Positions 1-64,000 of a stretch of 64,000 nt of DNA are shown here, piece after piece; the stretch's first letter is position 1; every line of letters starts with the position of its first letter. Source of the DNA: Flaviaesturariibacter aridisoli (GTDB taxonomy: Bacteria > Bacteroidota > Bacteroidia > Chitinophagales > Chitinophagaceae). The stretch spans positions 1 through 64,000 of the forward strand of contig NZ_SKFH01000009.1 of assembly GCF_004343705.1 (NCBI RefSeq). The letters run 5' to 3'. The notes under the pieces are model-generated. The model was not told the origin of the DNA and ran no database searches. It saw only the letters and a list, made by a program, of their open reading frames with translations. The translations under genes and the position numbers were made by a program.

Positions 1-18
1 CTTCGGGAGGCGTTTTTA

Positions 19-49
19 TTTGTTGAGCCGAACGCGGTAGTTTCTTTTG
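19..49 (+). promoter_or_regulatory. Bacteroidota-type promoter upstream of the Crp/Fnr gene
   Basis: A TTTG at 19-22 is followed 19 bases later by TTCTTTTG at 42-49. This fits the Bacteroidota -33 TTTG and -7 TAnnTTTG pattern with one mismatch in the -7 element. Transcription would start about 50 bases before the ATG of the regulator. Confidence 0.45.
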
Positions 50-99
50 CAGGAAGACGCTCATTGTGCCACCTTGACCGATTACGCTATTTTCGAAAA

Positions 100-678
100 A
101 TGGACGAGCGCTCATTTTTCCTGGACCGACTTCAATCTTACGGACCGCTCACGGACGAAAGCCGGGCGGCGATGGAAGGATGCCTGCGCCTCAAAACCTA
201 CCCCCTCAACGACTATTTCATCCGCGCCGGCGGCCGCGCGCGCACGGTGGCCTTTGTGTGCAAGGGACTGTTTTCGCAGAACTTCACCACCGACGATGGA
301 GCGGTAATCATCAAGCGCTTTTTCCCGGAAGGATATTTCTGTACCTCCTTCGTATCGCTGCTTTCAGGAGCGCCCAGCGATTTCTCCATTAAGGCCCTGG
401 AAGATTCGGTGGTGCTGGAATACGACTTCGACACATTTCGCGCCCTCACCCGCAATCACCCCGATATCGCTGCCATTTACATCCGCTACCTCGAAGTGCA
501 TTGGGTGATCGAAAAAGAACCGCAGGAGATCGCGCTGCGCCACGAGACGGCCCGCAGCCGCTACCTGGACTTCTGCCGGCAGTTCCCAACGCTGGAGCCG
601 CGCCTCCGGCAACACGAGATCGCTTCCTACCTCGGCGTCACGCCCACGCAGCTGAGCCGCATCCGGGCCACGCTGTAA
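100..678 (+). CDS. Crp/Fnr family transcriptional regulator
   Basis: A 192-aa cAMP-receptor-like regulator. Residues about 15-115 read as a cyclic-nucleotide-binding-type beta barrel (LKTYPLNDYFIRAGGRARTVAFVCKG region). A helical linker and a C-terminal helix-turn-helix ending RQHEIASYLGVTPTQLSRIR follow. Bacteroidota have many such regulators that bind no cyclic nucleotide, so the ligand and targets are unknown. I chose the ATG at 100. The frame stays open to a TTG at 64, but the family normally starts close to this Met. The next gene on the same strand is a cupin protein with its own promoter, so co-regulation is possible but not shown. Confidence 0.85.
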   Translation: MDERSFFLDRLQSYGPLTDESRAAMEGCLRLKTYPLNDYFIRAGGRARTVAFVCKGLFSQNFTTDDGAVIIKRFFPEGYFCTSFVSLLSGAPSDFSIKALEDSVVLEYDFDTFRALTRNHPDIAAIYIRYLEVHWVIEKEPQEIALRHETARSRYLDFCRQFPTLEPRLRQHEIASYLGVTPTQLSRIRATL

Positions 679-726
679 TTTTTTCGGGTCTCAACATAGG
701 TACATGTTTTCGCGAAAGAGCGCTTC

Positions 727-734
727 TAGTTTTG
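727..734 (+). promoter_or_regulatory. -7 element of the cupin gene
   Basis: TAGTTTTG matches the Bacteroidota -7 consensus TAnnTTTG exactly, with a T-rich stretch (707-710) near the expected -33 position. It lies inside the longer open frame that begins at 704. It therefore supports the ATG at 755 as the true start of the cupin gene. Confidence 0.6.
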
Positions 735-754
735 CCGGCACAAAATCACCAGTT

Positions 755-1270
755 ATGACAAACAGCAGCACCGAAAACGTATTTACCGACCGCCTGGAGA
801 ATGCAGCGACCATCATTCTTCCCGGCGAAGGCGAGCGCCTTACGGCCGGCGAAGGCTCTTGCACCTTCCAGGTTACGAGCGCCCTATCCGGCGGACAGAT
901 GGGCATTTACGAGATCGTGGTGCCGCCGCATACCACCGGTGCGCGGCTGCATTACCACCGCTATATGGACGAAGTGTTCCTCGTGCGCAAAGGACTGCTT
1001 ACCGTGCAACTGGGCACCGAACAGCGCGAGCTGCCCGAAGGCGCCGTCGTGTATGTGCCGCGCTTCACGCCGCACGCTTTCTCCAACGGCAGCGACGAGC
1101 CGCTCGTGCTCACGCTGATCTTCAACCCGTCGGAAAAAAGGGAAGGCTATTTCAAGGGATTGTTTACGCTGCTCAACGAACCGGAGCTGGACGTGCAGCG
1201 CTTCCTCCAGCTATCGCACAAATACGACAGCCAGCCGGTGGATGAAGTGCAGCTGCGTACCTCCTGGTAA
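755..1270 (+). CDS. Cupin domain protein
   Basis: A 171-aa single-domain cupin. The first cupin motif is near residues 62-80 (ARLHYHRYMDEVFLVRKG, with the HxH and E ligands). The second is around 95-112 (LPEGAVVYVPRFTPHAFSN, with the closing His). It probably binds a divalent metal. The substrate is unknown; similar proteins act as dioxygenases, isomerases or ligand sensors. The frame is open from an ATG at 704, but a promoter element at 727-734 falls inside that extension, so I start at 755. It converges on the nucleotide-sugar operon, whose last stop codon begins only 4 bases after this one ends. Confidence 0.8.
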   Translation: MTNSSTENVFTDRLENAATIILPGEGERLTAGEGSCTFQVTSALSGGQMGIYEIVVPPHTTGARLHYHRYMDEVFLVRKGLLTVQLGTEQRELPEGAVVYVPRFTPHAFSNGSDEPLVLTLIFNPSEKREGYFKGLFTLLNEPELDVQRFLQLSHKYDSQPVDEVQLRTSW

Positions 1271-1273
1271 GGA

Positions 1274-2134
1274 TCAGGATTGTGCGGACAGCAGCGCAAG
1301 GCATTCATCGAGGCACTCTTCCCAGCTACGGATGCTGAGGCCCCAGGTGTCGCGGATCTTGGCCGTATCGAGCACCGAATAGGCAGGCCTGCGGGCCGGC
1401 GTCGGGTACTGGTCGGTAGTGATCGGCTGCAGGGCGCAGGTGAGGCCCGCGCGGTCGCGGATCGCTTCCGCGAAGCGGAACCAGGTGGTGGGTCCTGCGT
1501 TGCTGAAATGGTAGATACCCGGCACCCACTTGCCCGAGTCGATGATCTGCAGCAGGGCCCCGGCGAGGTCGGCAGCATAGGTCGGACATCCCTGCTGGTC
1601 GTTTACCACCGAGAGGCTTTCGCGCTCGCGCATGAGGCGCAGCATCGTCTTCACGAAGTTGTGGCCGAAAGAAGAATACACCCAGGCGGTACGCACTACG
1701 ATGCTGTCGGGCGCCACCTCGAAGGCGAGCTCCTCTCCTTTCCGTTTCGATGCGCCGTACACACCCTGGGGGCCCGTAGGATCGTCTTCGCGGTAGGGCC
1801 GCTCGCCGTCGCCGGCGAACACGTAATCGGTAGATACGTGGAGAAAGCGTGCGCCCTTGGCGGCGCAGGCCGCGGCGAGAAAGCGCGTGCCTTCGGCATT
1901 GACGCGGAAGGCCGGCTCGGGCTCGGTCTCGGCCTTGTCGACGGCCGTATAAGCGGCGGCATTGATGCAGTAGTCGGGCTCTTCATCCGCAATGGCCTTC
2001 CACACGGCTTCGGCATCGGTGATGTCGAGGTCGGTTACGGAGCGGAACACAAACTGGTCGGTGGGGCGTGCCGCAGCCAGCACTTCGAGCTCGGAGGCCA
2101 GCTGCCCGCCGGCGCCGGTGACGAGTATCTTCAT
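1274..2134 (-). CDS. rfbD: dTDP-4-dehydrorhamnose reductase
   Basis: A 286-aa extended SDR that reduces dTDP-4-dehydro-L-rhamnose to dTDP-L-rhamnose with NAD(P)H. It begins MKILVTGAGGQLASEL, the Rossmann TGxxGQ motif. Further in are STDYVFAGD and the catalytic YGASKRKGE (YxxxK). Length is normal for RfbD. The start ATG overlaps the stop of rfbC in an ATGA, so I rejected the upstream 54-residue open extension, which only covers rfbC in another frame. It is the last gene of the minus-strand operon. The partner genes rfbA and rfbB are not in this window. Confidence 0.93.
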   Translation of the reverse strand: MKILVTGAGGQLASELEVLAAARPTDQFVFRSVTDLDITDAEAVWKAIADEEPDYCINAAAYTAVDKAETEPEPAFRVNAEGTRFLAAACAAKGARFLHVSTDYVFAGDGERPYREDDPTGPQGVYGASKRKGEELAFEVAPDSIVVRTAWVYSSFGHNFVKTMLRLMRERESLSVVNDQQGCPTYAADLAGALLQIIDSGKWVPGIYHFSNAGPTTWFRFAEAIRDRAGLTCALQPITTDQYPTPARRPAYSVLDTAKIRDTWGLSIRSWEECLDECLALLSAQS

Positions 2135-2691
2135 CGGTCGAACGTAAAGTTGTGCGATACGTCGCGCAGCAGTGGCAGCGAGCGATCGCGGTCGGAAGTA
2201 ATGGCCTTGTCCATGTCGATGCCCCAGTCGATGCCGAAGGCCGGGTCGTCGTAGCGCACACCACCTTCGCTTTCCTTGTGGTACAGGTGATCGCACTTGT
2301 ACAGGATGGTGGCCGTGGGCGACAGCACCGAGAACCCGTGGGCGAAGCCCGCCGGGATGAACAGCTGCTTCTTGTTGTCGGCCGACAGCTCCACGGAGTA
2401 GTGCTGCCCGTAGGTGGGCGAGCCCTTGCGGATGTCGACCACCACGTCGAGAATGCGGCCTTCGAGGGCGCGGATCAGTTTGGCCTGTGCGTAGGGATGC
2501 AGCTGGAAATGCAGCCCGCGGATCACGCCGTACGACGACTGCGACTGGTTGTCCTGCACAAAGCGGTTGTGAATCCCCGCGGCGGCGAAAGCGGCCTCGT
2601 TATACGACTCATAGAAATAGCCCCGGCTGTCTGCGAAGACGCGGGGCTCAATGAGGAAAAGACCAGGGAGGGGCGTGGTCTGTACATTCAT
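2131..2691 (-). CDS. rfbC: dTDP-4-dehydrorhamnose 3,5-epimerase
   Basis: A 186-aa RmlC-type cupin that epimerises C3 and C5 of dTDP-4-dehydro-6-deoxyglucose. Visible motifs are EPRVFADSRGYFYESYN near the N-terminus, VIRGLHFQ carrying the catalytic His, and FIPAGFAHGF in the second half. Length is typical. It overlaps rfbD by four bases (ATGA) and starts 2 bases after the stop of the upstream dehydrogenase, so translational coupling is likely. Confidence 0.95.
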   Translation of the reverse strand: MNVQTTPLPGLFLIEPRVFADSRGYFYESYNEAAFAAAGIHNRFVQDNQSQSSYGVIRGLHFQLHPYAQAKLIRALEGRILDVVVDIRKGSPTYGQHYSVELSADNKKQLFIPAGFAHGFSVLSPTATILYKCDHLYHKESEGGVRYDDPAFGIDWGIDMDKAITSDRDRSLPLLRDVSHNFTFDR

Positions 2692-2693
2692 AA

Positions 2694-3983
<1,290 letters not shown>

Positions 3984-3996
3984 GGTCGTATTGTGC

Positions 3997-4980
3997 TTAG
4001 TGGGATTTCGTAAATTCCTTGGGTTGCTTGCTCCACTCCTCTTTCGGGAGATTCTTGAAATAATCGTAGGTAATGCGGAGGCCTTCGCTGCGGTGCACTT
4101 TGGGCTCCCAGCCGAGCAGTTCCTTCGCCTTGGTAATATCGGGCTTGCGTTGCTTCGGATCGTCCTGCGGCAGCGGCTTGTAGGTGATTTTGACGGCATT
4201 GCCGGTCAGCTTGAGCACTTCCTCGGCAAAGTCCTTCAGCGAAATCTCGTCGGGGTTGCCTACGTTCACGGGCTGGGCGTAATCGCTCAGCAGGAGGCGG
4301 TAGATGCCTTCCACGAGGTCATCGACGTAGCAGAAGGAGCGCGTTTGCGAGCCGTCGCCGAACACCGTGAGGTCTTCACCACGCAGGGCCTGGCCGATGA
4401 ATGCCGGCAGGGCGCGGCCATCGTTGAGGCGCATGCGCGGACCGTAGGTATTGAAGATGCGCACGATGCGCGTTTCCACGCCGTGGAAGGTATGGTACGC
4501 CATCGTGATCGATTCCATGTAGCGCTTCGCTTCGTCGTATACGCCGCGCGGGCCCACGGGGTTCACGTTGCCCCAGTATTCTTCGGTCTGCGGGTGCACC
4601 AGCGGGTCGCCGTATACTTCGGAGGTGGAGGCCACCAGCATGCGCGCGCCCTTCGCCTTGGCAAGTCCGAGGCAATTGTGGGTGCCCATGGCGCCGACTT
4701 TCAATGTCTGGATCGGGATCTTCAGGTAGTCGATCGGCGAGGCTGGCGACGCGAAGTGCAGGATGTAATCGAGGCGGCCCGGCACGTGGATGAATTTCGT
4801 CACGTCGTGGTGGTAGAATTCAAACTGTGCGAGCGGGAACAGGTGCTCGATATTCTTGAGGTCGCCGGTAATGAGATTGTCCATCCCCACCACCTGGTAA
4901 CCTTCCTTGATAAAGCGGTCGCAGAGGTGCGAGCCGAGAAAACCGGCGGCGCCGGTAATGAGTACACGTTTCTGCTCCAT
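3997..4980 (-). CDS. UDP-glucuronate decarboxylase (UDP-xylose synthase)
   Basis: A 327-aa SDR epimerase-family enzyme that converts UDP-glucuronate to UDP-xylose. It has the NAD site [14 protein letters not shown] at the N-terminus, the UXS-typical [42 protein letters not shown], and the catalytic [11 protein letters not shown] (YxxxK). [13 protein letters not shown]-like and [15 protein letters not shown] segments complete the pattern. Its substrate is made by the UDP-glucose dehydrogenase encoded immediately upstream (2-base gap), so the two form a UDP-glucose to UDP-xylose route. Confidence 0.92.
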
Positions 4981-4982
4981 GG

Positions 4983-6296
4983 TTATACGGTTATAGGTTT
5001 ACGGCCAATGCTTTCATAATGGAAGCCCTTCTTTTCCATATCTGCAAGGTCAAAGAGGTTGCGGCCGTCGAAGATGACCCTTTCCTTCAGGAGCTCGGAG
5101 ATCTTGTCGAAGTTGGGCGTGCGGAACTCGTTCCACTCGGTAGCGATAATGAGGGCGTCGGCGCCTTCCAGGCACTCGTACTGGCCCTCGGCATAATTGA
5201 TTACGGAGTCCATCACCCGGCGTACGTTTTCCATCGCTTCCGGATCGAACACGGTCACGGTGGCGCCTTCGCCGATGAGGGCTTTGATGATGTACAGGGC
5301 CGGCGCCTCGCGGATGTCGTCGGTGTTGGGCTTGAAGGCCAATCCCCAGAGGGCGAAGTGCTTGCCCAGCAGGCTGTCGCCGTAGTATTTTTTGATCTTG
5401 GGAAGGAGGTGCAGCTTCTGCTCTTCGTTTACCTGCATCACCGACTCCAGGATCTTGAAGTCATAGTCCACTTCGTGTGCCGAGCGAACGAGCGCCTGCA
5501 CGTCTTTGGGGAAGCAGGAACCGCCGTAGCCGATACCGGGAAAGAGGAAGCGTTTGCCGATGCGCTCGTCGGTGCCGATGCCGCGGCGCACCATGTCCAC
5601 GTCGGCGCCGACCTTTTCGCACAGGCGGGCCACTTCGTTCATGAACGTGATCTTGGTGGCGAGGAAGGAGTTGGCGGCATACTTGGTCAGTTCGGCCGAA
5701 GGCTCGTCCATGTAGATCACCGGGTTGCCCTGGCGCACGTAAGGGGCGTACAGGTCGCTCATTACTTTCTGGGCCCGCTCGGAGGTGGTACCGATCACCA
5801 CGCGGTCGGGCTTCATGAAGTCTTCCACGGCCACGCCTTCACGCAGGAACTCGGGGTTGGAGATGACGTCGAATTCACCCTTGTAATTGGCGGCGATGGC
5901 ATCGCGAACCTTTTTGGCCGTGCCTACCGGCACCGTGCTTTTGTTCACGATCACCTTGTAGTCGGTGAGCAGCTTGCCGATGTCGTTGGCGACGCCGAGC
6001 ACGTATTTCAAGTCCGCGGAGCCGTCTTCGCCGGGAGGTGTAGGCAGGGCAAGGAAGATCACTTCCGCGTCCTTGATGCCTTCGGCCAGGTTGGTGGTGA
6101 AGGTGAGGCGCTCCTCTTTGAGGTTGCGCAGGAAGATCTTTTCGAGACCGGGCTCGTAGATGGTGATCTTACCGCCCTGGAGCTTCTTCACTTTGTCTTT
6201 ATCGATGTCCACACAGGTGACCGTGTTGCCCGTTTCGGCAAAGCAGGTGCCCGATACGAGCCCTACATACCCGGTTCCAATTACCGCGATGTTCAT
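4983..6296 (-). CDS. ugd: UDP-glucose 6-dehydrogenase
   Basis: A 437-aa enzyme oxidising UDP-glucose to UDP-glucuronate with two NAD+. Motifs are [21 protein letters not shown] at the start, [26 protein letters not shown] and [18 protein letters not shown] with the catalytic Cys. Length is normal. It lies between the DegT aminotransferase and the UDP-xylose synthase. UDP-glucuronate could also feed an acidic exopolysaccharide directly. Confidence 0.95.
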
Positions 6297-6302
6297 GTTG
6301 GT

Positions 6303-7433
6303 TTATTTATTTGTATAGTTAAGGACGGAAGTGATGATGTGCTGCTGCTGCTCTTCTTCCATCTCGGTGTGGATGGGCAGCGACACAACGCGTTCGGTGA
6401 GCCAGTCGGTCACGGGCAGGTCGAGCTCGCCGATGTTGAAGGAGGAGAACATCTGCTGGCGGTGCGCCGGCACGGGGTAATAGATCATGGCCGGCACGCC
6501 CTGCGTGGCGAGGTATTCCACGAGACCGTTGCGGTCCACGCCGTCGAGGATGAGCGTGTACTGGTGGAACACGTGCTTGTTGTTGGCGGCGCGGAAGGGC
6601 GTCGTGATTTTCGGGTTATTGGCGAAGGCCGCGTCGTAGGTGTCGGCCACCTTGATGCGCGCGTCGATATAGGTGTCGAGGTGCTTCAGCTTGATCTCCA
6701 GGATAGCAGCCTGGATCGTGTCGAGGCGGCTGTTGCAGCCCACCACGTCGTGGTAGTAGCGTTTGCTCTGGCCGTGGTTGGCTACCATGCGCAGCTGGCC
6801 GGCAAGGGCGTCGTCGTTGGTCATGATGGCGCCGCCGTCGCCGTAGCAACCGAGGTTCTTGGAAGGGAAAAAAGAGGTGCCGCTTACGTTGCCGATTGTG
6901 CCCGTCTTCACGGTGCGGCCGTCGGAGAAGTGGTAGTCGCCGCCGATGGCCTGCGCATTGTCTTCGATCACGAACAGGTTATGCTTGCGGGCGATGGCCA
7001 TGATGGCTTCCATGTCGGCCGACTGACCATAGAGGTGCACCGGCACGATGGCCTTTGTTTTAGGCGTGATGGCGGCTTCGATCTTTGCCGGGTCGATATT
7101 GAAGGTCTTGGGGTCCACATCCACGAATACGGGGCGGAGACGCAGGAGCGCGATCACCTCGGTGGTGGCGATATAGGTGAAGGAGGGCGTGATCACTTCG
7201 TCGCCGGGCTCGAGGCCGAGGGCCATCATGGCGATCTGCAGGGCGTCGGTGCCGTTGGCGCAGGGGATCACGTGCTTCGAGCCGTTGTAGGACTGAAGGG
7301 CCTCGGCGAAGCGTTGAACCTGGGGGCCGTTGATGAAGGCGGTGCTTTCCAGCACGCCCAGCACAGCTGCATCGATCTCGGATTTGATCTTGGCATACTG
7401 CTGCTTCAGGTCAACCATCTGGATGGGGCGCAT
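6303..7433 (-). CDS. DegT/DnrJ/EryC1/StrS aminotransferase
   Basis: A 376-aa PLP-dependent sugar aminotransferase acting on a keto-sugar nucleotide. It starts MRPIQMVDLKQQYAKIK. It has GTDALQIAMMALGLEPGDEVI, the EDNAQAIGG segment with the cofactor Asp, and SFFPSKNLGCYGDGGA, whose Lys should bind PLP. The acceptor is unknown (3-keto or 4-keto sugars are both seen in the family). I chose the ATG at 7433 because the family starts there and a promoter element lies just upstream at 7462-7469. It is the first gene of the minus-strand operon. Confidence 0.9.
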   Translation of the reverse strand: MRPIQMVDLKQQYAKIKSEIDAAVLGVLESTAFINGPQVQRFAEALQSYNGSKHVIPCANGTDALQIAMMALGLEPGDEVITPSFTYIATTEVIALLRLRPVFVDVDPKTFNIDPAKIEAAITPKTKAIVPVHLYGQSADMEAIMAIARKHNLFVIEDNAQAIGGDYHFSDGRTVKTGTIGNVSGTSFFPSKNLGCYGDGGAIMTNDDALAGQLRMVANHGQSKRYYHDVVGCNSRLDTIQAAILEIKLKHLDTYIDARIKVADTYDAAFANNPKITTPFRAANNKHVFHQYTLILDGVDRNGLVEYLATQGVPAMIYYPVPAHRQQMFSSFNIGELDLPVTDWLTERVVSLPIHTEMEEEQQQHIITSVLNYTNK

Positions 7434-7461
7434 AACGTAAAGGGGTTTGGTAAAAGTGGCG

Positions 7462-7469
7462 CAAAAATA
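7462..7469 (-). promoter_or_regulatory. -7 element driving the nucleotide-sugar operon
   Basis: On the minus strand this reads TATTTTTG, an exact TAnnTTTG, preceded by a T-rich run. The leader to the ATG at 7433 would be about 20-25 bases. It is the only clear promoter for the six genes down to 1274, which are spaced 13 bases or less. Confidence 0.6.
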
Positions 7470-7501
7470 GGAAAAAGCAGGGCCGGAAGGGCGGCAGCGG
7501 C

Positions 7502-7509
7502 TACATTTG
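7502..7509 (+). promoter_or_regulatory. -7 element of waaA
   Basis: TACATTTG matches TAnnTTTG exactly. It lies about 26 bases before the GTG start of waaA and about 30 bases from the divergent element at 7462-7469, so the two transcription units share a compact divergent control region. Confidence 0.55.
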
Positions 7510-7535
7510 TCGCGTAAGCCACCCATTGTCAAATC

Positions 7536-8783
7536 GTGTTTTTTTATAATTTATTCATTACGCTCTACGGCCTGTTGCTCCGCCTCGCCGCTCCTTTTGT
7601 ACCAAAGGCGAAGGCCTGGCGCACCGGCCGCCGCAGTTGGGAAAAAGAACTGCAAAAAAAGCGGGCCGCGGGTCCCTGGATCTGGATGCACTGCGCGTCG
7701 GCCGGTGAATTTGAGCAAGGAAAGCCGGTGCTGGAGGCCCTCCGCGCCGCCTGGCCCGGACACCGCATCCTGGTGTCGTTCTTCTCCCCTTCCGGCTACG
7801 AGGTGGGGGTGAAATACAAGGGAGCCGATGCCGTTACCTACCTCCCGCTCGACACAGCCGCCCATGCCCGCCGCTTTGTGTCGATCGTGGATCCCGCGCT
7901 GGTCGTGTTCGTCAAATACGATTTCTGGTACCACCACCTGGAGGCGGTGCACGAGCGGGGCATCCCGCTCCTCCTCGTTTCGGCGCTGTTTCGCCCCGGA
8001 CAGTCTTTTTTTAAATGGTACGGCGGCGTGCAGCGGCGCCTGCTGCATTTCTTCACCTGGCTGTTTGTGCAGGACGAAGCTTCGGTAACGCTGCTGAAAG
8101 GCATCGGCGTCACCCACTGCAGCGCAGCCGGCGACACCCGCTTCGACCGCGTGGCCACCATTACGCAGGCCCCGGCGCCGCTCCCGCTCATCGAAGCCTT
8201 TGCGCAGCACGGCAACGAGCCCATACTGGTGGCCGGCTCCACCTGGCCGGAAGACGAGGCCCTGATCGAGAAGCTTCCCTGGCAGAACGGGCTCCGCCTC
8301 ATCATCGCCCCCCACGAGATCGACATCGCCCATATCGACGCCCTGCGCGCGCGCTTCGGCGCGGCGGCGGTAGCCTACAGCGAGCTCGAGCTGCACGACA
8401 GCGCAGCGGCGCTGCGCGTACTCCTCATTGATAATTTCGGGATGCTCTCGCGGCTGTACCGCTACGGCTCGATCACTTATATCGGCGGCGGCTTCAATAA
8501 GAGCGGCATCCACAACACACTGGAAGCGGCCGCCTGGGGCAAGCCCGTTATTTTCGGGCCCAACTACCACAAATTCCGCGAAGCGCGCGGGCTGGTGGCC
8601 GCGCGCGCAGCCTTTTCCGTAAGCACGTCCGACGAGTTGGCCGAGGTCGTCGACGGCCTGCTGGCGCACAGTGCCAGGCGGCAGGAAGCCTCCGAAGCGG
8701 CGGCGCGCTACGTGCAGCAAAACATCGGTGCCACGCCGCGCATCATTGCCTGGATTCAGGAAAAGCGCCTTCTCACCAACTGA
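7536..8783 (+). CDS. waaA: 3-deoxy-D-manno-octulosonic acid (Kdo) transferase
   Basis: A 415-aa GT30 enzyme that adds Kdo to lipid A precursor at the inner membrane. An N-terminal hydrophobic anchor (FFYNLFITLYGLLLRLAAP) is followed by WMHCASAGEFEQGKPV, the family's HxxSxGE region with the catalytic Glu. A C-terminal domain carries YIGGGFNKSGIHNTLEAAAWGKPVIFGPNY. The start is a GTG; no in-frame ATG is nearby. The 3' end overlaps the convergent gene at 8756-9613 by 28 bases. Confidence 0.92.
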   Translation: MFFYNLFITLYGLLLRLAAPFVPKAKAWRTGRRSWEKELQKKRAAGPWIWMHCASAGEFEQGKPVLEALRAAWPGHRILVSFFSPSGYEVGVKYKGADAVTYLPLDTAAHARRFVSIVDPALVVFVKYDFWYHHLEAVHERGIPLLLVSALFRPGQSFFKWYGGVQRRLLHFFTWLFVQDEASVTLLKGIGVTHCSAAGDTRFDRVATITQAPAPLPLIEAFAQHGNEPILVAGSTWPEDEALIEKLPWQNGLRLIIAPHEIDIAHIDALRARFGAAAVAYSELELHDSAAALRVLLIDNFGMLSRLYRYGSITYIGGGFNKSGIHNTLEAAAWGKPVIFGPNYHKFREARGLVAARAAFSVSTSDELAEVVDGLLAHSARRQEASEAAARYVQQNIGATPRIIAWIQEKRLLTN

Positions 8784-9613
8784 TCGAAGAGCCGCACGGT
8801 AGTGGTATCAGGCCAGCCCAACTTCAGCTTCAGCTCGCGGTTGATCCAGTATTCGGCTTCCGGCAGGATGTGAAACGCATTGATCGTTTTGATACTGCGG
8901 TCATACATCGCCTCGTCGCCGCGGAAAAGCTCCGACACGAAGAGGTAGCGGTCGTTGATGCCGATGCCCTTGCGGAGGTCGCGGATGGGCGTATCCACCA
9001 ACTTGTGCCCCAGCTCCTGCTCCTCGCGCCGCAGGCGATCGTTGAGCGATTCGCCCGGTGTATGCTGCTCGAATACTTCGCGGCCTGGCCCGGGCGGCGT
9101 TTGCTGCGTCAGCGTGGGCACCTCCTCGATCGGGTTGAAAGCGGGTGGCCTCAGGTAATAGGGTTGGGAAGGTTCTGAGGGTTCTGAAGGTTTTGCCGGT
9201 TCAGAAGGCGGAACAGGTTCAGACGGTTCAGCGGGTGCGGGAGGTGGAGCAGGTTCAAAAGCGGGCCCGGAAATGGGCGCCGGTTCTTCGCGCTCCGGTG
9301 TGGAGAAATGGTCCTGCGCTTCTACCCGTTCATCGCCGGCCGAAGCCTTCGGCGAAGGCAGGGGGGAAGAAGTCGGAGAATGGGTTTCGACCATGGGCTG
9401 GCGCAACGCCCCTTCCCTTTGAGTAGGGACCGGGGCATGCGTCCCGGCGGGCATGAGCACCGCCACGCGGCTGCTTTGCGGAAACACCGGGCGAGGAAGC
9501 AAAGCCTCCAATTCGGCGGCGAGCTGCCGCACGGTAGACAGCAGGTCGGCGGGGCCTTCCCCGGCGGCTTCCTGCGCACTGATCTTGTGGATTAAATCAC
9601 GAACACGTTCCAT
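8756..9613 (-). CDS. Conserved hypothetical protein with Pro/Ser/Glu-rich middle
   Basis: A 285-aa protein of unknown function. Residues 1-40 are helical and charged. Residues about 60-180 are low-complexity, with repeated PSEP/PAEPSEP units (about 125-150). The last 90 residues form a compact conserved-looking block (DTPIRDLRKGIGINDRYLF, FRGDEAMYDRSIKTINAFHILPEAEYW). That block reads like a domain widespread in Bacteroidota hypothetical proteins, from memory only. I see no signal peptide or membrane segment, so it is probably cytoplasmic. Its end overlaps waaA by 28 bases on the opposite strand. Confidence 0.75.
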   Translation of the reverse strand: MERVRDLIHKISAQEAAGEGPADLLSTVRQLAAELEALLPRPVFPQSSRVAVLMPAGTHAPVPTQREGALRQPMVETHSPTSSPLPSPKASAGDERVEAQDHFSTPEREEPAPISGPAFEPAPPPAPAEPSEPVPPSEPAKPSEPSEPSQPYYLRPPAFNPIEEVPTLTQQTPPGPGREVFEQHTPGESLNDRLRREEQELGHKLVDTPIRDLRKGIGINDRYLFVSELFRGDEAMYDRSIKTINAFHILPEAEYWINRELKLKLGWPDTTTVRLFDQLVRRRFS

Positions 9614-9720
9614 TTGTTTACCCTAGTTTTGGCGGCCCCTGTCCCCCGCGCTTTGTGAAGGATGGGCCGTCGTGCCTAAAAGTACAAAGCACGCGCAATT
9701 AACCGGCATAAAGCTGCCTT

Positions 9721-10299
9721 ATGTTTATCGAACCCCATATAAAAGGCGAATTCGGAGGATGGATCGAGGTGGTCTGCGGATCGATGTTTTCCGGTAAGAC
9801 CGAAGAACTCATCCGGCGCCTGAAGCGGGCCAAGATCGCCAACCTGAAGGTCGAGATCTTCAAGCCCGCCATCGACACCCGCTACGACGAGGTCAACATC
9901 GTCTCGCACAACGAAAACTACATCCACTCCACCCCCGTGGATCATTCCAACAAGATCCTCCTGATGGCGCAGGACTGTGACGTGGTGGGCATCGACGAGG
10001 CGCAGTTCTTCGACGACGGCCTCCCCGACGTGTGCGACGCGCTGGCCCGCAAAGGCATCCGCGTGATCGTGGCCGGTCTCGATATGGACTTCCTCGGCAA
10101 GCCCTTCGGGCAGATGCCCTTCCTGTTGGCCAAGGCCGACTACATCACCAAGCTCCACGCGATCTGTATGAAGTGCGGCAACATCGCTTCCTATTCGTAT
10201 CGCAAGATCCCCAACGAAGACCGCATCATGCTCGGCGAAAAAGACGTGTATGAGCCGCGCTGCCGGCGCTGCTATACACTCGACGGCGAGCTCGACTAA
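9721..10299 (+). CDS. tdk: Thymidine kinase
   Basis: A 192-aa type II thymidine kinase that phosphorylates thymidine to dTMP in salvage. The P-loop is [12 protein letters not shown] at residues about 19-30. The catalytic Asp-Glu lies in GIDEAQFF. A zinc site is formed by ICMKCGN and PRCRRCYTL. Length is normal. It is followed by a strong hairpin terminator at 10321-10355. Confidence 0.96.
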
Positions 10300-10320
10300 C
10301 GCATTTCCTACCCGGGTAAA

Positions 10321-10355
10321 ATAAAAGAGGGCGCCTTTCGGGCGCCCTCTTTTAT
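10321..10355. terminator. Bidirectional hairpin terminator between tdk and the DUF6263-type gene
   Basis: A perfect 15-bp stem (10321-10335 with 10341-10355) has a 5-base loop. The stem core is GAGGGCGCC and A/T tracts on both flanks give a T-run in each direction. It sits between two convergent genes. Confidence 0.9.
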
Positions 10356-10370
10356 CAGGTAACGGTGCGT

Positions 10371-11222
10371 TTATTTCAGCTTGCCCGAAAACGTGCACAC
10401 GGTGTTCATGATCATGTCGCCGTTGAACGACTGGCGCAGCTCGCCGCTGCGCGTGAGGCCGGTGGCGGTTTCCAGCACCATGTTGCCGCTCTGCGTGCCC
10501 TTCATAGACACTTCGCCCGTGAGCTCCAGGTCGGACACTACATCCACCATCACGAGGTCGCCCTTGATGGCCTTTACGGTATAGGTGGTGTTGATCGACA
10601 TCGGGGTGTTCTGGCTGCGGAAGGAACGCTTCCAGCTGTCGCCTGCCTTCACCACTTTGTTGGGGTACAGGTTGAAGGCCTGCGAAAAGCTTTCCTTCAG
10701 CGAAGTGGCGTTGAACTGACGCTCGAAGCCCGCGCGCACAGCGCCTTCGCGGTCGGCGGGGAGGTTCATTTCGCGGAACACGGCGGCGGTCATTTCTTCC
10801 ACGCTGTCAACAGCTACGACCTCGCCCTCGCGGCTCACGGTCATGTAAAAAGATTTCTCGAGGATGGCGTGCAGCATCCGGTCCATCATCGCGTCGGCCG
10901 AAAATACCGCGGTATCCAGCGGGTGGTCGGAGTCGCCGGAGATCGACATCGTGGGCAATTCCATCGAGATGGCCATGCGGCGGTACGTGGAGCGAACGCG
11001 CAGGTTGTCGCCGGCAACGCCGGTCACCGAGAGGTCGTAGAGTCCCTCGATGCGCATATGGATCTTCTGGCCCTGGATCTCCTGGTTGATATCGTAGTTG
11101 GCGCCATACGAGTAGGTTTTGCCGGCCTGCAGGTTGAAGGCGAGCAGCACTGTAGATTGGGCCTGTGCGGCGGCGCCCAAAAGCAGGAAGAAGAGTACGG
11201 TCAGCAGTTGGTTTCGTTTCAT
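10371..11222 (-). CDS. Secreted protein, DUF6263-like
   Basis: A 283-aa exported protein. MKRNQLLTVLFFLLLGAAAQAQ is a clear signal peptide with an AQA-Q cleavage site. The mature part (TYSYGANYDINQEIQGQ at its start, SGELRQSFNGDMIMNTVCTF near its end) looks like an all-beta domain of the DUF6263 type found in Bacteroidota. No enzymatic motif is visible and the function is unknown. The frame is open upstream to 11387, but the signal peptide fixes the start at 11222. Confidence 0.8.
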   Translation of the reverse strand: MKRNQLLTVLFFLLLGAAAQAQSTVLLAFNLQAGKTYSYGANYDINQEIQGQKIHMRIEGLYDLSVTGVAGDNLRVRSTYRRMAISMELPTMSISGDSDHPLDTAVFSADAMMDRMLHAILEKSFYMTVSREGEVVAVDSVEEMTAAVFREMNLPADREGAVRAGFERQFNATSLKESFSQAFNLYPNKVVKAGDSWKRSFRSQNTPMSINTTYTVKAIKGDLVMVDVVSDLELTGEVSMKGTQSGNMVLETATGLTRSGELRQSFNGDMIMNTVCTFSGKLK

Positions 11223-11321
11223 ATTTATTTTTAAAGTGATGCAAATTACTGATTTTGACGAACGCCGCCGACCGGCGTATTTTCGCAACCTTCCAAAAAC
11301 ATCACAAAACCGGTCAACGCC

Positions 11322-11978
11322 ATCAAAACCTTCTCCGCGATACTGTCGCTTTTCAAGAAAGACCTGCTGCTCGAGATCCGGCAGCAATACAGCTTTTATG
11401 GGGTGGTGCTGTACATAGGCTCCACGATCTTCGTGCTGTACATGGCGCTGGAGTCGCCGGAAAGCCGCGTGTGGAATGGATTATTCTGGATCGTGCAGCT
11501 CTTTATCTGTATCAACGCGGTAGCCAAAAGCTTCCTGCAGGAAGCGCCGGGGCGGATGCTGTATTACCAGACGCTGGTGAGCCCGCTGGCCTTTGTGCTG
11601 TCGAAGCTGTTGTTCAACGCCGGCCTGATGCTGCTGATGAGCACCCTCAGCTACGGGCTGTTCGCCCTCTTCCTCGACCACCCGGTGCTGCGTCCCGGCC
11701 CCTTCTTCGGGTTGGTGCTGCTGGGCGGGGTCAGTCTATCGCTGGTGTTCACCTTCCTGGCGGCCATCGCCGCAAGGGCACAGCAGAACGCGGCCATCAT
11801 GGCCATCCTCGGCTTCCCCATCATCATCCCGCAGCTGATCATGCTGATGCAGATCTCGGCGGCCGCCTTCAGTGCGTCCGGCACCTTTCCCGCCGCACCG
11901 ATCCTGATGCTCTTTGCCATGGACGTACTGGTGATCCTGCTGGCGGCCATCCTGTTTCCTTTTCTCTGGAAAGACTGA
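11322..11978 (+). CDS. ccmB: Haem exporter membrane protein CcmB (non-canonical start)
   Basis: Membrane subunit of the haem ABC exporter for cytochrome c maturation, with about six hydrophobic segments (IGSTIFVLYMAL, LFWIVQLFICINAVAKSFLQE, ALGFPIIIPQLIMLM-like). The conserved N-terminus LSLFKKDLLLEIRQQYSFYG is encoded in this frame at about 11343-11402. The frame has a stop at 11256-11258 and no ATG, GTG or TTG until GTG at 11403, which would remove that conserved part. I therefore place the start at the ATC at 11322 (218 aa); ATA 11340 or CTG 11343 are alternatives. The function is certain, the start is not. ccmC follows; ccmA is not in the window. Confidence 0.82.
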   Translation: MKTFSAILSLFKKDLLLEIRQQYSFYGVVLYIGSTIFVLYMALESPESRVWNGLFWIVQLFICINAVAKSFLQEAPGRMLYYQTLVSPLAFVLSKLLFNAGLMLLMSTLSYGLFALFLDHPVLRPGPFFGLVLLGGVSLSLVFTFLAAIAARAQQNAAIMAILGFPIIIPQLIMLMQISAAAFSASGTFPAAPILMLFAMDVLVILLAAILFPFLWKD

Positions 11979-11993
11979 TACGGGGAAGAGGAT

Positions 11994-12066
11994 AAGTGGA
12001 AAGTCGGAAGTCGGAAGTCGGCGCAGGGATACAGGAATCACTTCCGACTTCCCACTTCGGACTTAA
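11994..12066. repeat. Intergenic inverted repeat of AGTCGGA-type words
   Basis: Left arm 11994-12020 contains three head-to-tail AGTCGGA units. The right arm 12037-12064 carries the complementary TTCCGACTTCCCACTTC. Together they form an imperfect hairpin of about 24 positions with a loop near 20 bases. A second element with the same words lies at 17324-17430. It sits between ccmB and ccmC. Confidence 0.75.
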
Positions 12067-12084
12067 ATACTTTGTTTATTCACT

Positions 12085-12092
12085 TACTTTTG
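12085..12092 (+). promoter_or_regulatory. -7 element of ccmC
   Basis: TACTTTTG, exact TAnnTTTG, followed by CGCC and then ATT in frame with ccmC. In the leaderless genes of this window the same spacing places an ATG here. Transcription probably starts near 12097. Confidence 0.6.
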
Positions 12093-12114
12093 CGCCATTA
12101 AATGGCCGTTTCGT

Positions 12115-12849
12115 ATGCGTAAAGCTTGGTGGAAAATACTCTCCGTGGTGCTGCTGGCCTACGCTGTTTTATTCGGACTCAACGTCTTCAACATCCGCTG
12201 GTTCGACGTGCCGCGCACACCCATTCTCCACGAAACGATCCGGAATCTCTATTACCATGTAGGCATGTGGTTTTCGATGATGATCCTCTTTATCATCTCG
12301 GTAGTGCACGCCGTCAGCTTCCTGCGCACCAACAACCTCAAATACGATATCCTGTCGCGCCAGTACGCCGTTATCGGGATGCTCTTCGGGGTGCTCGGCT
12401 ACCTCACGGGTTTTATCTGGGCTTCGGTCACCTGGGCCGACCCGAACCAGCCTGCGGGAGCTTCCTTTGGGGCCATTGCCCGCGAGCCGAAGCTCGTCGG
12501 CGCCGGTATCGCGCTGCTGATCTACGCCGCCTATCTGGTGCTGCGCGATTCCATCAGCGACATCGACAAGAAAGCCCGCATCTCGGCGGTATATAACATT
12601 TTCGCGTTCGCGTTCCTGTTTCCGTCCATCTGGATCATCCCCCGCCTGTTGCCGAGCCTGCACCCGGGTGGTGAGGTGGCGCCGGGCGTCCGCAGCGACA
12701 ATCCGGCCCTCGATCCGAAAGCGCTCAGCAGCCATATGCGCGCGGTATTTTACCCGGCCGTACTGGGCTGGACCCTCCTGGGCGTGTGGATCGCCACGCT
12801 GAAGATCCGCCTGCGCCTGCTCCAACAAAAAACGTTAATCAACGACTGA
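12115..12849 (+). CDS. ccmC: Haem exporter CcmC / cytochrome c biogenesis membrane protein
   Basis: A 244-aa six-helix membrane protein of the CcmC/CcsA family that presents haem at the outer face of the inner membrane. It has HETIRNLYYHVGMWFSM with a likely haem His, and the WW-type loop GFIWASVTWADPN (a variant of WGxxWxWDxR). Its last codons overlap the start of the CcmD-like gene in TGATG. The ATG at 12115 fits the family N-terminus. An in-frame ATT at 12097 would add six residues. An out-of-frame ATG at 12102 encodes a 6-codon mini-ORF ending at 12122, overlapping the start. Confidence 0.9.
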   Translation: MRKAWWKILSVVLLAYAVLFGLNVFNIRWFDVPRTPILHETIRNLYYHVGMWFSMMILFIISVVHAVSFLRTNNLKYDILSRQYAVIGMLFGVLGYLTGFIWASVTWADPNQPAGASFGAIAREPKLVGAGIALLIYAAYLVLRDSISDIDKKARISAVYNIFAFAFLFPSIWIIPRLLPSLHPGGEVAPGVRSDNPALDPKALSSHMRAVFYPAVLGWTLLGVWIATLKIRLRLLQQKTLIND

Positions 12850-13058
12850 TGAAAAAAGCTTTCTTTGCGCTGCCGTTGCTCTTCCTCCAGCTGTGGGCGT
12901 CCGCCCAGGGCAACCGGACGGAAATGGCGGACACGTTCCGTTCCAACGGTAAAATTTATGTCGTAGTTGCGGTGATCCTGACCATCTTTGCGGGAATCAT
13001 CCTTTACCTGGTGCGCCTCGACCGGAAGATCAGCCGGTTGGAAAGGCACCGGGACTAA
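12849..13058 (+). CDS. CcmD-like small membrane protein
   Basis: A 69-aa protein with an N-terminal hydrophobic segment ending in LWASAQG (possible signal peptide) and a second one, IYVVVAVILTIFAGIILYLV, followed by the basic tail RLDRKISRLERHRD. That order, and its place directly after ccmC with a one-base overlap, match the CcmD proteins that hold CcmC and CcmE together. Similarity of such short proteins is weak, so the name rests mainly on context. Confidence 0.75.
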   Translation: MKKAFFALPLLFLQLWASAQGNRTEMADTFRSNGKIYVVVAVILTIFAGIILYLVRLDRKISRLERHRD

Positions 13059-13098
13059 TAAAACCGGGTATTTAACCTTTTAATAAACGATTCGCTTT

Positions 13099-14517
13099 AT
13101 GTCTACAACTGGATACAGCTTCTTCGAGAGCGTTGTGAAAAGCTTCGACAAGGCTGCCAAATTTACCAAATGGGATCCGGGTATCCTCGAACAGATCAAA
13201 GAATGTAACTCCGTTTACCAGATGCGCTTCCCGGTGCGTATGGACGACGGCCGCATCGAGGTGATCGAAGCCTACCGCGTGCAGCACTCGCAGCACAAGA
13301 CCCCCACCAAGGGTGGCATCCGCTTCGCCGCAGAGGTGAACCAGGATGAAGTAATGGCCCTCGCCGCGCTCATGACCTACAAGTGCGCCATCGTGAACGT
13401 TCCGTTCGGCGGCGGCAAGGGTGGCATCAAGATCTCCCCCAAGAAATACAGCGTGTACGAGCTCGAGAAGATCACACGCCGCTATACGGCCGAACTGGTG
13501 AAGAAGAACTTCATCGGCCCCGGCACCGACGTTCCGGCGCCCGACTACGGCACCGGCCCGCGCGAAATGGCCTGGATCGTAGACACCTACCAGAGCCTGC
13601 GCCCCGGCGAGATCGACGCCGCCGGCTGCGTAACCGGTAAGCCCGTCACCCAGGGTGGCGTGCGCGGCCGCACCGAAGCCACCGGCCTCGGCATCTTCTA
13701 CGGCATCCGCGAGGTGTGCTCCATGACCGACGTTATGGAGAAGCTCGGCCTCCCCAACGGCCTCGAAGGCAAGCGCATCATCGTGCAGGGCCTCGGCAAC
13801 GTGGGCTACCACGCCGCCAAGTTCTTCCACGAAGCCGGTGCCAAGATCGTAGCCCTCGCCGAATACGAAGGCTCCATCTACAACGACAACGGCCTGGATG
13901 TGGATGCTGTCTTCCAGCACCGCAAATCGTCCGGCTCCATCCTCAACTTCCCCGGCGCGCAGAACTTCGCCAAGAACACCGACGCCCTCGAGTACGACTG
14001 CGACATCCTCATCCCCGCGGCGCTTGAGAACGTGATCAACGGCGACAACGCCCTCCGCGTAAAAGCCCGCATCATCGGTGAAGGCGCCAATGGCCCCCTG
14101 ACCCCCGAGGCCGACGAAGTGTTCATCACCAAAGGCACCCTTGTGGTTCCGGATATGTACCTCAACGCCGGCGGTGTAACGGTATCGTATTTCGAATGGC
14201 TGAAGAACCTGAGCCACGTGCGCTACGGCCGCATGGAGAAGCGCTTCACCGAGAACATGAACCACCACATCCTCGGCCAGATCGAAGAGCTGACCAGCAA
14301 GAAGGTGAGCGATGCCGAGCGTAAGTTCATCATGCACGGCCCCGAAGAAGCCGACCTCGTATACAGCGGCCTCGAAGAAACGATGATCACCGCCACCCGC
14401 GAGATCATGGAGGTATGGAAGGCCAACCCGCAGATCCCCGACATGCGCACGGCCGCTTTCGTGGTAGCGATCAACAAGGTAGGTACGTCCTACGCCGAGC
14501 TGGGCATTTTCCCTTAA
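13099..14517 (+). CDS. gdhA: Glu/Leu/Phe/Val family dehydrogenase (glutamate dehydrogenase)
   Basis: A 472-aa NAD(P)-dependent amino acid dehydrogenase, most likely interconverting glutamate and 2-oxoglutarate plus ammonia. It has [35 protein letters not shown] (substrate and catalytic Lys region), [16 protein letters not shown], and the Rossmann motif [19 protein letters not shown]. Length and motifs fit GDH; leucine or phenylalanine dehydrogenases are shorter. Codon use is extremely GC-biased, as in a highly expressed gene. Confidence 0.92.
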
Positions 14518-14544
14518 GCCTTCGGCTGCGCTCAGGCTGACAAA
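14518..14544 (-). repeat. Copy of a dispersed TGTCAGCCTGAGCGCAG element
   Basis: On the minus strand this reads TGTCAGCCTGAGCGCAGCCG followed by AAGGC. A related plus-strand copy (TGTCAGGGTGAGCGCAGTCG then AA) lies at 36601-36623. It starts directly after the gdhA stop. Confidence 0.6.
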
Positions 14545-14577
14545 GTTCATCGTGAGCCCGTTAACAAATAAACAGGA

Positions 14578-14605
14578 GCCCTGCAGTGATGCGGGGCTTT
14601 TGTTT
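14578..14605 (+). terminator. Hairpin terminator after gdhA
   Basis: An 8-bp stem (14578-14585 with 14590-14597, one T-G pair), loop GTGA, is followed by TTTTGTTTA. It lies 60 bases after the gdhA stop. Confidence 0.75.
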
Positions 14606-14693
14606 ATTGGTTGGTCCGTCGGTTGATTGGTAACCGGGCCGTACCAGCCTCCTGAACCGTCTGAACCTACGAAACCATCTAACCTCCTGAACC
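14606..14693. repeat. Low-complexity spacer with repeated CTGAACC words
   Basis: The stretch before the next promoter consists of near-repeats: GGTTGGT/GGTTGATTGGTAACC first, then CCTGAACC, TCTGAACC, ACGAAACC, TCTAACC and CTGAACC. No gene is visible. The same word, as its complement, also fills 33446-33500. Confidence 0.5.
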
Positions 14694-14701
14694 TATCTTT
14701 A
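14694..14701 (+). promoter_or_regulatory. -7 element, predicted leaderless promoter of the 14706 gene
   Basis: TATCTTTA (one base off TAnnTTTG) is followed by CGCC and then the ATG at 14706. This four-base spacing recurs at several genes here and puts the expected transcription start at or near the A of the ATG. Confidence 0.55.
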
Positions 14702-14705
14702 CGCC

Positions 14706-14966
14706 ATGACACCTGACGAAATGAGGAAGCGGCTGGCGGAGCTGCAGGAAGAGTGGAAGCAGTACGAGTACCTCGTAAAGGCAACATTTCCTACCGATAC
14801 AGAGTGGAAGGCGTTCCAGGCCGCGAACAAGACGCAGCTGGAGCGGGCGCGGGCGCTGAAGGAAGAGCTCATCCGCCTCCGCTGGACACTGCTTTCGCCC
14901 GAAGAGCAGGAAAAGGCCCGTGAAGTAGGCCGCATCATGCGGGATGAAGACGAAAAAAAATCCTGA
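14706..14966 (+). CDS. Small charged helical protein, unknown function
   Basis: An 86-aa protein rich in Glu, Lys and Arg, predicted almost entirely helical (EMRKRLAELQEEWKQYEYLV, QLERARALKEELIRLRW) and probably forming a coiled coil. No signal peptide, Cys or catalytic motif is visible. It has its own promoter with only four bases before the ATG. I do not recognise the family. Support is the promoter and the consistent coding character. Confidence 0.65.
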   Translation: MTPDEMRKRLAELQEEWKQYEYLVKATFPTDTEWKAFQAANKTQLERARALKEELIRLRWTLLSPEEQEKAREVGRIMRDEDEKKS

Positions 14967-14991
14967 GCGGCCGTGGCCCCTGGCCGGCCGG

Positions 14992-14999
14992 TAACTTTA
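14992..14999 (+). promoter_or_regulatory. -7 element of selO
   Basis: TAACTTTA, one base off TAnnTTTG, about 28 bases before the selO ATG. Confidence 0.4.
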
Positions 15000-15027
15000 C
15001 CCGGCACAATCCCTGCACCACAAACGC

Positions 15028-16572
15028 ATGGCACAACTTCACAACAGCAGCTACCGCAACGAATTCACGGCGGCCTTCCCGGGCGATGACAGCGGCGACC
15101 GCCGGCCCCGACAGACGCTTGGAACATTCTGGGCAAAGGCGGAACCCACCGCCGTGCCGAAGCCCGCGCTGCACGCCTGGTCGGATGCGCTGGCCGAAGA
15201 ACTCGGTCTCGACCGCCCCGATGCAAAAACCGTAGAAATACTGGGAGGCAACGGACTCGCCCCAGGGATGCATCCCTACGCGGCCTGCTACGCCGGGCAC
15301 CAGTTCGGCAACTGGGCCGGCCAGCTCGGCGACGGACGCGCCATCACCCTGGGGGAACTCGTAACACCCAACGGCGAAACGCGCGAACTCCAGCTGAAGG
15401 GCGCCGGCCCCACGGCCTATTCGCGCCGCGCCGACGGCCGCGCCGTACTCCGCTCCTCGGTGCGCGAATACCTGATGAGCGAGGCCATGCACTACCTCGG
15501 CGTCCCTACCACGCGCGCCCTCAGCCTCGTCGGAACCGGTGAGAAGGTGCTGCGCGATATGTTTTACGACGGACACCCGTCGCGCGAGCCGGGTGCGATC
15601 GTAGCCCGCGTGGCGCCTTCCTTTCTCCGCTTCGGCTCTTACGAAATGCCGGCGGCACGGGGCGAAAAAGAAGCGTTGCAACAATTGGTCGACTGGACGA
15701 TCGACCGTCACTTTCCGCAACTGGCGGCATCGGAAGAACGCATCCTGCATTGGTTCGGCGAAGTGGTCCGGCGTACGGCTTTCCTCATGGCCGAATGGCA
15801 GCGCGTGGGCTTCGTGCACGGCGTTATGAATACAGACAACATGTCGATTCTCGGGCTTACCATCGACTATGGTCCGTACTCATTCGTGGATGCCTTCGAG
15901 CCGAACTTCACGCCGAACACCACCGACCTGCCGGGTCGCCGCTATGCCTTCGGCAAGCAGCCCGCCGTGGCCAAGTGGAACCTCGGCTGCCTCGCCGGTG
16001 CCCTCCTGCCGCTGTTCGACAACCAGGACGGCCTTGTGGCAGTGCTCGACACCTACGACGGCATTTACTGGAAATACTGGTTCCGCATGATGGGCGACAA
16101 GCTCGGTCTCGCCACCATTACTTCCGACGACCAGGCCCTGTTGGAACAATGCGAACTCGTGCTGGCCACGCTCCAGCCCGACTACACGATCTTTTTCCAG
16201 CTCCTTGCCGAATGGGCGCCCACGGAAAAAGATGCGCTGGCCCACTTCGCTCCGTGCTTCTACGGCGCGCCGACCGACGATGGCGAAAGCCTGCTGCTGG
16301 AATTTCTCCGCAATTGGAAGGAACGCATCGCCACGGAAGAATCCGCGGACCTGCAAAGCCGGATGCGCCGCGCCAACCCGCGCTTCATCCTGCGCAACTA
16401 CCTGCTGGTGCAGGCCATCGAAGGACTGGAAAAGGGCGACGATACCCTGTTCCGCGCACTCGAAGCGGCACTGCAGGAACCCTACAGCAGCAATCACGAT
16501 CAGTTTATGGAAAAGCGTCCCGATTGGGCGAATGCGCGCGCCGGCTGCTCGATGCTGAGCTGCAGTTCCTGA
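15028..16572 (+). CDS. selO: Protein adenylyltransferase SelO (YdiU family)
   Basis: A 514-aa pseudokinase-fold enzyme that transfers AMP to protein Ser/Thr/Tyr side chains and is linked to redox stress. Features are YAGHQFGNWAGQLGDGRAITLGE, QLKGAGPTAYSRRADGRAVLRSSVREYLMSEAMHYLG, and FVHGVMNTDNMSILGLTIDYGPY, whose Asp270 is the expected metal or catalytic residue, followed by DAFEPNF. Length is normal. Most bacterial SelO proteins end with a Cys-containing tail, and this one ends AGCSMLSCSS with two Cys, fitting the proposed redox control. Confidence 0.93.
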   Translation: MAQLHNSSYRNEFTAAFPGDDSGDRRPRQTLGTFWAKAEPTAVPKPALHAWSDALAEELGLDRPDAKTVEILGGNGLAPGMHPYAACYAGHQFGNWAGQLGDGRAITLGELVTPNGETRELQLKGAGPTAYSRRADGRAVLRSSVREYLMSEAMHYLGVPTTRALSLVGTGEKVLRDMFYDGHPSREPGAIVARVAPSFLRFGSYEMPAARGEKEALQQLVDWTIDRHFPQLAASEERILHWFGEVVRRTAFLMAEWQRVGFVHGVMNTDNMSILGLTIDYGPYSFVDAFEPNFTPNTTDLPGRRYAFGKQPAVAKWNLGCLAGALLPLFDNQDGLVAVLDTYDGIYWKYWFRMMGDKLGLATITSDDQALLEQCELVLATLQPDYTIFFQLLAEWAPTEKDALAHFAPCFYGAPTDDGESLLLEFLRNWKERIATEESADLQSRMRRANPRFILRNYLLVQAIEGLEKGDDTLFRALEAALQEPYSSNHDQFMEKRPDWANARAGCSMLSCSS

Positions 16573-16627
16573 GAAATTTCAGGTGCCAGCTGTTGGATTC
16601 CAGATTTTTTAAACGACAAATCAGGAA

Positions 16628-17239
16628 TCAGAGATCTGAAATCAATCCATCCACCAGCGCTTTCCACTGCAGTTTCGAGGCACCGGCGATGGCGCTGCTG
16701 CCGATCAGGGCATTACGGGCCTTGTCCCAAAGCGTTTCGGCACCGGCATTGGGCCTTTCGTTGCGGCCGTGCACGGCGGCGATGACGTCGTTGCCTTCGC
16801 GGCGCACGAGAAAGTTGGAGGTGGCGTCGCCGGAAAAGAAGTGGGCGACGTCGTTGTGGTCGTTGTTGGGATTGCTGGCGGGGCGCACACGGATGAGCGT
16901 GAACGGGCAGTCTTCCGTCTCACCTTCTTCCACGGCTTCGACCTGCACCCAGTCGAAGCCGGCGCCGGTGGCGGGCCCGGGGCCCGGGATGTCGATCTTG
17001 AAATGATCGCCAGGCTGCACGGCGCGGTCCACCTCGAGGCCGGAGGCGTCGGTGAGCTGGAAGCGCGCCGTGGCATCACCCGCCAGCAGCTGCCAGCGGT
17101 TGACGTTGCGCAGGCGCTTCGCCACCACTTCATAAAAAGCCTGCGCTTCGTCGCTGTCGCCGAAGGAGCGGCGTGCTTCTGTATCGCTCTGGCCACCCGT
17201 TTCCTGCTGTGGCACCAAACCTTGTTTTTCGGGATCCAT
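16628..17239 (-). CDS. Hypothetical protein
   Basis: A 203-aa soluble protein that I do not recognise. It starts MDPEKQGLVPQQETGG after a disordered-looking N-terminus. A mixed alpha/beta region with a DHFKIDIPGPGPATGAGFDWVQVE stretch suggests a beta-barrel-like fold binding something. It ends with a helical segment ALIGSSAIAGASKLQWKALVDG. There is no signal peptide. The frame is open upstream to 17281, but the ATG at 17239 gives a compact start. It converges with selO, leaving 55 bases with no strong terminator. Confidence 0.65.
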   Translation of the reverse strand: MDPEKQGLVPQQETGGQSDTEARRSFGDSDEAQAFYEVVAKRLRNVNRWQLLAGDATARFQLTDASGLEVDRAVQPGDHFKIDIPGPGPATGAGFDWVQVEAVEEGETEDCPFTLIRVRPASNPNNDHNDVAHFFSGDATSNFLVRREGNDVIAAVHGRNERPNAGAETLWDKARNALIGSSAIAGASKLQWKALVDGLISDL

Positions 17240-17323
17240 GACTACACAAAACGAAAAGTCGTGCCGGAGGAAACACGACACGACTAGTCATTGCCAAACA
17301 AGGGAAATACCTTGATGAAGTTT

Positions 17324-17430
17324 ATAAGTGGGAAGTTGGAAGTCGGAAGTAGTTGGGTTCCTGTGCATCAATTGCCAACAAGGGCGGAAGCAGTCTTCCC
17401 ACTTCCCACTTCCGACTTTCTTACTTAAAT
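17324..17430. repeat. Intergenic inverted repeat, second copy of AGTCGGA-type element
   Basis: Left arm 17324-17350 (ATAAGTGGGAAGTTGGAAGT then CGGAAGT) and right arm 17395-17419 (TCCCACTTCCCACTTCCGAC) can pair over most of their length with a loop of about 45 bases. Left arm start and right arm end (TTAAAT) resemble those at 11994-12066. Confidence 0.75.
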
Positions 17431-17928
17431 CTTCAGGTTGCCCTGCGCGCTGTCGGCGATCCTGGAATTGCCGGTTGCTGCGCCCACGGCCATTTTGAGG
17501 AACTGGACCATCTTGCCGCTTTCACTGTCCCAGTAATAGCAACGCTCGGGATGCACGTGCAGCAGGGCCACGTTGGGATCGTCGGCGCCGCCGGGGAACC
17601 AGGCCTTGACGATCGGGCTCCATTTTTCCTTGATGAGGGCGCGGTCGGTCACCACGTGCGACATACCCCAGAGGTCGAGGTAGCTTTCCTTGCCGGGGTG
17701 GGCGAAGGTGAGGTGCACCTGGCGGGCCTTTGCTACTTCCTCCACCTTGATGGAGCGGATATCGGTAAAGAACCAGAGCTTGCCATCCTCGTCTGTAGAC
17801 ACCACCGACATCGGGCGGGTGTGGTCCACGGCGTCGTCGGCATTGGTGATGAACATACACACGCGGATCTCCTCGACCAGCTTTTTGAACTTGGCCAGGG
17901 CTTCTTCGTTCTGCAAATGCTTTTCCAT
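17425..17928 (-). CDS. Pyridoxamine 5'-phosphate oxidase-fold protein (general stress type)
   Basis: A 167-aa split-barrel flavin-binding protein of the PPOX superfamily. It contains EEIRVCMFITNADDAVDHTRPMSV, GKLWFFTDIRSIKVEEVAKA and HLTFAHPGKESYLDLWG, the layout of the small general-stress FMN/FAD-binding proteins such as Xanthomonas Xcc-FMN-type. It lacks the longer PdxH C-terminus, so vitamin B6 synthesis is unlikely. The start at 17928 gives MEKHLQNEEALAKF, as in relatives. The stretch from here up to 18186 has no gene and holds repeats. Confidence 0.85.
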   Translation of the reverse strand: MEKHLQNEEALAKFKKLVEEIRVCMFITNADDAVDHTRPMSVVSTDEDGKLWFFTDIRSIKVEEVAKARQVHLTFAHPGKESYLDLWGMSHVVTDRALIKEKWSPIVKAWFPGGADDPNVALLHVHPERCYYWDSESGKMVQFLKMAVGAATGNSRIADSAQGNLKI

Positions 17929-17976
17929 ACTGAGGGATTGTTTTTGTGCGGTGGATACGGTTAAAACATCATGCCA

Positions 17977-18043
17977 CAGACCCATCCTCCCGGTGCCTCC
18001 GCAGACCCATCCTCCCGGCCTCTCCGCAGACCCATCCTCCCGG
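17977..18043. repeat. 25-bp direct repeat, three copies
   Basis: CAGACCCATCCTCCCGG occurs at 17977-17993, 18002-18018 and 18027-18043, exactly 25 bases apart, with similar short fillers. It lies between two minus-strand genes. Confidence 0.8.
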
Positions 18044-18116
18044 CCTCCTTCCCAAGGGGAAGGAGGAGTGCGACCTCACCCCGGCCCTCTCCGAAGGAGA
18101 GGGTGCCTCAGGGGCG
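18044..18116. repeat. REP-like GC hairpins
   Basis: Two adjacent small palindromes: CCTCCTTCCC paired with GGGGAAGGAGG (18044-18067), then CCCTCTCC paired with GGAGAGGG (about 18085-18102), embedded in CCTCACCCCGGC-like sequence. The style recurs at 44685-44716. No gene is seen. Confidence 0.55.
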
Positions 18117-18186
18117 ACGTCTTTTTTGTTCCTTACAGCTTGTTGGTTGACGTCTCTGAAAAACGCTTGCGGAGGCCGGGGATGGG

Positions 18187-19251
18187 TCACGCCTTACTCA
18201 GTTCTTTCGCCACCTCGGCATCACTGATAAGCCCGATTTTCCGCGAATGCAGGATCGCGTCCTCGCTGTGACCGAAAAAGCAGGTCGCCACGCCCATCGC
18301 CTCGATGTTCCGGAGCACGGTCTTGACCTTTTCGTGGTTCTTCTTATATACATCCCGGATATACACCGCGTGAATGCGGCCGGGGAAGTGCTTCACCAAT
18401 GATTCGTAGATGTAGGGATCGTGCTGCGAGGAATCGCCCAGCAATACAAAGCGCTGCTTCGGGAAGCCCTCGATGATGCGCACGATCCGCGCAAACTTAC
18501 CCTGGTGGTTGTTTTGTCCCGTCTTGAGCAACTCGTTGAGCTGCTTCAGCACATTGAGCAGAAACACACCGCTGGGCAGGCGCTGCACGCGGGTAAACTC
18601 GAGCAGGTAATCGTAGAGGTTCCACTCCGAGCTCGACACGTAAAAGAACGGGTTGGGCGCATCGGGCGTTGTATTGCCGAGAGCCAGCAGCTGGTAATGA
18701 CGCACGACGCCTTCGAAGGGCATGCGGCTCCGCGCGTTTTGCGTAAACAGCACAAAGAGGCGCTTGCGCATATTGGCCGAGTGCGACACCAGGAAGGTAT
18801 CGTCCACATCGGAGATAAAACCGTACTGTGTGGGGTAAGGGATGTAGATGGACCCCGTGCCGGTAGCGAGCACCGAGTCGTCATCACCAAGGAGCTCTAC
18901 CTCGATCTCGTTCCAGCCCTGCTCGAGCGGTGGGATGTCTTTCCATTCAAACTTATAAAAGCCCGCTTTGTCGGCCTCGGTGCAAAGCGTGATGCCGTTC
19001 CAGTGCGTGCGCAGGCGGGCGCAGGCCCAGGGCTGCACCATAAAGAGGCGCAGCAGGGCCCAGCTGTTGTTGAGCACACTCTGCCGGTAGCGCTTGCGCG
19101 GGAGCGCGCTCTGGCGGAAAACATGCCCGTACAGCACGAGCTGCTCCGCATGCCCATAGCCGTGGTATACTTTTATTACCGTCTCGCGGGTAAGGCCCAG
19201 CCTGTGGAAAGCCCAGCTTTTCAGCCGGTGATAAAGCCTGCGTAATCCCAT
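18187..19251 (-). CDS. APP1-like phosphatidate phosphatase domain protein (DUF2183)
   Basis: A 354-aa protein with a C-terminal HAD-like App1 catalytic domain: FISDVDDTFLVSHSANMRKR (DxDxT nucleophile motif), FYVSSSEWNLYDYLLEF, and FVLLGDSSQHDPYIYESLVKHFPGRIHAVYIRDV. In yeast App1 this domain dephosphorylates phosphatidate; bacterial substrates are less known. The N-terminal 150 residues look like a beta-rich accessory domain. The ATG at 19251 leaves only 13 bases to the divergent lipid kinase, itself a lipid-phosphate enzyme, so the pair may work on related lipids. Confidence 0.85.
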   Translation of the reverse strand: MGLRRLYHRLKSWAFHRLGLTRETVIKVYHGYGHAEQLVLYGHVFRQSALPRKRYRQSVLNNSWALLRLFMVQPWACARLRTHWNGITLCTEADKAGFYKFEWKDIPPLEQGWNEIEVELLGDDDSVLATGTGSIYIPYPTQYGFISDVDDTFLVSHSANMRKRLFVLFTQNARSRMPFEGVVRHYQLLALGNTTPDAPNPFFYVSSSEWNLYDYLLEFTRVQRLPSGVFLLNVLKQLNELLKTGQNNHQGKFARIVRIIEGFPKQRFVLLGDSSQHDPYIYESLVKHFPGRIHAVYIRDVYKKNHEKVKTVLRNIEAMGVATCFFGHSEDAILHSRKIGLISDAEVAKELSKA

Positions 19252-19264
19252 ATCAAAGTAAGCT

Positions 19265-20164
19265 ATGCAGAAAGAAGGCCAACTCCGTGTGCTGTTTGTG
19301 ATCAACCCTGTGTCGGGCGGCAAGGCAAAGACGGATTGGGAGACGCAGATCCGGAATACGATCCGCGACTCCATTCACGAGATGGAATTTTTCCTGCTTA
19401 CGGGCGAGGACGATGAAAGCTCCGTGCGCCACCACATCGAGCGGGTGCAGCCCGACCGCGTGGTGGCCGTGGGCGGCGACGGCACGGTGAAACTGGTGGC
19501 GGGCCTCCTGCTCGACCGCAACATTCCCCTGGGCATTTTGCCGGCGGGCTCGGCCAACGGCATGGCCCGTGAGTTCGGCCTGCCCCTCGACGTGGAAAGT
19601 GCCCTCAAGGTCGTGCTCGGGGGTATCCCCACGCCCATCGATCTCCTGTCGGTCAACGACGGCGACATCTGTATCCACCTCTCCGACCTCGGCCTCAACG
19701 CGATGCTGGTGAAATATTTCGAGGGCTCCAAAAAACGCGGGATGTGGGGCTACGGCCGCGCTGTGCTCCGCGTGTTGTGGCAGAAGCAGAAGATCCACGC
19801 ATCCATTGAGACCGACAAAGAATCCGTGCGGCGCGGCGCCTACATGATCGTGCTGGCCAATGCCCGCAAGTACGGCACCGGTGCCAACATCAACCCCGAC
19901 GGCGACCCCTCCGACGGCTACTTCGAGGTAGTGATCGTGCGGCGCCTCAACCTCGTGGAGATCCTCAAGGCGCTGTTTACGAACCGCTCCTTCGATGCGT
20001 CCAAGATCGAGGTGCTGAAGGCGCGGCAGGTGACCATTCAAACGAGCAAGCGGACCTACTTCCAGGTGGACGGCGAATACCGCGGTAAGACCGGCCGCGT
20101 AGTGGCGCACATCCTGCCCGCCGCGGTGAAGGTGCTGCTGCCGGCGAAAGATCGTGAAAGCTGA
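19265..20164 (+). CDS. Diacylglycerol/sphingolipid kinase family protein (YegS/BmrU-like)
   Basis: A 299-aa lipid kinase. It has LFVINPVSGGKAKTDWE at the N-terminus, VAVGGDGTVKLVAGLLL (the GGDGT nucleotide motif), ILPAGSANGMAREFGLP, and a C-terminal beta domain with YFQVDGEYRG. The lipid acceptor cannot be told from sequence; in Bacteroidota, candidates include diacylglycerol and sphingoid bases. It is divergently paired with the APP1 phosphatase gene. Confidence 0.9.
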   Translation: MQKEGQLRVLFVINPVSGGKAKTDWETQIRNTIRDSIHEMEFFLLTGEDDESSVRHHIERVQPDRVVAVGGDGTVKLVAGLLLDRNIPLGILPAGSANGMAREFGLPLDVESALKVVLGGIPTPIDLLSVNDGDICIHLSDLGLNAMLVKYFEGSKKRGMWGYGRAVLRVLWQKQKIHASIETDKESVRRGAYMIVLANARKYGTGANINPDGDPSDGYFEVVIVRRLNLVEILKALFTNRSFDASKIEVLKARQVTIQTSKRTYFQVDGEYRGKTGRVVAHILPAAVKVLLPAKDRES

Positions 20165-20265
20165 GTCGTCGTCCCTTCGTCATCGTTCCTGCGGAAAGGG
20201 GTCCTGTGCCCCCCGGCAGCCTCGACCTGGGACCAACGTCCTGCTTTTGGCCCGGCCCCAACCCT

Positions 20266-20303
20266 GGGAGGGGTTAAACCGCGTGGATTGAACCGTTCCA
20301 TAG
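20266..20303 (-). repeat. Inverted diverged copy of the 42-bp unit
   Basis: Starting GGGAGGGGTTAAACCGCG and ending GTTCCATAG, this stretch matches the reverse complement of the tandem unit that follows (expected GGGAGGGGTTAAACGCGC and TTTCCATAG), with a few differences. It could pair with any downstream unit. Confidence 0.7.
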
Positions 20304-20307
20304 CCTG

Positions 20308-20620
20308 GGAAAGGACTAATCGGGCGCGTTCAGCCCCTCCCCACCCTATGGAAAGGACTAATCGGGCGCGTTTAGCCCTTTCCCTACCCTATGGAAAGGA
20401 CTAATCGGGCGCGTTTAACCCCTCCCCACCCTATGGAAAGGACTAATCAGGCGCGTTTAACCCCTCCCGACCCTATGGAAAGGACGAATCGGGCGCGTTT
20501 AACCCCTCCCCACCCTATGGAAAGGACTAATCGGGCGCGTTTAGCCCTTTCCCTACCCTTGGGGAAGGACCAAATTCAAGCGTTTAGCCCTTTCCCTACC
20601 CTTGCGAAAGCGTGCTATCA
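20308..20620 (+). repeat. 42-bp tandem repeat array (about 6 full units plus decayed ones)
   Basis: Units starting GGAAAGGACTAATCGGGCGC begin at 20308, 20350, 20393, 20435, 20477 and 20519, a period of 42 (one 43). The second half alternates between AACCCCTCCCCACCCTAT and AGCCCTTTCCCTACCCTAT versions. One and a half degenerate units follow to about 20620. The array fills most of the 546-base gap between the lipid kinase and csbD genes. Although 42 is a multiple of three, no start or family supports coding. Confidence 0.9.
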
Positions 20621-20710
20621 ATACGGTGGCCCTTCCCTGCCCCTACAGCCGGGCAGCGAGGCGCCGGAACTGGCACAATTCTTTTCCCCTTTGCCCTAAA
20701 CTCCCCGATC

Positions 20711-20899
20711 ATGGACAGACTGGAATTAAAAGGCAAATGGAACGAGTGGAAGGGTAAGGCCAAGCAGGCCCACGGCGATCTGACCGATGACGACCTGCGC
20801 TACGAAGACGGCAAGGAAGACGAACTCTTCGGCCGCCTGCAGCAAAAGCTGGGCAAAACCCGCGACGAGGTCATCACCTGGTTGCGCGGCCTCGGCTAA
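20711..20899 (+). CDS. CsbD family stress protein
   Basis: A 62-aa protein starting [19 protein letters not shown], the CsbD signature, followed by [27 protein letters not shown]. CsbD proteins are small, hydrophilic and often induced by general stress; the molecular role is unknown. The start is fixed by the family N-terminus. It lies directly downstream of the 42-bp repeat array. Confidence 0.9.
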
Positions 20900-21098
20900 G
20901 CGCTTTTCCCTGCAACATCCCCAAGCCCGCCCCGTGCGGGCTTTTCTGTGTGAGCGTAGGGCGGGTGCGGAATTGTGCCCTGGAGGGCAGCTGAAAAGAA
21001 TAGTATACGTTGGTGAGCGACGACGACAGGCTACTGTACCTTAAAAAAAGCGCGTAGCTGTACCGATCAAAAGCACCGGTTGCGGTGTAGCTTAGCTG

Positions 21099-21638
21099 AT
21101 GCAAACTTCCGCAGCGCCCAACCCCATTTCGATCGAACGTTCGATCGAGCTCCTCGAACGCACCCCGTCGGTGCTTCGCAGTCTTTTGCAGGACCTGCCC
21201 GCGCATTGGACCACCGCCACCGAAGGTCCCGGCACCTGGAGTCCCTACGACGTGGTAGGCCACCTGGTGCACGCCGAACGCGTGGCCTGGATCGCGCGTG
21301 CGGAACTCATTCTTTCAGACCGGGAAGACAAGACCTTTCCACCGCTCGACCGCTTTGCCCAGTTCGAGGAAAGCAAGGGCAAAACAATGCACCAACTGCT
21401 CGATGATTTCGATGCCCATCGTTCCGCCAACCTGAATGCCTTACGGCAATTACCTTCGGGCGAGGCGCTGCAGCGTACCGGTGTTCACCCGCAATTCGGC
21501 AACGTCACCCTCGCGCAGTTGCTCGCAACGTGGACGGTGCACGACCTCGATCATATCAACCAGATCGTACGCGTGCTGGCGAAGCAGTACGGCGAAGCCG
21601 TTGGTCCCTGGAAGGCCAACCTGCGGATCCTCCGCTGA
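21099..21638 (+). CDS. DinB-like (DinB_2) four-helix metal protein
   Basis: A 179-aa protein with the DinB_2 pattern: SPYDVVGHLVHAERVAW in helix 2 and LATWTVHDLDHINQIVRVL in the last third supply the three His expected to bind a divalent metal. Members are thiol-dependent transferases or unknown. TAGCTTAG at 21086-21093 is a weak -7-like element three bases before the ATG. Confidence 0.85.
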   Translation: MQTSAAPNPISIERSIELLERTPSVLRSLLQDLPAHWTTATEGPGTWSPYDVVGHLVHAERVAWIARAELILSDREDKTFPPLDRFAQFEESKGKTMHQLLDDFDAHRSANLNALRQLPSGEALQRTGVHPQFGNVTLAQLLATWTVHDLDHINQIVRVLAKQYGEAVGPWKANLRILR

Positions 21639-22056
21639 ACCGCGCCCCGGCACCCCTCTTTGTTTTAGTCGTGCCTGGAAAAAGTTCCCGCGGCAAGCAA
21701 CAAAAATGCCTTGGCCGGTCGGACCATTTCCAGGCATCGGTGGCGGAACAATTACCACATTCTTCAGCTTTCCTGCACGCGGGGGCACCGGCGCCGGAAA
21801 CGCCGGCGGATACTAGCAGGCTGGCAATCATATTTTTAGCGCACTTGCTTCGCCCGGCGCGCCGTCTTTTAATTTCCGGGCCACGCAGGGGAACGGTTTT
21901 TTTATTTTACGGGATATCCCCTTCTCTTCCCTTCGCTCCTTCCCCGGAGCCACACAGCGGGCCACACCCCGAATACAGAAAGAACAACAAAGCTTTCCGG
22001 CGGTTTCCCAACCGTCTCCATCGTTCTTTCATTTATCAACATAAACCGTCCAAAAC
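21639..22056. other. Gene-free stretch
   Basis: 418 bases with no convincing gene. It contains a GC-rich palindromic patch (GCGCCGGAAACGCCGGCG, about 21791-21808) and a TATTTTTA -7-like element at 21831-21838, about 220 bases before the copper-protein gene. Frames that stay open here lack family features. Confidence 0.5.
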
Positions 22057-22401
22057 ATGGAACACAATTCCCGCAAGTACCAGTACTGCATCGAAGCCTG
22101 CCAGCGCACCGCCGCCCTCTGCCAGCAATGCGCGAGCGCCTGTACGAGAGATGAAAACATTTCGAAGATGGCCCGCTGCATCCAGTTGACCATGGAGTGT
22201 GCCGCCCTGTGCACGGCTACGGCGCAACTACTGTGTATGAACAGCAGCATGGCCATGGAGCTGTGCAACCTCTGCGAAGAGCTTTGCGAACAGTGTTGTG
22301 CCGAATGCACTGCCTGCAACTCCGACATTTGCCGTGCCTGCGCCGAAGCGTGCAAGCGCTGCGCCGAGGAGTGCCGCCAGCTGGCCCCTGTTGCCGCCTG
22401 A
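22057..22401 (+). CDS. Cys-rich four-helix-bundle copper-binding protein (DUF326/Csp-like)
   Basis: A 114-aa protein with 21 cysteines arranged mostly as CxxC and CxxxC along helices (YQYCIEACQRTAALCQQC, LCNLCEELCEQCCAECTACN, CRACAEACKRCAEEC). This is the pattern of the DUF326 family, including copper storage proteins Csp1 and Csp3, whose four-helix bundle stores Cu(I) on inward-facing Cys. There is no signal peptide, so it should be cytosolic like Csp3. A long hairpin follows at 22414-22457. Confidence 0.88.
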   Translation: MEHNSRKYQYCIEACQRTAALCQQCASACTRDENISKMARCIQLTMECAALCTATAQLLCMNSSMAMELCNLCEELCEQCCAECTACNSDICRACAEACKRCAEECRQLAPVAA

Positions 22402-22413
22402 CCGGTCCAATGA

Positions 22414-22457
22414 ACAAATGCAGCATGCAGGCCCTGGTGCCTGCATGTTGCATTTGT
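22414..22457. terminator. Long hairpin after the copper-binding gene
   Basis: A 19-bp stem with one mismatch (22414-22432 with 22439-22457), loop 6. The core is GCATGCAGGC. No strong T-run follows on the plus strand, so it may stabilise the mRNA end or act as a terminator. Confidence 0.7.
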
Positions 22458-22508
22458 GGCTAACTTTCCGGACCGTTGTTTCTCGTCGCCTCCTGTAAAA
22501 TATCTGCC

Positions 22509-23078
22509 ATGCATCCCTCTTATCTCGAAAGCGTCATCAAGCAATTCGAATACTATAAGCTGCTGGGCGAAAAGACCTTCGCGCAGCTGAAAGAAGACGA
22601 CCTCTTCTGGCAACCCAACGACGAGAGCAATTCCATCGCACTTATTGTAAAGCACCTCTGGGGCAACATGCGCAGCCGCTGGACCGATTTCCTTACCACC
22701 GATGGTGAAAAGGAATGGCGCGACCGCGAATCGGAGTTTGACAACGACACAGAGAACGCCGCCGCGGTGCACGCCCGCTGGAACGAAGGCTGGTCCGTGC
22801 TGCTCGACACCCTACGCTCGCTGACGGAAGCGGACCTGCAAAAGACGGTGTATGTCCGCAACCAGGGACATACGGTGCTCGAAGCCATCAACCGCCAGCT
22901 GGCGCATTATCCCTACCACGTGGGCCAGATCGTTTACATCGGCAAGCTCCGCGCGCAGCACTGGGCCTCGCTCTCCATCCCGCGCGGCGGCTCCCGGGCC
23001 TTCAACGCCGAAAAGTTCGCGCAGCCCAAACACGATGCCCACTTCACGGATGAATTCCTGAAGCGGTCCTCGGGCTAA
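22509..23078 (+). CDS. DUF1572 family protein (DinB-like fold)
   Basis: A 189-aa protein with the DUF1572 layout: YLESVIKQFEYYKLLGEKTFAQL, SIALIVKHLWGNMRSRW carrying the first His, and AINRQLAHYPYHVGQIVYIGKL carrying two more. It probably binds a metal in a DinB-type four-helix bundle; the function is unknown. It is the second DinB-superfamily protein within 2 kb. The stop codon lies in the loop of the terminator hairpin at 23068-23087. Confidence 0.85.
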   Translation: MHPSYLESVIKQFEYYKLLGEKTFAQLKEDDLFWQPNDESNSIALIVKHLWGNMRSRWTDFLTTDGEKEWRDRESEFDNDTENAAAVHARWNEGWSVLLDTLRSLTEADLQKTVYVRNQGHTVLEAINRQLAHYPYHVGQIVYIGKLRAQHWASLSIPRGGSRAFNAEKFAQPKHDAHFTDEFLKRSSG

Positions 23079-23094
23079 AGCCCGAGGCAAAAAA
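23068..23094 (+). terminator. Hairpin containing the DUF1572 stop codon
   Basis: CCTCGGGCT pairs with AGCCCGAGG (23068-23076 with 23079-23087), followed by CAAAAAAG. The TAA stop overlaps the tight loop. An A-run rather than a T-run follows, so it would terminate better in the reverse direction. Confidence 0.5.
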
Positions 23095-23361
23095 GTAATG
23101 CCGCTACGCGGCAAAGCGCCGTGCCCTGTAAGCGCCAGCCTCCACTGCTTGCAACCCTCCCTCACCCCGGATTCCAAACGACCTTCCCTTACCGCAGCAC
23201 CGCCCGGGTGCTCGTTGGTAGCACACGCGTTCCTGTGCGCTTGGTGAATCGCGCTTCGGCCCATGCAGCAAAATCAACGGTTCATGCGCCCCGCCCCTTC
23301 CGCCCTCCGAAGGAAATCGAACCTTTGTGCCGCATTCGCAACGAAACCCAAAAACACCAAC

Positions 23362-24318
23362 ATGAAAAAAGTATTGCGGTACCTGCTGTTTACCGTGCTC
23401 GGCCTGGTCGTCCTCGTCGGCCTGGCCGCTTCCTTTGTCGCCGTGCGCGGCATTCCCACGCAAAAGGCGCAACATATCGACCTGAAAGTGGACCCTACCC
23501 CGGCGCGCCTCGCCCGCGGCGAGCAACTGGCCTCCCTCCTGTGCAAAAGCTGCCACCTCGATCCCAACACCAATAAATTCACCGGCAAGCGCCTCGACGA
23601 CGCTCCGCAGTTCGGCAGCATCTATTCGCGCAACATCACGCAGCATCCCGAATTCGGCATCGGCAAGTGGAGCGACGGCGACCTCGCCTACCTGCTCCGC
23701 ACCGGCGTACGTCCCGACGGCACCTACATCCCGCTGATGGTAGCGCTGAAGGAAAGCTCCGACGAAGACATCTACTCCATCATCGCCTTCCTGCGCTCCG
23801 GGCACACCTGGGTGCAGCCCGACAACACGCGGCAGCCGCAGACGAAGTATTCCTTTCTTACCAAGTTCCTCACCAACGCCGGCATCCTGCTCAAGCCGGG
23901 CACCTATCCCACGAAGCCCATCCCGCAGCCCGACACGACCAACAAGGCCGCCTGGGGCCGCTACATCGCCCTTCAGCTCGATTGCTGGGTGTGCCACTCC
24001 AAAGACTTTCTGAAGCTCGACTCCGACCATCCCGAAAACTCGCTCGGCTACTTTGGTGGCGGCAATGCCCTCAAGACGCCCGACGGCAAAGACATCTTCA
24101 GCCGCAACCTCACCATGGACGAGGCCACCGGCATCGGCCGCTGGAGCGAAGCGGATTTCCTGCGCGCCGTGAAGTTCGGCCAGGCGCCGGCCGGCCAACC
24201 CGCCCTCCGCGAGCCGATGCCCAAGTTTTCCACGCTCAGCGACGCCGAAACGCGCGCCATCTTCGCCTACCTCAAAACGGTGCCGAAGATCAGCAACCCC
24301 GTGGAGCGGAAATTCTAG
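23362..24318 (+). CDS. Membrane-anchored dihaem c-type cytochrome
   Basis: A 318-aa protein with an N-terminal anchor (MKKVLRYLLFTVLGLVVLVG) and two haem-binding sites: LLCKSCHLDP at about residues 59-63 and LDCWVCHSKDF near 210. Each half has a downstream Met that could be the sixth ligand (for example PLMVALKES). It faces the periplasm and may pass electrons in respiration or to a partner oxidase. It needs the haem export system encoded at 11322-13058. The start at 23362 is set by the signal anchor. Confidence 0.9.
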   Translation: MKKVLRYLLFTVLGLVVLVGLAASFVAVRGIPTQKAQHIDLKVDPTPARLARGEQLASLLCKSCHLDPNTNKFTGKRLDDAPQFGSIYSRNITQHPEFGIGKWSDGDLAYLLRTGVRPDGTYIPLMVALKESSDEDIYSIIAFLRSGHTWVQPDNTRQPQTKYSFLTKFLTNAGILLKPGTYPTKPIPQPDTTNKAAWGRYIALQLDCWVCHSKDFLKLDSDHPENSLGYFGGGNALKTPDGKDIFSRNLTMDEATGIGRWSEADFLRAVKFGQAPAGQPALREPMPKFSTLSDAETRAIFAYLKTVPKISNPVERKF

Positions 24319-24358
24319 CGGCGCGGGCGGCAAATGCCGGCGCAATGAACGAAAAAGG

Positions 24359-24366
24359 TACCTTTG
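24359..24366 (+). promoter_or_regulatory. -7 element upstream of the 42-aa membrane protein
   Basis: TACCTTTG, an exact match to TAnnTTTG. Its only plausible target on the plus strand is the small gene at 24467, with a leader near 95 bases. Confidence 0.45.
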
Positions 24367-24466
24367 CAGCCCTGCCAGCTGCAGTTCCGGGGGAAGGACC
24401 GCATCTTCCGTAGAACTACTGAAAGGCCTCCGTATCTTCATTCCTGCCGCCCAAAACGACCGCCCT

Positions 24467-24595
24467 ATGCAAATAAAGAAACTCCTGGCCCTCATCGTGG
24501 TGGCGATCCTCATCATGGTGGTGCTCTTCCTGATCAATTCGCAGTTCGACACCTTCAAGGATCCCGCGGAAATGCAGGAATACACCGAGAACTGA
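24467..24595 (+). CDS. Small single-pass membrane protein (42 aa)
   Basis: A 42-aa open frame: MQIKKLLALIVVAILIMVVL begins it, then FLINSQFDTFKDPAEMQEYTEN. It has a short basic N-terminus, one strong transmembrane helix of about 20 residues and an acidic tail, the layout of small membrane subunits or regulators. A promoter element lies at 24359, and a hairpin separates it from the ABC-F gene. It is too short for similarity-based naming, so the coding call rests on composition and context. Confidence 0.55.
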   Translation: MQIKKLLALIVVAILIMVVLFLINSQFDTFKDPAEMQEYTEN

Positions 24596-24643
24596 CCGGG
24601 CGACACCCGCCGAATCGCATAAGGCCCCCTTACACAGGGGGCT

Positions 24644-24651
24644 TATCTTTG
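24644..24651 (+). promoter_or_regulatory. -7 element, predicted leaderless promoter of the ABC-F gene
   Basis: TATCTTTG, exact, followed by CGCC and the ATG at 24656. A GC hairpin (AAGGCCCCCT with AGGGGGCTT, 24620-24645) occupies the -33 region. Confidence 0.65.
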
Positions 24652-24655
24652 CGCC

Positions 24656-26539
24656 ATGCATTATGTGACGGCACAGGCACTGACGAAGTCGTACGGCGTA
24701 AAGCCGCTGTTCGAGAATCTTACCTTTCATATTTCCGAAGGCGACAAGATCGCCCTGGTGGCCCGCAACGGTTCGGGCAAATCCACCCTGCTCAAGATCA
24801 TCGGCGGACAGGAGATCGCCGACGACGGAACGGTGTGGGTGAATAAAGACGTGGACACAGCCTTCTTTGAGCAGGAACCCCGCCTCATCGAGCACGCCAA
24901 CATCCTCGACAACATCTTTTACCACGACAACCCCGTGCTCAACTGCATCAAGGCCTACGAGGACGCCCTCGATGCCCGCGACGAAGCCCGCACCAACGAG
25001 CTGCTGCTGCAGATGGACGAGCTCGGCGCCTGGGATTTCGAGGCCAAGGTGAAGCAAATCCTCGGCAAGCTCAACATCCACAACCTGCAGCAGGCGGTGG
25101 GCACACTTTCCGGTGGCCAGAAAAAACGCGTGGCCCTCGCCCGCACCCTCATCGACATCGGCTTCGAGCACAAACACGTGCTCCTCATCATGGACGAACC
25201 GACCAACCACCTCGATGTGGAAATGGTGGAATGGCTCGAGCACTACCTCAATAAGGAAAACACCACGCTGCTGATGGTGACCCACGACCGCTACTTCCTC
25301 GACGCCGTGTGTGAAGAAGTGTGGGAACTCGACAACGGCATCCTCTACATACATAAGGGCGACTACGCCAACTACCTGGAAAAGAAAGCCGCGCGCGAGG
25401 AGAGCGAAGCCGCCTCGATCGAAAAGGCACGCAACCTCTATCGCAAGGAGCTCGAATGGATGCGCAAGCAGCCGAAGGCCCGTACCACGAAAAGCAAGAG
25501 CCGCCAGGATAATTTCTACGAGGTGGAAAAGCGTGCCAAGCAAAAGATGGCCGAGCAGCAGCTCGAGCTGCAGGCGAAGATGAACCGACTCGGCGGTAAG
25601 GTGGCCGAGCTCAAGAAGGTGTACAAAAGCTACGGCGACAAGGCTATCCTCAAAGGCTTCGACTATACGTTCAAGAAAGGCGAGCGCGTAGGTATCGTGG
25701 GCAAGAACGGCGCCGGCAAATCCACCTTCGTCAACATCCTGCAAGGCATCGAGGAAGCCGATTCGGGCAAAATCAATATCGGCGACACCGTGGTGTTCGG
25801 CAACTATTCGCAAACGGGTCTCGAGCTGAAGAGCGACCTCCGCGTCATTGAGTTCGTGAAGGGCATCGCCGAAAACTTCCCGCTGGCCAACGGGCGCTTT
25901 CTCAGCGCGGCGCAGTTCCTGGAGCTGTTCCTGTTTTCGCCCGAGCAGCAATACACCTATGTGAGCAAGCTCAGTGGCGGCGAAAAACGGCGCCTGCACC
26001 TGCTGTCGATCCTGTTTCGCAACCCCAATTTCCTGGTGCTCGACGAGCCCACCAACGACCTCGACCTGCCCACGCTGTCGGTGCTGGAAAACTTCCTGCT
26101 CGAATTCAGTGGCTGCCTGCTGATCATCTCCCACGACCGCTACTTTATGGACCGCCTCGTGGATCACCTGTTCGTGTTCGAGGGCGACGGCGTCATCCGC
26201 GATTTCCCCGGCAACTACTCGCAATACCGCGAGCAGCAGAAGCTCGACCAGGAAGCCGAAGCCGAGGCGCGCCGGGAAGAAAAGGCCGCGGCAGCCACCG
26301 CACCTGCCGCCACCGTTGCCGAGAAGAAGCGCAAGCTGTCGTTCAAGGAACAGCGCGAATTCCAGCTGCTCGGCGACGAGCTCGCGACCCTCGAAAAAGA
26401 ACGCGCAGCGCTGACGGAAAAGATGACAGGCAACCTGCCCTACGACGAATTGCAAAAGGCCGCCGACCGCGTGGCTGCCATCAACGAAGCAATCGATGAA
26501 AAAGAAATGCGCTGGCTCGAGCTGAGCGAGCTGGGATAG
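24656..26539 (+). CDS. ABC-F family ATPase (Uup-like)
   Basis: A 627-aa soluble protein with two ABC domains and no membrane segment. Walker A motifs are ARNGSGKST (about residue 38) and GKNGAGKST (about 350). Signatures are LSGGQKKR and LSGGEKRR, each followed by a DEPTNxLD Walker B. The linker about 245-310 (SIEKARNLYRKELEWMRKQPKARTTKSKSRQD) and the charged C-terminal coiled coil match the Uup subgroup, which acts on ribosomes and branched DNA. No antibiotic-resistance role can be inferred. Confidence 0.92.
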   Translation: MHYVTAQALTKSYGVKPLFENLTFHISEGDKIALVARNGSGKSTLLKIIGGQEIADDGTVWVNKDVDTAFFEQEPRLIEHANILDNIFYHDNPVLNCIKAYEDALDARDEARTNELLLQMDELGAWDFEAKVKQILGKLNIHNLQQAVGTLSGGQKKRVALARTLIDIGFEHKHVLLIMDEPTNHLDVEMVEWLEHYLNKENTTLLMVTHDRYFLDAVCEEVWELDNGILYIHKGDYANYLEKKAAREESEAASIEKARNLYRKELEWMRKQPKARTTKSKSRQDNFYEVEKRAKQKMAEQQLELQAKMNRLGGKVAELKKVYKSYGDKAILKGFDYTFKKGERVGIVGKNGAGKSTFVNILQGIEEADSGKINIGDTVVFGNYSQTGLELKSDLRVIEFVKGIAENFPLANGRFLSAAQFLELFLFSPEQQYTYVSKLSGGEKRRLHLLSILFRNPNFLVLDEPTNDLDLPTLSVLENFLLEFSGCLLIISHDRYFMDRLVDHLFVFEGDGVIRDFPGNYSQYREQQKLDQEAEAEARREEKAAAATAPAATVAEKKRKLSFKEQREFQLLGDELATLEKERAALTEKMTGNLPYDELQKAADRVAAINEAIDEKEMRWLELSELG

Positions 26540-26540
26540 A

Positions 26541-26652
26541 GCAAGAACGCAGATCCCGCAAGCGGGATACGCGGATTGATTAAGATCAGGTATGATATTT
26601 CATTGATTACATCCGCGTTGATCTTAATAATCATTAAAATCGGCGTTCTTTC
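26541..26652. repeat. Palindromic intergenic element with AAGAACGC ends
   Basis: The outer ends AAGAACGC (26543-26550) and GCGTTCTT (26643-26650) pair. Inside, ACGCGGAT (26569-26576) pairs with ATCCGCGT (26611-26618) and GATTGATTAAGATCA resembles the complement of TGATCTTAATAATC. A related element lies at 37886-37982. Confidence 0.7.
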
Positions 26653-26668
26653 TCTATCCCACCGGGGC

Positions 26669-26676
26669 TAATTTTA
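26669..26676 (+). promoter_or_regulatory. -7 element, predicted leaderless promoter of mgtC-like gene
   Basis: TAATTTTA (one base off consensus), then CAGCA and the ATG at 26682. Confidence 0.5.
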
Positions 26677-26681
26677 CAGCA

Positions 26682-27314
26682 ATGCTTACCTGGCCACAAC
26701 TTATCGGGCAACTGCTGATGGTCGTTCTTGTGGGCGGGCTGATCGGCGCGGAGCGCGAGTTCCGCAGCAAGTCGGCCGGCTTCCGCACGATGATCCTTAT
26801 CTGCCTCGGCTCCTGGATCTTCACCACGCTGTCGATGACCATTTCGCACAGCTCCGACGACCGCATTGCCTCCAACATCGTTACCGGCATCGGCTTCCTC
26901 GGCGCCGGCGTCATCTTCAAAGCCGACAACCGGATCAACGGGATCACCACCGCCGCCACCATCTGGGCAACGGCCGCCTTGGGCATGGGCATCGCAGACG
27001 GAGCCTATAAACTCGTGTTGCTGGCTACCCTGCTGGTGCTGGCCGTGCTCTGGCTGCTCACACGCCTCGAGACCTATATCGACCGGGTCAACCAGTCGCA
27101 TACCTACCGTGTTGTGTCCGATTACCGCGAAGACCTGCTCAAGGAATACGAGCAGCTGTTCGACGACTGCCACCTGCGCTACAAGCGCCTCAAGCGCACG
27201 CGCCGCGGCGACAGCATCATCGGCACCTGGTACGCACAGGGTTCCGAAAAAAACCACAACCGGTTCACCAGGCTGCTGATGCACCATCCTTCGGTGCGCG
27301 AATTTGAATTTTAA
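26682..27314 (+). CDS. MgtC/SapB family membrane protein
   Basis: A 210-aa protein with four transmembrane helices in the N-terminal 130 residues: GGLIGAEREFRSKSAGFRTMILICLGSW, IVTGIGFLGAGVIFK and GITTAATIWATAALGMGIADG are MgtC hallmarks. A cytoplasmic C-terminal domain follows, differing from the ACT-like domain of Salmonella MgtC. The family modulates F-ATPase and magnesium adaptation. Its last four bases overlap the convergent MarR gene. Confidence 0.9.
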   Translation: MLTWPQLIGQLLMVVLVGGLIGAEREFRSKSAGFRTMILICLGSWIFTTLSMTISHSSDDRIASNIVTGIGFLGAGVIFKADNRINGITTAATIWATAALGMGIADGAYKLVLLATLLVLAVLWLLTRLETYIDRVNQSHTYRVVSDYREDLLKEYEQLFDDCHLRYKRLKRTRRGDSIIGTWYAQGSEKNHNRFTRLLMHHPSVREFEF

Positions 27315-27928
27315 CCACGCGGTCCCAACAGGTCTTTCAAGGGCCGCAGCTGGTGCAGCGGGCTTTGGGCGGCATCGATCTTATCGAGCAGGGCCGACAG
27401 TTGCGCGCGCTCGGCCGCATCGAGCACAGCCAGCGGGTCGGCGGGGCCGGCGAGCGCCTTGAGGGCGGCGAGCAGCAAGGCATGCCCCTTCGGCGTCAGC
27501 ACCACGAAGCTCGAGCGCCCGTCGTCGGGGTTGGCTTCCTCGCGCAGCAGGCTGTCGGTGCGTAGCCGCTTGAGTAGCAGGCTCCCTGCGGCGGATTCCA
27601 ACAGGCACTGGCGCAGCAGCTCCGACTTGGTAGAGCGTCCCATAAAAAGCAGGGTGGCCAGCAAGGTCAGGTCGTCGCTGCCGGAAAGGCCGGCTGCACG
27701 CAGGGTGGGCTTGCCGGCCAGCGCAAACAGGCGGTGAAGCCGTGCGATGAGGATGCCCGTCAGTTGCTGCGGCGAAGGCGCAACCTTAGGGGGAACCGCC
27801 GCGGCGGGTTTACCGGCGGGGCTCAAACGCGGTTGCTCACGGATCAGCCATACCCCGAAGGCCGTGGCATCGGCAGCACCACCCGCGGCCAGGTACCGAC
27901 TCCAAAGCTGTTCCATTTGCTCGGTCAT
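27311..27928 (-). CDS. MarR family winged-helix regulator
   Basis: A 205-aa protein with a MarR-type winged helix at about residues 85-165: LLATLLFMGRSTKSELLRQCLLESAAGSLLLKRLRTDSLL, then REEANPDDGRSSFVVLTPKGHALL as the wing. The N-terminal 50 residues are Pro/Ala-rich. The start at 27928 lies 3 bases after a -7-like TAATATTG on the minus strand. The frame stays open far upstream only because it is antisense to the receptor gene. It is divergent from the TonB-dependent receptor (96-base gap), which it may regulate. Confidence 0.78.
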   Translation of the reverse strand: MTEQMEQLWSRYLAAGGAADATAFGVWLIREQPRLSPAGKPAAAVPPKVAPSPQQLTGILIARLHRLFALAGKPTLRAAGLSGSDDLTLLATLLFMGRSTKSELLRQCLLESAAGSLLLKRLRTDSLLREEANPDDGRSSFVVLTPKGHALLLAALKALAGPADPLAVLDAAERAQLSALLDKIDAAQSPLHQLRPLKDLLGPRG

Positions 27929-28024
27929 GCGCAATATTAGGGGTTGATCGGAAAACAATGTTTGAACAAAAACGTGCGCCACCTGTTTTGGACCGAAACA
28001 AGCACCCGGTAAAACTTCTTGATA

Positions 28025-30469
28025 ATGACTTTCCCGCAGCAACGCTTCCTGCTCCTTCTCCTGTTCCTGGCTTGCGGCCTCGAAACGCTTTGCCAGTCCA
28101 CGGGCCGCCTCACCGGAACCATTGTGGACCGCAACAGCCAGCGACCACTCCCCGGCATTACGCTCACCATTGAGCCCTCGGGCCGCAGCACCGCCAGCGA
28201 CAGCCTTGGAAATTTTGTTCTGCCCGACCTCGCCCCCGGCTCCTATTCGCTCCAGGTTACCGGCGCGGGTTGGGTTGCGCGCAGTGTGCCCAACCTCGTA
28301 GTAACGACGGGCAATGTGCAAACAGTGGTCGTAGAGCTCGAAGCAGCGGTGAAAGAATTGAACGCCGTGATCGTTCAGAGCCGCCGGCCGTCGGTGCGGG
28401 CCGCCACACTTGAAAGCCCGCTGAGCGTGCAGCGCCTCAGTACGGAAGAGATCAGGTCTAACCCCGGCGGCAACTTCGACATCAGCCGCGTCATCCAAAC
28501 CCTGCCCGGCGTCGGGGGCGGCGTTGGCGGCGGGTCGTTTCGCAACGACATCGTGATCCGCGGCGGTGCACCGAGCGAAAACGTATTTTACCTCGACGGC
28601 ATCGAGGTGCCCGTCATCAACCACTTTTCCACGCAGGGCAGCGGCGGCGGGCCGCAGGGCATCCTTAACGTCAGCTTTATCGAAGACGTAAAGCTCAACA
28701 CTTCCGCCTTTGAAGCCCGCTACGACAACGCCCTGAGCAGCGTGTTCCAGTTCCGCCAAAAGACCGGCAACCCCGATCGCCTGCAGGGCAACCTCCGGCT
28801 CAGTGGCACCGAAGCGGCCGCCACTTTCGACGGCCCGCTGGGAAAGAACACGACCTTCCTCGCCTCCGCCCGCCGCTCCTACCTCCAGTTGCTGTTCCGC
28901 CTTATCGACCTGCCTATCCGTCCCAACTACTGGGACTTCCAGTTTAAGACCACGACGCGCCTCAGCCCGCGCACGACCCTCAGCGTACTCGGCCTCGGCG
29001 CCATCGATGAATTCCGGTTCGCCGCCCCGCGCACCGCAACGCCCGAAAAGCTCTACGCCATCAGCAGCAACCCGACGATCAACCAATGGAGCTATACCGT
29101 CGGTGCCACGCTGCGCCGGCTGACGCCACGCGGCTTCTGGAACCTATCCTTGAGCCGCAACACCCTCAACAACCGAGCGGAGGGGTACCAGGACAACCTC
29201 AACCCGGCACCCGGGGAGCAGAACCTCGACATCCGCAGCAACGAAACGGAAAACAAGCTCCGGTTCGACGCCAGCAGCAACTACGCAACGTGGAAACTGA
29301 GCTGGGGCGCCGTGGCGCAATACGTGGACTTCGACAACCGCTTCTACCAGCTTTTCCGGCCGCTGCTGACCGATCCGCAGGGGGCCACGCAGCCGGCGCA
29401 GGAGTTCCGCACCAATGCAAGCACCCACTTCCTGCGCTACGGCGCTTTCGTGCAGGCGGGCACGCGCTTGCTGAACCGGCGCCTCGCGCTTAGCGGCGGG
29501 TTCCGGGTGGATGGCAATGGCGCCGAGAACGGCGAGTCCAACCTGCTTCGGCAGTGGAGCCCGCGCGCCAGCGCTTCCTATGCAATTGCTGATAAATGGA
29601 ACGTCAGTGCCTCCTACGGCCTGTACTACCGGCTGCCCGGCTACACGCAACTGGCTTTCGGCGGCAACGGCGGCGTACCGCTCAACCCGGGCCGCTACAT
29701 CCGCAGCACCCACTGGGTGGGCGGCGTGGAATTCCTGCCGACTGCCAACAGCCGAATTACGCTCGAAGGTTTCCGAAAAAAATACGCCCGCTATCCCGTC
29801 AGCATTTCCGACGGCATTTCGCTGGCCAACAAAGGCACCGAATTCGGCGCCATCGGCAATGAGCCGATCGTGCAAAGCGGTGAAGGAAGGGCCTGGGGGA
29901 TTGAGCTCTTTGCCCAGCAAAAACTGACGAAACGGCTCTATGGCTTATTCAGCTATACGTTTTACCGGAGCGAGTTCTCCAATGCCAACGGACGCTATGC
30001 GCCTTCCACCTGGGACAACCGCCACCTGCTATCGCTCACTACCGGCTACAAGGCCGGCCCCAACTGGGAGTTCGGGCTGAAGTTCCGCTACCAGGGCGCC
30101 GCTCCGTTTACGCCCTACAACCTCGAGGCGAGCCGCCTTAACTACTTCTCGCTGGGCCGTGGCGTCCCCGACTATCTCCGTATTAATACGGAACGGCTGC
30201 CGGCCTTCCATGCTGCCGACATCCGCGTTGACCGGCGGTGGAACTTCCGCAGGCTGTCGCTCGACGTGTTCCTGGACATACAGAACGTGTATGGCGCGGG
30301 GGGCTCTTCGCTGCCGTTCTACACCTTCCAGCGCAATGCCGACAACAGCGCTTTCGTCACCACTGATGGACAGGCGCCCCAACGTAACGGCAGCAATACC
30401 GTCCCGGTGGTGCTGCAGGACAACGACGGCCGGCCGCTGCCCACGATCGGGTTCATCCTGGAATTTTAA
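28025..30469 (+). CDS. TonB-dependent receptor with CarboxypepD_reg-like domain
   Basis: An 814-aa outer-membrane receptor. It has a signal peptide (FPQQRFLLLLLFLACGLETLCQ), a carboxypeptidase-regulatory-like beta domain (TGRLTGTIVDRNSQRPLPGITLTIE, about 25-105), and a plug with VIVRGGAPSENVFYLDGIEVP-like signature. A long beta-barrel follows, ending in an aromatic Phe (IGFILEF). It lacks a SusD partner, so the cargo may be a siderophore, peptide or other compound. I use the ATG at 28025, two codons after a TTG. It overlaps the convergent glycosyltransferase gene by four bases. Confidence 0.9.
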   Translation: MTFPQQRFLLLLLFLACGLETLCQSTGRLTGTIVDRNSQRPLPGITLTIEPSGRSTASDSLGNFVLPDLAPGSYSLQVTGAGWVARSVPNLVVTTGNVQTVVVELEAAVKELNAVIVQSRRPSVRAATLESPLSVQRLSTEEIRSNPGGNFDISRVIQTLPGVGGGVGGGSFRNDIVIRGGAPSENVFYLDGIEVPVINHFSTQGSGGGPQGILNVSFIEDVKLNTSAFEARYDNALSSVFQFRQKTGNPDRLQGNLRLSGTEAAATFDGPLGKNTTFLASARRSYLQLLFRLIDLPIRPNYWDFQFKTTTRLSPRTTLSVLGLGAIDEFRFAAPRTATPEKLYAISSNPTINQWSYTVGATLRRLTPRGFWNLSLSRNTLNNRAEGYQDNLNPAPGEQNLDIRSNETENKLRFDASSNYATWKLSWGAVAQYVDFDNRFYQLFRPLLTDPQGATQPAQEFRTNASTHFLRYGAFVQAGTRLLNRRLALSGGFRVDGNGAENGESNLLRQWSPRASASYAIADKWNVSASYGLYYRLPGYTQLAFGGNGGVPLNPGRYIRSTHWVGGVEFLPTANSRITLEGFRKKYARYPVSISDGISLANKGTEFGAIGNEPIVQSGEGRAWGIELFAQQKLTKRLYGLFSYTFYRSEFSNANGRYAPSTWDNRHLLSLTTGYKAGPNWEFGLKFRYQGAAPFTPYNLEASRLNYFSLGRGVPDYLRINTERLPAFHAADIRVDRRWNFRRLSLDVFLDIQNVYGAGGSSLPFYTFQRNADNSAFVTTDGQAPQRNGSNTVPVVLQDNDGRPLPTIGFILEF

Positions 30470-31479
30470 GAGGAGCGGAACAAGCGGGCCTCGGCCTTTC
30501 CCACCAGCTCGTCGATACTGATGTCTTTCATGCATTTGAAGTGCCCCTGTGGACATTTGTCGCGGCCGATCTTGGTGCAGGGGCGGCACCAGAGCTTGTG
30601 TACCTGCACGTCGTCGTACGGACGCCCATGGTGCAGCAGGTAGTTGTCGCCGTAGTAAGGCACCATGCCGAACGACGGTGTCGTGCTGCCCCACACCGCG
30701 ATGACGGGCTTCTTCAGCGCCGCCGCGATGTGCATCAGGCCCGTGTCGTGGGCTACCACCAGCTTCGACTTCCGCACCAGGTCCACGCTTTCATTAAGCT
30801 TGAACTTGCCGCAGGCGTTGTATACTTTGACCGGATCCACGGACGCGATCTCTTCGCCTTCGGCGGCCTCTTCGGGGCCGCCCAGTAGCAGGACGGGATA
30901 GGGCATCTTGCGGCACAGCTCCTGTAACTTATAAATGGGAAGCTTTTTCGTTTTGAACGACGCGCCGATCACCACGGCAACAAAACCAAGCTGGTGCGAG
31001 GTGGGAATGTCGCTCCAGGGCACTTCGTCTTCGGGGCCGGTGAAATAATCCATCCCCTTTCCATCATTGACGACACCGAAAGACGCCACCGTTTCGAGGT
31101 AACGGTCGATGATGTGCACCTTCGGCATCACGTTCCATTTGAGCTTCACGAAAATGAGCTTCTGGAAGTTGAGCTTGTTGAAGGAATGCGCCGGCAGCTT
31201 CAGGCTGCGCTTCAGCCGCAGCGTGCGCAGGTTGTGGTGCAGGTCGATGATGTGGTCGAAGCCCTCGGCCTTTAGTTCCGCGATCATCGCTTCCCAGTCG
31301 GCCTGCAGCACGTGGATCTTGTCGATATACGGGTTGTGCTGCACCACCGCGCGGAACTGCGGCTTTACCAGGAAATGCACTTCGGCGCCGGGCACCTGCG
31401 TCTTGAGGCAGCGCACGACGGGCGTGGTGAGCACGATGTCACCGATGGAGGAAAAGCGGACAACGAGAAACTTGGGCAT
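30466..31479 (-). CDS. Glycosyltransferase family 9 (heptosyltransferase-like)
   Basis: A 337-aa GT9 enzyme, probably adding a heptose or similar sugar to the LPS core from an ADP-sugar. It starts MPKFLVVRFSSIGDIVLTTPVVR, the classic GT9 opening. The C-terminal domain has VVIGASFKTKKLP and VAHDTGLMHIAAALKKPVIAVWGSTTPSFGMVPY, the donor-binding site. A conserved-looking Cys cluster is near the C-terminus (LWCRPCTKIGRDKCPQGHFKCMKDI). Confidence 0.92.
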   Translation of the reverse strand: MPKFLVVRFSSIGDIVLTTPVVRCLKTQVPGAEVHFLVKPQFRAVVQHNPYIDKIHVLQADWEAMIAELKAEGFDHIIDLHHNLRTLRLKRSLKLPAHSFNKLNFQKLIFVKLKWNVMPKVHIIDRYLETVASFGVVNDGKGMDYFTGPEDEVPWSDIPTSHQLGFVAVVIGASFKTKKLPIYKLQELCRKMPYPVLLLGGPEEAAEGEEIASVDPVKVYNACGKFKLNESVDLVRKSKLVVAHDTGLMHIAAALKKPVIAVWGSTTPSFGMVPYYGDNYLLHHGRPYDDVQVHKLWCRPCTKIGRDKCPQGHFKCMKDISIDELVGKAEARLFRSS

Positions 31480-31484
31480 CGCCG

Positions 31485-31492
31485 CAAAGCTA
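31485..31492 (-). promoter_or_regulatory. -7 element, predicted leaderless promoter of the GT9 gene
   Basis: On the minus strand TAGCTTTG, exact, followed by CGGCG and the ATG at 31479. Confidence 0.6.
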
Positions 31493-31539
31493 GAGAAACC
31501 TTGGTAAGGATGTCATTAATCCATGAACCGGTTGATGGA

Positions 31540-32763
31540 TTATTCCTCCACATAGTTCAGGTCCTTCCCGAAGGTTTCCTTCGTCATCAGCGCCGCGGCC
31601 ACGGTAAGCACCATGATGACCAGCGCGGTGAGCCAGCCGCCGGTGTAGTAGTCGGTGGCGCCGCGAAGGGCTTTGAACAGCGGCAGGATGAGCACGGCGA
31701 GCATGCCGCGCACCATGTTGGGAATGGTGGTGGCGGTGGTGGCCCGCAGGTTGGTGCCGAACTGCTCGGCCGCCATCGTAACGAAGATGGCCCAGAACCC
31801 GGTACCGAAGCCGAGGCCGGCGCAGACCCAGTACATCGCCGCGGGCGTCGCGTTCTGCAGGGCGGTGAAAAACAGGATAATGAACAGGGCCGTGATCGCG
31901 TAGAAGAGGAACAGGGCCTTCTTGCGGCTGCGGAACCACTGGCTGACGAGCCCGATGAGGATGTCGCCGATGGAGATGCCCACATACGCATACATGATCG
32001 CCTTGCCGGGATCCACGGAGCCGCGCACACCCATGGCCTTCCCGAAGTCGTTTGCGAAGGTCACGAGAACGCCGATGACGAACCAGGTAGGCAGGCCGAT
32101 GAGGATACCGAGCAGGTAGCGGCGGAAGCGGTCGCCATTGGTAAACAGCATGAAGAAGTTGCCGCGTTGCACGGTGCTTTCCTTTACATTTTTAAATAGT
32201 CCCGATTCGAACATCGATACGCGCAGGAACAGGAGCAGGAAACCGAGGCCGCCACCGATAAAATAGGCGGTGCGCCAAGGAAAATTTTCTTTTACAATAA
32301 AGGCCGCTACGGCGCCCGTCAGCCCGATGCCGGCCACCAGCGAGGTAGCCACGCCGCGCTTTTCCTTCGGTGTCAGTTCCGACACCAGGGTGATACCAGC
32401 GCCCAGCTCGCCGGCGAGGCCGAGGCCGGCGATGAAGCGGATCCATTTGTATTGGTCCACCGTCTGCACAAAGCCGTTGGCGATGTTGGCAAGCGAATAG
32501 AGCAGGATGGAGCCGAAGAGCACGCTCATGCGCCCCCGCTTGTCGCCCATCACGCCCCAGATGATCCCGCCGAGGAGGAGGCCCCACATCTGCCAGGTAA
32601 GGATGCTTTCTCCACCCGCTTTCAGCGCATCGCCGCCGAGGCCCAGCGACTGCAGGCTCGGGATGCGGATAATGCTGAACAGCAGCAGGTCGTAGATGTC
32701 TACAAAGTACCCCAGGGCCGCTACGACGAGTGCGAAGCTGAAGATGGAGTGGCGCCGGCTCAT
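31540..32763 (-). CDS. Major facilitator superfamily transporter (sugar/metabolite:H+ type)
   Basis: A 407-aa protein with about 12 transmembrane segments. It contains GGIIWGVMGDKRGRMSVLFGS (MFS motif A) and GLGLAGELGAGITLVSELTPKEKRGVATSL (the PESP-like motif of the sugar porter/metabolite-H+ symporter group). The substrate is unknown. The start at 32763 overlaps the stop of the DedA gene in ATGA, suggesting co-translation. The 192 bases of open frame upstream belong to dedA in another frame. Confidence 0.88.
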   Translation of the reverse strand: MSRRHSIFSFALVVAALGYFVDIYDLLLFSIIRIPSLQSLGLGGDALKAGGESILTWQMWGLLLGGIIWGVMGDKRGRMSVLFGSILLYSLANIANGFVQTVDQYKWIRFIAGLGLAGELGAGITLVSELTPKEKRGVATSLVAGIGLTGAVAAFIVKENFPWRTAYFIGGGLGFLLLFLRVSMFESGLFKNVKESTVQRGNFFMLFTNGDRFRRYLLGILIGLPTWFVIGVLVTFANDFGKAMGVRGSVDPGKAIMYAYVGISIGDILIGLVSQWFRSRKKALFLFYAITALFIILFFTALQNATPAAMYWVCAGLGFGTGFWAIFVTMAAEQFGTNLRATTATTIPNMVRGMLAVLILPLFKALRGATDYYTGGWLTALVIMVLTVAAALMTKETFGKDLNYVEE

Positions 32764-33437
32764 AACACGGAGTTCGGGTCGTTGGGGCTGTTGGGCACCA
32801 CTTTCTTCCGGGCGAAGAACAGCTTCCAGATTACCGGGAGTGTTGTAATAAGGATGATGATGATGGCAATCATCTCGATGTGGGCGGCCAGGCTGAAGCC
32901 GAAGCGGCTGCTCACCCAGCTTTCCAGGAAGTAGCCGCCAAGCATCATCGAGCACACCCAGGCCAGCGAGCCGAGCAGGTTGTACAGCATGAAGGTGCCG
33001 CGGTCCATCCGCACAATACCGGCGATGATCGGCGCGAAGGTGCGGATGATGGGCAGGAACTTGGCAAGGAAGATGGTGCCTTTACCGTTCTGCGTATAGA
33101 ACTCCTGGGCACGGAGCAGGTGCTTCTTGCGAAACAGCCAGCTTTCCTTGCGCTCGTAGATCAGCGGTCCGGTCTTGCGGCCAAACCAGTAACCGACAAC
33201 GTTGCCCAGCACGGACGCAAAAACAACGAGGAAGAGGATGAGGGCCACCTTCCAGGCAGTAACGGAGCCGTCGCCGATCTGGCCGCAGAACTTGGAGATG
33301 TAAATGCCCGCAGTAAAAAGCAGGGAGTCGCCGGGGAGAAAAAAGCCCACGAAGAGTCCGGTCTCGGCAAAAATGACGAACAGCAAAATGTAAAGTCCGC
33401 CGTTTTCAATGATCCAATGGATAAGATTATTCAGCAT
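32760..33437 (-). CDS. DedA family membrane protein
   Basis: A 225-aa DedA/VTT-type protein. ENGGLYILLFVIFAETGLFVGFFLPGDSLLFTAG, ASVLGNVVGYWFGRKTGPLIY and FLAKFLPIIRTFAPIIAGIVRMDRGTFMLYNLLGSLAW carry the family's Glu, the second half-helix and the key Arg residues. DedA proteins help recycle lipid carriers and keep the membrane potential. It shares an operon with the MFS gene. Confidence 0.93.
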   Translation of the reverse strand: MLNNLIHWIIENGGLYILLFVIFAETGLFVGFFLPGDSLLFTAGIYISKFCGQIGDGSVTAWKVALILFLVVFASVLGNVVGYWFGRKTGPLIYERKESWLFRKKHLLRAQEFYTQNGKGTIFLAKFLPIIRTFAPIIAGIVRMDRGTFMLYNLLGSLAWVCSMMLGGYFLESWVSSRFGFSLAAHIEMIAIIIILITTLPVIWKLFFARKKVVPNSPNDPNSVL

Positions 33438-33548
33438 GAAAAAAGGTTCTGTAGGTTCTTAACGTTGTAAAGGTTTTGGAAGCTCCCGGAGGGTTTTGAA
33501 AAGTTAGTTGATGACCTCCTTCGCCATTCCTTGTTCCAAATTCCTGGT

Positions 33549-34787
33549 TTATGATTCACTCAGCTCTCCTTCCCACTTGCTCACCACCGAGGTGGCGATG
33601 GAGTTCCCCACGACGTTGGTGGCGGTGCGGAACATATCGCAGAAGTGGTCGATGGGGAGGATGAGGGCCACGCCTTCGGGCGGGATCTTGAACATGGCGC
33701 AGGTAGCCAGCACCACTACCAGCGACGCGCGGGGCACGCCGGCCACGCCCTTGCTCGTAAGCATCAGCACCAGCAGCATCGTGAGTTGCTCGCCCATCGG
33801 CATGTGCATGCCGTAGGCCTGCGCGATGGCCAGCGAGGCGAAGGTCATATACATCATGGAGCCGTCGAGGTTGAACGAGTAGCCGAGCGGCAGCACGAAC
33901 GACACGATGCGGTCGCGGCAACCGAAGCGCTCAAGTTCCTCGGTCAGCTTGGGGAAGACGGCCTCCGAGCTGGTCGTGCTGAACGCCACCAGCAGCGGCG
34001 ACGAAATACGGCGCATCAGTTCCTTCATCCGCGCGCCGAGGATCAGGTAGCCTACGCCCAGCAGCAGCAACCAGAGCAGGGCGATGCCCATGATGAAGTA
34101 AAGGAAATAGCTGGCGTAAAACGTAAAGATGCCGAAGCCGCGCGCAGCCACTACCGAGGCAATGGCCCCGAAAACGCCGAGCGGTGCAAAGTTCATCACG
34201 TAATTGACGACTTTGAGAATAATGTGCGAAGCACGTTCGAGGGCCAGCACTACAGGTTTGGCAAAGTCGCCGATGGAGGCGGCCGCCACGCCGAAGAAGA
34301 TCGAAAACACCACGATCTGCAGGATCTCGTTGGCGGCCATCGCCTCGAAAAAGCTTTTGGGGATGACGTGCTCCACGAAATTCTGGAGCGAGAAGGCCTT
34401 GCCTTTCGTGGCCAGGTCGGCGAGGCCGGCTTCGTCGCGCTGCAGCCCCTTGATGAGGGCGCCGGGCTCGAAGTAGTTGACCAGCACCATTCCCAGCAGC
34501 AGTGAGGCGAGCGACGCGGTAACAAACCAGAGAATGGCCTTGCCCCCCACGCGGCCCACGGCCTTCAGGTCGCCGAGCTTGGCGATCCCCACCACGAGGG
34601 TGGAGAACACGAGCGGCGCAATGATCATCTGCACGAGGCGGATGAAAATGGTGCTGAGGAGTTTGATGTTGGTAGAGAAGGAAGTCTTGAAATCCGGTGC
34701 TCCCTGGTAATAGACCAGGGCGCCGGCCGCCACGCCAAGCAGCATGGCCAGTATGATCATGAGGGTAAGACGGCTTCCTTTATTCAT
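33549..34787 (-). CDS. Dicarboxylate/amino acid:cation symporter (GltP type)
   Basis: A 412-aa DAACS transporter that couples uptake of glutamate, aspartate or C4-dicarboxylates to Na+ or H+. It has FSTTSSEAVFPKL (serine-rich hairpin HP1), GYSFNLDGSMMYMTFASLAIAQAYG (the NMDGT-equivalent motif in helix 7, here NLDGS), TSKGVAGVPRASLVV (HP2) and DMFRTATNVVGNSIATSVVSKWE (helix 8). The Thr-to-Ser change in NLDGS is common in relatives. I use the ATG at 34787; a GTG lies two codons upstream. Confidence 0.93.
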   Translation of the reverse strand: MNKGSRLTLMIILAMLLGVAAGALVYYQGAPDFKTSFSTNIKLLSTIFIRLVQMIIAPLVFSTLVVGIAKLGDLKAVGRVGGKAILWFVTASLASLLLGMVLVNYFEPGALIKGLQRDEAGLADLATKGKAFSLQNFVEHVIPKSFFEAMAANEILQIVVFSIFFGVAAASIGDFAKPVVLALERASHIILKVVNYVMNFAPLGVFGAIASVVAARGFGIFTFYASYFLYFIMGIALLWLLLLGVGYLILGARMKELMRRISSPLLVAFSTTSSEAVFPKLTEELERFGCRDRIVSFVLPLGYSFNLDGSMMYMTFASLAIAQAYGMHMPMGEQLTMLLVLMLTSKGVAGVPRASLVVVLATCAMFKIPPEGVALILPIDHFCDMFRTATNVVGNSIATSVVSKWEGELSES

Positions 34788-34940
34788 AGTCACGCATTCG
34801 GGCGCCGAAAATCGGAAAAAATACGGTGCCCCCCGAAACTTAATTCCGGCGTGCGTTTCCGCTTGTATAAATAGCGCGCGAACCGTATCGCTTAAATGCT
34901 TTATTTTACGACCTTATTATCGATCAACAATTAATTGTTT

Positions 34941-36491
34941 ATGAGTCTGTTCCTTAAAAAGCCCCTCGACCAGATCATGGCGCAGGCGGCTGACAACGAG
35001 AAAGGCCTGAAGCGCACCCTCGGCGCCGGCAACCTCGTGGCCCTCGGTATCGGCGCCATCATCGGCGCGGGCCTGTTCGTGCGTACCGCCGCCGCTGCCG
35101 GCCAGGCTGCCGGTCCGGCCGTGACGCTCTCGTTCATCATTGCTGCCATCGGCTGCGCCTTCGCCGGCCTTTGCTACGCCGAATTTGCCTCGATGATCCC
35201 CATCGCCGGTTCGGCCTACGCCTATTCGTATGTAACGATGGGCGAGCTGATCGCCTGGATCATCGGCTGGGCCCTTATTATGGAATATGCGCTGGGGGCC
35301 GCCACGGTATCCATCGCCTGGAGTGAATACCTGAACAAGCTGCTGGGAGGGAGCATACCATACGAATGGTCGCACTCGCCTTTTGAAAGCATTACCGATG
35401 CCGCCGGCGTACTGCACCATGGCATGATCAACGTTCCCGCCCTGATCATCCTGCTCCTCCTCACCCTGCTGCTGATCCGCGGCACCCAGGAAAGCGCTAT
35501 GGTAAACGCCATCATCGTATTCATCAAAGTCGCCATCGTGATTTTGTTTATCGCGATCGGCTGGCAGTTCATCCGCCCCGAAAACCATACGCCTTATATG
35601 ATCCCGGCCGGCACCCCCCCGGTGCTTGACGGATCGGGCAAAGTGCTGCATAGCTACGACGGCGTTTTCAAGCACGGCTGGGGCGGTGTGCTCGGCGGCG
35701 CGGCCATCGTGTTCTTCGCCTTCATCGGCTTCGATGCCGTTTCTACGGCGGCACAGGAAGCCAAGAACCCGAAGCGCGACATGCCCATTGGCATTCTCGG
35801 CTCGCTTGTTGTCTGCACCATCCTCTACATCCTCTTCGGCCACGTGCTCACCGGCGTTGCTCCCTGGAAAGACTTCGTTGACCCCACCAAAGGATCCGAA
35901 GCTTCCGTAGCCTATGCCATTTCGCAATACATGCACGGCTACGGCTGGCTGTCCACCGCCGTTACGGTGGCCATCCTCGCCGGCTTCTCCTCGGTGATCC
36001 TCGTGATGCTGATGGGCCAGAGCCGCATCTTCTACACGATGTCCAACGACGGCCTGCTGCCCAAAGCCTTTGGCGCCCTGCACCCGAAGTACAAAACGCC
36101 TTATAAGGCCAACTGGATCCTGTTCGTCTTTGTAGGTCTTTTTGCGGCCTTCGTGCCCGGCTCCGTTGCCGGCGACCTGACCTCCTTCGGCACCCTGTTC
36201 GCCTTCGTGCTGGTCAGCCTCGGCGTGCTGATCCTGCGCCGCAAGGAGCCCAGCATGGTGCGGCCGTTCCGAACGCCGGCAGCGCCGGTGGTTTCGATCC
36301 TCGGGGCGGTGATCTGCACGGGTATGATCGTGGCCATCGACACCCGCACCCTGCTCGTGGCCTTCGTCTGGATGCTACTCGGCCTCGTGGTGTACTTCGC
36401 CTACAGCAAGAGCCGCAGCACGCTCCGCCGCGGCACCCCGATGGCGGACCTGCTGCCGACCGCCGACGATTTCGAACGCACCCGGCACTAA
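34941..36491 (+). CDS. Amino acid permease, APC family (cationic amino acid transporter type)
   Basis: A 516-aa transporter with about 12 helices. The N-terminus [32 protein letters not shown] holds the helix 1 substrate-binding GIGAIIG motif. [29 protein letters not shown] is the conserved helix 6 to loop segment. It resembles the YfnA/CAT group. The substrate is an amino acid, not further resolved. A strong terminator follows at 36505-36540. Confidence 0.92.
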
Positions 36492-36504
36492 ACGACCTGC
36501 TTAA

Positions 36505-36540
36505 CGAAAAAGCCGCCTCTCCCGGGGCGGCTTTTTCGTG
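36505..36540. terminator. Hairpin terminator after the amino acid permease
   Basis: A 14-bp perfect stem ACGAAAAAGCCGCC with its complement (36505-36518, 36527-36540), 8-base loop, A-run and T-run flanks. Likely to act in both directions. Confidence 0.9.
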
Positions 36541-36552
36541 GGGTATAATTCG

Positions 36553-36560
36553 TAATTTTG
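36553..36560 (+). promoter_or_regulatory. -7 element of the yebC gene
   Basis: TAATTTTG, exact, followed by CGCA as at leaderless genes, but the ATG is about 100 bases away. The sequence in between (36565-36660) consists of repeat-like words. Confidence 0.6.
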
Positions 36561-36600
36561 CGCACCTGTCCTTCGACGGCGCCCCGGATGACAGCAGCCC

Positions 36601-36623
36601 TGTCAGGGTGAGCGCAGTCGAAC
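36601..36623 (+). repeat. Copy of the dispersed TGTCA..TGAGCGCAGTCGAA element
   Basis: TGTCAGGGTGAGCGCAGTCG followed by AA. It resembles the minus-strand copy after gdhA (14518-14544). It is followed by a run of CAAACTCC/CAAACTAC near-repeats up to the yebC start. Confidence 0.6.
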
Positions 36624-36661
36624 CACAAACCACAAACTCCAAACTACAAACTCGTTTTTTT

Positions 36662-37384
36662 ATGGGTCGCATATTCGAAGTACGTAAATCCGCCATGTTC
36701 GCCCGCTGGGACAAGATGGCCAAGAACTTTACCCGTATCGGTAAGGAGATCATTATCGCCGTGAAAGCCGGCGGCTCCGACCCGGGCACCAACGCGGCCC
36801 TGCGCCGCTGCTTCCAGAACGCCCGCAGCGTGGGCATGCCCAAAGACCGGGTGGAAGCGGCCATCAAGCGCGCCCAGGGCAAGGAACTGGTCAACTACGA
36901 CGAGATCCTCTATGAAGGCTATGCCCCCCACGGCGTGGCAGTGCTCGTGGAAACGGCTACCGACAACCACGTGCGCACCGTTGCCAACGTAAAATCGATC
37001 TTCAACAAAGGCGGCGGCACGCTGGGCAACAGCGGCTCCGTGGCGTTCCAGTTCAAGAAAATGGGCGTGTTCAAGCTGAAGCCGGAAGGCCTCAGCGCCG
37101 AAGACCTCGAGCTCGAGCTGATCGACTTCGGCCTCGAGGAACTCGGTGAGGGAACCGGCGAAAACGGCGAGGAAGTACTCGTGCTCCGCTGCGCCTTTTC
37201 CGACTTCGGCAACCTGCAGAAAGGGCTCGAAGAAAAAGGCCTCAACCCGCTCAGCGCCGAACTTGAATGGATCCCCAGCACCACCGTGGAGCTGTCTGAA
37301 GAGCAGGCCCAGGACGTGCTCAAGCTCGTAGACAAGCTGGAACAGGATGAAGACGTGCAAAAGGTGTTTCATAACCTGCAATAG
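36662..37384 (+). CDS. YebC/PmpR family protein
   Basis: A 240-aa YebC-type protein. [41 protein letters not shown] is the family N-terminus (usual form MAGHSKW...), followed by [39 protein letters not shown] and [18 protein letters not shown]. It was long called a transcriptional regulator. Recent work links the family to translation of proline-rich or stalling sequences. The start replaces the usual GHS motif with GRIFEVR, as in other Bacteroidota. Confidence 0.93.
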
Positions 37385-37412
37385 CGCGTGGCTGACGACT
37401 GATGTCTGATAT

Positions 37413-37441
37413 AAAAACGGATCGCTTTGCGATCCGTTTTT
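37413..37441. terminator. Hairpin terminator after yebC
   Basis: A 13-bp stem AAAAACGGATCGC with its complement (37413-37425, 37429-37441), loop TTT, T-run following. Confidence 0.9.
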
Positions 37442-37473
37442 TGTTGGCGTGAAATCCGGCTTCCGACATCCGC

Positions 37474-37481
37474 GATCTTTG
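37474..37481 (+). promoter_or_regulatory. -7-like element, predicted leaderless promoter of the DCC gene
   Basis: GATCTTTG (first base off consensus), then CACC and the ATG at 37486. Confidence 0.5.
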
Positions 37482-37485
37482 CACC

Positions 37486-37884
37486 ATGGAGCCCCCAGTA
37501 ATCCTCTTCGACGGTGTGTGCAACTACTGCAATGCGATGGTCAATTTCGTGCTCCGTGCGGACCGGGAAAAGAAGCTACGTTTTGCGGCGCTCCAGTCGG
37601 AGGCGGGGCAGCGGCTGCTGGCAAAGCACGGGCTTCCGCCCGACAGCCTCGAGTCTTTTGTCTTCATTGAGCGGGGACAAGTCTGGGATCGCTCAACGGC
37701 GGTATTGCAGGTGCTGCGGTACCTGCCCTGGTATTTTCAGCCGGCCCGGATCGGCTGGCTCCTCCCCCGCTCCTGGCGCGACGGCCTCTACAACCGGATC
37801 GCCCGCAACCGCTATCGCTGGTTCGGCAAGCGCGATGCCTGCATGATCCCGACGCCGGAAGTAAAAGCGCGCTTCCTTGACTAG
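37486..37884 (+). CDS. DCC family thiol-disulfide oxidoreductase (DUF393)
   Basis: A 132-aa thioredoxin-like protein named after the DxxCxxC motif: ILFDGVCNYCNAMVNFVLRAD at residues 7-27. Further in is RSTAVLQVLRYLPWYF. The two active-site Cys suggest redox activity; the physiological substrate is unknown. A predicted leaderless promoter precedes it, and a palindromic element follows immediately at 37886. Confidence 0.9.
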   Translation: MEPPVILFDGVCNYCNAMVNFVLRADREKKLRFAALQSEAGQRLLAKHGLPPDSLESFVFIERGQVWDRSTAVLQVLRYLPWYFQPARIGWLLPRSWRDGLYNRIARNRYRWFGKRDACMIPTPEVKARFLD

Positions 37885-37885
37885 G

Positions 37886-37982
37886 GAAGAACGCAGATTC
37901 TATAGATTTTTATGATTCGCCCAGATAAACGTTCGCATGCGCCAGCAAAATCATAATGAATCTTAATAGATCTGCGCATCCA
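37886..37982. repeat. Palindromic intergenic element, AACGCAGAT type
   Basis: Left arm AACGCAGATTCTATAGATTT then TTATGATT, right arm AATCATAATGAATCTTAATA then GATCTGCG. The arms are complementary with several small gaps. The same words (AAGAACGCAGAT, AATCAT, ATCTTAATA) occur in the element at 26541-26652. Confidence 0.7.
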
Positions 37983-38020
37983 GCTTGCGGCCCCGAAGCC
38001 TCGGGACTGCGCTCCTTCTC

Positions 38021-38827
38021 TTAGAGGCTGATCTCCCCTTGCAGGAAGAGCGCGCACTTGCCGCTCATCAGCACGCGGTCGCCGTCGAGGCTGCACCAGA
38101 GGTCGCCACCGCGCGGGGACAACTGCCGGCAATGGAGCTTTGTAGTGCCCAGCTTCTGCGCCCAGAACGGCACGATGTTGCAATGGGCCGAACCGGTGAC
38201 CGGGTCTTCGGGAATGCCGGCGCCCGGGTAAAAGCAGCGCGACACGATATCGGCCTCCCGGCCTTTCGCCGTAACGATCACGCCGATGGTATCGAGCTCC
38301 TTCATCAACGTATAGTCGGGCTCCACAGCCAGCACCGCGTCTTCATCGGGCAACACCACGAAATAATCGCGCGAGCGCCGTATTTCTACGGCTGCAGACA
38401 GGCCGAGGCTGGGCAGCAGGTTCGTCGGCACGTCGCAGTCTTCGGGCATGCGGGCAGGAAAGTCGAGGGTGTACAATCCGTCTTTCGCGCTCGCCTTCAG
38501 CGGTCCTGCTTTTTCGGTGGTAAAATGAATGTCCTGCACATGCGGCTCCAGGAAATTCTTGATCACGTAGGCGGAAGCCAGGGTGGCATGCCCGCAGAGG
38601 TCGATCTCGTATTCGGGTGTAAACCAGCGAATGTGATACGAGCCCTCGAGGCCGAACTGCGCGTCTTCGTTCTTCACAAAAAAGACGGTCTCGCTCAGGT
38701 TGTTCTCCATAGCGATCTGCTGCATCAGGGCAACATCGATCCATTCTGCAAGCGGGATCACCGCGGCGGGATTGCCTTTAAAAACGGATTCCGCAAAGGC
38801 GTCGACCTGGTAGAGGGGAAGTTTCAT
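38021..38827 (-). CDS. PhzF family isomerase/epimerase
   Basis: A 268-aa PhzF-like protein with the two-domain diaminopimelate epimerase fold. YQVDAFAESVFKGNPAAVIPL opens it, NNLSETVFF carries the catalytic Glu, IDLCGHATLASAYVI follows, and GIPEDPVTGSAHCNIVPFW in the C-terminal half is diagnostic. Phenazine genes are absent here, so phenazine synthesis is not implied; most genomic PhzF-like proteins have unknown substrates. Confidence 0.9.
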   Translation of the reverse strand: MKLPLYQVDAFAESVFKGNPAAVIPLAEWIDVALMQQIAMENNLSETVFFVKNEDAQFGLEGSYHIRWFTPEYEIDLCGHATLASAYVIKNFLEPHVQDIHFTTEKAGPLKASAKDGLYTLDFPARMPEDCDVPTNLLPSLGLSAAVEIRRSRDYFVVLPDEDAVLAVEPDYTLMKELDTIGVIVTAKGREADIVSRCFYPGAGIPEDPVTGSAHCNIVPFWAQKLGTTKLHCRQLSPRGGDLWCSLDGDRVLMSGKCALFLQGEISL

Positions 38828-38831
38828 GCTG

Positions 38832-38839
38832 TAAAAATA
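38832..38839 (-). promoter_or_regulatory. -7 element, predicted leaderless promoter of the phzF-like gene
   Basis: On the minus strand TATTTTTA, followed by CAGC and the ATG at 38827. Confidence 0.55.
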
Positions 38840-38967
38840 CAATCGGGCGACACCGCTTCAGCAGTACAGTTAGGGCTGGAAGCAGCCATCACAGACCTTC
38901 CCGGTAAAGAAGAAAAACCGGTCCCCCGGGCCTGGCGATCTCGTATTGCTTTCGGATGCGGACGCGA

Positions 38968-39594
38968 TCAGGCCGCCGGGTCGCGGTAAAAGCGGGGTAG
39001 CCCGAGGGCGTAGCGCACCGCGATCCAGCGGATAAAAAAGATCAGGAGGATGCACCCGATCTTGCTCAGGTCTTCGTCGATCGTGGTCCGTCGCAGGAAG
39101 TAATAGGCCGTAGCGCCACCGATGGAGGCGAGGGCGTAGATCTCGCGCCGGAAGAGCAGCGGAACCTTATTCAGCAGCACGTCGCGGAGCACGCCACCAA
39201 AGCAGCCGGTGACGGTGCTAAGGGCGATGCAACTGTAGCCGGGCAACCCGTTCTTGATGGCGATCTCGAGGCCGATGATGGTAAACAATCCGAGCCCCAG
39301 TGCGTCGAAAAGAAACAGCGCCGTCTGTAATTGCTTCAGGTAATGGCCAAACAGCATCGTAACCACCGAGGAGCAGAAGATAACGAGGATGGCCGTTCCG
39401 TTCTGCAGCCAGCTTACCGGCAGGTTGCCCACCAGCACATCGCGCAGGGTACCGCCCCCAATAGCCGACACGAAGGAGATAATCAGCACGCCAAAGGGAT
39501 CGAGCTTCCGCTCCATGGCCGAAAAAGCGCCGGCGATGGCGAAGGCCGCGGTGCCGAAGATGTCGATGAGGGAAAGGAACTGGTTGTAGTGCAT
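38968..39594 (-). CDS. Trimeric intracellular cation channel family protein (UPF0126/YadS)
   Basis: A 208-aa membrane protein with two repeats of a three-helix unit: DIFGTAAFAIAGAFSAMERKLDPFGVLIISFVSAIGGGTLRDVLVG and DALGLGLFTIIGLEIAIKN...TGCFGGVLRDVLLNKVPLLF. The GGGxxRD and GGVLRD motifs are signatures of this family, related to animal TRIC channels; prokaryotic members conduct K+ or possibly amino acids. It is preceded on its 5' side by the inverted repeat at 39597-39731. Confidence 0.92.
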   Translation of the reverse strand: MHYNQFLSLIDIFGTAAFAIAGAFSAMERKLDPFGVLIISFVSAIGGGTLRDVLVGNLPVSWLQNGTAILVIFCSSVVTMLFGHYLKQLQTALFLFDALGLGLFTIIGLEIAIKNGLPGYSCIALSTVTGCFGGVLRDVLLNKVPLLFRREIYALASIGGATAYYFLRRTTIDEDLSKIGCILLIFFIRWIAVRYALGLPRFYRDPAA

Positions 39595-39596
39595 GA

Positions 39597-39731
39597 TCGT
39601 GAGGCGTGAACCGTGAGGCGTGAGCAGAAAGTTCTAAAGTACAAAGAGGCGTCTAAAAACAGAAACGTGTAGCGCTCCACACGTTTCTCCCGGCGTAAGT
39701 GTACTCACGCCCGACGCCTCACGGTTCACGA
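39597..39731. repeat. Intergenic inverted repeat of CGTGAGG-type words
   Basis: The left arm (39597-39622) carries GTGAGGCGTGAACCGTGAGG then CGTGAG. The right arm (39702-39731) carries CTCACGCCCGACGCCTCACG then GTTCACG, complementary over about 19 bases, with an inner pair of AAACGTGT/ACACGTTT near 39661-39687. It fills the gap between the YadS-like and E1 genes. Confidence 0.75.
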
Positions 39732-39733
39732 TT

Positions 39734-42115
39734 TCACTCCTCCATCATCTGGAGCACCACGTCCTGGATCTCTTCGGCGTTGGGCTTCGAGAAGTAATCG
39801 CCGTCGGAGCCGTAAGCGGGGCGGTGGGCCTTGGCCGTGATGGTGCGCGGGGCCACATCGAGCCAGCGATAGCCGCCCTGTTCTTCCATCACCTTGGTGA
39901 ACATAAACGCCGCGGCGCCGCCGGGAACGTCTTCGTCGATGAAGGCAATACGGTTCGTTTTTTTCAGCGATTCGATGATCTTGTGATTGATGTCGAAGGG
40001 CAGCAACGTCTGCACGTCCACCACCTCGCAGGAAACGCCCTGCTGTTCGAGCAGCGCGGCGGCATCGAGCACGATGCGGAGCGTGGAGCCGTAGGTTACC
40101 AGCGTGATGTCGGTACCTTCGCGCACCACCTCGGGCACGCCCAGGGGCACGGTGTATTCGAGGAGGTTGGCCGGCAGCTTTTCCTTCAGGCGGTAGCCGT
40201 TGAGGCATTCCACGACGATGCCGGGGTCGTTGGCGCGCAGCAGCGTGTTGTACATACCAACGGCCTGCGTCATGTTGCGGGGCACGCACACGTGCATGCC
40301 TCGGAGCGAGTTGAGCACCATGCCCATCGGCGAGCCCGAGTGCCAGATGCCCTCGAGTCGGTGCCCGCGCGTGCGCACGATGAGCGGGCAGCTTTGCTGG
40401 CCGCGGGTGCGGTAGTGGAGGGTCGACACGTCGTCGCTCAGGGGCTGGAGGCCGTAGAGCAGGTAGTCGAGGTACTGGATTTCAGCAATGGGGCGCAGGC
40501 CGCGCATGGCCAGGCCGATGCCCTGTCCCATGATCGTGAGCTCGCGGATGCCGGTGTCGAAGATGCGCTGCTCGCCGTACTTCGCCTGGAGGCCTGCAAA
40601 GCCCTGGTTCACGTCGCCGATGTAGCCGAGGTCCTCACCGAAGGCAAAGGTTTTAGGGTTCGACGCAAACAGCTGGTCGAAATAATGATTGAGTACTTCA
40701 AAGCCGTTGAGCACGGGCGCATCGCCGGCAAATTCGGCGGCTACTTTGGGCACCCGCAGCGCGCTCTTCGGGCCTTCATTGTATAAATACGTATTGTACA
40801 GGTCCTTGTTCTCTTTCCGCAGGTCGTTGTAATAATCGCGCAGCCAGTAGGCCGACTCGTGCTTGCCGGTGGCGAGCAGGGCGGCGTTGAGGGTGCGGAG
40901 CACGTCGCGGCGCAGGGGCTCGCGCTGGGCCGCCAGCTCTTTGGAGAGGGCGGACAGCTTTTCCGCGGCGGCGGGAATCTTGGCGGCGGCATCCTGCAGC
41001 AGGTCGGTGGCGCGGACCACCTGTTGCTTGATGGGCGCGAGGTAACCGTCCCAGGCCTGCTGCTTGGCGGCACGCACCTCTTCGCGCACGGCGCCGTCGA
41101 TCTCGTCGAGTTCTTCCTCGGTGGCGAGGGCATTGGCCACGATCCACTCACGCAATTTCACGAGACCGTCCCACTGGCGCTCCCATTCGAGGCGCTCGCT
41201 GTTTTTGTAGCGTTCGTGCGACCCCGACGTGGAGTGGCCCTGCGGCTGGGTGATCTCCTCCACGTGAAAGAGCACGGGTGTGTGGGTTTCGCGGGCGAGG
41301 CGGATGCCTTCCTCGAAGGTTTCGCAGAGGGCGGCGTAATCCCAGCCTTTTACTTTAAAGATCTGGAAGCCGTTGGTGCCGTCTTCTTTCTGGAAGCCGG
41401 CAAGGGCCTCGGAGATGGAAGCTTTGGTGGTCTGGTATTTCTTCGGAACGGAAATACCGTAGCCGTCGTCCCACACGAATACGGCGAGGGGCACCTGCAG
41501 CACACCGGCGGCATTGATGGTTTCCCAGAACTGCCCTTCGGAAGTGGAGGCGTCGCCGATGGTGGTAAAGCACACCTCGTTGCCGTTGCGGGAAAGACCG
41601 GTTTCAGCCGCCAGTTCCGGCACGTTGCGGAAGCACTTGGAGGCGAAGGCGAGGCCGAGGCCGCGCACCATCTGGCCCGCCGTGGGCGCGATATCGGAAG
41701 AAACGTTTTTGCGGTCGGTAAGCGGCAGCCACTGCCCGGCCTCGTCTACCCAGCGGGTGGCGAAGTGGCCGTTCATCTGGCGGCCGGCGGAGAAGGGCTC
41801 GCGCTCGAGGGAAGGATCGGCATAGAGCTGCGCGAAGAACTGGTCGACGGTGGCCAGGCCGGCGGCGAACATAAACGTCTGGTCGCGGTAATAGCCCGAG
41901 CGGAAGTCGCCGGGCTGGAAGAACTTGGCCATGGCCACCTGGGCTACTTCCTTGCCGTCGCCAAAGATGCCGAACTTGGCCTTCCCGGTCAGCACTTCCT
42001 TGCGGCCCAGCAGGCTTGTTTCGCGGCTGAGCACCACCCAACGGTAATCCTGCAGCACTTCGTCGCGGAACTTATCGAAGGACAGGGCCTCCGCCGATTC
42101 ATTTCTCGATTCCAT
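39734..42115 (-). CDS. 2-oxoacid dehydrogenase E1, fused alpha and beta subunits
   Basis: A 793-aa thiamine-diphosphate enzyme with the alpha part at about 1-330 and the beta part at about 450-793. The alpha part has IAPTAGQMVRGLGLAFA and the ThDP motif GDASTSEGQFWETINAAG...WDDGYGIS. The beta part has FGEDLGYIGDVNQGFAGL, EIQYLDYLLYGLQPL and SGSPMGMVLNSLRGMHVCVP. A charged helical linker of about 110 residues joins them. It most resembles branched-chain 2-oxoacid E1, but pyruvate cannot be excluded. E2 and E3 genes are not in the window. Such fusions are usual in Bacteroidota. Confidence 0.9.
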   Translation of the reverse strand: MESRNESAEALSFDKFRDEVLQDYRWVVLSRETSLLGRKEVLTGKAKFGIFGDGKEVAQVAMAKFFQPGDFRSGYYRDQTFMFAAGLATVDQFFAQLYADPSLEREPFSAGRQMNGHFATRWVDEAGQWLPLTDRKNVSSDIAPTAGQMVRGLGLAFASKCFRNVPELAAETGLSRNGNEVCFTTIGDASTSEGQFWETINAAGVLQVPLAVFVWDDGYGISVPKKYQTTKASISEALAGFQKEDGTNGFQIFKVKGWDYAALCETFEEGIRLARETHTPVLFHVEEITQPQGHSTSGSHERYKNSERLEWERQWDGLVKLREWIVANALATEEELDEIDGAVREEVRAAKQQAWDGYLAPIKQQVVRATDLLQDAAAKIPAAAEKLSALSKELAAQREPLRRDVLRTLNAALLATGKHESAYWLRDYYNDLRKENKDLYNTYLYNEGPKSALRVPKVAAEFAGDAPVLNGFEVLNHYFDQLFASNPKTFAFGEDLGYIGDVNQGFAGLQAKYGEQRIFDTGIRELTIMGQGIGLAMRGLRPIAEIQYLDYLLYGLQPLSDDVSTLHYRTRGQQSCPLIVRTRGHRLEGIWHSGSPMGMVLNSLRGMHVCVPRNMTQAVGMYNTLLRANDPGIVVECLNGYRLKEKLPANLLEYTVPLGVPEVVREGTDITLVTYGSTLRIVLDAAALLEQQGVSCEVVDVQTLLPFDINHKIIESLKKTNRIAFIDEDVPGGAAAFMFTKVMEEQGGYRWLDVAPRTITAKAHRPAYGSDGDYFSKPNAEEIQDVVLQMMEE

Positions 42116-42119
42116 GCGG

Positions 42120-42127
42120 CAAAAATA
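42120..42127 (-). promoter_or_regulatory. -7 element, predicted leaderless promoter of the E1 gene
   Basis: On the minus strand TATTTTTG, exact, followed by CCGC and the ATG at 42115. Confidence 0.65.
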
Positions 42128-42198
42128 AGCGCTTCGCCCTACCTCGTTAAAAAAAGCCTATCGGCAGAAGCGGGCTTTCTCTTTCCGCCGGATTGCCG

Positions 42199-42206
42199 TA
42201 TTTTTG
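42199..42206 (+). promoter_or_regulatory. -7 element of the first DUF1573 gene
   Basis: TATTTTTG, exact; the ATG at 42224 lies 17 bases further on. Confidence 0.6.
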
Positions 42207-42223
42207 GAGCCATCCCGTTGTCT

Positions 42224-42667
42224 ATGAAGCGATTTCTGACCCTCGCCCTCTTCGTTTGCCTGGCCGCCGCCGGCCGTGCACAGGATGCCTCCGCGACCGA
42301 CCCGCTGCAGGTAAAGGAGGCGGAGTTCAACTTCGGCAAGATCCCCCAGGGGAAGCCGGTATTCCATTTCTTTGAAGTGGTGAACAGTGGCGCCACGCCG
42401 CTGGTGCTCAGCAATGTACAGGCCTCCTGCGGCTGCACCACGCCCGAGTGGGACAAGGAACATCCCATCGCTCCGGGCGGCAAAAGCACCATCAAAGTGG
42501 GCTACAATGCCGCGGCGCATGGCGCCTTTGAAAAATTTATTACGATCTCATACAACGGTTCGGGTTCCAAAATCATCAAGATAAAAGGAGAAGTGTGGCA
42601 GGCCCCGGCCGGTGCGGCCCCTGCGAACGCTTCCGTGGATTTTCTGAAACAGCAATTCAACAACTAG
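42224..42667 (+). CDS. Secreted DUF1573 protein (first of a tandem pair)
   Basis: A 147-aa exported protein. The signal peptide is MKRFLTLALFVCLAAAGRAQ. One DUF1573 beta-sandwich domain has EAEFNFGKIPQGKPVFHFFEVVNSG, SNVQASCGCTTPEWDKEHPIAPGGK and YNAAAHGAFEKFITI. The SCGCTTP motif holds two nearby Cys typical of the family. Function is unknown; the fold is Ig-like, similar to periplasmic chaperone or ASPM-SPD-2-Hydin domains. It is followed after 30 bases by its paralogue. Confidence 0.9.
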   Translation: MKRFLTLALFVCLAAAGRAQDASATDPLQVKEAEFNFGKIPQGKPVFHFFEVVNSGATPLVLSNVQASCGCTTPEWDKEHPIAPGGKSTIKVGYNAAAHGAFEKFITISYNGSGSKIIKIKGEVWQAPAGAAPANASVDFLKQQFNN

Positions 42668-42697
42668 ATAACTCCTAAAAAAAACAATAACCGAAAA

Positions 42698-43195
42698 ATG
42701 AGAAAGCTCCTCCTCGCCGCCGCCCTGATCGTTGGCGGTTTTGCAGCCAACGCCCAAGACGTGAAAGTTGACCAGGTGGTTAAAGTAAGCACCGAGAAGT
42801 ACGACTTCGGCAAGATCAAGCAGGGTGTACCCGTGAACACGGCCTTCGAGATCAAGAACATCTCCGACAAGCCCGTTGTGATCGAAAGCGCTACCGGCTC
42901 CTGCGGCTGCACCACGCCGACCGTTCCCAAAGAACCCATCGCTCCCGGCGCCACGGCCAAGCTGCCCGTGAACTACAACGCCGCCGCCATGGGCGCCTTT
43001 ACCAAGACGGTAACCGTGAAATTCGCTGGTGTAAACGAACCCAAGGTACTGACCATCACCGGTGAGACCATGGACGCCACCGCCTGGGATGCCAGCCACA
43101 GCGCCAAGCCTGCCGCTCCCGCCGCCGCTGAAAACAAGACCAAGGTGAAGACCAGCAGCACGAAAGAAAAGGCAAAGACGAAATCGTCCAAATAA
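42698..43195 (+). CDS. Secreted DUF1573 protein (second of a tandem pair)
   Basis: A 165-aa exported paralogue of the preceding protein. The signal peptide is MRKLLLAAALIVGGFAANAQ. The domain repeats YDFGKIKQGVPVNTAFEIKN, ATGSCGCTTPTVPKEPIAPG and YNAAAMGAFTKTV. It adds a low-complexity Ala/Pro then Lys/Ser/Thr-rich tail of about 35 residues (KTKVKTSSTKEKAKTKSSK) that the first copy lacks. The basic tail could anchor it to acidic surface polymers; this is a guess. A terminator follows. Confidence 0.9.
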   Translation: MRKLLLAAALIVGGFAANAQDVKVDQVVKVSTEKYDFGKIKQGVPVNTAFEIKNISDKPVVIESATGSCGCTTPTVPKEPIAPGATAKLPVNYNAAAMGAFTKTVTVKFAGVNEPKVLTITGETMDATAWDASHSAKPAAPAAAENKTKVKTSSTKEKAKTKSSK

Positions 43196-43217
43196 GTTAA
43201 AGCCCCATTCTCTTCTG

Positions 43218-43246
43218 AAAAGCCCCCGCCTCCAGCGGGGGCTTTT
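43218..43246. terminator. Hairpin terminator after the DUF1573 pair
   Basis: A 12-bp stem AAAAGCCCCCGC with its complement (43218-43229, 43235-43246), 5-base loop, T-run. Confidence 0.9.
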
Positions 43247-43363
43247 GTTAATTGGTCTATCCGTTTCCTGGCAACGGGCAGGAAGTCGTACAAATGTGCT
43301 CTCTCTTCATGCATCATCCCCCCATTCGCACAACTTGCCCCGCAAAGTGCGGGGTTACCCCAT

Positions 43364-43371
43364 TAATTTTG
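43364..43371 (+). promoter_or_regulatory. -7 element, predicted leaderless promoter of the aminotransferase gene
   Basis: TAATTTTG, exact, then CGCC and the ATG at 43376. A short palindrome CCCCGCAAAGTGCGGGG (about 43339-43355) covers the -33 region. Confidence 0.65.
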
Positions 43372-43375
43372 CGCC

Positions 43376-44569
43376 ATGCTTCAGATCTCCCAGCGCGGTC
43401 AGCAGATGCCGCCCTCCCCTATCCGGAAACTCGTTCCTTACGCCGAAGCCGCCAAGCGCGCCGGCACCCATGTGTTTCACCTGAACATCGGCCAGCCCGA
43501 TGTGGAAACACCGCCGGCCATCCTCGACGCCGTGCGTCACGCCGATATCCGGGTGCTCGAATACAGCCACAGCGCCGGCAACGAAAGCTACCGCCGCAAG
43601 CTGACGCAGTATTATAAAAAGGTCGGCATCACGGTCTCGCCCGAGGAGATCATCATCACCACGGGCGGCTCGGAAGCCATCCAGTTCGGCTTTTTCACCT
43701 GCCTCAACCCCGGCGACGAAGTGATCATTCCGGAGCCTTACTACGCCAACTACAACGGCTTCGCCGTGGCCGCCGGCGTTACCGTGGTGCCCATCACCGC
43801 CCGCATCGAAAACGGTTTCGCCTTACCGCCGATTTCCGATTTCGAAAAGGTGATCACCGAAAAAACGCGCGCGATCATCGTGTGCAACCCCAACAACCCC
43901 ACCGGCTACCTCTACAGCCGCGAAGAAATGGAAGCGCTCAAGACGATCTGCCTGAAGCACGACCTGTACCTGTTCTCCGACGAAGCCTACCGTGAATTCT
44001 GCTACGACGGCGCTTATATCAGCGCGTTGCACCTTGAGGGCATGGACCAGCACGTGGTGCTGATGGACACGGTAAGCAAGCGCTACAGCGCCTGCGGTGC
44101 CCGCCTCGGCGCTTTCGTTACCAAAAACAAGGACGTGCTGGCCGCGGCCATGAAATTCGCGCAAGCGCGCCTCAGCCCCCCGGGGCTGGCCCAGATCCTG
44201 GGTGAGGCAGCCGTGGACCTGCCCGATGCCTACTTTGACGCCCCCAAGGCCGAGTATATGGCCCGCCGCGACCTGCTCGTGCGCCGCCTCAATGCTATGG
44301 AAGGTGTGTATTGCCCCAATCCCGGCGGCGCCTTTTACGCCATCGCCCGCCTGCCCATCGACGACTCCGACCGCTTTTGCCAGTGGCTGCTCGAATCGTT
44401 CCAATACAAAGGCAATACGGTAATGCTGGCGCCGGCCACCGGCTTTTACGGTACCCCCGGCCTCGGCAAGAACGAAGTGCGCCTTGCCTACGTGCTCAAC
44501 CAGGGCGACCTGGATGCGGCGATGGATTGCCTCGAAGAAGCCCTGAAGGTGTACCAGCCCAACCCCTAA
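43376..44569 (+). CDS. Class I/II PLP-dependent aminotransferase
   Basis: A 397-aa fold-type I aminotransferase. LNIGQPDVETPPAILDAV, TGGSEAIQFGFFTCLNPGDEVI, VCNPNNPTGYLYSREEMEAL and LFSDEAYREFCYDG are aspartate-aminotransferase family motifs. VSKRYSACGARLGAFVTKN supplies the PLP Lys in the SKxxxxxGxRxG motif. Aspartate is the best guess for substrate. A strong terminator follows. Confidence 0.9.
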   Translation: MLQISQRGQQMPPSPIRKLVPYAEAAKRAGTHVFHLNIGQPDVETPPAILDAVRHADIRVLEYSHSAGNESYRRKLTQYYKKVGITVSPEEIIITTGGSEAIQFGFFTCLNPGDEVIIPEPYYANYNGFAVAAGVTVVPITARIENGFALPPISDFEKVITEKTRAIIVCNPNNPTGYLYSREEMEALKTICLKHDLYLFSDEAYREFCYDGAYISALHLEGMDQHVVLMDTVSKRYSACGARLGAFVTKNKDVLAAAMKFAQARLSPPGLAQILGEAAVDLPDAYFDAPKAEYMARRDLLVRRLNAMEGVYCPNPGGAFYAIARLPIDDSDRFCQWLLESFQYKGNTVMLAPATGFYGTPGLGKNEVRLAYVLNQGDLDAAMDCLEEALKVYQPNP

Positions 44570-44594
44570 CCCCTTTTTAAAAAAAATGGGACTG

Positions 44595-44627
44595 CAAAGC
44601 CCCGGTGCAACCGGCACCGGGGCTTTG
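44595..44627. terminator. Hairpin terminator after the aminotransferase
   Basis: A 14-bp stem CAAAGCCCCGGTGC with its complement (44595-44608, 44614-44627), 5-base loop, then TTTT. Confidence 0.9.
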
Positions 44628-44684
44628 TTTTGGCCGTTCGCTCCGCCCCCCTCCTTCCTGGTGAGGAGCCGGTGCCGTGGTCTG

Positions 44685-44716
44685 CTCCCCTTCCCGTTAG
44701 GAAGGGGCCGGGGAAT
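44685..44716. repeat. REP-like palindrome
   Basis: CTCCCCTTCCCGTTAGGAAG followed by GGGCCGGGG: arms CCCCTTCC and GGAAGGGG pair around CGTTA. The same style is seen at 18044-18116. Confidence 0.5.
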
Positions 44717-44786
44717 GGGTCTGGGTCGGAGGCACAAGAATTGCAAACATGCCAGCATCACTTCATTTTAAACAACCCTCTTTGTT

Positions 44787-45737
44787 ATGGCTAATAACGA
44801 AAACTACGGCAGCTGGCATGCCGACAACGAATTCCAGCCCCAGGAAGGACAGAGCGGCGTGGTGAATGTGGGACAGACCGAGCGTCTTTTCAGCACCGCC
44901 ATGGGCGCGTTCCTGCTTTCTTCCGGACTGGGCAACCTGTTTCGCCACCCCGTCAACGGCTTGCTGAAGACTGCTATCGGCGGCTTATTGCTCTACCGCG
45001 GCGCCTCCGGGCACTGCCCCGTGTATTCCGCTATCGGCAAGCAGGCCGGTGTGGAGCGCACCGACGCCATCAACATCCGTACAAACCTCATCGTGAACAA
45101 ACCCAAGGATGAAGTGTATCGCTTCTGGCGCAAGCTCGAAAACCTGCCCCTGTTCATGAAGCACCTCGCTTCGGTTACGGAGATCGACGAAAAGCACTCG
45201 CATTGGGAGGCCACCATACCCGGCGGCATCGGCAAGATCAAGTGGAACGCCGAGATCGTGAAAGAGGAAGAAGGCTACATGATTGGCTGGCAGTCGATCC
45301 CCAACGCAACGATCTCCAATGCAGGCAAGGTGGTCTTCCACGACGCCCTCGGCGGACAGGGTACGGAGCTGGAAGTGATCATCTCCTACCACGCCCCCGC
45401 CGGTGAGCTGGGTGCGGGCCTGGCCAAGGCGCTCAACCCGGTATTTGAGCGGATGATCCGCCAGGACGTGATGAACTTCAAGGAATACATCGAAACGAAG
45501 CATAACCCCAACGCGGGAGGCAGCAGCAATACCGCTACCAGCGGTGGCAGCAACGCCACCGGTAGCCATACCGCCGGCGGCACGGGCAGCCAGATGGGCT
45601 CCGGCGCCGCTTACGGCAACACGCCGCAGGACAGCCAGCCCGCGGCTTCGCGCAGCAACAGCGAGGGCTCGCCTTCGATGCACGCCGGCAACCAGGGTGG
45701 CGGCACTACCGACAACCCGGGCTACCAGGCTCACTGA
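44787..45737 (+). CDS. DUF2892 plus SRPBCC domain membrane protein
   Basis: A 316-aa protein in three parts. Residues 30-85 (QTERLFSTAMGAFLLSSGLGNLFR...GLLKTAIGGLLLYRGASGHCPVY) are a two-helix DUF2892-type membrane unit. Residues 95-235 are a SRPBCC/polyketide-cyclase-like domain (NKPKDEVYRFWRKLENLPLFMKHL, WEATIPGGIGKIKWNAEIV, GTELEVIISYHAPAG). Residues 240-316 are a Gly/Ser/Asn/Thr-rich tail, probably unstructured. The ligand is unknown. Such proteins are common near stress genes; a universal stress protein follows here. Confidence 0.85.
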   Translation: MANNENYGSWHADNEFQPQEGQSGVVNVGQTERLFSTAMGAFLLSSGLGNLFRHPVNGLLKTAIGGLLLYRGASGHCPVYSAIGKQAGVERTDAINIRTNLIVNKPKDEVYRFWRKLENLPLFMKHLASVTEIDEKHSHWEATIPGGIGKIKWNAEIVKEEEGYMIGWQSIPNATISNAGKVVFHDALGGQGTELEVIISYHAPAGELGAGLAKALNPVFERMIRQDVMNFKEYIETKHNPNAGGSSNTATSGGSNATGSHTAGGTGSQMGSGAAYGNTPQDSQPAASRSNSEGSPSMHAGNQGGGTTDNPGYQAH

Positions 45738-45762
45738 TGTTTCCCGAAAAATGACCGATTCA

Positions 45763-45788
45763 AAAAGGGCCGCAACTGCGGCCCTTTT
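45763..45788. terminator. Hairpin terminator after the SRPBCC gene
   Basis: AAAAGGGCCGCA pairs with TGCGGCCCTTTT (45763-45774, 45777-45788), ending in a T-run. Confidence 0.85.
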
Positions 45789-45906
45789 GCTTTTGCTTCC
45801 TGAGCGGCGTCACCAACCGACCTATTCAGCATCAGGAGTGCGGCGCCCGGGGGTCATGAACGGGGCCGGACAAACGGCGCAGCTTTGTGGGAACAAAATA
45901 ACAATT

Positions 45907-46734
45907 ATGAAACGGATTCTCGTTCCCACCGATTTTTCGCCGGCCGCCGACCGCGCCTTTCATTACGCCGTACTGCTGGCCGAACGCAGCGGCGCCGAGC
46001 TGATCGTGCTGAACGCGCTTTCGCTGCCCCTGCCCTCTTACGCCATTCAGCCCGAAGGCATCCAGGAATACAACCAGTGTCGCGTAGCCGAAGCCGGCGC
46101 CCGCTTCGCCGACTACCGCGAACGCTGTCCCAAAGACATCTCCATGACCACGCTCGTGGTCAACGGTGAACTGAAAGACGCCGTGCAAAACGCCGTGGAG
46201 CGCTACGACCCCGAGCTGCTGGTAATGGGCACCCGCGGTGCCGAAGGCCTGCGCACGGTGCTGGGCACCAACGCCGCGGCCGTACTTGCCGCCTGCACCG
46301 TGCCGGTGCTGGTGGTGCCCGTGCACTACAGCGGGGGCCTTCCCGCCCGCATCGTGCTGGCCGTGGAAAACGAGGAACGCGAATCGCTGCTGGCGCCGGT
46401 GTTCCGCCTGCAGGCCCTTTGCGGCGCTACCCTGCGTTCGCTGCACGTAACCGAAGAAAATACCGACCCGGTCCGCCGCAAGGAGCGCGCCGGCGCTCTT
46501 AGTGCGCTGTCGCAGAAATGGGAAGCGGATTTCGGCCTCGACGTGATTACCAGCGAAGTGATCAGCGGGAATGACGTCAACGAATCGCTCGAAAAATACG
46601 TGCGCGATCAGCAGATCGACCTCGTGGCGATGGTGACCCACCGCAAGCGCGGACTGCAGGCGCTCTTTCATAAAAGCCTCACCCGCGAACAGGCGTTTCA
46701 TACCCGCGTACCGCTGTTGTCGCTGCACGCCTGA
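45907..46734 (+). CDS. Universal stress protein, two UspA domains
   Basis: A 275-aa tandem UspA protein. Domain 1 starts MKRILVPTDFSPAADRAFHYAVLLAERSGAELIVLNAL and contains LLVMGTRGAEGLRTVLGTNAAAVLAACTVPVLVVP, close to the ATP-binding G2xG9xS/T pattern. Domain 2 (from about 150) is more divergent and ends IDLVAMVTHRKRGLQALFHKSLTREQAFHTRVPLLSL. The start is the ATG at 45907, although the frame is open far upstream through the SRPBCC gene. A weak -7-like CAGCTTTG lies at 45880-45887. Confidence 0.9.
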   Translation: MKRILVPTDFSPAADRAFHYAVLLAERSGAELIVLNALSLPLPSYAIQPEGIQEYNQCRVAEAGARFADYRERCPKDISMTTLVVNGELKDAVQNAVERYDPELLVMGTRGAEGLRTVLGTNAAAVLAACTVPVLVVPVHYSGGLPARIVLAVENEERESLLAPVFRLQALCGATLRSLHVTEENTDPVRRKERAGALSALSQKWEADFGLDVITSEVISGNDVNESLEKYVRDQQIDLVAMVTHRKRGLQALFHKSLTREQAFHTRVPLLSLHA

Positions 46735-46803
46735 TCGCTATAGCCAGACCACTTGCCTGCAAGGCCGCCTTCGGCGGCCTTTTTGCTTTCCGGTTTGCGT
46801 TGG

Positions 46804-47388
46804 CTATTTGGGGGAAAGGTGGGCGGCAAGCGCCTCCGCAGGCAGCTGCGCAAAGCGCAGCGGCACCTCCGGGCGGTCGCTGAAACCGGCGAGGTCGAGT
46901 CGCCACCAGCCGACCTTGTGCCAGCTTCCGAGCTTGAACCCGATGTTTTCAAAAGTGGTGAAGTAGTGAAAGCCGCAGCGCTCGTGCAGGCGCACGCTCG
47001 GCTCGTTGGGCAGCGTGATGAGCGCAAACACGCTCCGGTAGCCCTGGGCGCGCAGCAGGGCGAACAGTGTCTCGTAAAGCGGCCGGGCCACGCCCTTGCC
47101 CTTGAATCCTTCCGCCAGGTACACCGACGACAGGCAGGCCCACTGGTAGGCCGCCCGCTCGTTGTAGGGCGCCGCATAGGCATAACCGGCCACCTGCCCG
47201 TCCACTTCGGCCACGAGCCAGGGATAGCGCTGCAGGCATTGCGCAATACGGGCGGCAAAGGCCTCCGTTGAGGGGGACTCCTCTTCGAAGGTGATGGCGC
47301 TGTGCTCGATATAAGGCCGGTAAATGTGCAGCAACGCGTGGGCGTCTTCGGTAGTGGCGGGGCGCAGGCGGATCGCGGGCGGGGTCAT
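46804..47388 (-). CDS. GNAT family N-acetyltransferase (phosphinothricin acetyltransferase-like)
   Basis: A 194-aa GNAT protein. IRLRPATTEDAHALLHIYRPYIEHSAITFEEESPS opens it; VAGYAYAAPYNERAAYQWACLSSVYL and GKGVARPLYETLFALLRAQGYRSVFALITLPNEPSVRLHERCGF cover the acetyl-CoA pyrophosphate loop (here GFKGKGVAR, motif A) and motif B. The layout resembles Pat/Bar and methionine-sulfoximine acetyltransferases. The actual substrate is unproven. Confidence 0.88.
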   Translation of the reverse strand: MTPPAIRLRPATTEDAHALLHIYRPYIEHSAITFEEESPSTEAFAARIAQCLQRYPWLVAEVDGQVAGYAYAAPYNERAAYQWACLSSVYLAEGFKGKGVARPLYETLFALLRAQGYRSVFALITLPNEPSVRLHERCGFHYFTTFENIGFKLGSWHKVGWWRLDLAGFSDRPEVPLRFAQLPAEALAAHLSPK

Positions 47389-47392
47389 GCCG

Positions 47393-47400
47393 CAAATGTC
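47393..47400 (-). promoter_or_regulatory. -7-like element, predicted leaderless promoter of the GNAT gene
   Basis: On the minus strand GACATTTG, one base off consensus, followed by CGGC and the ATG at 47388. Confidence 0.5.
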
Positions 47401-47484
47401 GGGGGTTCCACCGGCATCCGGGCGCCGCCCCAGCGGGCAGGGTTAAAAATTTCTTAGTGCTGAACAACGGTAACGGCGGAGTGT

Positions 47485-47492
47485 TATATTTG
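47485..47492 (+). promoter_or_regulatory. -7 element upstream of the 47614 gene
   Basis: TATATTTG, exact. It predicts a leader of about 117 bases before the ATG, in contrast to the leaderless genes nearby. Confidence 0.5.
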
Positions 47493-47613
47493 ACGAAACC
47501 AATCCCCCGCCAACCCCTTTTTTCTCTTTGGCGGCCCCAGCCTCTCGCCTCAATTTTCAGAGCCTCGCATTCAGTACGCCTTTATTCGTTAACCACGTTT
47601 AAAACATCTTACT

Positions 47614-47862
47614 ATGCTGCTATCTGATTTTATCGGCCTGTCCGCGGAAGAAAAAATGGTGATCCTCATGCACGACGGCACCGTGGTAGCCCGCCGCCGC
47701 CACGCCGGCGGCCAGTATTTTCTCTTTCAGCTCGATCACTTTTACGCCGAGGTCGTGTATGGTTCCGACGACGATGACCCCGCTGAATTCCGTTGCTTTA
47801 CGGGCACAGCATCGCTGGCCCCCTACCTGGAAGCCATTTCACTCGACGAGATTCTGCGCTAA
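47614..47862 (+). CDS. Small hypothetical protein
   Basis: An 82-aa acidic, soluble protein: LSAEEKMVILMHDGTVVARRRHAGGQYFLFQLDHFYAEVVYG, then SDDDDPAEFRCFTG and a C-terminal helix. It looks like a small beta-rich fold. I do not recognise it with certainty. It ends 9 bases before the convergent kduI stop. The promoter element upstream and the clean coding frame support it. Confidence 0.7.
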   Translation: MLLSDFIGLSAEEKMVILMHDGTVVARRRHAGGQYFLFQLDHFYAEVVYGSDDDDPAEFRCFTGTASLAPYLEAISLDEILR

Positions 47863-47871
47863 AGGTCGCGC

Positions 47872-48702
47872 CTAAGCCAGCGTGTGCAGCGGTACGGCAT
47901 CTACGTCGGTATAGTCGCGGTTTTCGCCGGCCATACCCCAGATAAAACCGTAGTTGGCCGTGCCGCAGCCCGCATGGATCGACCAGGGCGGCGAGAGCAG
48001 CGCTTCGTGGTTGGCTACCACCAGGTGCCGCGTTTGCTGCGGCTCGCCCATCAGGTGAAATACCCGCTGCCCATCCGGCACATCGAAATAAAAATAGACT
48101 TCCATCCGCCGGCTGTGCAGGTGCGGCGGCATCGTGTTCCAAACGCTGCCCGTATCCAGGCGCGTCAGGCCCATCACGAGCTGGCAACTTTGGATGCCTT
48201 CGGCGTGAATATACTTGTAAATGGTCCTTCGGTTCGACGTGGCGGCATCGCCCAGCGTTACGGGCGCCGCTTCCGCGGCTGTGCATCGGTGCGCCGGGTA
48301 GACAGCGTGCGCGGGGGCCGACAGCAGGTAAAAATGAGCCGGGGCCGACGCATCGTCGGAGGCGAAGGTCACGGCCTGCACGCCGCGGCCCACATACAGG
48401 CCGTCGAGCTTGTCGAGCGAAAAGCTCTTGCCGTCCACCTGCACCGTTCCGGGTCCGCCGACGTTGATCACGCCCAGCTCGCGGCGCTCGAGGAAATAAT
48501 CCGACTTCAGTTCACTGTGCGTGTCCAGCTTCAGCGGGTTGCCCAGCGGCACAGCGCCGCCCACGATCATGCGGTCGTAGTGGCTGTAGACCAGCCGCAC
48601 GACGCCCGGTTGCATCAGCGACTGGATGAGGAAATTGCTGCGTAATTCTTCGGTGTTCATTGACGCGGTTTCGCGACGGCTCGATTCGTATCGTACTTCC
48701 AT
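47872..48702 (-). CDS. kduI: 5-dehydro-4-deoxy-D-glucuronate isomerase
   Basis: A 276-aa KduI that isomerises 4-deoxy-5-keto uronate (from unsaturated uronic acid) to 2,5-diketo-3-deoxygluconate. Zinc ligands are visible as His194, His196, Glu201 and His243 (MPPHLHSRRMEVYFYF and WSIHAG), each two positions from the E. coli ligands H196, H198, E203 and H245. The N-terminus MEVRYESSRRETASMNTEELRSNFL aligns with E. coli MDVRQSIHS..., so the start at 48702 is kept. It is the last gene of the susCD-kduD-kduI operon. Confidence 0.95.
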   Translation of the reverse strand: MEVRYESSRRETASMNTEELRSNFLIQSLMQPGVVRLVYSHYDRMIVGGAVPLGNPLKLDTHSELKSDYFLERRELGVINVGGPGTVQVDGKSFSLDKLDGLYVGRGVQAVTFASDDASAPAHFYLLSAPAHAVYPAHRCTAAEAAPVTLGDAATSNRRTIYKYIHAEGIQSCQLVMGLTRLDTGSVWNTMPPHLHSRRMEVYFYFDVPDGQRVFHLMGEPQQTRHLVVANHEALLSPPWSIHAGCGTANYGFIWGMAGENRDYTDVDAVPLHTLA

Positions 48703-48739
48703 TTCTCGGTTCGTTGTGGTGATAACAATTCATAAAAGG

Positions 48740-49507
48740 TCAGCGGCCCATCCAGCCACCATCGACGGTGAGCAGGGTGCCGTGCACGTACGCTGAAGCC
48801 TGGGAGGCCAGGAAAACCGCGGGCCCTTTGAAGTCTTCCGGCTCGCCCCAGCGACCCGCGGGAATGCGGCCCAGGATAGCTGCGCTGCGCGGCGGGTCGT
48901 CGCGCAGGGCCTCGGTATTATCGGTAGCCACATACCCCGGCGCGATGCCGTTGACGTTGATGCCGCGGCCCGCCCATTCGTTGGCGAAGGCCTTGAGCAG
49001 CGAGCCCACCGCCCCTTTGCTGGCAGCATAACCGGGCACGTTGATGCCGCCCTGGAACGACAGCAGCGAGCAGGTGAAGATGATCTTCCCGCTCCCACGC
49101 GCCAGCATTCCCTTGCCAATCTCGCGGGTGAGGATAAAAGCCGCGTCGAGGTTGATGGCGAGCACCCGGTCCCAATAGTCGTCAGGATGCTCGGCCGCTG
49201 GTGCACGGAGGATCGTTCCGGCATTATTAACGAGGATGTCGATCTCCGGGTGGTCTTCGCGCAGCTGCCAGATGAAAGCGTAGAGGCTGTCGCGGTTGCC
49301 GATGTCGGCGGCATAGGGCCAAAAGCGGCGGCCCGTGGCGGTTACCATACGCTCGGTGTCGCTGCCCGGCCGCAGGGTGGCGGAATGACCGATGATGTCG
49401 GCGCCGGCTTCAGCGAGCCCGACGGCGATAGCCTGGCCGATGCCGCGGCTGCAGCCGGTAACGAGGGCTTTTCGCCCGGCGAGGGAAAAAGATTGCGGTG
49501 TCATCAT
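48740..49507 (-). CDS. kduD: 2-dehydro-3-deoxy-D-gluconate 5-dehydrogenase
   Basis: A 255-aa classical SDR that reduces the KduI product to 2-keto-3-deoxygluconate. It has VTGCSRGIGQAIAVGLAEAG, NNAGTILRAPAAEHPDDYWDRVLAINLDAAF (typical of KduD), the catalytic Ser region and YAASKGAVGSLLKAFANEW. It starts 2 bases after the susD stop; a second ATG three bases in is equally possible. It differs from the other SDR of this locus at 57543. Confidence 0.9.
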   Translation of the reverse strand: MMTPQSFSLAGRKALVTGCSRGIGQAIAVGLAEAGADIIGHSATLRPGSDTERMVTATGRRFWPYAADIGNRDSLYAFIWQLREDHPEIDILVNNAGTILRAPAAEHPDDYWDRVLAINLDAAFILTREIGKGMLARGSGKIIFTCSLLSFQGGINVPGYAASKGAVGSLLKAFANEWAGRGINVNGIAPGYVATDNTEALRDDPPRSAAILGRIPAGRWGEPEDFKGPAVFLASQASAYVHGTLLTVDGGWMGR

Positions 49508-49509
49508 GT

Positions 49510-51045
49510 TTAATATCCGGGGTTTTGCGTCAGCGGTTGCTGGGTGCTGTTATCGATCTCCCGTTGCGGGATCGGCAGCAGGAGGCGCTCGCGCGTCACG
49601 CGGCCCTGCAGCTCCGACAACGTCGTTACCGGCGCGGGGAACAGCGCATAGTGGCGTGCAAACTCGTGGGCGAAGTGGTCCTTCATCGTTTGCTCGGCGC
49701 TGACCGTAGTGAGCGTTGTGTTGAAACGAACGAGGTCGAACCAGCGCTGGTTTTCAAAGGCGAACTCAATGCGGCGCTCGGTGGAGAGGGCCTGCTCGAA
49801 CTGCGCGGTCGTAGTAATCGTGGCCGGGTCGATGGGCGGCTGCTGCGCGTTGCGCACGTGCACCCGGTTGATGAGGTCGATGCTGGCGGGCGTATTGCCC
49901 TGCGCCTCGGCGATCAGCAGCAGGATATCGGCATAACGAAGTACCGGCCAGTCGTTTTCTGCATCGCTCACGGTGGTCACCGGCGAGAGGTATTTCTTTG
50001 GATAGAGTCGGGTGTTGAAAGCGCCGATCAGCACCGGCTTCCGGGGATCGCCGTTGGTCAGCGTGTCGAGTTCGGCCGTGGGTGCGTTCAGACCTTTGCC
50101 GTCGCCATTGATAACCTGCGTGCCGCTGTTGAGGGGCGCAAACAGGTTGGCGAAGGGCGAGCCGGTGCCGAAGCCACCTGCGCGGAAACGGATGGCAAAC
50201 AGGATCTCACTGCTCATTTCGGAATTAATGGCGAAGATGCCGGCATAGGTCGGTGCGAGGCCGTAGCCGCTGTTGTCTTTCACATCAGTGAGCAGCGGCA
50301 GCGCCTCGGCTTTTCGGCCCTGTGTGAGATACACCTTGGCAAGCATTCCTTTGGCGGCCCAGGCGTTGGCGCGGCCGATGCTGGCCGAGGGGATCTGCCC
50401 GAAGGGCGCGCTGCCCAGGAACGAGACAGCCGTACGCAGGTCGCCTTCAATTAGCTTGTAGGTGTCGGCCACCGACGAACGCCCGATGCCGAGCGCCGCT
50501 ACCGGTGAGGTGGGCTGCGTTACGAGCGGAAGACCGCCATACAGGCGCACGAGGTTGAAATAATGATAGGCCCGGATGAACAGCGCTTCGCCCGCAAACT
50601 GCTTGCGGTCGGCTTCCGAGATGGCGGCGCCGATGCTGCCGAGGCTGCTGTTGCCCGAAGCGGCATCGTAATTAACACCCAGCTTCTGCAGGATCAGGTT
50701 GCTGTTGCGGATATTGGCGTAAGACTCCAGCCAGTACGACAACACGCCGCCGTGCGTGGACGATACGGCGAACATATCGAGTTCGTTCAGGTCCTGGTTC
50801 GACACCGAAGTGCTGCCGGTCTCGCCCTGCTTTGCGTTGTCGCTGCGCAGCTCGGTCACCTGCCACTCGTAAAAGAGCGGACCGGAGAGCCCAGAGTAGG
50901 CGCCGTTGATGCCGGCTCGCAGCTCGTCGGTGTTGTTGTAATAAGTGAATGAAGTGAGGTTCGACTCGGGGTAGAGGTCGATATTTTTCTTACAGGCGCT
51001 GGTGCCGGCGAGCAGCACGCCCAGGAGGATTGCAGTACGTTTCAT
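49510..51045 (-). CDS. SusD/RagB family outer-membrane lipoprotein
   Basis: A 511-aa surface glycan-binding lipoprotein. The signal peptide is lipoprotein type: MKRTAILLGVLLAGTSACKK, with Cys18 as the lipid-bearing residue. DELRAGINGAYSGLSGPLFYEWQ is the SusD-type N-terminal TPR region, and AGEALFIRAYHYFNLVRLYGGLPLVTQPTS is the most conserved SusD motif. TERRIEFAFENQRWFDLVRF-like sequence lies near the C-terminus. It pairs with the SusC barrel encoded 17 bases upstream and would act as the lid that captures oligosaccharides. Confidence 0.95.
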   Translation of the reverse strand: MKRTAILLGVLLAGTSACKKNIDLYPESNLTSFTYYNNTDELRAGINGAYSGLSGPLFYEWQVTELRSDNAKQGETGSTSVSNQDLNELDMFAVSSTHGGVLSYWLESYANIRNSNLILQKLGVNYDAASGNSSLGSIGAAISEADRKQFAGEALFIRAYHYFNLVRLYGGLPLVTQPTSPVAALGIGRSSVADTYKLIEGDLRTAVSFLGSAPFGQIPSASIGRANAWAAKGMLAKVYLTQGRKAEALPLLTDVKDNSGYGLAPTYAGIFAINSEMSSEILFAIRFRAGGFGTGSPFANLFAPLNSGTQVINGDGKGLNAPTAELDTLTNGDPRKPVLIGAFNTRLYPKKYLSPVTTVSDAENDWPVLRYADILLLIAEAQGNTPASIDLINRVHVRNAQQPPIDPATITTTAQFEQALSTERRIEFAFENQRWFDLVRFNTTLTTVSAEQTMKDHFAHEFARHYALFPAPVTTLSELQGRVTRERLLLPIPQREIDNSTQQPLTQNPGY

Positions 51046-51062
51046 GAGGAGCTCTTTGGCGG

Positions 51063-54000
51063 TTAGAAGTTAACGTCGATGCCGAACTGGTAGCTTTTCG
51101 AAAGCGGGAAGGCGCCACGCTGGTAGCCATCGATCTGGGGGTCGTTGTAGCCGCCGGAGGTCATCCGCGCTTCGGGGTTGATGCCGCGGTAGCCGCTGGC
51201 GAAATGGTAATACAGGTTTTGCGCCGTGAAGTAAAAGCGCGCCGAGCTGAGGCGGATCGCTTTGGTCCATTTTGCGGGCAGCGTGTAGCCGACGATCAGC
51301 TCGCGCAGGGCCCAGTAGGAAGCGTCTTCCACCATATAGTCGGTAGCCACCCAGCTCACACCACCATTGGTGGAATAGGGTGTGCGGCCGTCGCCGGGGT
51401 TCATCGGGCTGATCCAGCGGTTGTCGATGTAGTTCCGGTTGACGCGCTTCGTTTCGTTGTAGCCGGCGTCTCCGTTCACGATCTGCCCGCCCTGCGATCC
51501 CTGGACCAGGAAGCTCAGGTCGAAAGAGCCCATCGTCACGTTGTTGTTGATGCCCCAGGTAAAGTCGGCGTACGGATTGCCGATCACCGTGCGGTCGTTC
51601 TGATCAAGCTTGTGGTCGCCATTGAGGTCGCGGATCTTGAGGCCGCCGGCGGTAAAGTAGCTGGTGGAAAGGGCGCTTGCGTTATACAGCAGGCTCAGCG
51701 AATCGGCTTCCGCCTTCGACTGGAACACACCGTCGGTCACGTAGCCCCAGTATTGTACCATCGGGCCGCCTACGATGTTGCGGTACTGGTCTTCGCGCTC
51801 GCCGGTCTTCGACAGCGTGTCGGGAAGCGAAACGAGCTTGTTGCGGTTCATCGAGAAGTTCAGAGCGGAGGTCCAGCGGAAGCGGTTGCGCACCACGTTG
51901 GTGCTGTTCAGCTCCAGCTCGATGCCCCGGTTGCGCACCTTGCCGATGTTTACATACGAAACCGTGGCGCCGGTGATGCCGAGGATCTCGGGACGCAGCA
52001 GCAGCTGGTCGCTCTTCGACTCGTACAGATCCAGCGAAACGTTGAGGCGGCCGCGGACCAGCGACAGGTCGAGGCCGGTGTTGAACTGGAAGGTGCGCTC
52101 CCAGGTAACGTCCTCATTGGCCAGCAGGTCGCTCGAGGGGATCATGCCGCCCGCCACCGTGCCGTTGCCCCCGCCGAATACGTAAGGCGAGGGGTATAGT
52201 TGCTCCACCCATACGAAGTCGGGGATGCGGTTGTTGCCGGTAAGGCCCCAGCTGCCACGCAGCTTCAGCTGGTTGATCCAGACCACTTTCTCCATGAATT
52301 TTTCCTGGCTCAATACCCAACCTGCCGACACGGCGGGGAAGGTGCCCCACTTGTGGCCGGGTGCAAACTTCGAAGAGCCGTCGCGGCGCAGCGAGGCGGA
52401 AAACAGGTAGCGGTCGTTGTAGCTGTAGAGCACGCGGCCGAGGAGCGAGTTGAGCCCCTGGCGCGATTTGCGGCTGAACGTAGCGAGCGGCGACACGTCT
52501 TTGGAAGCCGCCAGGTCGAGGGCCTGGATATCGTCGGTGGGGAAGTCGAGGCCGGTCACCTGCTGCGCGCTGTTGCGGGTGCTTTGCACCGTGTAGCCGC
52601 CGAGCAGGGTCATGTTGTGCTTGCCGAGTTTACGGGTATAGGTCAGCGTGTGTTCGGCAAGGAGGTCGATGCCCAGGTTGTTGTTGAACACACCCTTGTT
52701 GACCGTACCGTCGGCGCGCGCATTCTTCTTGTCGAAACGCAGGCGGTCGTTGGTATTGATATAAACGCTGCCCATAGCCTTGTAATCGAGGCCTTTGATG
52801 ATGTTGATGGTAATGTCGCCCGAGCTCACCACGCGGTATTCGTTGGCGAAGTCGGTGGCGTTCTCCATGATCGACTTCGGTGTGTTGTTGGCCGAACTGA
52901 AGGGCGTTTGCGGGCCCGAGGAGGTCCACATCGTGCCGTCGGGCATCAGCCCCGAATAATTAAGGCCGCTGAAGTGGCGCGCTTGTACCCAGTCGCCGGC
53001 TTTGATGCCCGCCCAGGCCGGGTTCTGGCGCACGAATGCAGCCGTGGCTTCGGTGTGGTATACCGGGAGGAATGAATAGAAGCGCACGAAGTCCATGTAG
53101 TTCACCGAAGGCTGCTCGCGCTTCGAATAGGAAGGGTTGATGTTGAAGGCCACCTTCACGCGCTTGCCGAGGTTGGCGTCGAGCTTCGCGCGGATGTTGA
53201 ACTTCTCGTATTCGCTGTGGTACATCAGGCCCTGGTCGCGCTGGTAGCCGCCCGACAGGTAGTAGCGCAGGTCGGAGCGGCCGCCGGATACGGAGAACTG
53301 CGCGTTCTTCTGGTTGGCATTGCGCAGTGCCTGGCTTTGCCAGTCGGTGGCCTGGCCGCCGAGGAGGTCGTTCTCGATCACGTAGCCCGCGCGCTCGTTG
53401 CTGGCGATAAGATTCGCATTGCCGGTAACGGTAGGATCTTTCGCCCGCAGCGACGCTTCGTAAAAAAGCAGGTTGGTGTACTCCGTTGTGGTCAGCATCG
53501 GGTAGGTCTGATACGCGTACTTGACACCGGTGGAAAACTTGAAGTTGTAGCGGGTGCGGTTGGCCGATCCGCTCTTCGTGGTAATGAGGATGACGCCTGC
53601 GGAGCCGCGCGAGCCGTAGATGGCGGCCGAGGCGGCATCTTTGAGCACTTCCACCGACTGTACGTCGGCGGGGTTCACGAACGCAAGGCCGTCGGGCACC
53701 GGGTGACCGTCCACCACCACCAGCGGGTCGGAGGAGGCGCCGAGTGAGGTGACGCCGCGCACGCGGATCCGCGGGTCGGAGCCGGCTTCGGAGCTCAGGT
53801 TCTGCACCTGTACACCGGCAATGCGACCCTGCAGCGCCTGGTCTACCCGCGACACGGGCGCCTGGTCGAGCTTTTCGTTCTGGTACTTCGAAACAGCGCC
53901 GGTAAGGTGCGACTTCTTCTGGGTGCCGTAGCCGATCACCACCACTTCGTCGAGCGCCTTGTTGTTGCGCTGCAGCTGTACCTCGATAACGGTGCGGTTT

Positions 54001-54263
54001 CCGATGGTAACCGTCTGGGTGCTGTAGCCGATGGAAGAAAAGATGAGCGATTTACTGCCCCCGTTCACGGTAACGCGGTAGGAACCGTCGCGGCCGGTCT
54101 GTACCGGGGTGTTCGTTTTCTCGGCCAGTACGCTGACGCCGGTCAGCGCTTCACCCGACGTGGCGTCGAGCACCCGGCCGGTCACTTCGCGCTGCTGGGC
54201 GTCGGCGGAAAGCCAAAACAGGCAATTCAGGGTAAAAAGCAGCAGCAATTTGTGCGTTCTCAT
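51063..54263 (-). CDS. SusC/RagA family TonB-linked outer-membrane transporter
   Basis: A 1066-aa oligosaccharide importer. The signal peptide is KLLLLFTLNCLFWLSADAQ; then a CarboxypepD_reg-like domain (REVTGRVLDATSGEALTGVSV) and a TonB-box-like LDEVVVIGYGTQKKSHLTGAV. The plug contains VQVQNLSSEAGSDPRIRVRGVTSLGASSDPLVVVDG and AASAAIYGSRGSAGVILITTK, both SusC signatures. The barrel ends in Phe (FGIDVNF). The start at 54263 follows from the signal peptide. An operator-like palindrome and a promoter lie just upstream. Confidence 0.95.
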   Translation of the reverse strand: MRTHKLLLLFTLNCLFWLSADAQQREVTGRVLDATSGEALTGVSVLAEKTNTPVQTGRDGSYRVTVNGGSKSLIFSSIGYSTQTVTIGNRTVIEVQLQRNNKALDEVVVIGYGTQKKSHLTGAVSKYQNEKLDQAPVSRVDQALQGRIAGVQVQNLSSEAGSDPRIRVRGVTSLGASSDPLVVVDGHPVPDGLAFVNPADVQSVEVLKDAASAAIYGSRGSAGVILITTKSGSANRTRYNFKFSTGVKYAYQTYPMLTTTEYTNLLFYEASLRAKDPTVTGNANLIASNERAGYVIENDLLGGQATDWQSQALRNANQKNAQFSVSGGRSDLRYYLSGGYQRDQGLMYHSEYEKFNIRAKLDANLGKRVKVAFNINPSYSKREQPSVNYMDFVRFYSFLPVYHTEATAAFVRQNPAWAGIKAGDWVQARHFSGLNYSGLMPDGTMWTSSGPQTPFSSANNTPKSIMENATDFANEYRVVSSGDITINIIKGLDYKAMGSVYINTNDRLRFDKKNARADGTVNKGVFNNNLGIDLLAEHTLTYTRKLGKHNMTLLGGYTVQSTRNSAQQVTGLDFPTDDIQALDLAASKDVSPLATFSRKSRQGLNSLLGRVLYSYNDRYLFSASLRRDGSSKFAPGHKWGTFPAVSAGWVLSQEKFMEKVVWINQLKLRGSWGLTGNNRIPDFVWVEQLYPSPYVFGGGNGTVAGGMIPSSDLLANEDVTWERTFQFNTGLDLSLVRGRLNVSLDLYESKSDQLLLRPEILGITGATVSYVNIGKVRNRGIELELNSTNVVRNRFRWTSALNFSMNRNKLVSLPDTLSKTGEREDQYRNIVGGPMVQYWGYVTDGVFQSKAEADSLSLLYNASALSTSYFTAGGLKIRDLNGDHKLDQNDRTVIGNPYADFTWGINNNVTMGSFDLSFLVQGSQGGQIVNGDAGYNETKRVNRNYIDNRWISPMNPGDGRTPYSTNGGVSWVATDYMVEDASYWALRELIVGYTLPAKWTKAIRLSSARFYFTAQNLYYHFASGYRGINPEARMTSGGYNDPQIDGYQRGAFPLSKSYQFGIDVNF

Positions 54264-54314
54264 AATAGCAGGTTTGGAATTCGGACAATCGTTTTGTTCG
54301 GTTCGTATCCGGAC

Positions 54315-54322
54315 TAAATATA
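54315..54322 (-). promoter_or_regulatory. -7 element of the susC-susD-kduD-kduI operon
   Basis: On the minus strand TATATTTA, one base off TAnnTTTG. The predicted start of transcription is near 54310, about 45 bases before the susC ATG. The palindrome at 54330-54345 lies directly upstream, where RNA polymerase would contact the -33 region. Confidence 0.5.
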
Positions 54323-54329
54323 GAGACAA

Positions 54330-54345
54330 AATTGGTCGACCAATT
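54330..54345. promoter_or_regulatory. Operator candidate 1, perfect palindrome AATTGGTCGACCAATT
   Basis: A 16-bp perfect inverted repeat upstream of susC, identical to the copy at 54448-54463. Its form, an AT-flanked TTGGTnnACCAA, resembles known operators of GntR/FadR-family uronate regulators such as UxuR and ExuR. The adjacent gntR gene is the obvious candidate to bind it. Confidence 0.8.
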
Positions 54346-54419
54346 GGCGAGTGAGCGTTGAAGTGACCACCATAAAAATTTGAGCGATTTGTATTCGTTT
54401 GTTTTTGAATGACTTACAA

Positions 54420-54437
54420 TTACCGGTAACGCTACCG
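54420..54437. promoter_or_regulatory. ACCGGTA repeat in the divergent control region
   Basis: TTACCGGTAA (54420-54429) is a perfect 10-bp palindrome followed after three bases by a TACCGG half-copy. It could be a second protein-binding site, distinct from the GntR-type palindromes. Confidence 0.4.
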
Positions 54438-54447
54438 GAAATTCCTG

Positions 54448-54463
54448 AATTGGTCGACCAATT
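54448..54463. promoter_or_regulatory. Operator candidate 2, perfect palindrome AATTGGTCGACCAATT
   Basis: The second identical 16-bp palindrome, 118 bases from the first. It lies about 47 bases before the gntR ATG and just upstream of a weak -7-like CGATTTTG (54474-54481), so binding there would give autoregulation of the gntR-lyase operon. Confidence 0.8.
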
Positions 54464-54509
54464 TTTTTAGCCGCGATTTTGCACTAAACTTGTCCCCAAA
54501 CGACAGCTT

Positions 54510-55220
54510 ATGAGTGAAGTATTGCCGGCCTTCCGGGAAGTAGCCCTCGAAGGGCCCGTCGACCTGATCATCCGGCAGATCAAAGAGCTCCTGATTTCCG
54601 GCGCCCTGAAGCCCGGCGACAAGCTGCCGCCGGAGCGCAAGCTCTCCGAGCAGATGGGCGTGGGCCGCACGCACGTGCGGGAAGCGCTGCGCAAGCTGGA
54701 GTTTTACGGCATTCTCCGCACCCGCCCGCAAAGCGGCACTTTCGTGGCCAGCATCGGCATCACGGCCCTCGAAAACCTGATCGCCGACGTGCTCAAGATC
54801 GATACGCCGTCCTTCGTGTCGCTTGTAGAAACACGGGTGCTGCTCGAAGTGGCCGCCGTGGAGCTCGCTTGCCAGCGCCGCACGGACGAAGACCTGCAAC
54901 AACTGCAGGCCGCCCTGGACGCTTACCTGGCCAAGGCCGAGCGCGGCATCAAAGCCGTTGACGAAGACCTCATGTTTCATCTCAGCATCGCCGACTGTGC
55001 CAAGAACAAAGCACTGAAATCGCTGCTGCTCATCATCATTCCCGACATCATCACCAACTATTCCATCTTTAAGGTGTGCGACACCGTTACCAATAAGGCG
55101 CTGCAGGAACATCAGTCGCTCTTTGAAGCCGTGCGCGACGGTGATGCCGCCGCCGGCGGTGCCCTCATGCGCGAGCACCTGCAGGGCGTGGTCAACTTCG
55201 CCCAGTCGCTCGTGCAATAA
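54510..55220 (+). CDS. GntR family regulator with FCD ligand domain (FadR subfamily)
   Basis: A 236-aa regulator. The winged helix spans residues about 15-80: LIIRQIKELLISGALKPGDKLPPERKLSEQMGVGRTHVREALRKLEFYGILRTRPQSGTFV, the classic GntR block. The FCD domain (about 95-230) contains VSLVETRVLLEVAAVELAC, DEDLMFHLSIADCAKN and QEHQSLFEAVRDGD, which supply the Asp and His residues for a metal or acid ligand. FCD members often sense uronates or keto-deoxy sugars. It heads the plus-strand lyase operon and faces two palindromes upstream. Confidence 0.92.
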   Translation: MSEVLPAFREVALEGPVDLIIRQIKELLISGALKPGDKLPPERKLSEQMGVGRTHVREALRKLEFYGILRTRPQSGTFVASIGITALENLIADVLKIDTPSFVSLVETRVLLEVAAVELACQRRTDEDLQQLQAALDAYLAKAERGIKAVDEDLMFHLSIADCAKNKALKSLLLIIIPDIITNYSIFKVCDTVTNKALQEHQSLFEAVRDGDAAAGGALMREHLQGVVNFAQSLVQ

Positions 55221-55241
55221 CCCCTACCAATCCCTTGCTTT

Positions 55242-57521
55242 ATGAAACCAGCTTCCCTCTTCTCCTTCTTCGCCCTGCTCGCGCCGGCTGCACTCTTCGC
55301 ACAGTCCGACATTGCGGCCATCAATGCAGCCGTGCGGTCCGCCCGTCCCGGCGACACGATCGTGATTGCTGACGGTGAATACCGCGATGCCGAGCTGAAT
55401 CTCGTTGCCCGGGGCGATTCGCTGCGCCCCATCGTGCTGCGCGCCGCCACACCGGGCCGCGTGCTGCTCACGGGCAATTCGAGCCTGCGCCTCGCCGGCA
55501 CCGGCATCGAAGTGAGCGGGCTGTATTTCACCCGCGGCTTCTGCACGCGCGGCGCCGCCATCGAATACCGCAGCGGCAAGGAAGTGGCCAACTGGTGCCG
55601 CGTGACGGCCTGCGCCATCGACGATTTCAATCCGCCGGCTCGGGAGACCGAATCTTCCTGGATCCTCCTCTACGGCCGCCACAACCGCTTCGACCACAAT
55701 AGCGTGGCCGGCAAGTTGAACCAAGGCGTCACCTTCGCGGTGATCCTCGATGGCGAGCGCAACCAGCAGAACGAGCACCGCATCGAATACAACTACTTCG
55801 GCAGCCGCCCGCCGCTGGGGGCCAATGGCGGCGAAACGATCCGCGTGGGCACTTCGCAAACCTCGCTTACCTCCTCGCGCACGCGCATCGAGAACAACTA
55901 CTTCCAGGAATGCGATGGCGAGGTGGAGATCGTATCGATCAAATCCTGCGATAATAGCATTCGTAAGAACACCTTTTTCGAGAGCTCGGGCGTGCTGGCG
56001 CTGCGCCACGGCCACCGCAACCTCGTGGAGAACAACGCCTTCATCGGCAACGGCAAGCCCAACACGGGCGGCGTGCGCGTCATCAACGAAGGCCACACGA
56101 TCCGCGGCAACTATTTCTCCGGCCTCACCGGCGACCGCTTTTTTGCCGCGCTGGCCGTGATGAACGCCGTGCCCAACTCGCTGCCCAACCGCTACCACCA
56201 GGTGAAGGACGTACGCATCATCGGCAACAGCTGGGTAGACTGCGCCCATATCCAATTCCACGTGGGCAAGGATAACGAGCGTACACTCGCGCCCGAAAAC
56301 GTGACGCTGGCGGACAATTTTTTTTACAACCGTCATTCTGATACAGTATTCGTCGCCTTCGACAAGACCGACGGCTTTCATTTCGCCGACAACAGCGTGG
56401 TAACGCGTTCGGGACGATTCAGCCAACCGGGCTTTGCTGAAGTACGGTTTACCGCACTGCCGAAAAATACGACGGGCGCAGCCACGCGCACCCAATGTGG
56501 CGCACCCTGGTATGGGGTGAAAACCCCGCAGCAACGACGTCTTTCAGGACGCATTATCCCGGTGCGCGCGGGGCAGAATACACTGGCGGCAGCGCTGGAA
56601 AAAGCTTCCTTCGGCGACGTGCTGCAGCTGACGGACACGGCTACCTATCTCTTCGACGGGCCCACTACGGTGCGCACCTACGTGCGGATTGAAAGCCGCC
56701 TGCCTAAGGAGGCCAAAGCTTTGCTCCGTTACAACGGCACGCGCGGCCGCGCAGCCCTGCTTCAGCTTGCCGACAGCGCCGTACTGGAACTGTCGGGACT
56801 CGCCTTCGACAACGACGCCTTTGATGAGCGCGCATCCGCCTCCGCGGCCATCGCACCGGTAACGCCGATGAAGGGTCACTACAGTGTGTTCGTGGACCGC
56901 TGCGATTTTTACAACTATACCGAATCCAGCTTCAGCCCGCTGCGCGCGCAGCGGAACACCTACGCCGATACTGTCCGCTTCACTAATTGCCTGTTCCGCG
57001 ATCTGTCGGGCGATGCCATCTACCTCGCTGCTGAAAAAGACGACGCCGGCAAGTACAGCGCGGACTTTGTAGAAATACGGAACTGCGCCTTTTACCGCGT
57101 ACTCGGTCACTCGGTCGACCTGTACCGCGGCGGCTCCGACGAAAGCACGAGCGGCCCCACGCTGGTCATGGACCACTGCGTGCTCGAAGACGTCAACAAT
57201 AAGGAGCGCGGCGCCGGCCTGCGCCTGCTGGGGGTGCAGAACATCGTGGTAAAGAACACGCTCTTTTCCAACACGGGCCGTGGCGGCGCCTCCATCCGCC
57301 TCGACGAAACAAACTGGGACAAGATCATGATTACCAACTGCAATCTCTACCAATCGGGCCGCGTCGCTTCCTTCTGGGGGAAAGCCGTCAAGGGCCCGAT
57401 GTATACGCTGAAGCCCGCTTACCGCCGGTCGTCGGCCTATAATTTTTCAAACACGGTCACTTCTCCCCTGCTGGGTAAAGCCACCGACGGCGGTGCTATC
57501 GGCCTGCAGGGAGCCTTATAA
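55242..57521 (+). CDS. Polysaccharide lyase family 6, two-domain alginate lyase type
   Basis: A 759-aa secreted lyase (signal peptide ending PAALFAQ). The N-terminal parallel beta-helix has the PL6 site: Lys234 and Arg255 (VSIKSC, LALRHGH) as base and acid, and calcium ligands Asn195, Glu227 and Glu229. The spacings equal those of AlyGC (N181, E213, E215, K220, R241) and chondroitinase B. A second right-handed helix domain fills about 430-759, as in AlyGC, which is an exo-acting poly-guluronate lyase. Alginate is the best substrate guess. It would act in the periplasm, 21 bases downstream of gntR. Confidence 0.92.
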   Translation: MKPASLFSFFALLAPAALFAQSDIAAINAAVRSARPGDTIVIADGEYRDAELNLVARGDSLRPIVLRAATPGRVLLTGNSSLRLAGTGIEVSGLYFTRGFCTRGAAIEYRSGKEVANWCRVTACAIDDFNPPARETESSWILLYGRHNRFDHNSVAGKLNQGVTFAVILDGERNQQNEHRIEYNYFGSRPPLGANGGETIRVGTSQTSLTSSRTRIENNYFQECDGEVEIVSIKSCDNSIRKNTFFESSGVLALRHGHRNLVENNAFIGNGKPNTGGVRVINEGHTIRGNYFSGLTGDRFFAALAVMNAVPNSLPNRYHQVKDVRIIGNSWVDCAHIQFHVGKDNERTLAPENVTLADNFFYNRHSDTVFVAFDKTDGFHFADNSVVTRSGRFSQPGFAEVRFTALPKNTTGAATRTQCGAPWYGVKTPQQRRLSGRIIPVRAGQNTLAAALEKASFGDVLQLTDTATYLFDGPTTVRTYVRIESRLPKEAKALLRYNGTRGRAALLQLADSAVLELSGLAFDNDAFDERASASAAIAPVTPMKGHYSVFVDRCDFYNYTESSFSPLRAQRNTYADTVRFTNCLFRDLSGDAIYLAAEKDDAGKYSADFVEIRNCAFYRVLGHSVDLYRGGSDESTSGPTLVMDHCVLEDVNNKERGAGLRLLGVQNIVVKNTLFSNTGRGGASIRLDETNWDKIMITNCNLYQSGRVASFWGKAVKGPMYTLKPAYRRSSAYNFSNTVTSPLLGKATDGGAIGLQGAL

Positions 57522-57542
57522 ATAAACAACCATTTCAACGAT

Positions 57543-58295
57543 ATGAAACTACAAGGAAAAGTAGCCATTGTAACCGGCGGCGCCCGCGACATCGGGCGCT
57601 CTGTAAGCATGGCCCTCGCACGTGAAGGCGCTAAAGTGGCGATCAATTACTTCGGCTCCGAAGAAGAAGCAAAAGAAACGAAACGATTTATCGATGAGGC
57701 CGGCGGCACCTGCATCCTCGTGCAGGGCGACATGACGCAATGGGACGCCGTGCAGGCGCTCGTGGCCGACACGCAGAAAGCCTTCGGCAACGAGATCCAC
57801 ATACTCGCCAACGTCGTCGGCGGTCTCTTCGGACGCAAGACCATCGAGGAGCAGGATGAAGCCTGGTACGACCTCCTGATGAACGTCAACATGAAGAGCA
57901 TCTTCTTCACCACGAAAGCGACGGTGGCCCACATGCCCAGCGGCAGCGCCATCATCAACTTCAGCTCGCAGGCGGCCCGCGATGGCGGCGGCGGCGGCGC
58001 CTCGCTGTATGCTACGGCCAAGGGCGCAGTGATGACCTACACGCGTGCCATGGCTAAAGAGTTCGGTCCCCGCGGCATCCGCGTCAATGCGGTCGCACCG
58101 GGCATGATCGCCACCTCCTTCCACGACCGCTTTACGAAGCCCGAGATCCGTACCAACGTGGCCGCTTCCACACCGCTCCGCCGCCAGGGCGATGCCGCCG
58201 ACGTGGCCGACCTCGTGGTGTACCTCGCGTCTTCGGAATCGTCGTTCCTCACCGGTACCAACATCGACATCAACGGCGGCACCTATTTCTCCTGA
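57543..58295 (+). CDS. SDR family oxidoreductase, possible DEH reductase
   Basis: A 250-aa classical SDR: VAIVTGGARDIGRSVSMALAREGAKVAINYF at the N-terminus, HILANVVGGLFGRKTIEEQ in place of the usual NNAG, INFSSQAARDGGGGGASLYATAKGAVMTYTRAMAKEFGPRGIRVNAVAPG with the catalytic Ser and YxxxK. In alginate loci an SDR at this place reduces 4-deoxy-5-keto-hexuronate (DEH) to 2-keto-3-deoxygluconate; I infer that role from context. The NVVGG substitution and Gly-rich loop set it apart from KduD in the same locus. Confidence 0.85.
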   Translation: MKLQGKVAIVTGGARDIGRSVSMALAREGAKVAINYFGSEEEAKETKRFIDEAGGTCILVQGDMTQWDAVQALVADTQKAFGNEIHILANVVGGLFGRKTIEEQDEAWYDLLMNVNMKSIFFTTKATVAHMPSGSAIINFSSQAARDGGGGGASLYATAKGAVMTYTRAMAKEFGPRGIRVNAVAPGMIATSFHDRFTKPEIRTNVAASTPLRRQGDAADVADLVVYLASSESSFLTGTNIDINGGTYFS

Positions 58296-58312
58296 CCTCA
58301 AAACAAGAAGCC

Positions 58313-59512
58313 ATGAAACTAGCGCCCTACCTGTTGCTGGCCGCCTCGCTGCTCAGCGGCTGTGCCACGATCCGCGCGGGTAACCCCGAGCCCGCGCCCC
58401 GCGTATTCGTGCTCAATGCCGGCGTGTTGCAGGCCAACCGCGGCCGCATTCGCAACGACCTGAAGCCAGCCTACGACAAGCTGCTGAGCGATGCCGGCAA
58501 AGCCCTGAAGGAAGGTCCCTTTTCGGTGATGGAGAAAAAGGACAACCCGCCGAGCGGCGACCGCCACGACTACATGAGCCTCGCGCCCTACTTCTGGCCC
58601 GACCCCACGAAGCCCGACGGCCTGCCCTATATCCGCAAGGACGGTCAGACCAACCCCGAGGTGAAGGAGTTCAAGGACAAGGAGTATATGCCGAAACTCT
58701 GCGAGTTGGTGCACACGCTCGGACTTGCGTATTATTTCTCCGGCGACGAACGCTACGCGGCGCATGCGTCGCTGCTGCTGCGCACCTGGTTTCTCGACCC
58801 GGCCACGCGAATGAATCCCAACCTCAATTTCGCGCAGGCCATCAAGGGGAAAAATGACGGCCGCGGCGCGGGCCTCATCGACGCCCGCCACTTCGTGAAA
58901 GTGGTGGACGCACTGGGCCTGTTGCAGGGATCGAAGTCCTGGACGGCTGCCGACCAGAAAGGCATGCAGCAATGGTTCGGTTCTTTTTTGAACTGGATGC
59001 AAACCAGCCCCATCGGCCGCGACGAGCTCGACGCCCGCAATAACCACGGCACCTTCTACGACGCGCTGCGCCTGTCGATGGCGCTGTACATCGACAGCAG
59101 CGACCTCGCCCGCCGCATCGTGACGAGCGCGCAGGAGCGGCTCGACTACCAGATGGATGCCGAAGGAAAATTCCCCAAGGAAATGGAGCGCACCATCGCA
59201 CTCCACTACAACACCTTCGACCTCGACGCCTTCTTTCTCATCGCCTCTATGAGCGAAAAGCTGGACATCGACTTCTGGCACTACCACAGCCCTTCGGGCG
59301 CTTCGCTGGAAAAGGGTTTCAACTTCCTGTATCCCTTTCTTTCGAAAGAAAAAGTGTGGACGGGCCAGCAGATCAAGCCCTTCGAATTCGAGGAAGGCTA
59401 CCCGCTGCTGCTCGCTGCAGGCCGCCACTACAACTGTGTGCCCTGCCCCGCGAAAGTGGATGCGCTCGCCGGCGACAAGGCCGCGACGCTGCGCTGGAAA
59501 CTGCTTTATTGA
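58313..59512 (+). CDS. Alginate-lyase-domain (PF05426-type) lipoprotein, PL5/PL38-like
   Basis: A 399-aa protein with an (alpha/alpha) barrel pattern. The N-terminus MKLAPYLLLAASLLSGCATI is a lipoprotein signal with Cys17. YMSLAPYFWPDPTKPDGLPYIRKDGQTNPE and GLIDARHFVKVVDALGLL are typical of PF05426. ARNNHGTFYDALRL has Asn244 and His245 as expected catalytic residues, with Tyr299 (IALHYNTFDL) as likely acid/base. Substrate may be alginate (poly-mannuronate) or glucuronan; PL5 and PL38 differ and I cannot separate them. It is the last gene of the plus-strand operon. Confidence 0.85.
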   Translation: MKLAPYLLLAASLLSGCATIRAGNPEPAPRVFVLNAGVLQANRGRIRNDLKPAYDKLLSDAGKALKEGPFSVMEKKDNPPSGDRHDYMSLAPYFWPDPTKPDGLPYIRKDGQTNPEVKEFKDKEYMPKLCELVHTLGLAYYFSGDERYAAHASLLLRTWFLDPATRMNPNLNFAQAIKGKNDGRGAGLIDARHFVKVVDALGLLQGSKSWTAADQKGMQQWFGSFLNWMQTSPIGRDELDARNNHGTFYDALRLSMALYIDSSDLARRIVTSAQERLDYQMDAEGKFPKEMERTIALHYNTFDLDAFFLIASMSEKLDIDFWHYHSPSGASLEKGFNFLYPFLSKEKVWTGQQIKPFEFEEGYPLLLAAGRHYNCVPCPAKVDALAGDKAATLRWKLLY

Positions 59513-59532
59513 AAGACCACGATAAACCATCA

Positions 59533-59562
59533 AAAAAGGGCAACGATCTCGTTGCCCTTTTT
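59533..59562. terminator. Bidirectional terminator at the end of the lyase operon
   Basis: A 13-bp stem AAAAAGGGCAACG with its complement (59533-59545, 59550-59562), loop ATCT. It separates the lyase operon from the convergent esterase gene. Confidence 0.9.
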
Positions 59563-59579
59563 ACGTTTCACAGGTTTGT

Positions 59580-60479
59580 TCAGTAGATGCCCGCCTCGCG
59601 GAGGAAGGCCATGATCGCGATGTTGATCTCGCTATTCTTCTCCTTGTCGAATTTGCCGTGCTGGCCACCCGGAACGGTGATGAACTGCGTACGCACACCG
59701 AGTTCGCTAAGGCGTTTATGCAGGTCCACCGAATGCTGGTAAGGCACCGTGGGATCGGCATCGCCGTGCACGATGAACACGGGCGGGTTGGTCTTGGCCA
59801 GGTACGTCATCGGCGACACCGAGGCGGCAAAGGCTTTGTCCTGCGCACGGGCACCAAGCCAGTTCCTGGCCGACTTGCTGGTGACGTTGCTGCCGTAGCC
59901 CCAGTCCCACACATCGGTGATGCCGTACTTGTCGATGATGGCGGCTACTTTGATCGGCTCTTTGTGCGGGCAGGCGCCGTCGAAGCGGGTATCGTTGCCC
60001 ATAAGGCCGGCCATCAGGGCCAGGTGGCCGCCGGCGGAGCCGCCCATCACCACGATGCGGGCCGGGTCGATGTTGAGCTCCTTTGCATGCTGCACGAGGT
60101 ACACGAGCGCGCAGCGGCTGTCTTCCACGGCAGCGGGCGCCGTGGCCTGCCCCGTAAGGCGGTATTCGATATTGGCCACCGCAAAGCCTGCCTTGAAGAA
60201 CGTGTTGAACCCCGTCTGCGATTCCTTCACGCCGTGGTTCCAGCCGCCGCCGTGAATGTTCACGATCACCGGCGTGGGCTTACCCGCAGCCGGCAGGTAA
60301 AGGTCCATCTTGCCGTCCCAATCGCCGGCCTTGGTGTACACGACGTCCAGGCGGCTCGTGAAGCCCGCGGGCAGCACGACCGGCTTGTAGGTCTTTGCCG
60401 AATCTTCCTGTGCATGCAGGGTAACGGCACTTCCGAGCAGCAGCAACAGGAGCGCAGCAGAAATGAATGTTTTTTTCAT
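59580..60479 (-). CDS. Secreted alpha/beta-hydrolase esterase (BD-FAE/acetyl esterase-like)
   Basis: A 299-aa exported hydrolase. The signal peptide ends TLHAQE. The oxyanion-hole motif is IHGGGW (residues 75-80), the nucleophile is Ser148 in GGSAGG, and Asp242 (HGDADP) and His274 (GGQHGKF) complete the triad. It resembles BD-FAE and acetylxylan-esterase-type proteins. It might remove acetyl or other acyl groups from the polymer handled by the adjacent locus, but it is read from the opposite strand with the MBG-domain protein, so a separate role is possible. Confidence 0.88.
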   Translation of the reverse strand: MKKTFISAALLLLLLGSAVTLHAQEDSAKTYKPVVLPAGFTSRLDVVYTKAGDWDGKMDLYLPAAGKPTPVIVNIHGGGWNHGVKESQTGFNTFFKAGFAVANIEYRLTGQATAPAAVEDSRCALVYLVQHAKELNIDPARIVVMGGSAGGHLALMAGLMGNDTRFDGACPHKEPIKVAAIIDKYGITDVWDWGYGSNVTSKSARNWLGARAQDKAFAASVSPMTYLAKTNPPVFIVHGDADPTVPYQHSVDLHKRLSELGVRTQFITVPGGQHGKFDKEKNSEINIAIMAFLREAGIY

Positions 60480-60487
60480 AGCAATGT

Positions 60488-63400
60488 TTAGTGTCCGACG
60501 AGGACGGTTTTCGTAAGGTTGACCGACTTACCGATGACCCGCGCCACGTAGATGCCGGGCGGCAGTCGGTGTACCAGGAATTCGGCGCTGGTGAAGCCTT
60601 GCTGCACGAACACGTTGCGGCGCATGATGGGGTGGCCGGCAATATCGTACAGGTACACATCGGCGAGGTCGGGCTTGGCGCTGTATACGCGCACGCGCAG
60701 GCTGTTGGCGCCGCTCATATAGGCCTGGATATGATCCAGGTCGGCACCCGTTGCGGGCAGCACCGACAGGCGGGCGTTCGTGTACACGAAATTGTAGTTG
60801 GCCGATACGCCCGTAGTGAACGTGATGGGATAATAGCCCGGCGCCGAAGTGGCCGTGGCCGTGCTCGTGGGCACCGGCGCCGTGGGCAGGCTCGCCACAT
60901 TCTGGCCCAGCACGAAGCCGGTGATGCTGTAGCGGAAGGCAGGGTTGGCGTCGCCCTGCATCCGCGTCGAATCAAAGGCGCGTACCGTGAGGTTGGCTTT
61001 GTTTACGGTCAGCGTTTGCGCTTGCGCTGCGGCCGGGAAGAAGAACGGGCTACCGGGCTGGCTGGCCGTGATCGTGGTCGTGCCGGCACCGGTTACATGC
61101 ACGGTGTTCCCCGTGACGGTGGCCACCGACGGATTGCTGCTCGTGAGCTGGATCGGAATGGTCAGGTTGGAGCTCGATACGGCCAGGGCGAAGTCGGCCG
61201 CACCATAGGTCTTGGGCTGGATCGCGTTGAACGTGATCGTTTGCGCGCTGCGCGGGCTCACGGTCAGCGTACCGCCCTGCATCGTGATGCTGTAGTTGGC
61301 GGCCGTCGCGCCGCTTACCGTGATCGGGTATGTGCCCGGGGCGGAGGTCAGGGTGGCCGTGGTGGTTGCCACGGGAGGCGTAAGCAGTACCGATTCGTTC
61401 TCGCCATTTACAAAGCCGGAGTAGGAAACCGTCAGCGTTGGGTTCGCGTCGCCTTCGGGACGCGTCAGGTCGGTCGCCCTAATGGTCAGCGGCGCCTTGT
61501 TGACGGTCAGCGTATGCGTGACGTCGGCGGCGGGGTAAAAGCCGTCGCTGGCCTGCGTGGCGCGGATGTCGGTGGTGCCTACACCTGTCACGTGGATCTC
61601 GCCTGAAGCGGTCACTGTGGCCACGGCGGGGTTGCTGCTGGTATACTGCACCGCGGTGCTGCTGTTGGCCGTCAGTACGCCCGCAGTGAAGTCGGCATCG
61701 CCGTAGTTCTTGGCGGGCATGGCATTGAATACAAAAGGATTGGCCGGAGGACGTGCCCCGACGCTGAAGGCGCCGAAGGTGGCGAAGGTCGACTCGATGT
61801 TGTTGGCGGTGTTGTCGCCGCTGCCTACCGGCGCCGACCAGCCCGTACCACTATTGGTAATAAAGCCGATCTCGCTGTCGGCGAAGGAGGCGAACACCGA
61901 GCCTTCGAGCGGGCTCACCCATTGGAGCTTCACGGCGCTGCTGCCGCTGCCGGCCACCTGGCTGATGTTCCAAACCGCGTTCACCACGGTCTGGCGCTCC
62001 TGCAGGGTCAGCGGCGTGCCGTTGGGCGTGCCGTTGGTCGTGATGCCTTCAAACACGGCTACCGTATAGTCGGAGGCGACCGAAGGCGTCAGCACAGCGG
62101 GCAGGTAGTTGGCGGCCGTTCCTACGGGGAAGGTCGAAGGAGTAGTAAGTCCGTCGCGGCGGAGGAGGCCCTGGCTGCCCGTTGTGGCATCGGTAGCCGT
62201 AACGAAATAGTTGCTGCCGCCGATCGCACCGCCGATGCTGGCGCCCGCGAGCAGGTGCAGCACGTCGCCGGGGCGGATGGTGAGCCTGCCGCTGTTGAGG
62301 GTGAGGGTACCCGAGAACTCCGCGCTCGCATTCGTTGTGCCGGCCGCATTGAAGGTTGCATCGCGGATCGAGAGCACCGCGGGTGCCGTGGTGGAAATAC
62401 CGAAAGGCTGCGTGGTGGCGGCATTGATTACGTAGCTGATGCCATCCTGGTACGTGCGGGCATCGCTCACGCCTACCGAACCGGCGGCGGCATCGAAGCC
62501 GTCGGGGCTGGCCGTGATGAGCGTGGCGCCGCTGCCGCTGATGCTGAGCGAAACGCCGGAGGCTGTGGCCGTGAGGGGACGCGACACCCAGATGGAGTCG
62601 AGGTTGGACGTCACGCTCACCACGCGGGTGCCGGGCGTGATGCCAGCGCCGGCGATGCTGACACCCTTGGTCAGCGTAGTTGTACCTGTGGCATTGCGGA
62701 TCAGGAAAGCACCGGCAGTAGTTGTGCCCGTAGCCGTGAACGCGGTGGCGGGACGGCGGGCCGTAAACGTGGCCGTACCGACCAGCTGCCTGGTACCGAA
62801 GTTGAGGCGCCCGTAAATGTTCGCGTTGTTGCTGACGGTCACATTGCGCTCGAGCGTCACCTGCGCATCATCCGATACGGTAAACGAGGGCACCGTGATG
62901 TTGCCGATACCGCTGATCGTTTGCGGCACGTTGCCGGCAAATACAAGCTCGTTGGTGGAGCCGGCGGGCGCGCTGAGGTTGCCGTTCGCCTCGAGGTTGC
63001 CGAGGATGACCGTCTGACCGCTGGTATGCGTTACAAAGGTGGAGCCGGGGGCGATGCTGAGCGTGTCGATGCGGTTGATGCTACCGTCGGAGGTCAGTGT
63101 GGCGCCGTTCTCGACGATCACGTTGGGATACGATTTGCGGTTGAAGAAGGTGCCGGAGCCCGTCGCCGGGTTCGAAGCTTTCATATGGAAGTAAGAACCC
63201 GGACGAAAGTCGATCGGCATGAAGAAGCCGCCGCCGGAAGCCGAGCCCATAGGACTGAAGCCGCCTTCGTAATAGTAGTGCGCGCCGGCCTCGAAAACGA
63301 CCCACTGCTCGCTCGACTGCGTGCTGTTGCCGAAGGGATAAGCCGCCGAGGCGGCCGTGATATTGCTGGTGAATTTCGAGCCGGCCTTGAATACCAGCGA

Positions 63401-63922
63401 CCCCGGCGTGCCTGCGGTGCTGTTGGCGATGCGGGCCTGCAGGTTGGTGATCATGCTGAAGTTGCCGCTCACCGTGCCGGTGCACACCGCCGCCAGCGCG
63501 ATCACGGTGCTGCCGCCGGCCGTGGTCATTGCCAGCGAGGAGCCGGCCTCGATCACAAAGTCGTCACCCGCGCCGCCGCTCACGTTGATGGTGCCGGTGC
63601 CCGTCAGGCGGGTGAAGGCTACGTTCGCGCCGTTACGGAACTTCAGTTGCGCGCAGGTAACGCCGCCGTTGATGTGCACGATGGCCTGCCCCGTGGCGGG
63701 CGTTGCCCCGCCGATGTTGCTGCCGTCGAAAACGAGGATGTCGGAAGCGCCCGTGGCCGAAGGTCGCGTGCTGCCCGAGCCGTCCAGCGCCGTGTTCCAG
63801 CTCGAAGCGGTGGTCATGTTGACACCGCCGGCCGCCGTGCCGCCCACCCAGTAGTAGGTGTTCTGTCCGAATGCCGCGGCCAGGCAAAGCATGGCCATGC
63901 AGGTAAGCAGGTATTTTCTCAT
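60488..63922 (-). CDS. Large secreted MBG-domain protein with type IX-like sorting domain
   Basis: An 1144-aa protein. A signal peptide (YLLTCMAMLCLAAAFGQ) is followed by a beta-helix-like region rich in Thr, Gly and Asn (about 20-720). Two Ig-like BID_2 domains (about 727-810 and 895-975) alternate with two MBG domains (TVNKAPLTIRATDLTRPEGDANP and TVNKANLTVRAFDSTRMQGDANP). The last 85 residues (LRVRVYSAKPDLADVYLYDIAGHPIMR, LPPGIYVARVIG) look like a type A type IX secretion tail. It is probably a cell-surface or matrix protein. It lies 8 bases upstream of the esterase gene. Confidence 0.85.
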   Translation of the reverse strand: MRKYLLTCMAMLCLAAAFGQNTYYWVGGTAAGGVNMTTASSWNTALDGSGSTRPSATGASDILVFDGSNIGGATPATGQAIVHINGGVTCAQLKFRNGANVAFTRLTGTGTINVSGGAGDDFVIEAGSSLAMTTAGGSTVIALAAVCTGTVSGNFSMITNLQARIANSTAGTPGSLVFKAGSKFTSNITAASAAYPFGNSTQSSEQWVVFEAGAHYYYEGGFSPMGSASGGGFFMPIDFRPGSYFHMKASNPATGSGTFFNRKSYPNVIVENGATLTSDGSINRIDTLSIAPGSTFVTHTSGQTVILGNLEANGNLSAPAGSTNELVFAGNVPQTISGIGNITVPSFTVSDDAQVTLERNVTVSNNANIYGRLNFGTRQLVGTATFTARRPATAFTATGTTTAGAFLIRNATGTTTLTKGVSIAGAGITPGTRVVSVTSNLDSIWVSRPLTATASGVSLSISGSGATLITASPDGFDAAAGSVGVSDARTYQDGISYVINAATTQPFGISTTAPAVLSIRDATFNAAGTTNASAEFSGTLTLNSGRLTIRPGDVLHLLAGASIGGAIGGSNYFVTATDATTGSQGLLRRDGLTTPSTFPVGTAANYLPAVLTPSVASDYTVAVFEGITTNGTPNGTPLTLQERQTVVNAVWNISQVAGSGSSAVKLQWVSPLEGSVFASFADSEIGFITNSGTGWSAPVGSGDNTANNIESTFATFGAFSVGARPPANPFVFNAMPAKNYGDADFTAGVLTANSSTAVQYTSSNPAVATVTASGEIHVTGVGTTDIRATQASDGFYPAADVTHTLTVNKAPLTIRATDLTRPEGDANPTLTVSYSGFVNGENESVLLTPPVATTTATLTSAPGTYPITVSGATAANYSITMQGGTLTVSPRSAQTITFNAIQPKTYGAADFALAVSSSNLTIPIQLTSSNPSVATVTGNTVHVTGAGTTTITASQPGSPFFFPAAAQAQTLTVNKANLTVRAFDSTRMQGDANPAFRYSITGFVLGQNVASLPTAPVPTSTATATSAPGYYPITFTTGVSANYNFVYTNARLSVLPATGADLDHIQAYMSGANSLRVRVYSAKPDLADVYLYDIAGHPIMRRNVFVQQGFTSAEFLVHRLPPGIYVARVIGKSVNLTKTVLVGH

Positions 63923-64000
63923 ATAGCAGTATTTATACGGTTGCAGGGGATGGTTTGACGTTCTTTTTAACCGGGGCGGCGCTGGCGCGGCGGCCCGACA
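63923..64000. other. 5' flank of the MBG-protein gene, no feature seen
   Basis: The last 78 bases contain no gene and no clear TAnnTTTG element on either strand. Confidence 0.4.

Follow-up and report, generated by a model that had tools for sequence, protein, structure and literature searches.

Twin palindromes in a divergent alginate locus of Flaviaesturariibacter aridisoli are probably operators of the adjacent AusR-type GntR regulator

Which protein controls the two arms of a divergent uronate locus in the Bacteroidota species Flaviaesturariibacter aridisoli, and does it do so from one site or from several? The locus lies in the 64,000 nucleotides analysed here (the window, the start of contig NZ_SKFH01000009.1). 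An intergenic region of 246 bp separates a minus-strand arm, susCD-kduDI, from a plus-strand arm, gntR-PL6-SDR-alginate lyase, and holds two copies of the palindrome AATTGGTCGACCAATT (Table 1). The original prediction had described a 16-mer that is perfect at two places between a SusC gene on the minus strand and a GntR/FCD gene on the plus strand, and both the exact copies and the flanking genes are as claimed. It had further proposed that the GntR product controls both arms from these sites, with a loop between them as a possibility. Our analysis suggests, with a probability of about 0.88, that the two palindromes serve as operators for the GntR/FCD protein encoded next to them, a local repressor of the AusR type that would bind each box as a separate dimer and be released by a ligand. 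Thus, the proposal of operators for the neighbouring regulator, one per promoter in a uronate (here alginate) locus, is retained, while the loop is not.

Alginate is the best-supported substrate of the locus, judging from the predicted gene products. Among solved structures, BcAlyPL6 is nearest to the PL6 protein (E 7.6e-227) with chondroitinase B far behind (7.6e-30), and the nearest solved structures of the PF05426 protein carry the name alginate lyase. KduI and KduD are usual in pectin and glycosaminoglycan pathways, so another uronan is also a possible substrate. For susC, the ATG at 54263 was chosen as start over the mechanically assigned TTG at 54329. Past the end of the window, the same contig, C9, continues with genes for an MFS transporter and for another beta-helix protein that matches Chondroitinase B weakly (L051:3937-6326); they are possibly an extension of the locus, and no exact GntR box adjoins them. 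Within the window, a 1144-residue open frame with repetitive stretches occupies 60488-63922 on the minus strand and looks by eye like a surface protein.

Table 1. Coordinates of the genes and predicted control elements of the divergent locus, as positions in the window
Feature	Coordinates	Strand	Basis
kduI	47872..48702	-	NF002091 428.9 bits, cut-off 250
kduD-like SDR	48740..49507	-	TIGR01832 319.5 bits, under cut-off 338.85
susD	49510..51045	-	PF07980, PF14322
susC, TonB-linked outer membrane transporter	51063..54263	-	TIGR04056 over cut-off
-7-like element TATATTTA, susC promoter	54315..54322	-	Element 8-9 nt from box in 6/6 divergent regions
Operator O1, AATTGGTCGACCAATT, AusR-type GntR box, susC promoter	54330..54345	.	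Predicted from sequence
LacI-type operator CCGGTAACGCTACCGG, one unpaired position pair	54423..54438	.	Predicted; matrix score 26.6
Operator O2, AATTGGTCGACCAATT, identical copy, AusR-type GntR box, gntR promoter	54448..54463	.	Predicted from sequence
-7-like element TAAACTTG, gntR promoter	54485..54492	+	TAnnCTTG 22-25 nt from box in 5/5 genus loci, not in L087
gntR, FadR-subfamily (FCD) regulator, AusR type, predicted repressor	54510..55220	+	PF00392 and PF07729 over cut-off; tree
PL6 alginate lyase	55242..57521	+	PF14592; BcAlyPL6 (7dmk) E 7.6e-227
SDR, probable DEH reductase (role inferred)	57543..58295	+	PF13561
PF05426 alginate lyase	58313..59512	+	3nfv, 'alginate lyase', E 9.8e-88

In the window, the two copies of AATTGGTCGACCAATT are both exact and no further place matches at up to three mismatches; 100 shuffles gave a mean of 0.12 matches at this threshold, and none gave two. 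Perfect 16-bp palindromes occur seven times in the window, and AATTGGTCGACCAATT alone is repeated. The whole assembly (4,374,430 bases in 84 contigs, 95.73% complete) holds the two exact copies, none with one mismatch and a single one with two, which sits inside an RloB-like reading frame (C8:3640). Allowing up to three mismatches gives 17 places versus 16 for a reversed-pattern control, so the exact pair alone stands out. Exact boxes of the form ATTGGTNNACCAAT are likewise found only beside gntR in this genome, and allowing one mismatch brings this form to 7 places and its reversed control to 6. A regulon elsewhere in the 4.37 Mb is not apparent, as every site other than the two boxes departs from the 16-mer at two or more positions. 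The genome-wide search thus did not turn up the many copies at unrelated genes that the original prediction had named as evidence against itself.

The arrangement is conserved where the locus occurs. A GntR protein of at least 74% identity is encoded in five of 18 genus genomes (the present one, G003, G007, G008 and G010), and the PL6 gene (E 1e-30 or better) in the same five; three of the 13 genomes that lack the locus are less than 90% complete, which makes its absence less sure there. Twin boxes are kept in the susC-gntR interval of all five loci; in G007 and G008, the one on the gntR side has a single mismatch to ATTGGTNNACCAAT. All five also keep both -7-like elements, TAnnTTTA 8-9 nt past the box on the susC side and TAnnCTTG 22-25 nt past it on the gntR side. 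In L087, from a different genome of the Chitinophagaceae, the twin boxes are spaced by 118 bp and the element on the susC side is present, but TAnnCTTG is missing from the matching place on the gntR side. When the six divergent regions were aligned, the two boxes were by eye the best conserved blocks.

The available text of PMC7366714 gives the Bacteroidota -7 consensus as TAnnTTTG, and by this standard each palindrome does lie beside a predicted promoter, as had been proposed: TATATTTA and TAAACTTG each carry five of the six fixed bases and are one base off the consensus. Scans for E. coli-type sigma-70 promoters and E. coli-type terminators found none. The susC-side box stops 9 nt upstream of its -7 element and spans roughly -33 to -20, and the gntR-side box abuts the -33 region. 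Distances from box to gene are narrow as well, with 67-71 bp to susC in the five genus loci (50 in L087) and 48-55 bp to gntR in all six divergent regions. The latter range includes a corrected start in G010, where the distance is 59 bp from the start used and 50 bp from an ATG nine bases upstream.

To follow the box beyond the family, we searched genome contigs with a profile of 11 aligned homologues. At least 556 stretches code for a relative; of these we used the best 80, comprising 54 counted as Bacteroidota (53 by title, L104 by tree position) and 26 others; two of these loci, L086 and L114, are those of G008 and G026 and were already part of the query alignment. Each gene was scanned from 500 bases upstream to 45 bases inside. 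In this best 80 of at least 556, TTGGT-N2-ACCAA is exact in 35 of the 54 Bacteroidota homologues and present with at most one mismatch in 42, while 12, including Zobellia barbeyronii L122 and Lacinutrix L116, have no box at that threshold in the scanned stretch. Spacers of 0, 1, 3, 4, 5, 6 and 7 gave 0 or 1 exact matches each, and 1 to 4 at one mismatch, and 100 draws of shuffled half-sites gave no match in the same 54 upstream stretches. Among the best 80, a spacer of 3 is exact in none of the 54 Bacteroidota loci and in 7 of the 26 other homologues, for which a spacer of 2 is exact in none. Spacer length separates the two groups of homologues.

Among the homologues, promoters with a single box occur beside others with two or three. 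Neighbouring genes were typed via BLAST clusters with Pfam-identified representatives and by BLAST against the window proteins. SusC or SusD is encoded in the available flank of 37 of the 54 Bacteroidota loci, and an alginate-lyase-type gene (PL6, PL7, PL17 or PF05426 type) in that of 32, of which 26 have the box. No lyase is found in the available flank of the other 22, some of these flanks being short, and 16 of them still have the box, which indicates that the box follows the regulator and not alginate genes as such.

The regulator itself is well delimited. No FCD-domain protein other than the gntR product was found in the assembly. GntR domains occur in one further protein, a 494-residue frame whose length makes it probably MocR-like. 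With one FadR-type protein next to the sole pair of exact boxes, the operator assignment is tight. In a tree of 63 rows (56 of the best 80 loci, the present genome, G003, G010 and four E. coli proteins), the window protein groups with Zobellia homologues in a Bacteroidota clade of 43 rows with support 100/100, and UxuR, ExuR, PdhR and LldR of E. coli fall outside. The Zobellia rows, to which the window protein is 43-45% identical, are four homologues from three species other than Z. galactanivorans, AusR itself not being among them. The suggested kinship with UxuR/ExuR is therefore not borne out, and orthology was rejected on this separation and on model scores of 70.6 against a cut-off of 442 and 65.1 against 396. 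What we find is instead a GntR HTH with an FCD domain (PF00392 and PF07729 over cut-off), a SusCD alginate locus with SusC, SusD, PL6 and a PF05426 lyase, and a common operator beside promoters across homologues, with CTGGTTAACCAA, one mismatch from the box, at -81 to -87 in three of the four Zobellia loci. These features suggest that the gntR product is an AusR-type alginate repressor whose operator would be the same as that of AusR. The FCD residues D153, H157, H201 and H223 are invariant in 11/11 aligned homologues; in FCD proteins, residues of this kind bind a metal and carboxylate ligands.

The phylum-wide footprint, the conserved promoter geometry and the sole FCD protein together argue that the boxes are GntR operators. 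One GntR dimer would occupy each TTGGT-CG-ACCAA box, bound separately. The susC-side box, over and between the -33 and -7 elements, would keep polymerase off susCD-kduDI, and the gntR-side box, at -33, would keep it off gntR-PL6-SDR-alginate lyase, the presumed extent of that operon. Since gntR belongs to the repressed plus arm, it would repress itself. Release would come when an alginate degradation product, such as an unsaturated oligo-uronate, DEH or KDG, occupies the FCD domain; the ligand is probably such a breakdown product, as reported for AusR.

Three other readings of the twin boxes have to be set against this one. That they are chance or structural repeats without function has a negligible probability: when the 246-bp intergenic region was shuffled base by base 20,000 times, at least one perfect 16-bp palindrome arose in 89 cases and a repeated one in none, and the boxes are kept in all six related divergent regions. 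A different, unlinked regulator could be imagined because the GntR assignment is drawn from sequence alone; however, across Bacteroidota the homologues of gntR come with this same box, and its half-site is the FadR-subfamily consensus TKGT/ACMA, so this reading is very improbable. Joint action of both sites through a DNA loop closed by GntR oligomers is less remote, yet unlikely. The boxes are 118, 118, 138, 120, 118 and 118 bp apart in the six divergent regions, and over these distances the helical phase varies by only 0.3 turn, which would suit a loop. Nonetheless, 118 bp corresponds to 11.24 turns at 10.5 bp per turn, so that the spacing of 118 bases originally noted is right, and the number of turns is not whole. 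Moreover, the distance from each box to its own gene hardly varies, which by itself largely sets the box spacing, and FadR-type proteins bind DNA as dimers. In the available part of the study by Suvorova et al. (PMC4494728), 71 of 100 FadR-subfamily divergons with double sites are read as each site serving its own operon. Together with the box-to-gene distances, this favours independent binding over the loop that had been raised as a possibility.

A second regulator may act alongside the GntR protein. Between the two GntR boxes lies a further palindrome, CCGGTAACGCTACCGG, absent from the original prediction, which makes a second, LacI-family input at the divergent region likely. Scored with a matrix built solely from ten sites upstream of five lacI orthologues, it reaches 26.6, is equalled in 0 of 1000 shuffles and is the sole such site in the window. 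The LacI-family gene lies outside the window on the same contig (C9:69050-70102), about 14.6 kb downstream of CCGGTAACGCTACCGG, with tandem sites upstream; its product has a PF00356 (HTH) and a PF13377 (sugar-binding) domain. The assembly holds four exact copies of the motif CCGGNANCGTTNCCGG, namely the window site, two before lacI and one before a PfkB-family gene that comes after uxaC. Among NCBIfam models, the PfkB-family protein is matched best by one for an aldolase/sugar kinase fusion and one for KDG kinase, neither match reaching cut-off, and we consider it a probable KDG kinase. With at most one mismatch, motifs of the CCGGNANCGTTNCCGG type number 38 and 31 on the two strands of this genome, against 19 and 19 for the control.

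A switch with two inputs, in which a LacI-family protein at this site joins the AusR-type GntR protein and either couples expression to the flux of uronates or, from about -67, modulates the gntR-lyase promoter, would add to the best explanation, and we hold it to be slightly better than an even bet. The tandem sites that precede each of the five lacI orthologues match the window site, which is a 16-nt palindrome with central CG, a usual operator form of LacI-family proteins in the available text of PMC4052901. A LacI box lies between the GntR boxes in four of the five genus loci (also 26.6 in G010, two at 18.5 in G003, and 11.3 in G007), and lacI orthologues (E 1e-100 or better) co-occur with gntR and PL6 in the same five of 18 genomes. 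Apart from the lacI sites, the only other exact site in this genome is just before the probable KDG kinase gene, and G010 likewise has a site at that position. On the other hand, the site is absent in G008 and, outside the genus, in L087, G025 and L137, it is weaker in G007, and its position shifts among genomes. The kinase-side site falls within the end of the uxaC reading frame and occurs only in the present genome (G000) and G010; it is absent in G008, G003 and G007 are without that kinase orthologue, and G010 has a further exact site on C43. More tentative, and a little short of even odds, is the full picture of a compact 246-bp switch, in which a GntR dimer gates each promoter separately and a KdgR-like LacI protein, inherited along with the GntR protein and active at the KDG kinase gene as well, senses flux later in the pathway and tunes the lyase side. 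In the available portions of the literature searched, no description was found of GntR and LacI control of one alginate locus.

AusR, a GntR-family repressor of alginate utilisation in Zobellia galactanivorans, was reportedly described by Dudek et al. in 2020 (NAR gkaa533). The accessible parts of three sources present it as a GntR repressor of alginate genes with an alginate product as ligand (PMC8286568, PMC7874173, PMC8073546), which contradicts the initial view that a GntR switch is unusual in Bacteroidota. In the excerpts at hand, AusR binds its operator in single, double or triple copies (PMC7874173), and of the 29 regulators in a set of 32 polar alginate gene clusters, from Proteobacteria and Bacteroidetes together, 16 are GntR proteins. 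The present system is like AusR in its GntR/FCD protein within a SusCD alginate locus, in the clade shared with Zobellia homologues, three of four of which are preceded by a similar box, and in having one to three operator copies. It differs in its divergent promoter pair with one box each, in the extra LacI-type site and in KduI/KduD on the SusCD arm. UxuR and ExuR of E. coli share the FadR subfamily and uronate catabolism, and UxuR also the 2-nt half-site spacing, with three such boxes in the E. coli uxu region; the available text of PMC4494728 gives a 2-nt spacer for UxuR boxes and lists ExuR with 3 nt. In contrast, both fall outside the clade of the window protein and have other neighbouring genes. 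For Bacteroides, the parts of PMC3878776 and PMC4052901 available predict LacI-family KdgR, UxaR and UxuR for uronates, and these, with UxmR, resemble the present LacI protein in family, in the 16-nt palindrome with central CG and in a site by a probable KDG kinase gene. The likeness is one of family and site form; our LacI protein matched 17 NCBIfam models, none of them at cut-off.

The regulator of this locus thus very probably belongs to the already described AusR kind, with the predicted LacI-type site between the boxes as a modest twist. AusR-type control of alginate genes would then extend from marine flavobacteria to several other Bacteroidota groups, among them Chitinophagaceae, Sphingobacteriaceae, Saprospiraceae, Reichenbachiella and Pontibacter, and a single operator rule, TTGGT-N2-ACCAA, could allow such regulators, together with their targets, to be predicted from sequence. 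In the literature collection searched, no paper linked Flaviaesturariibacter with alginate. Through the LacI site, joint control of one polysaccharide locus by two ligand-sensing regulators can be tested here; if true, the two-regulator switch would be a dual-input alginate locus in Chitinophagaceae.

Relatives may have wider box regulons. Among the matches listed, one-mismatch places of ATTGGTNNACCAAT exceed the reversed control in nine of the ten relatives searched, with 20 against 7 in G003, 32 against 12 in G007 and 72 against 27 in G035; in G025 the excess is only 34 against 29, and G008 is tied at 2 against 2. In G025 (L045) and in Pinibacter (L137), a long AT-rich inverted repeat was seen by eye between the boxes, and in L137 a PL17-type lyase takes the place of susC as divergent partner.
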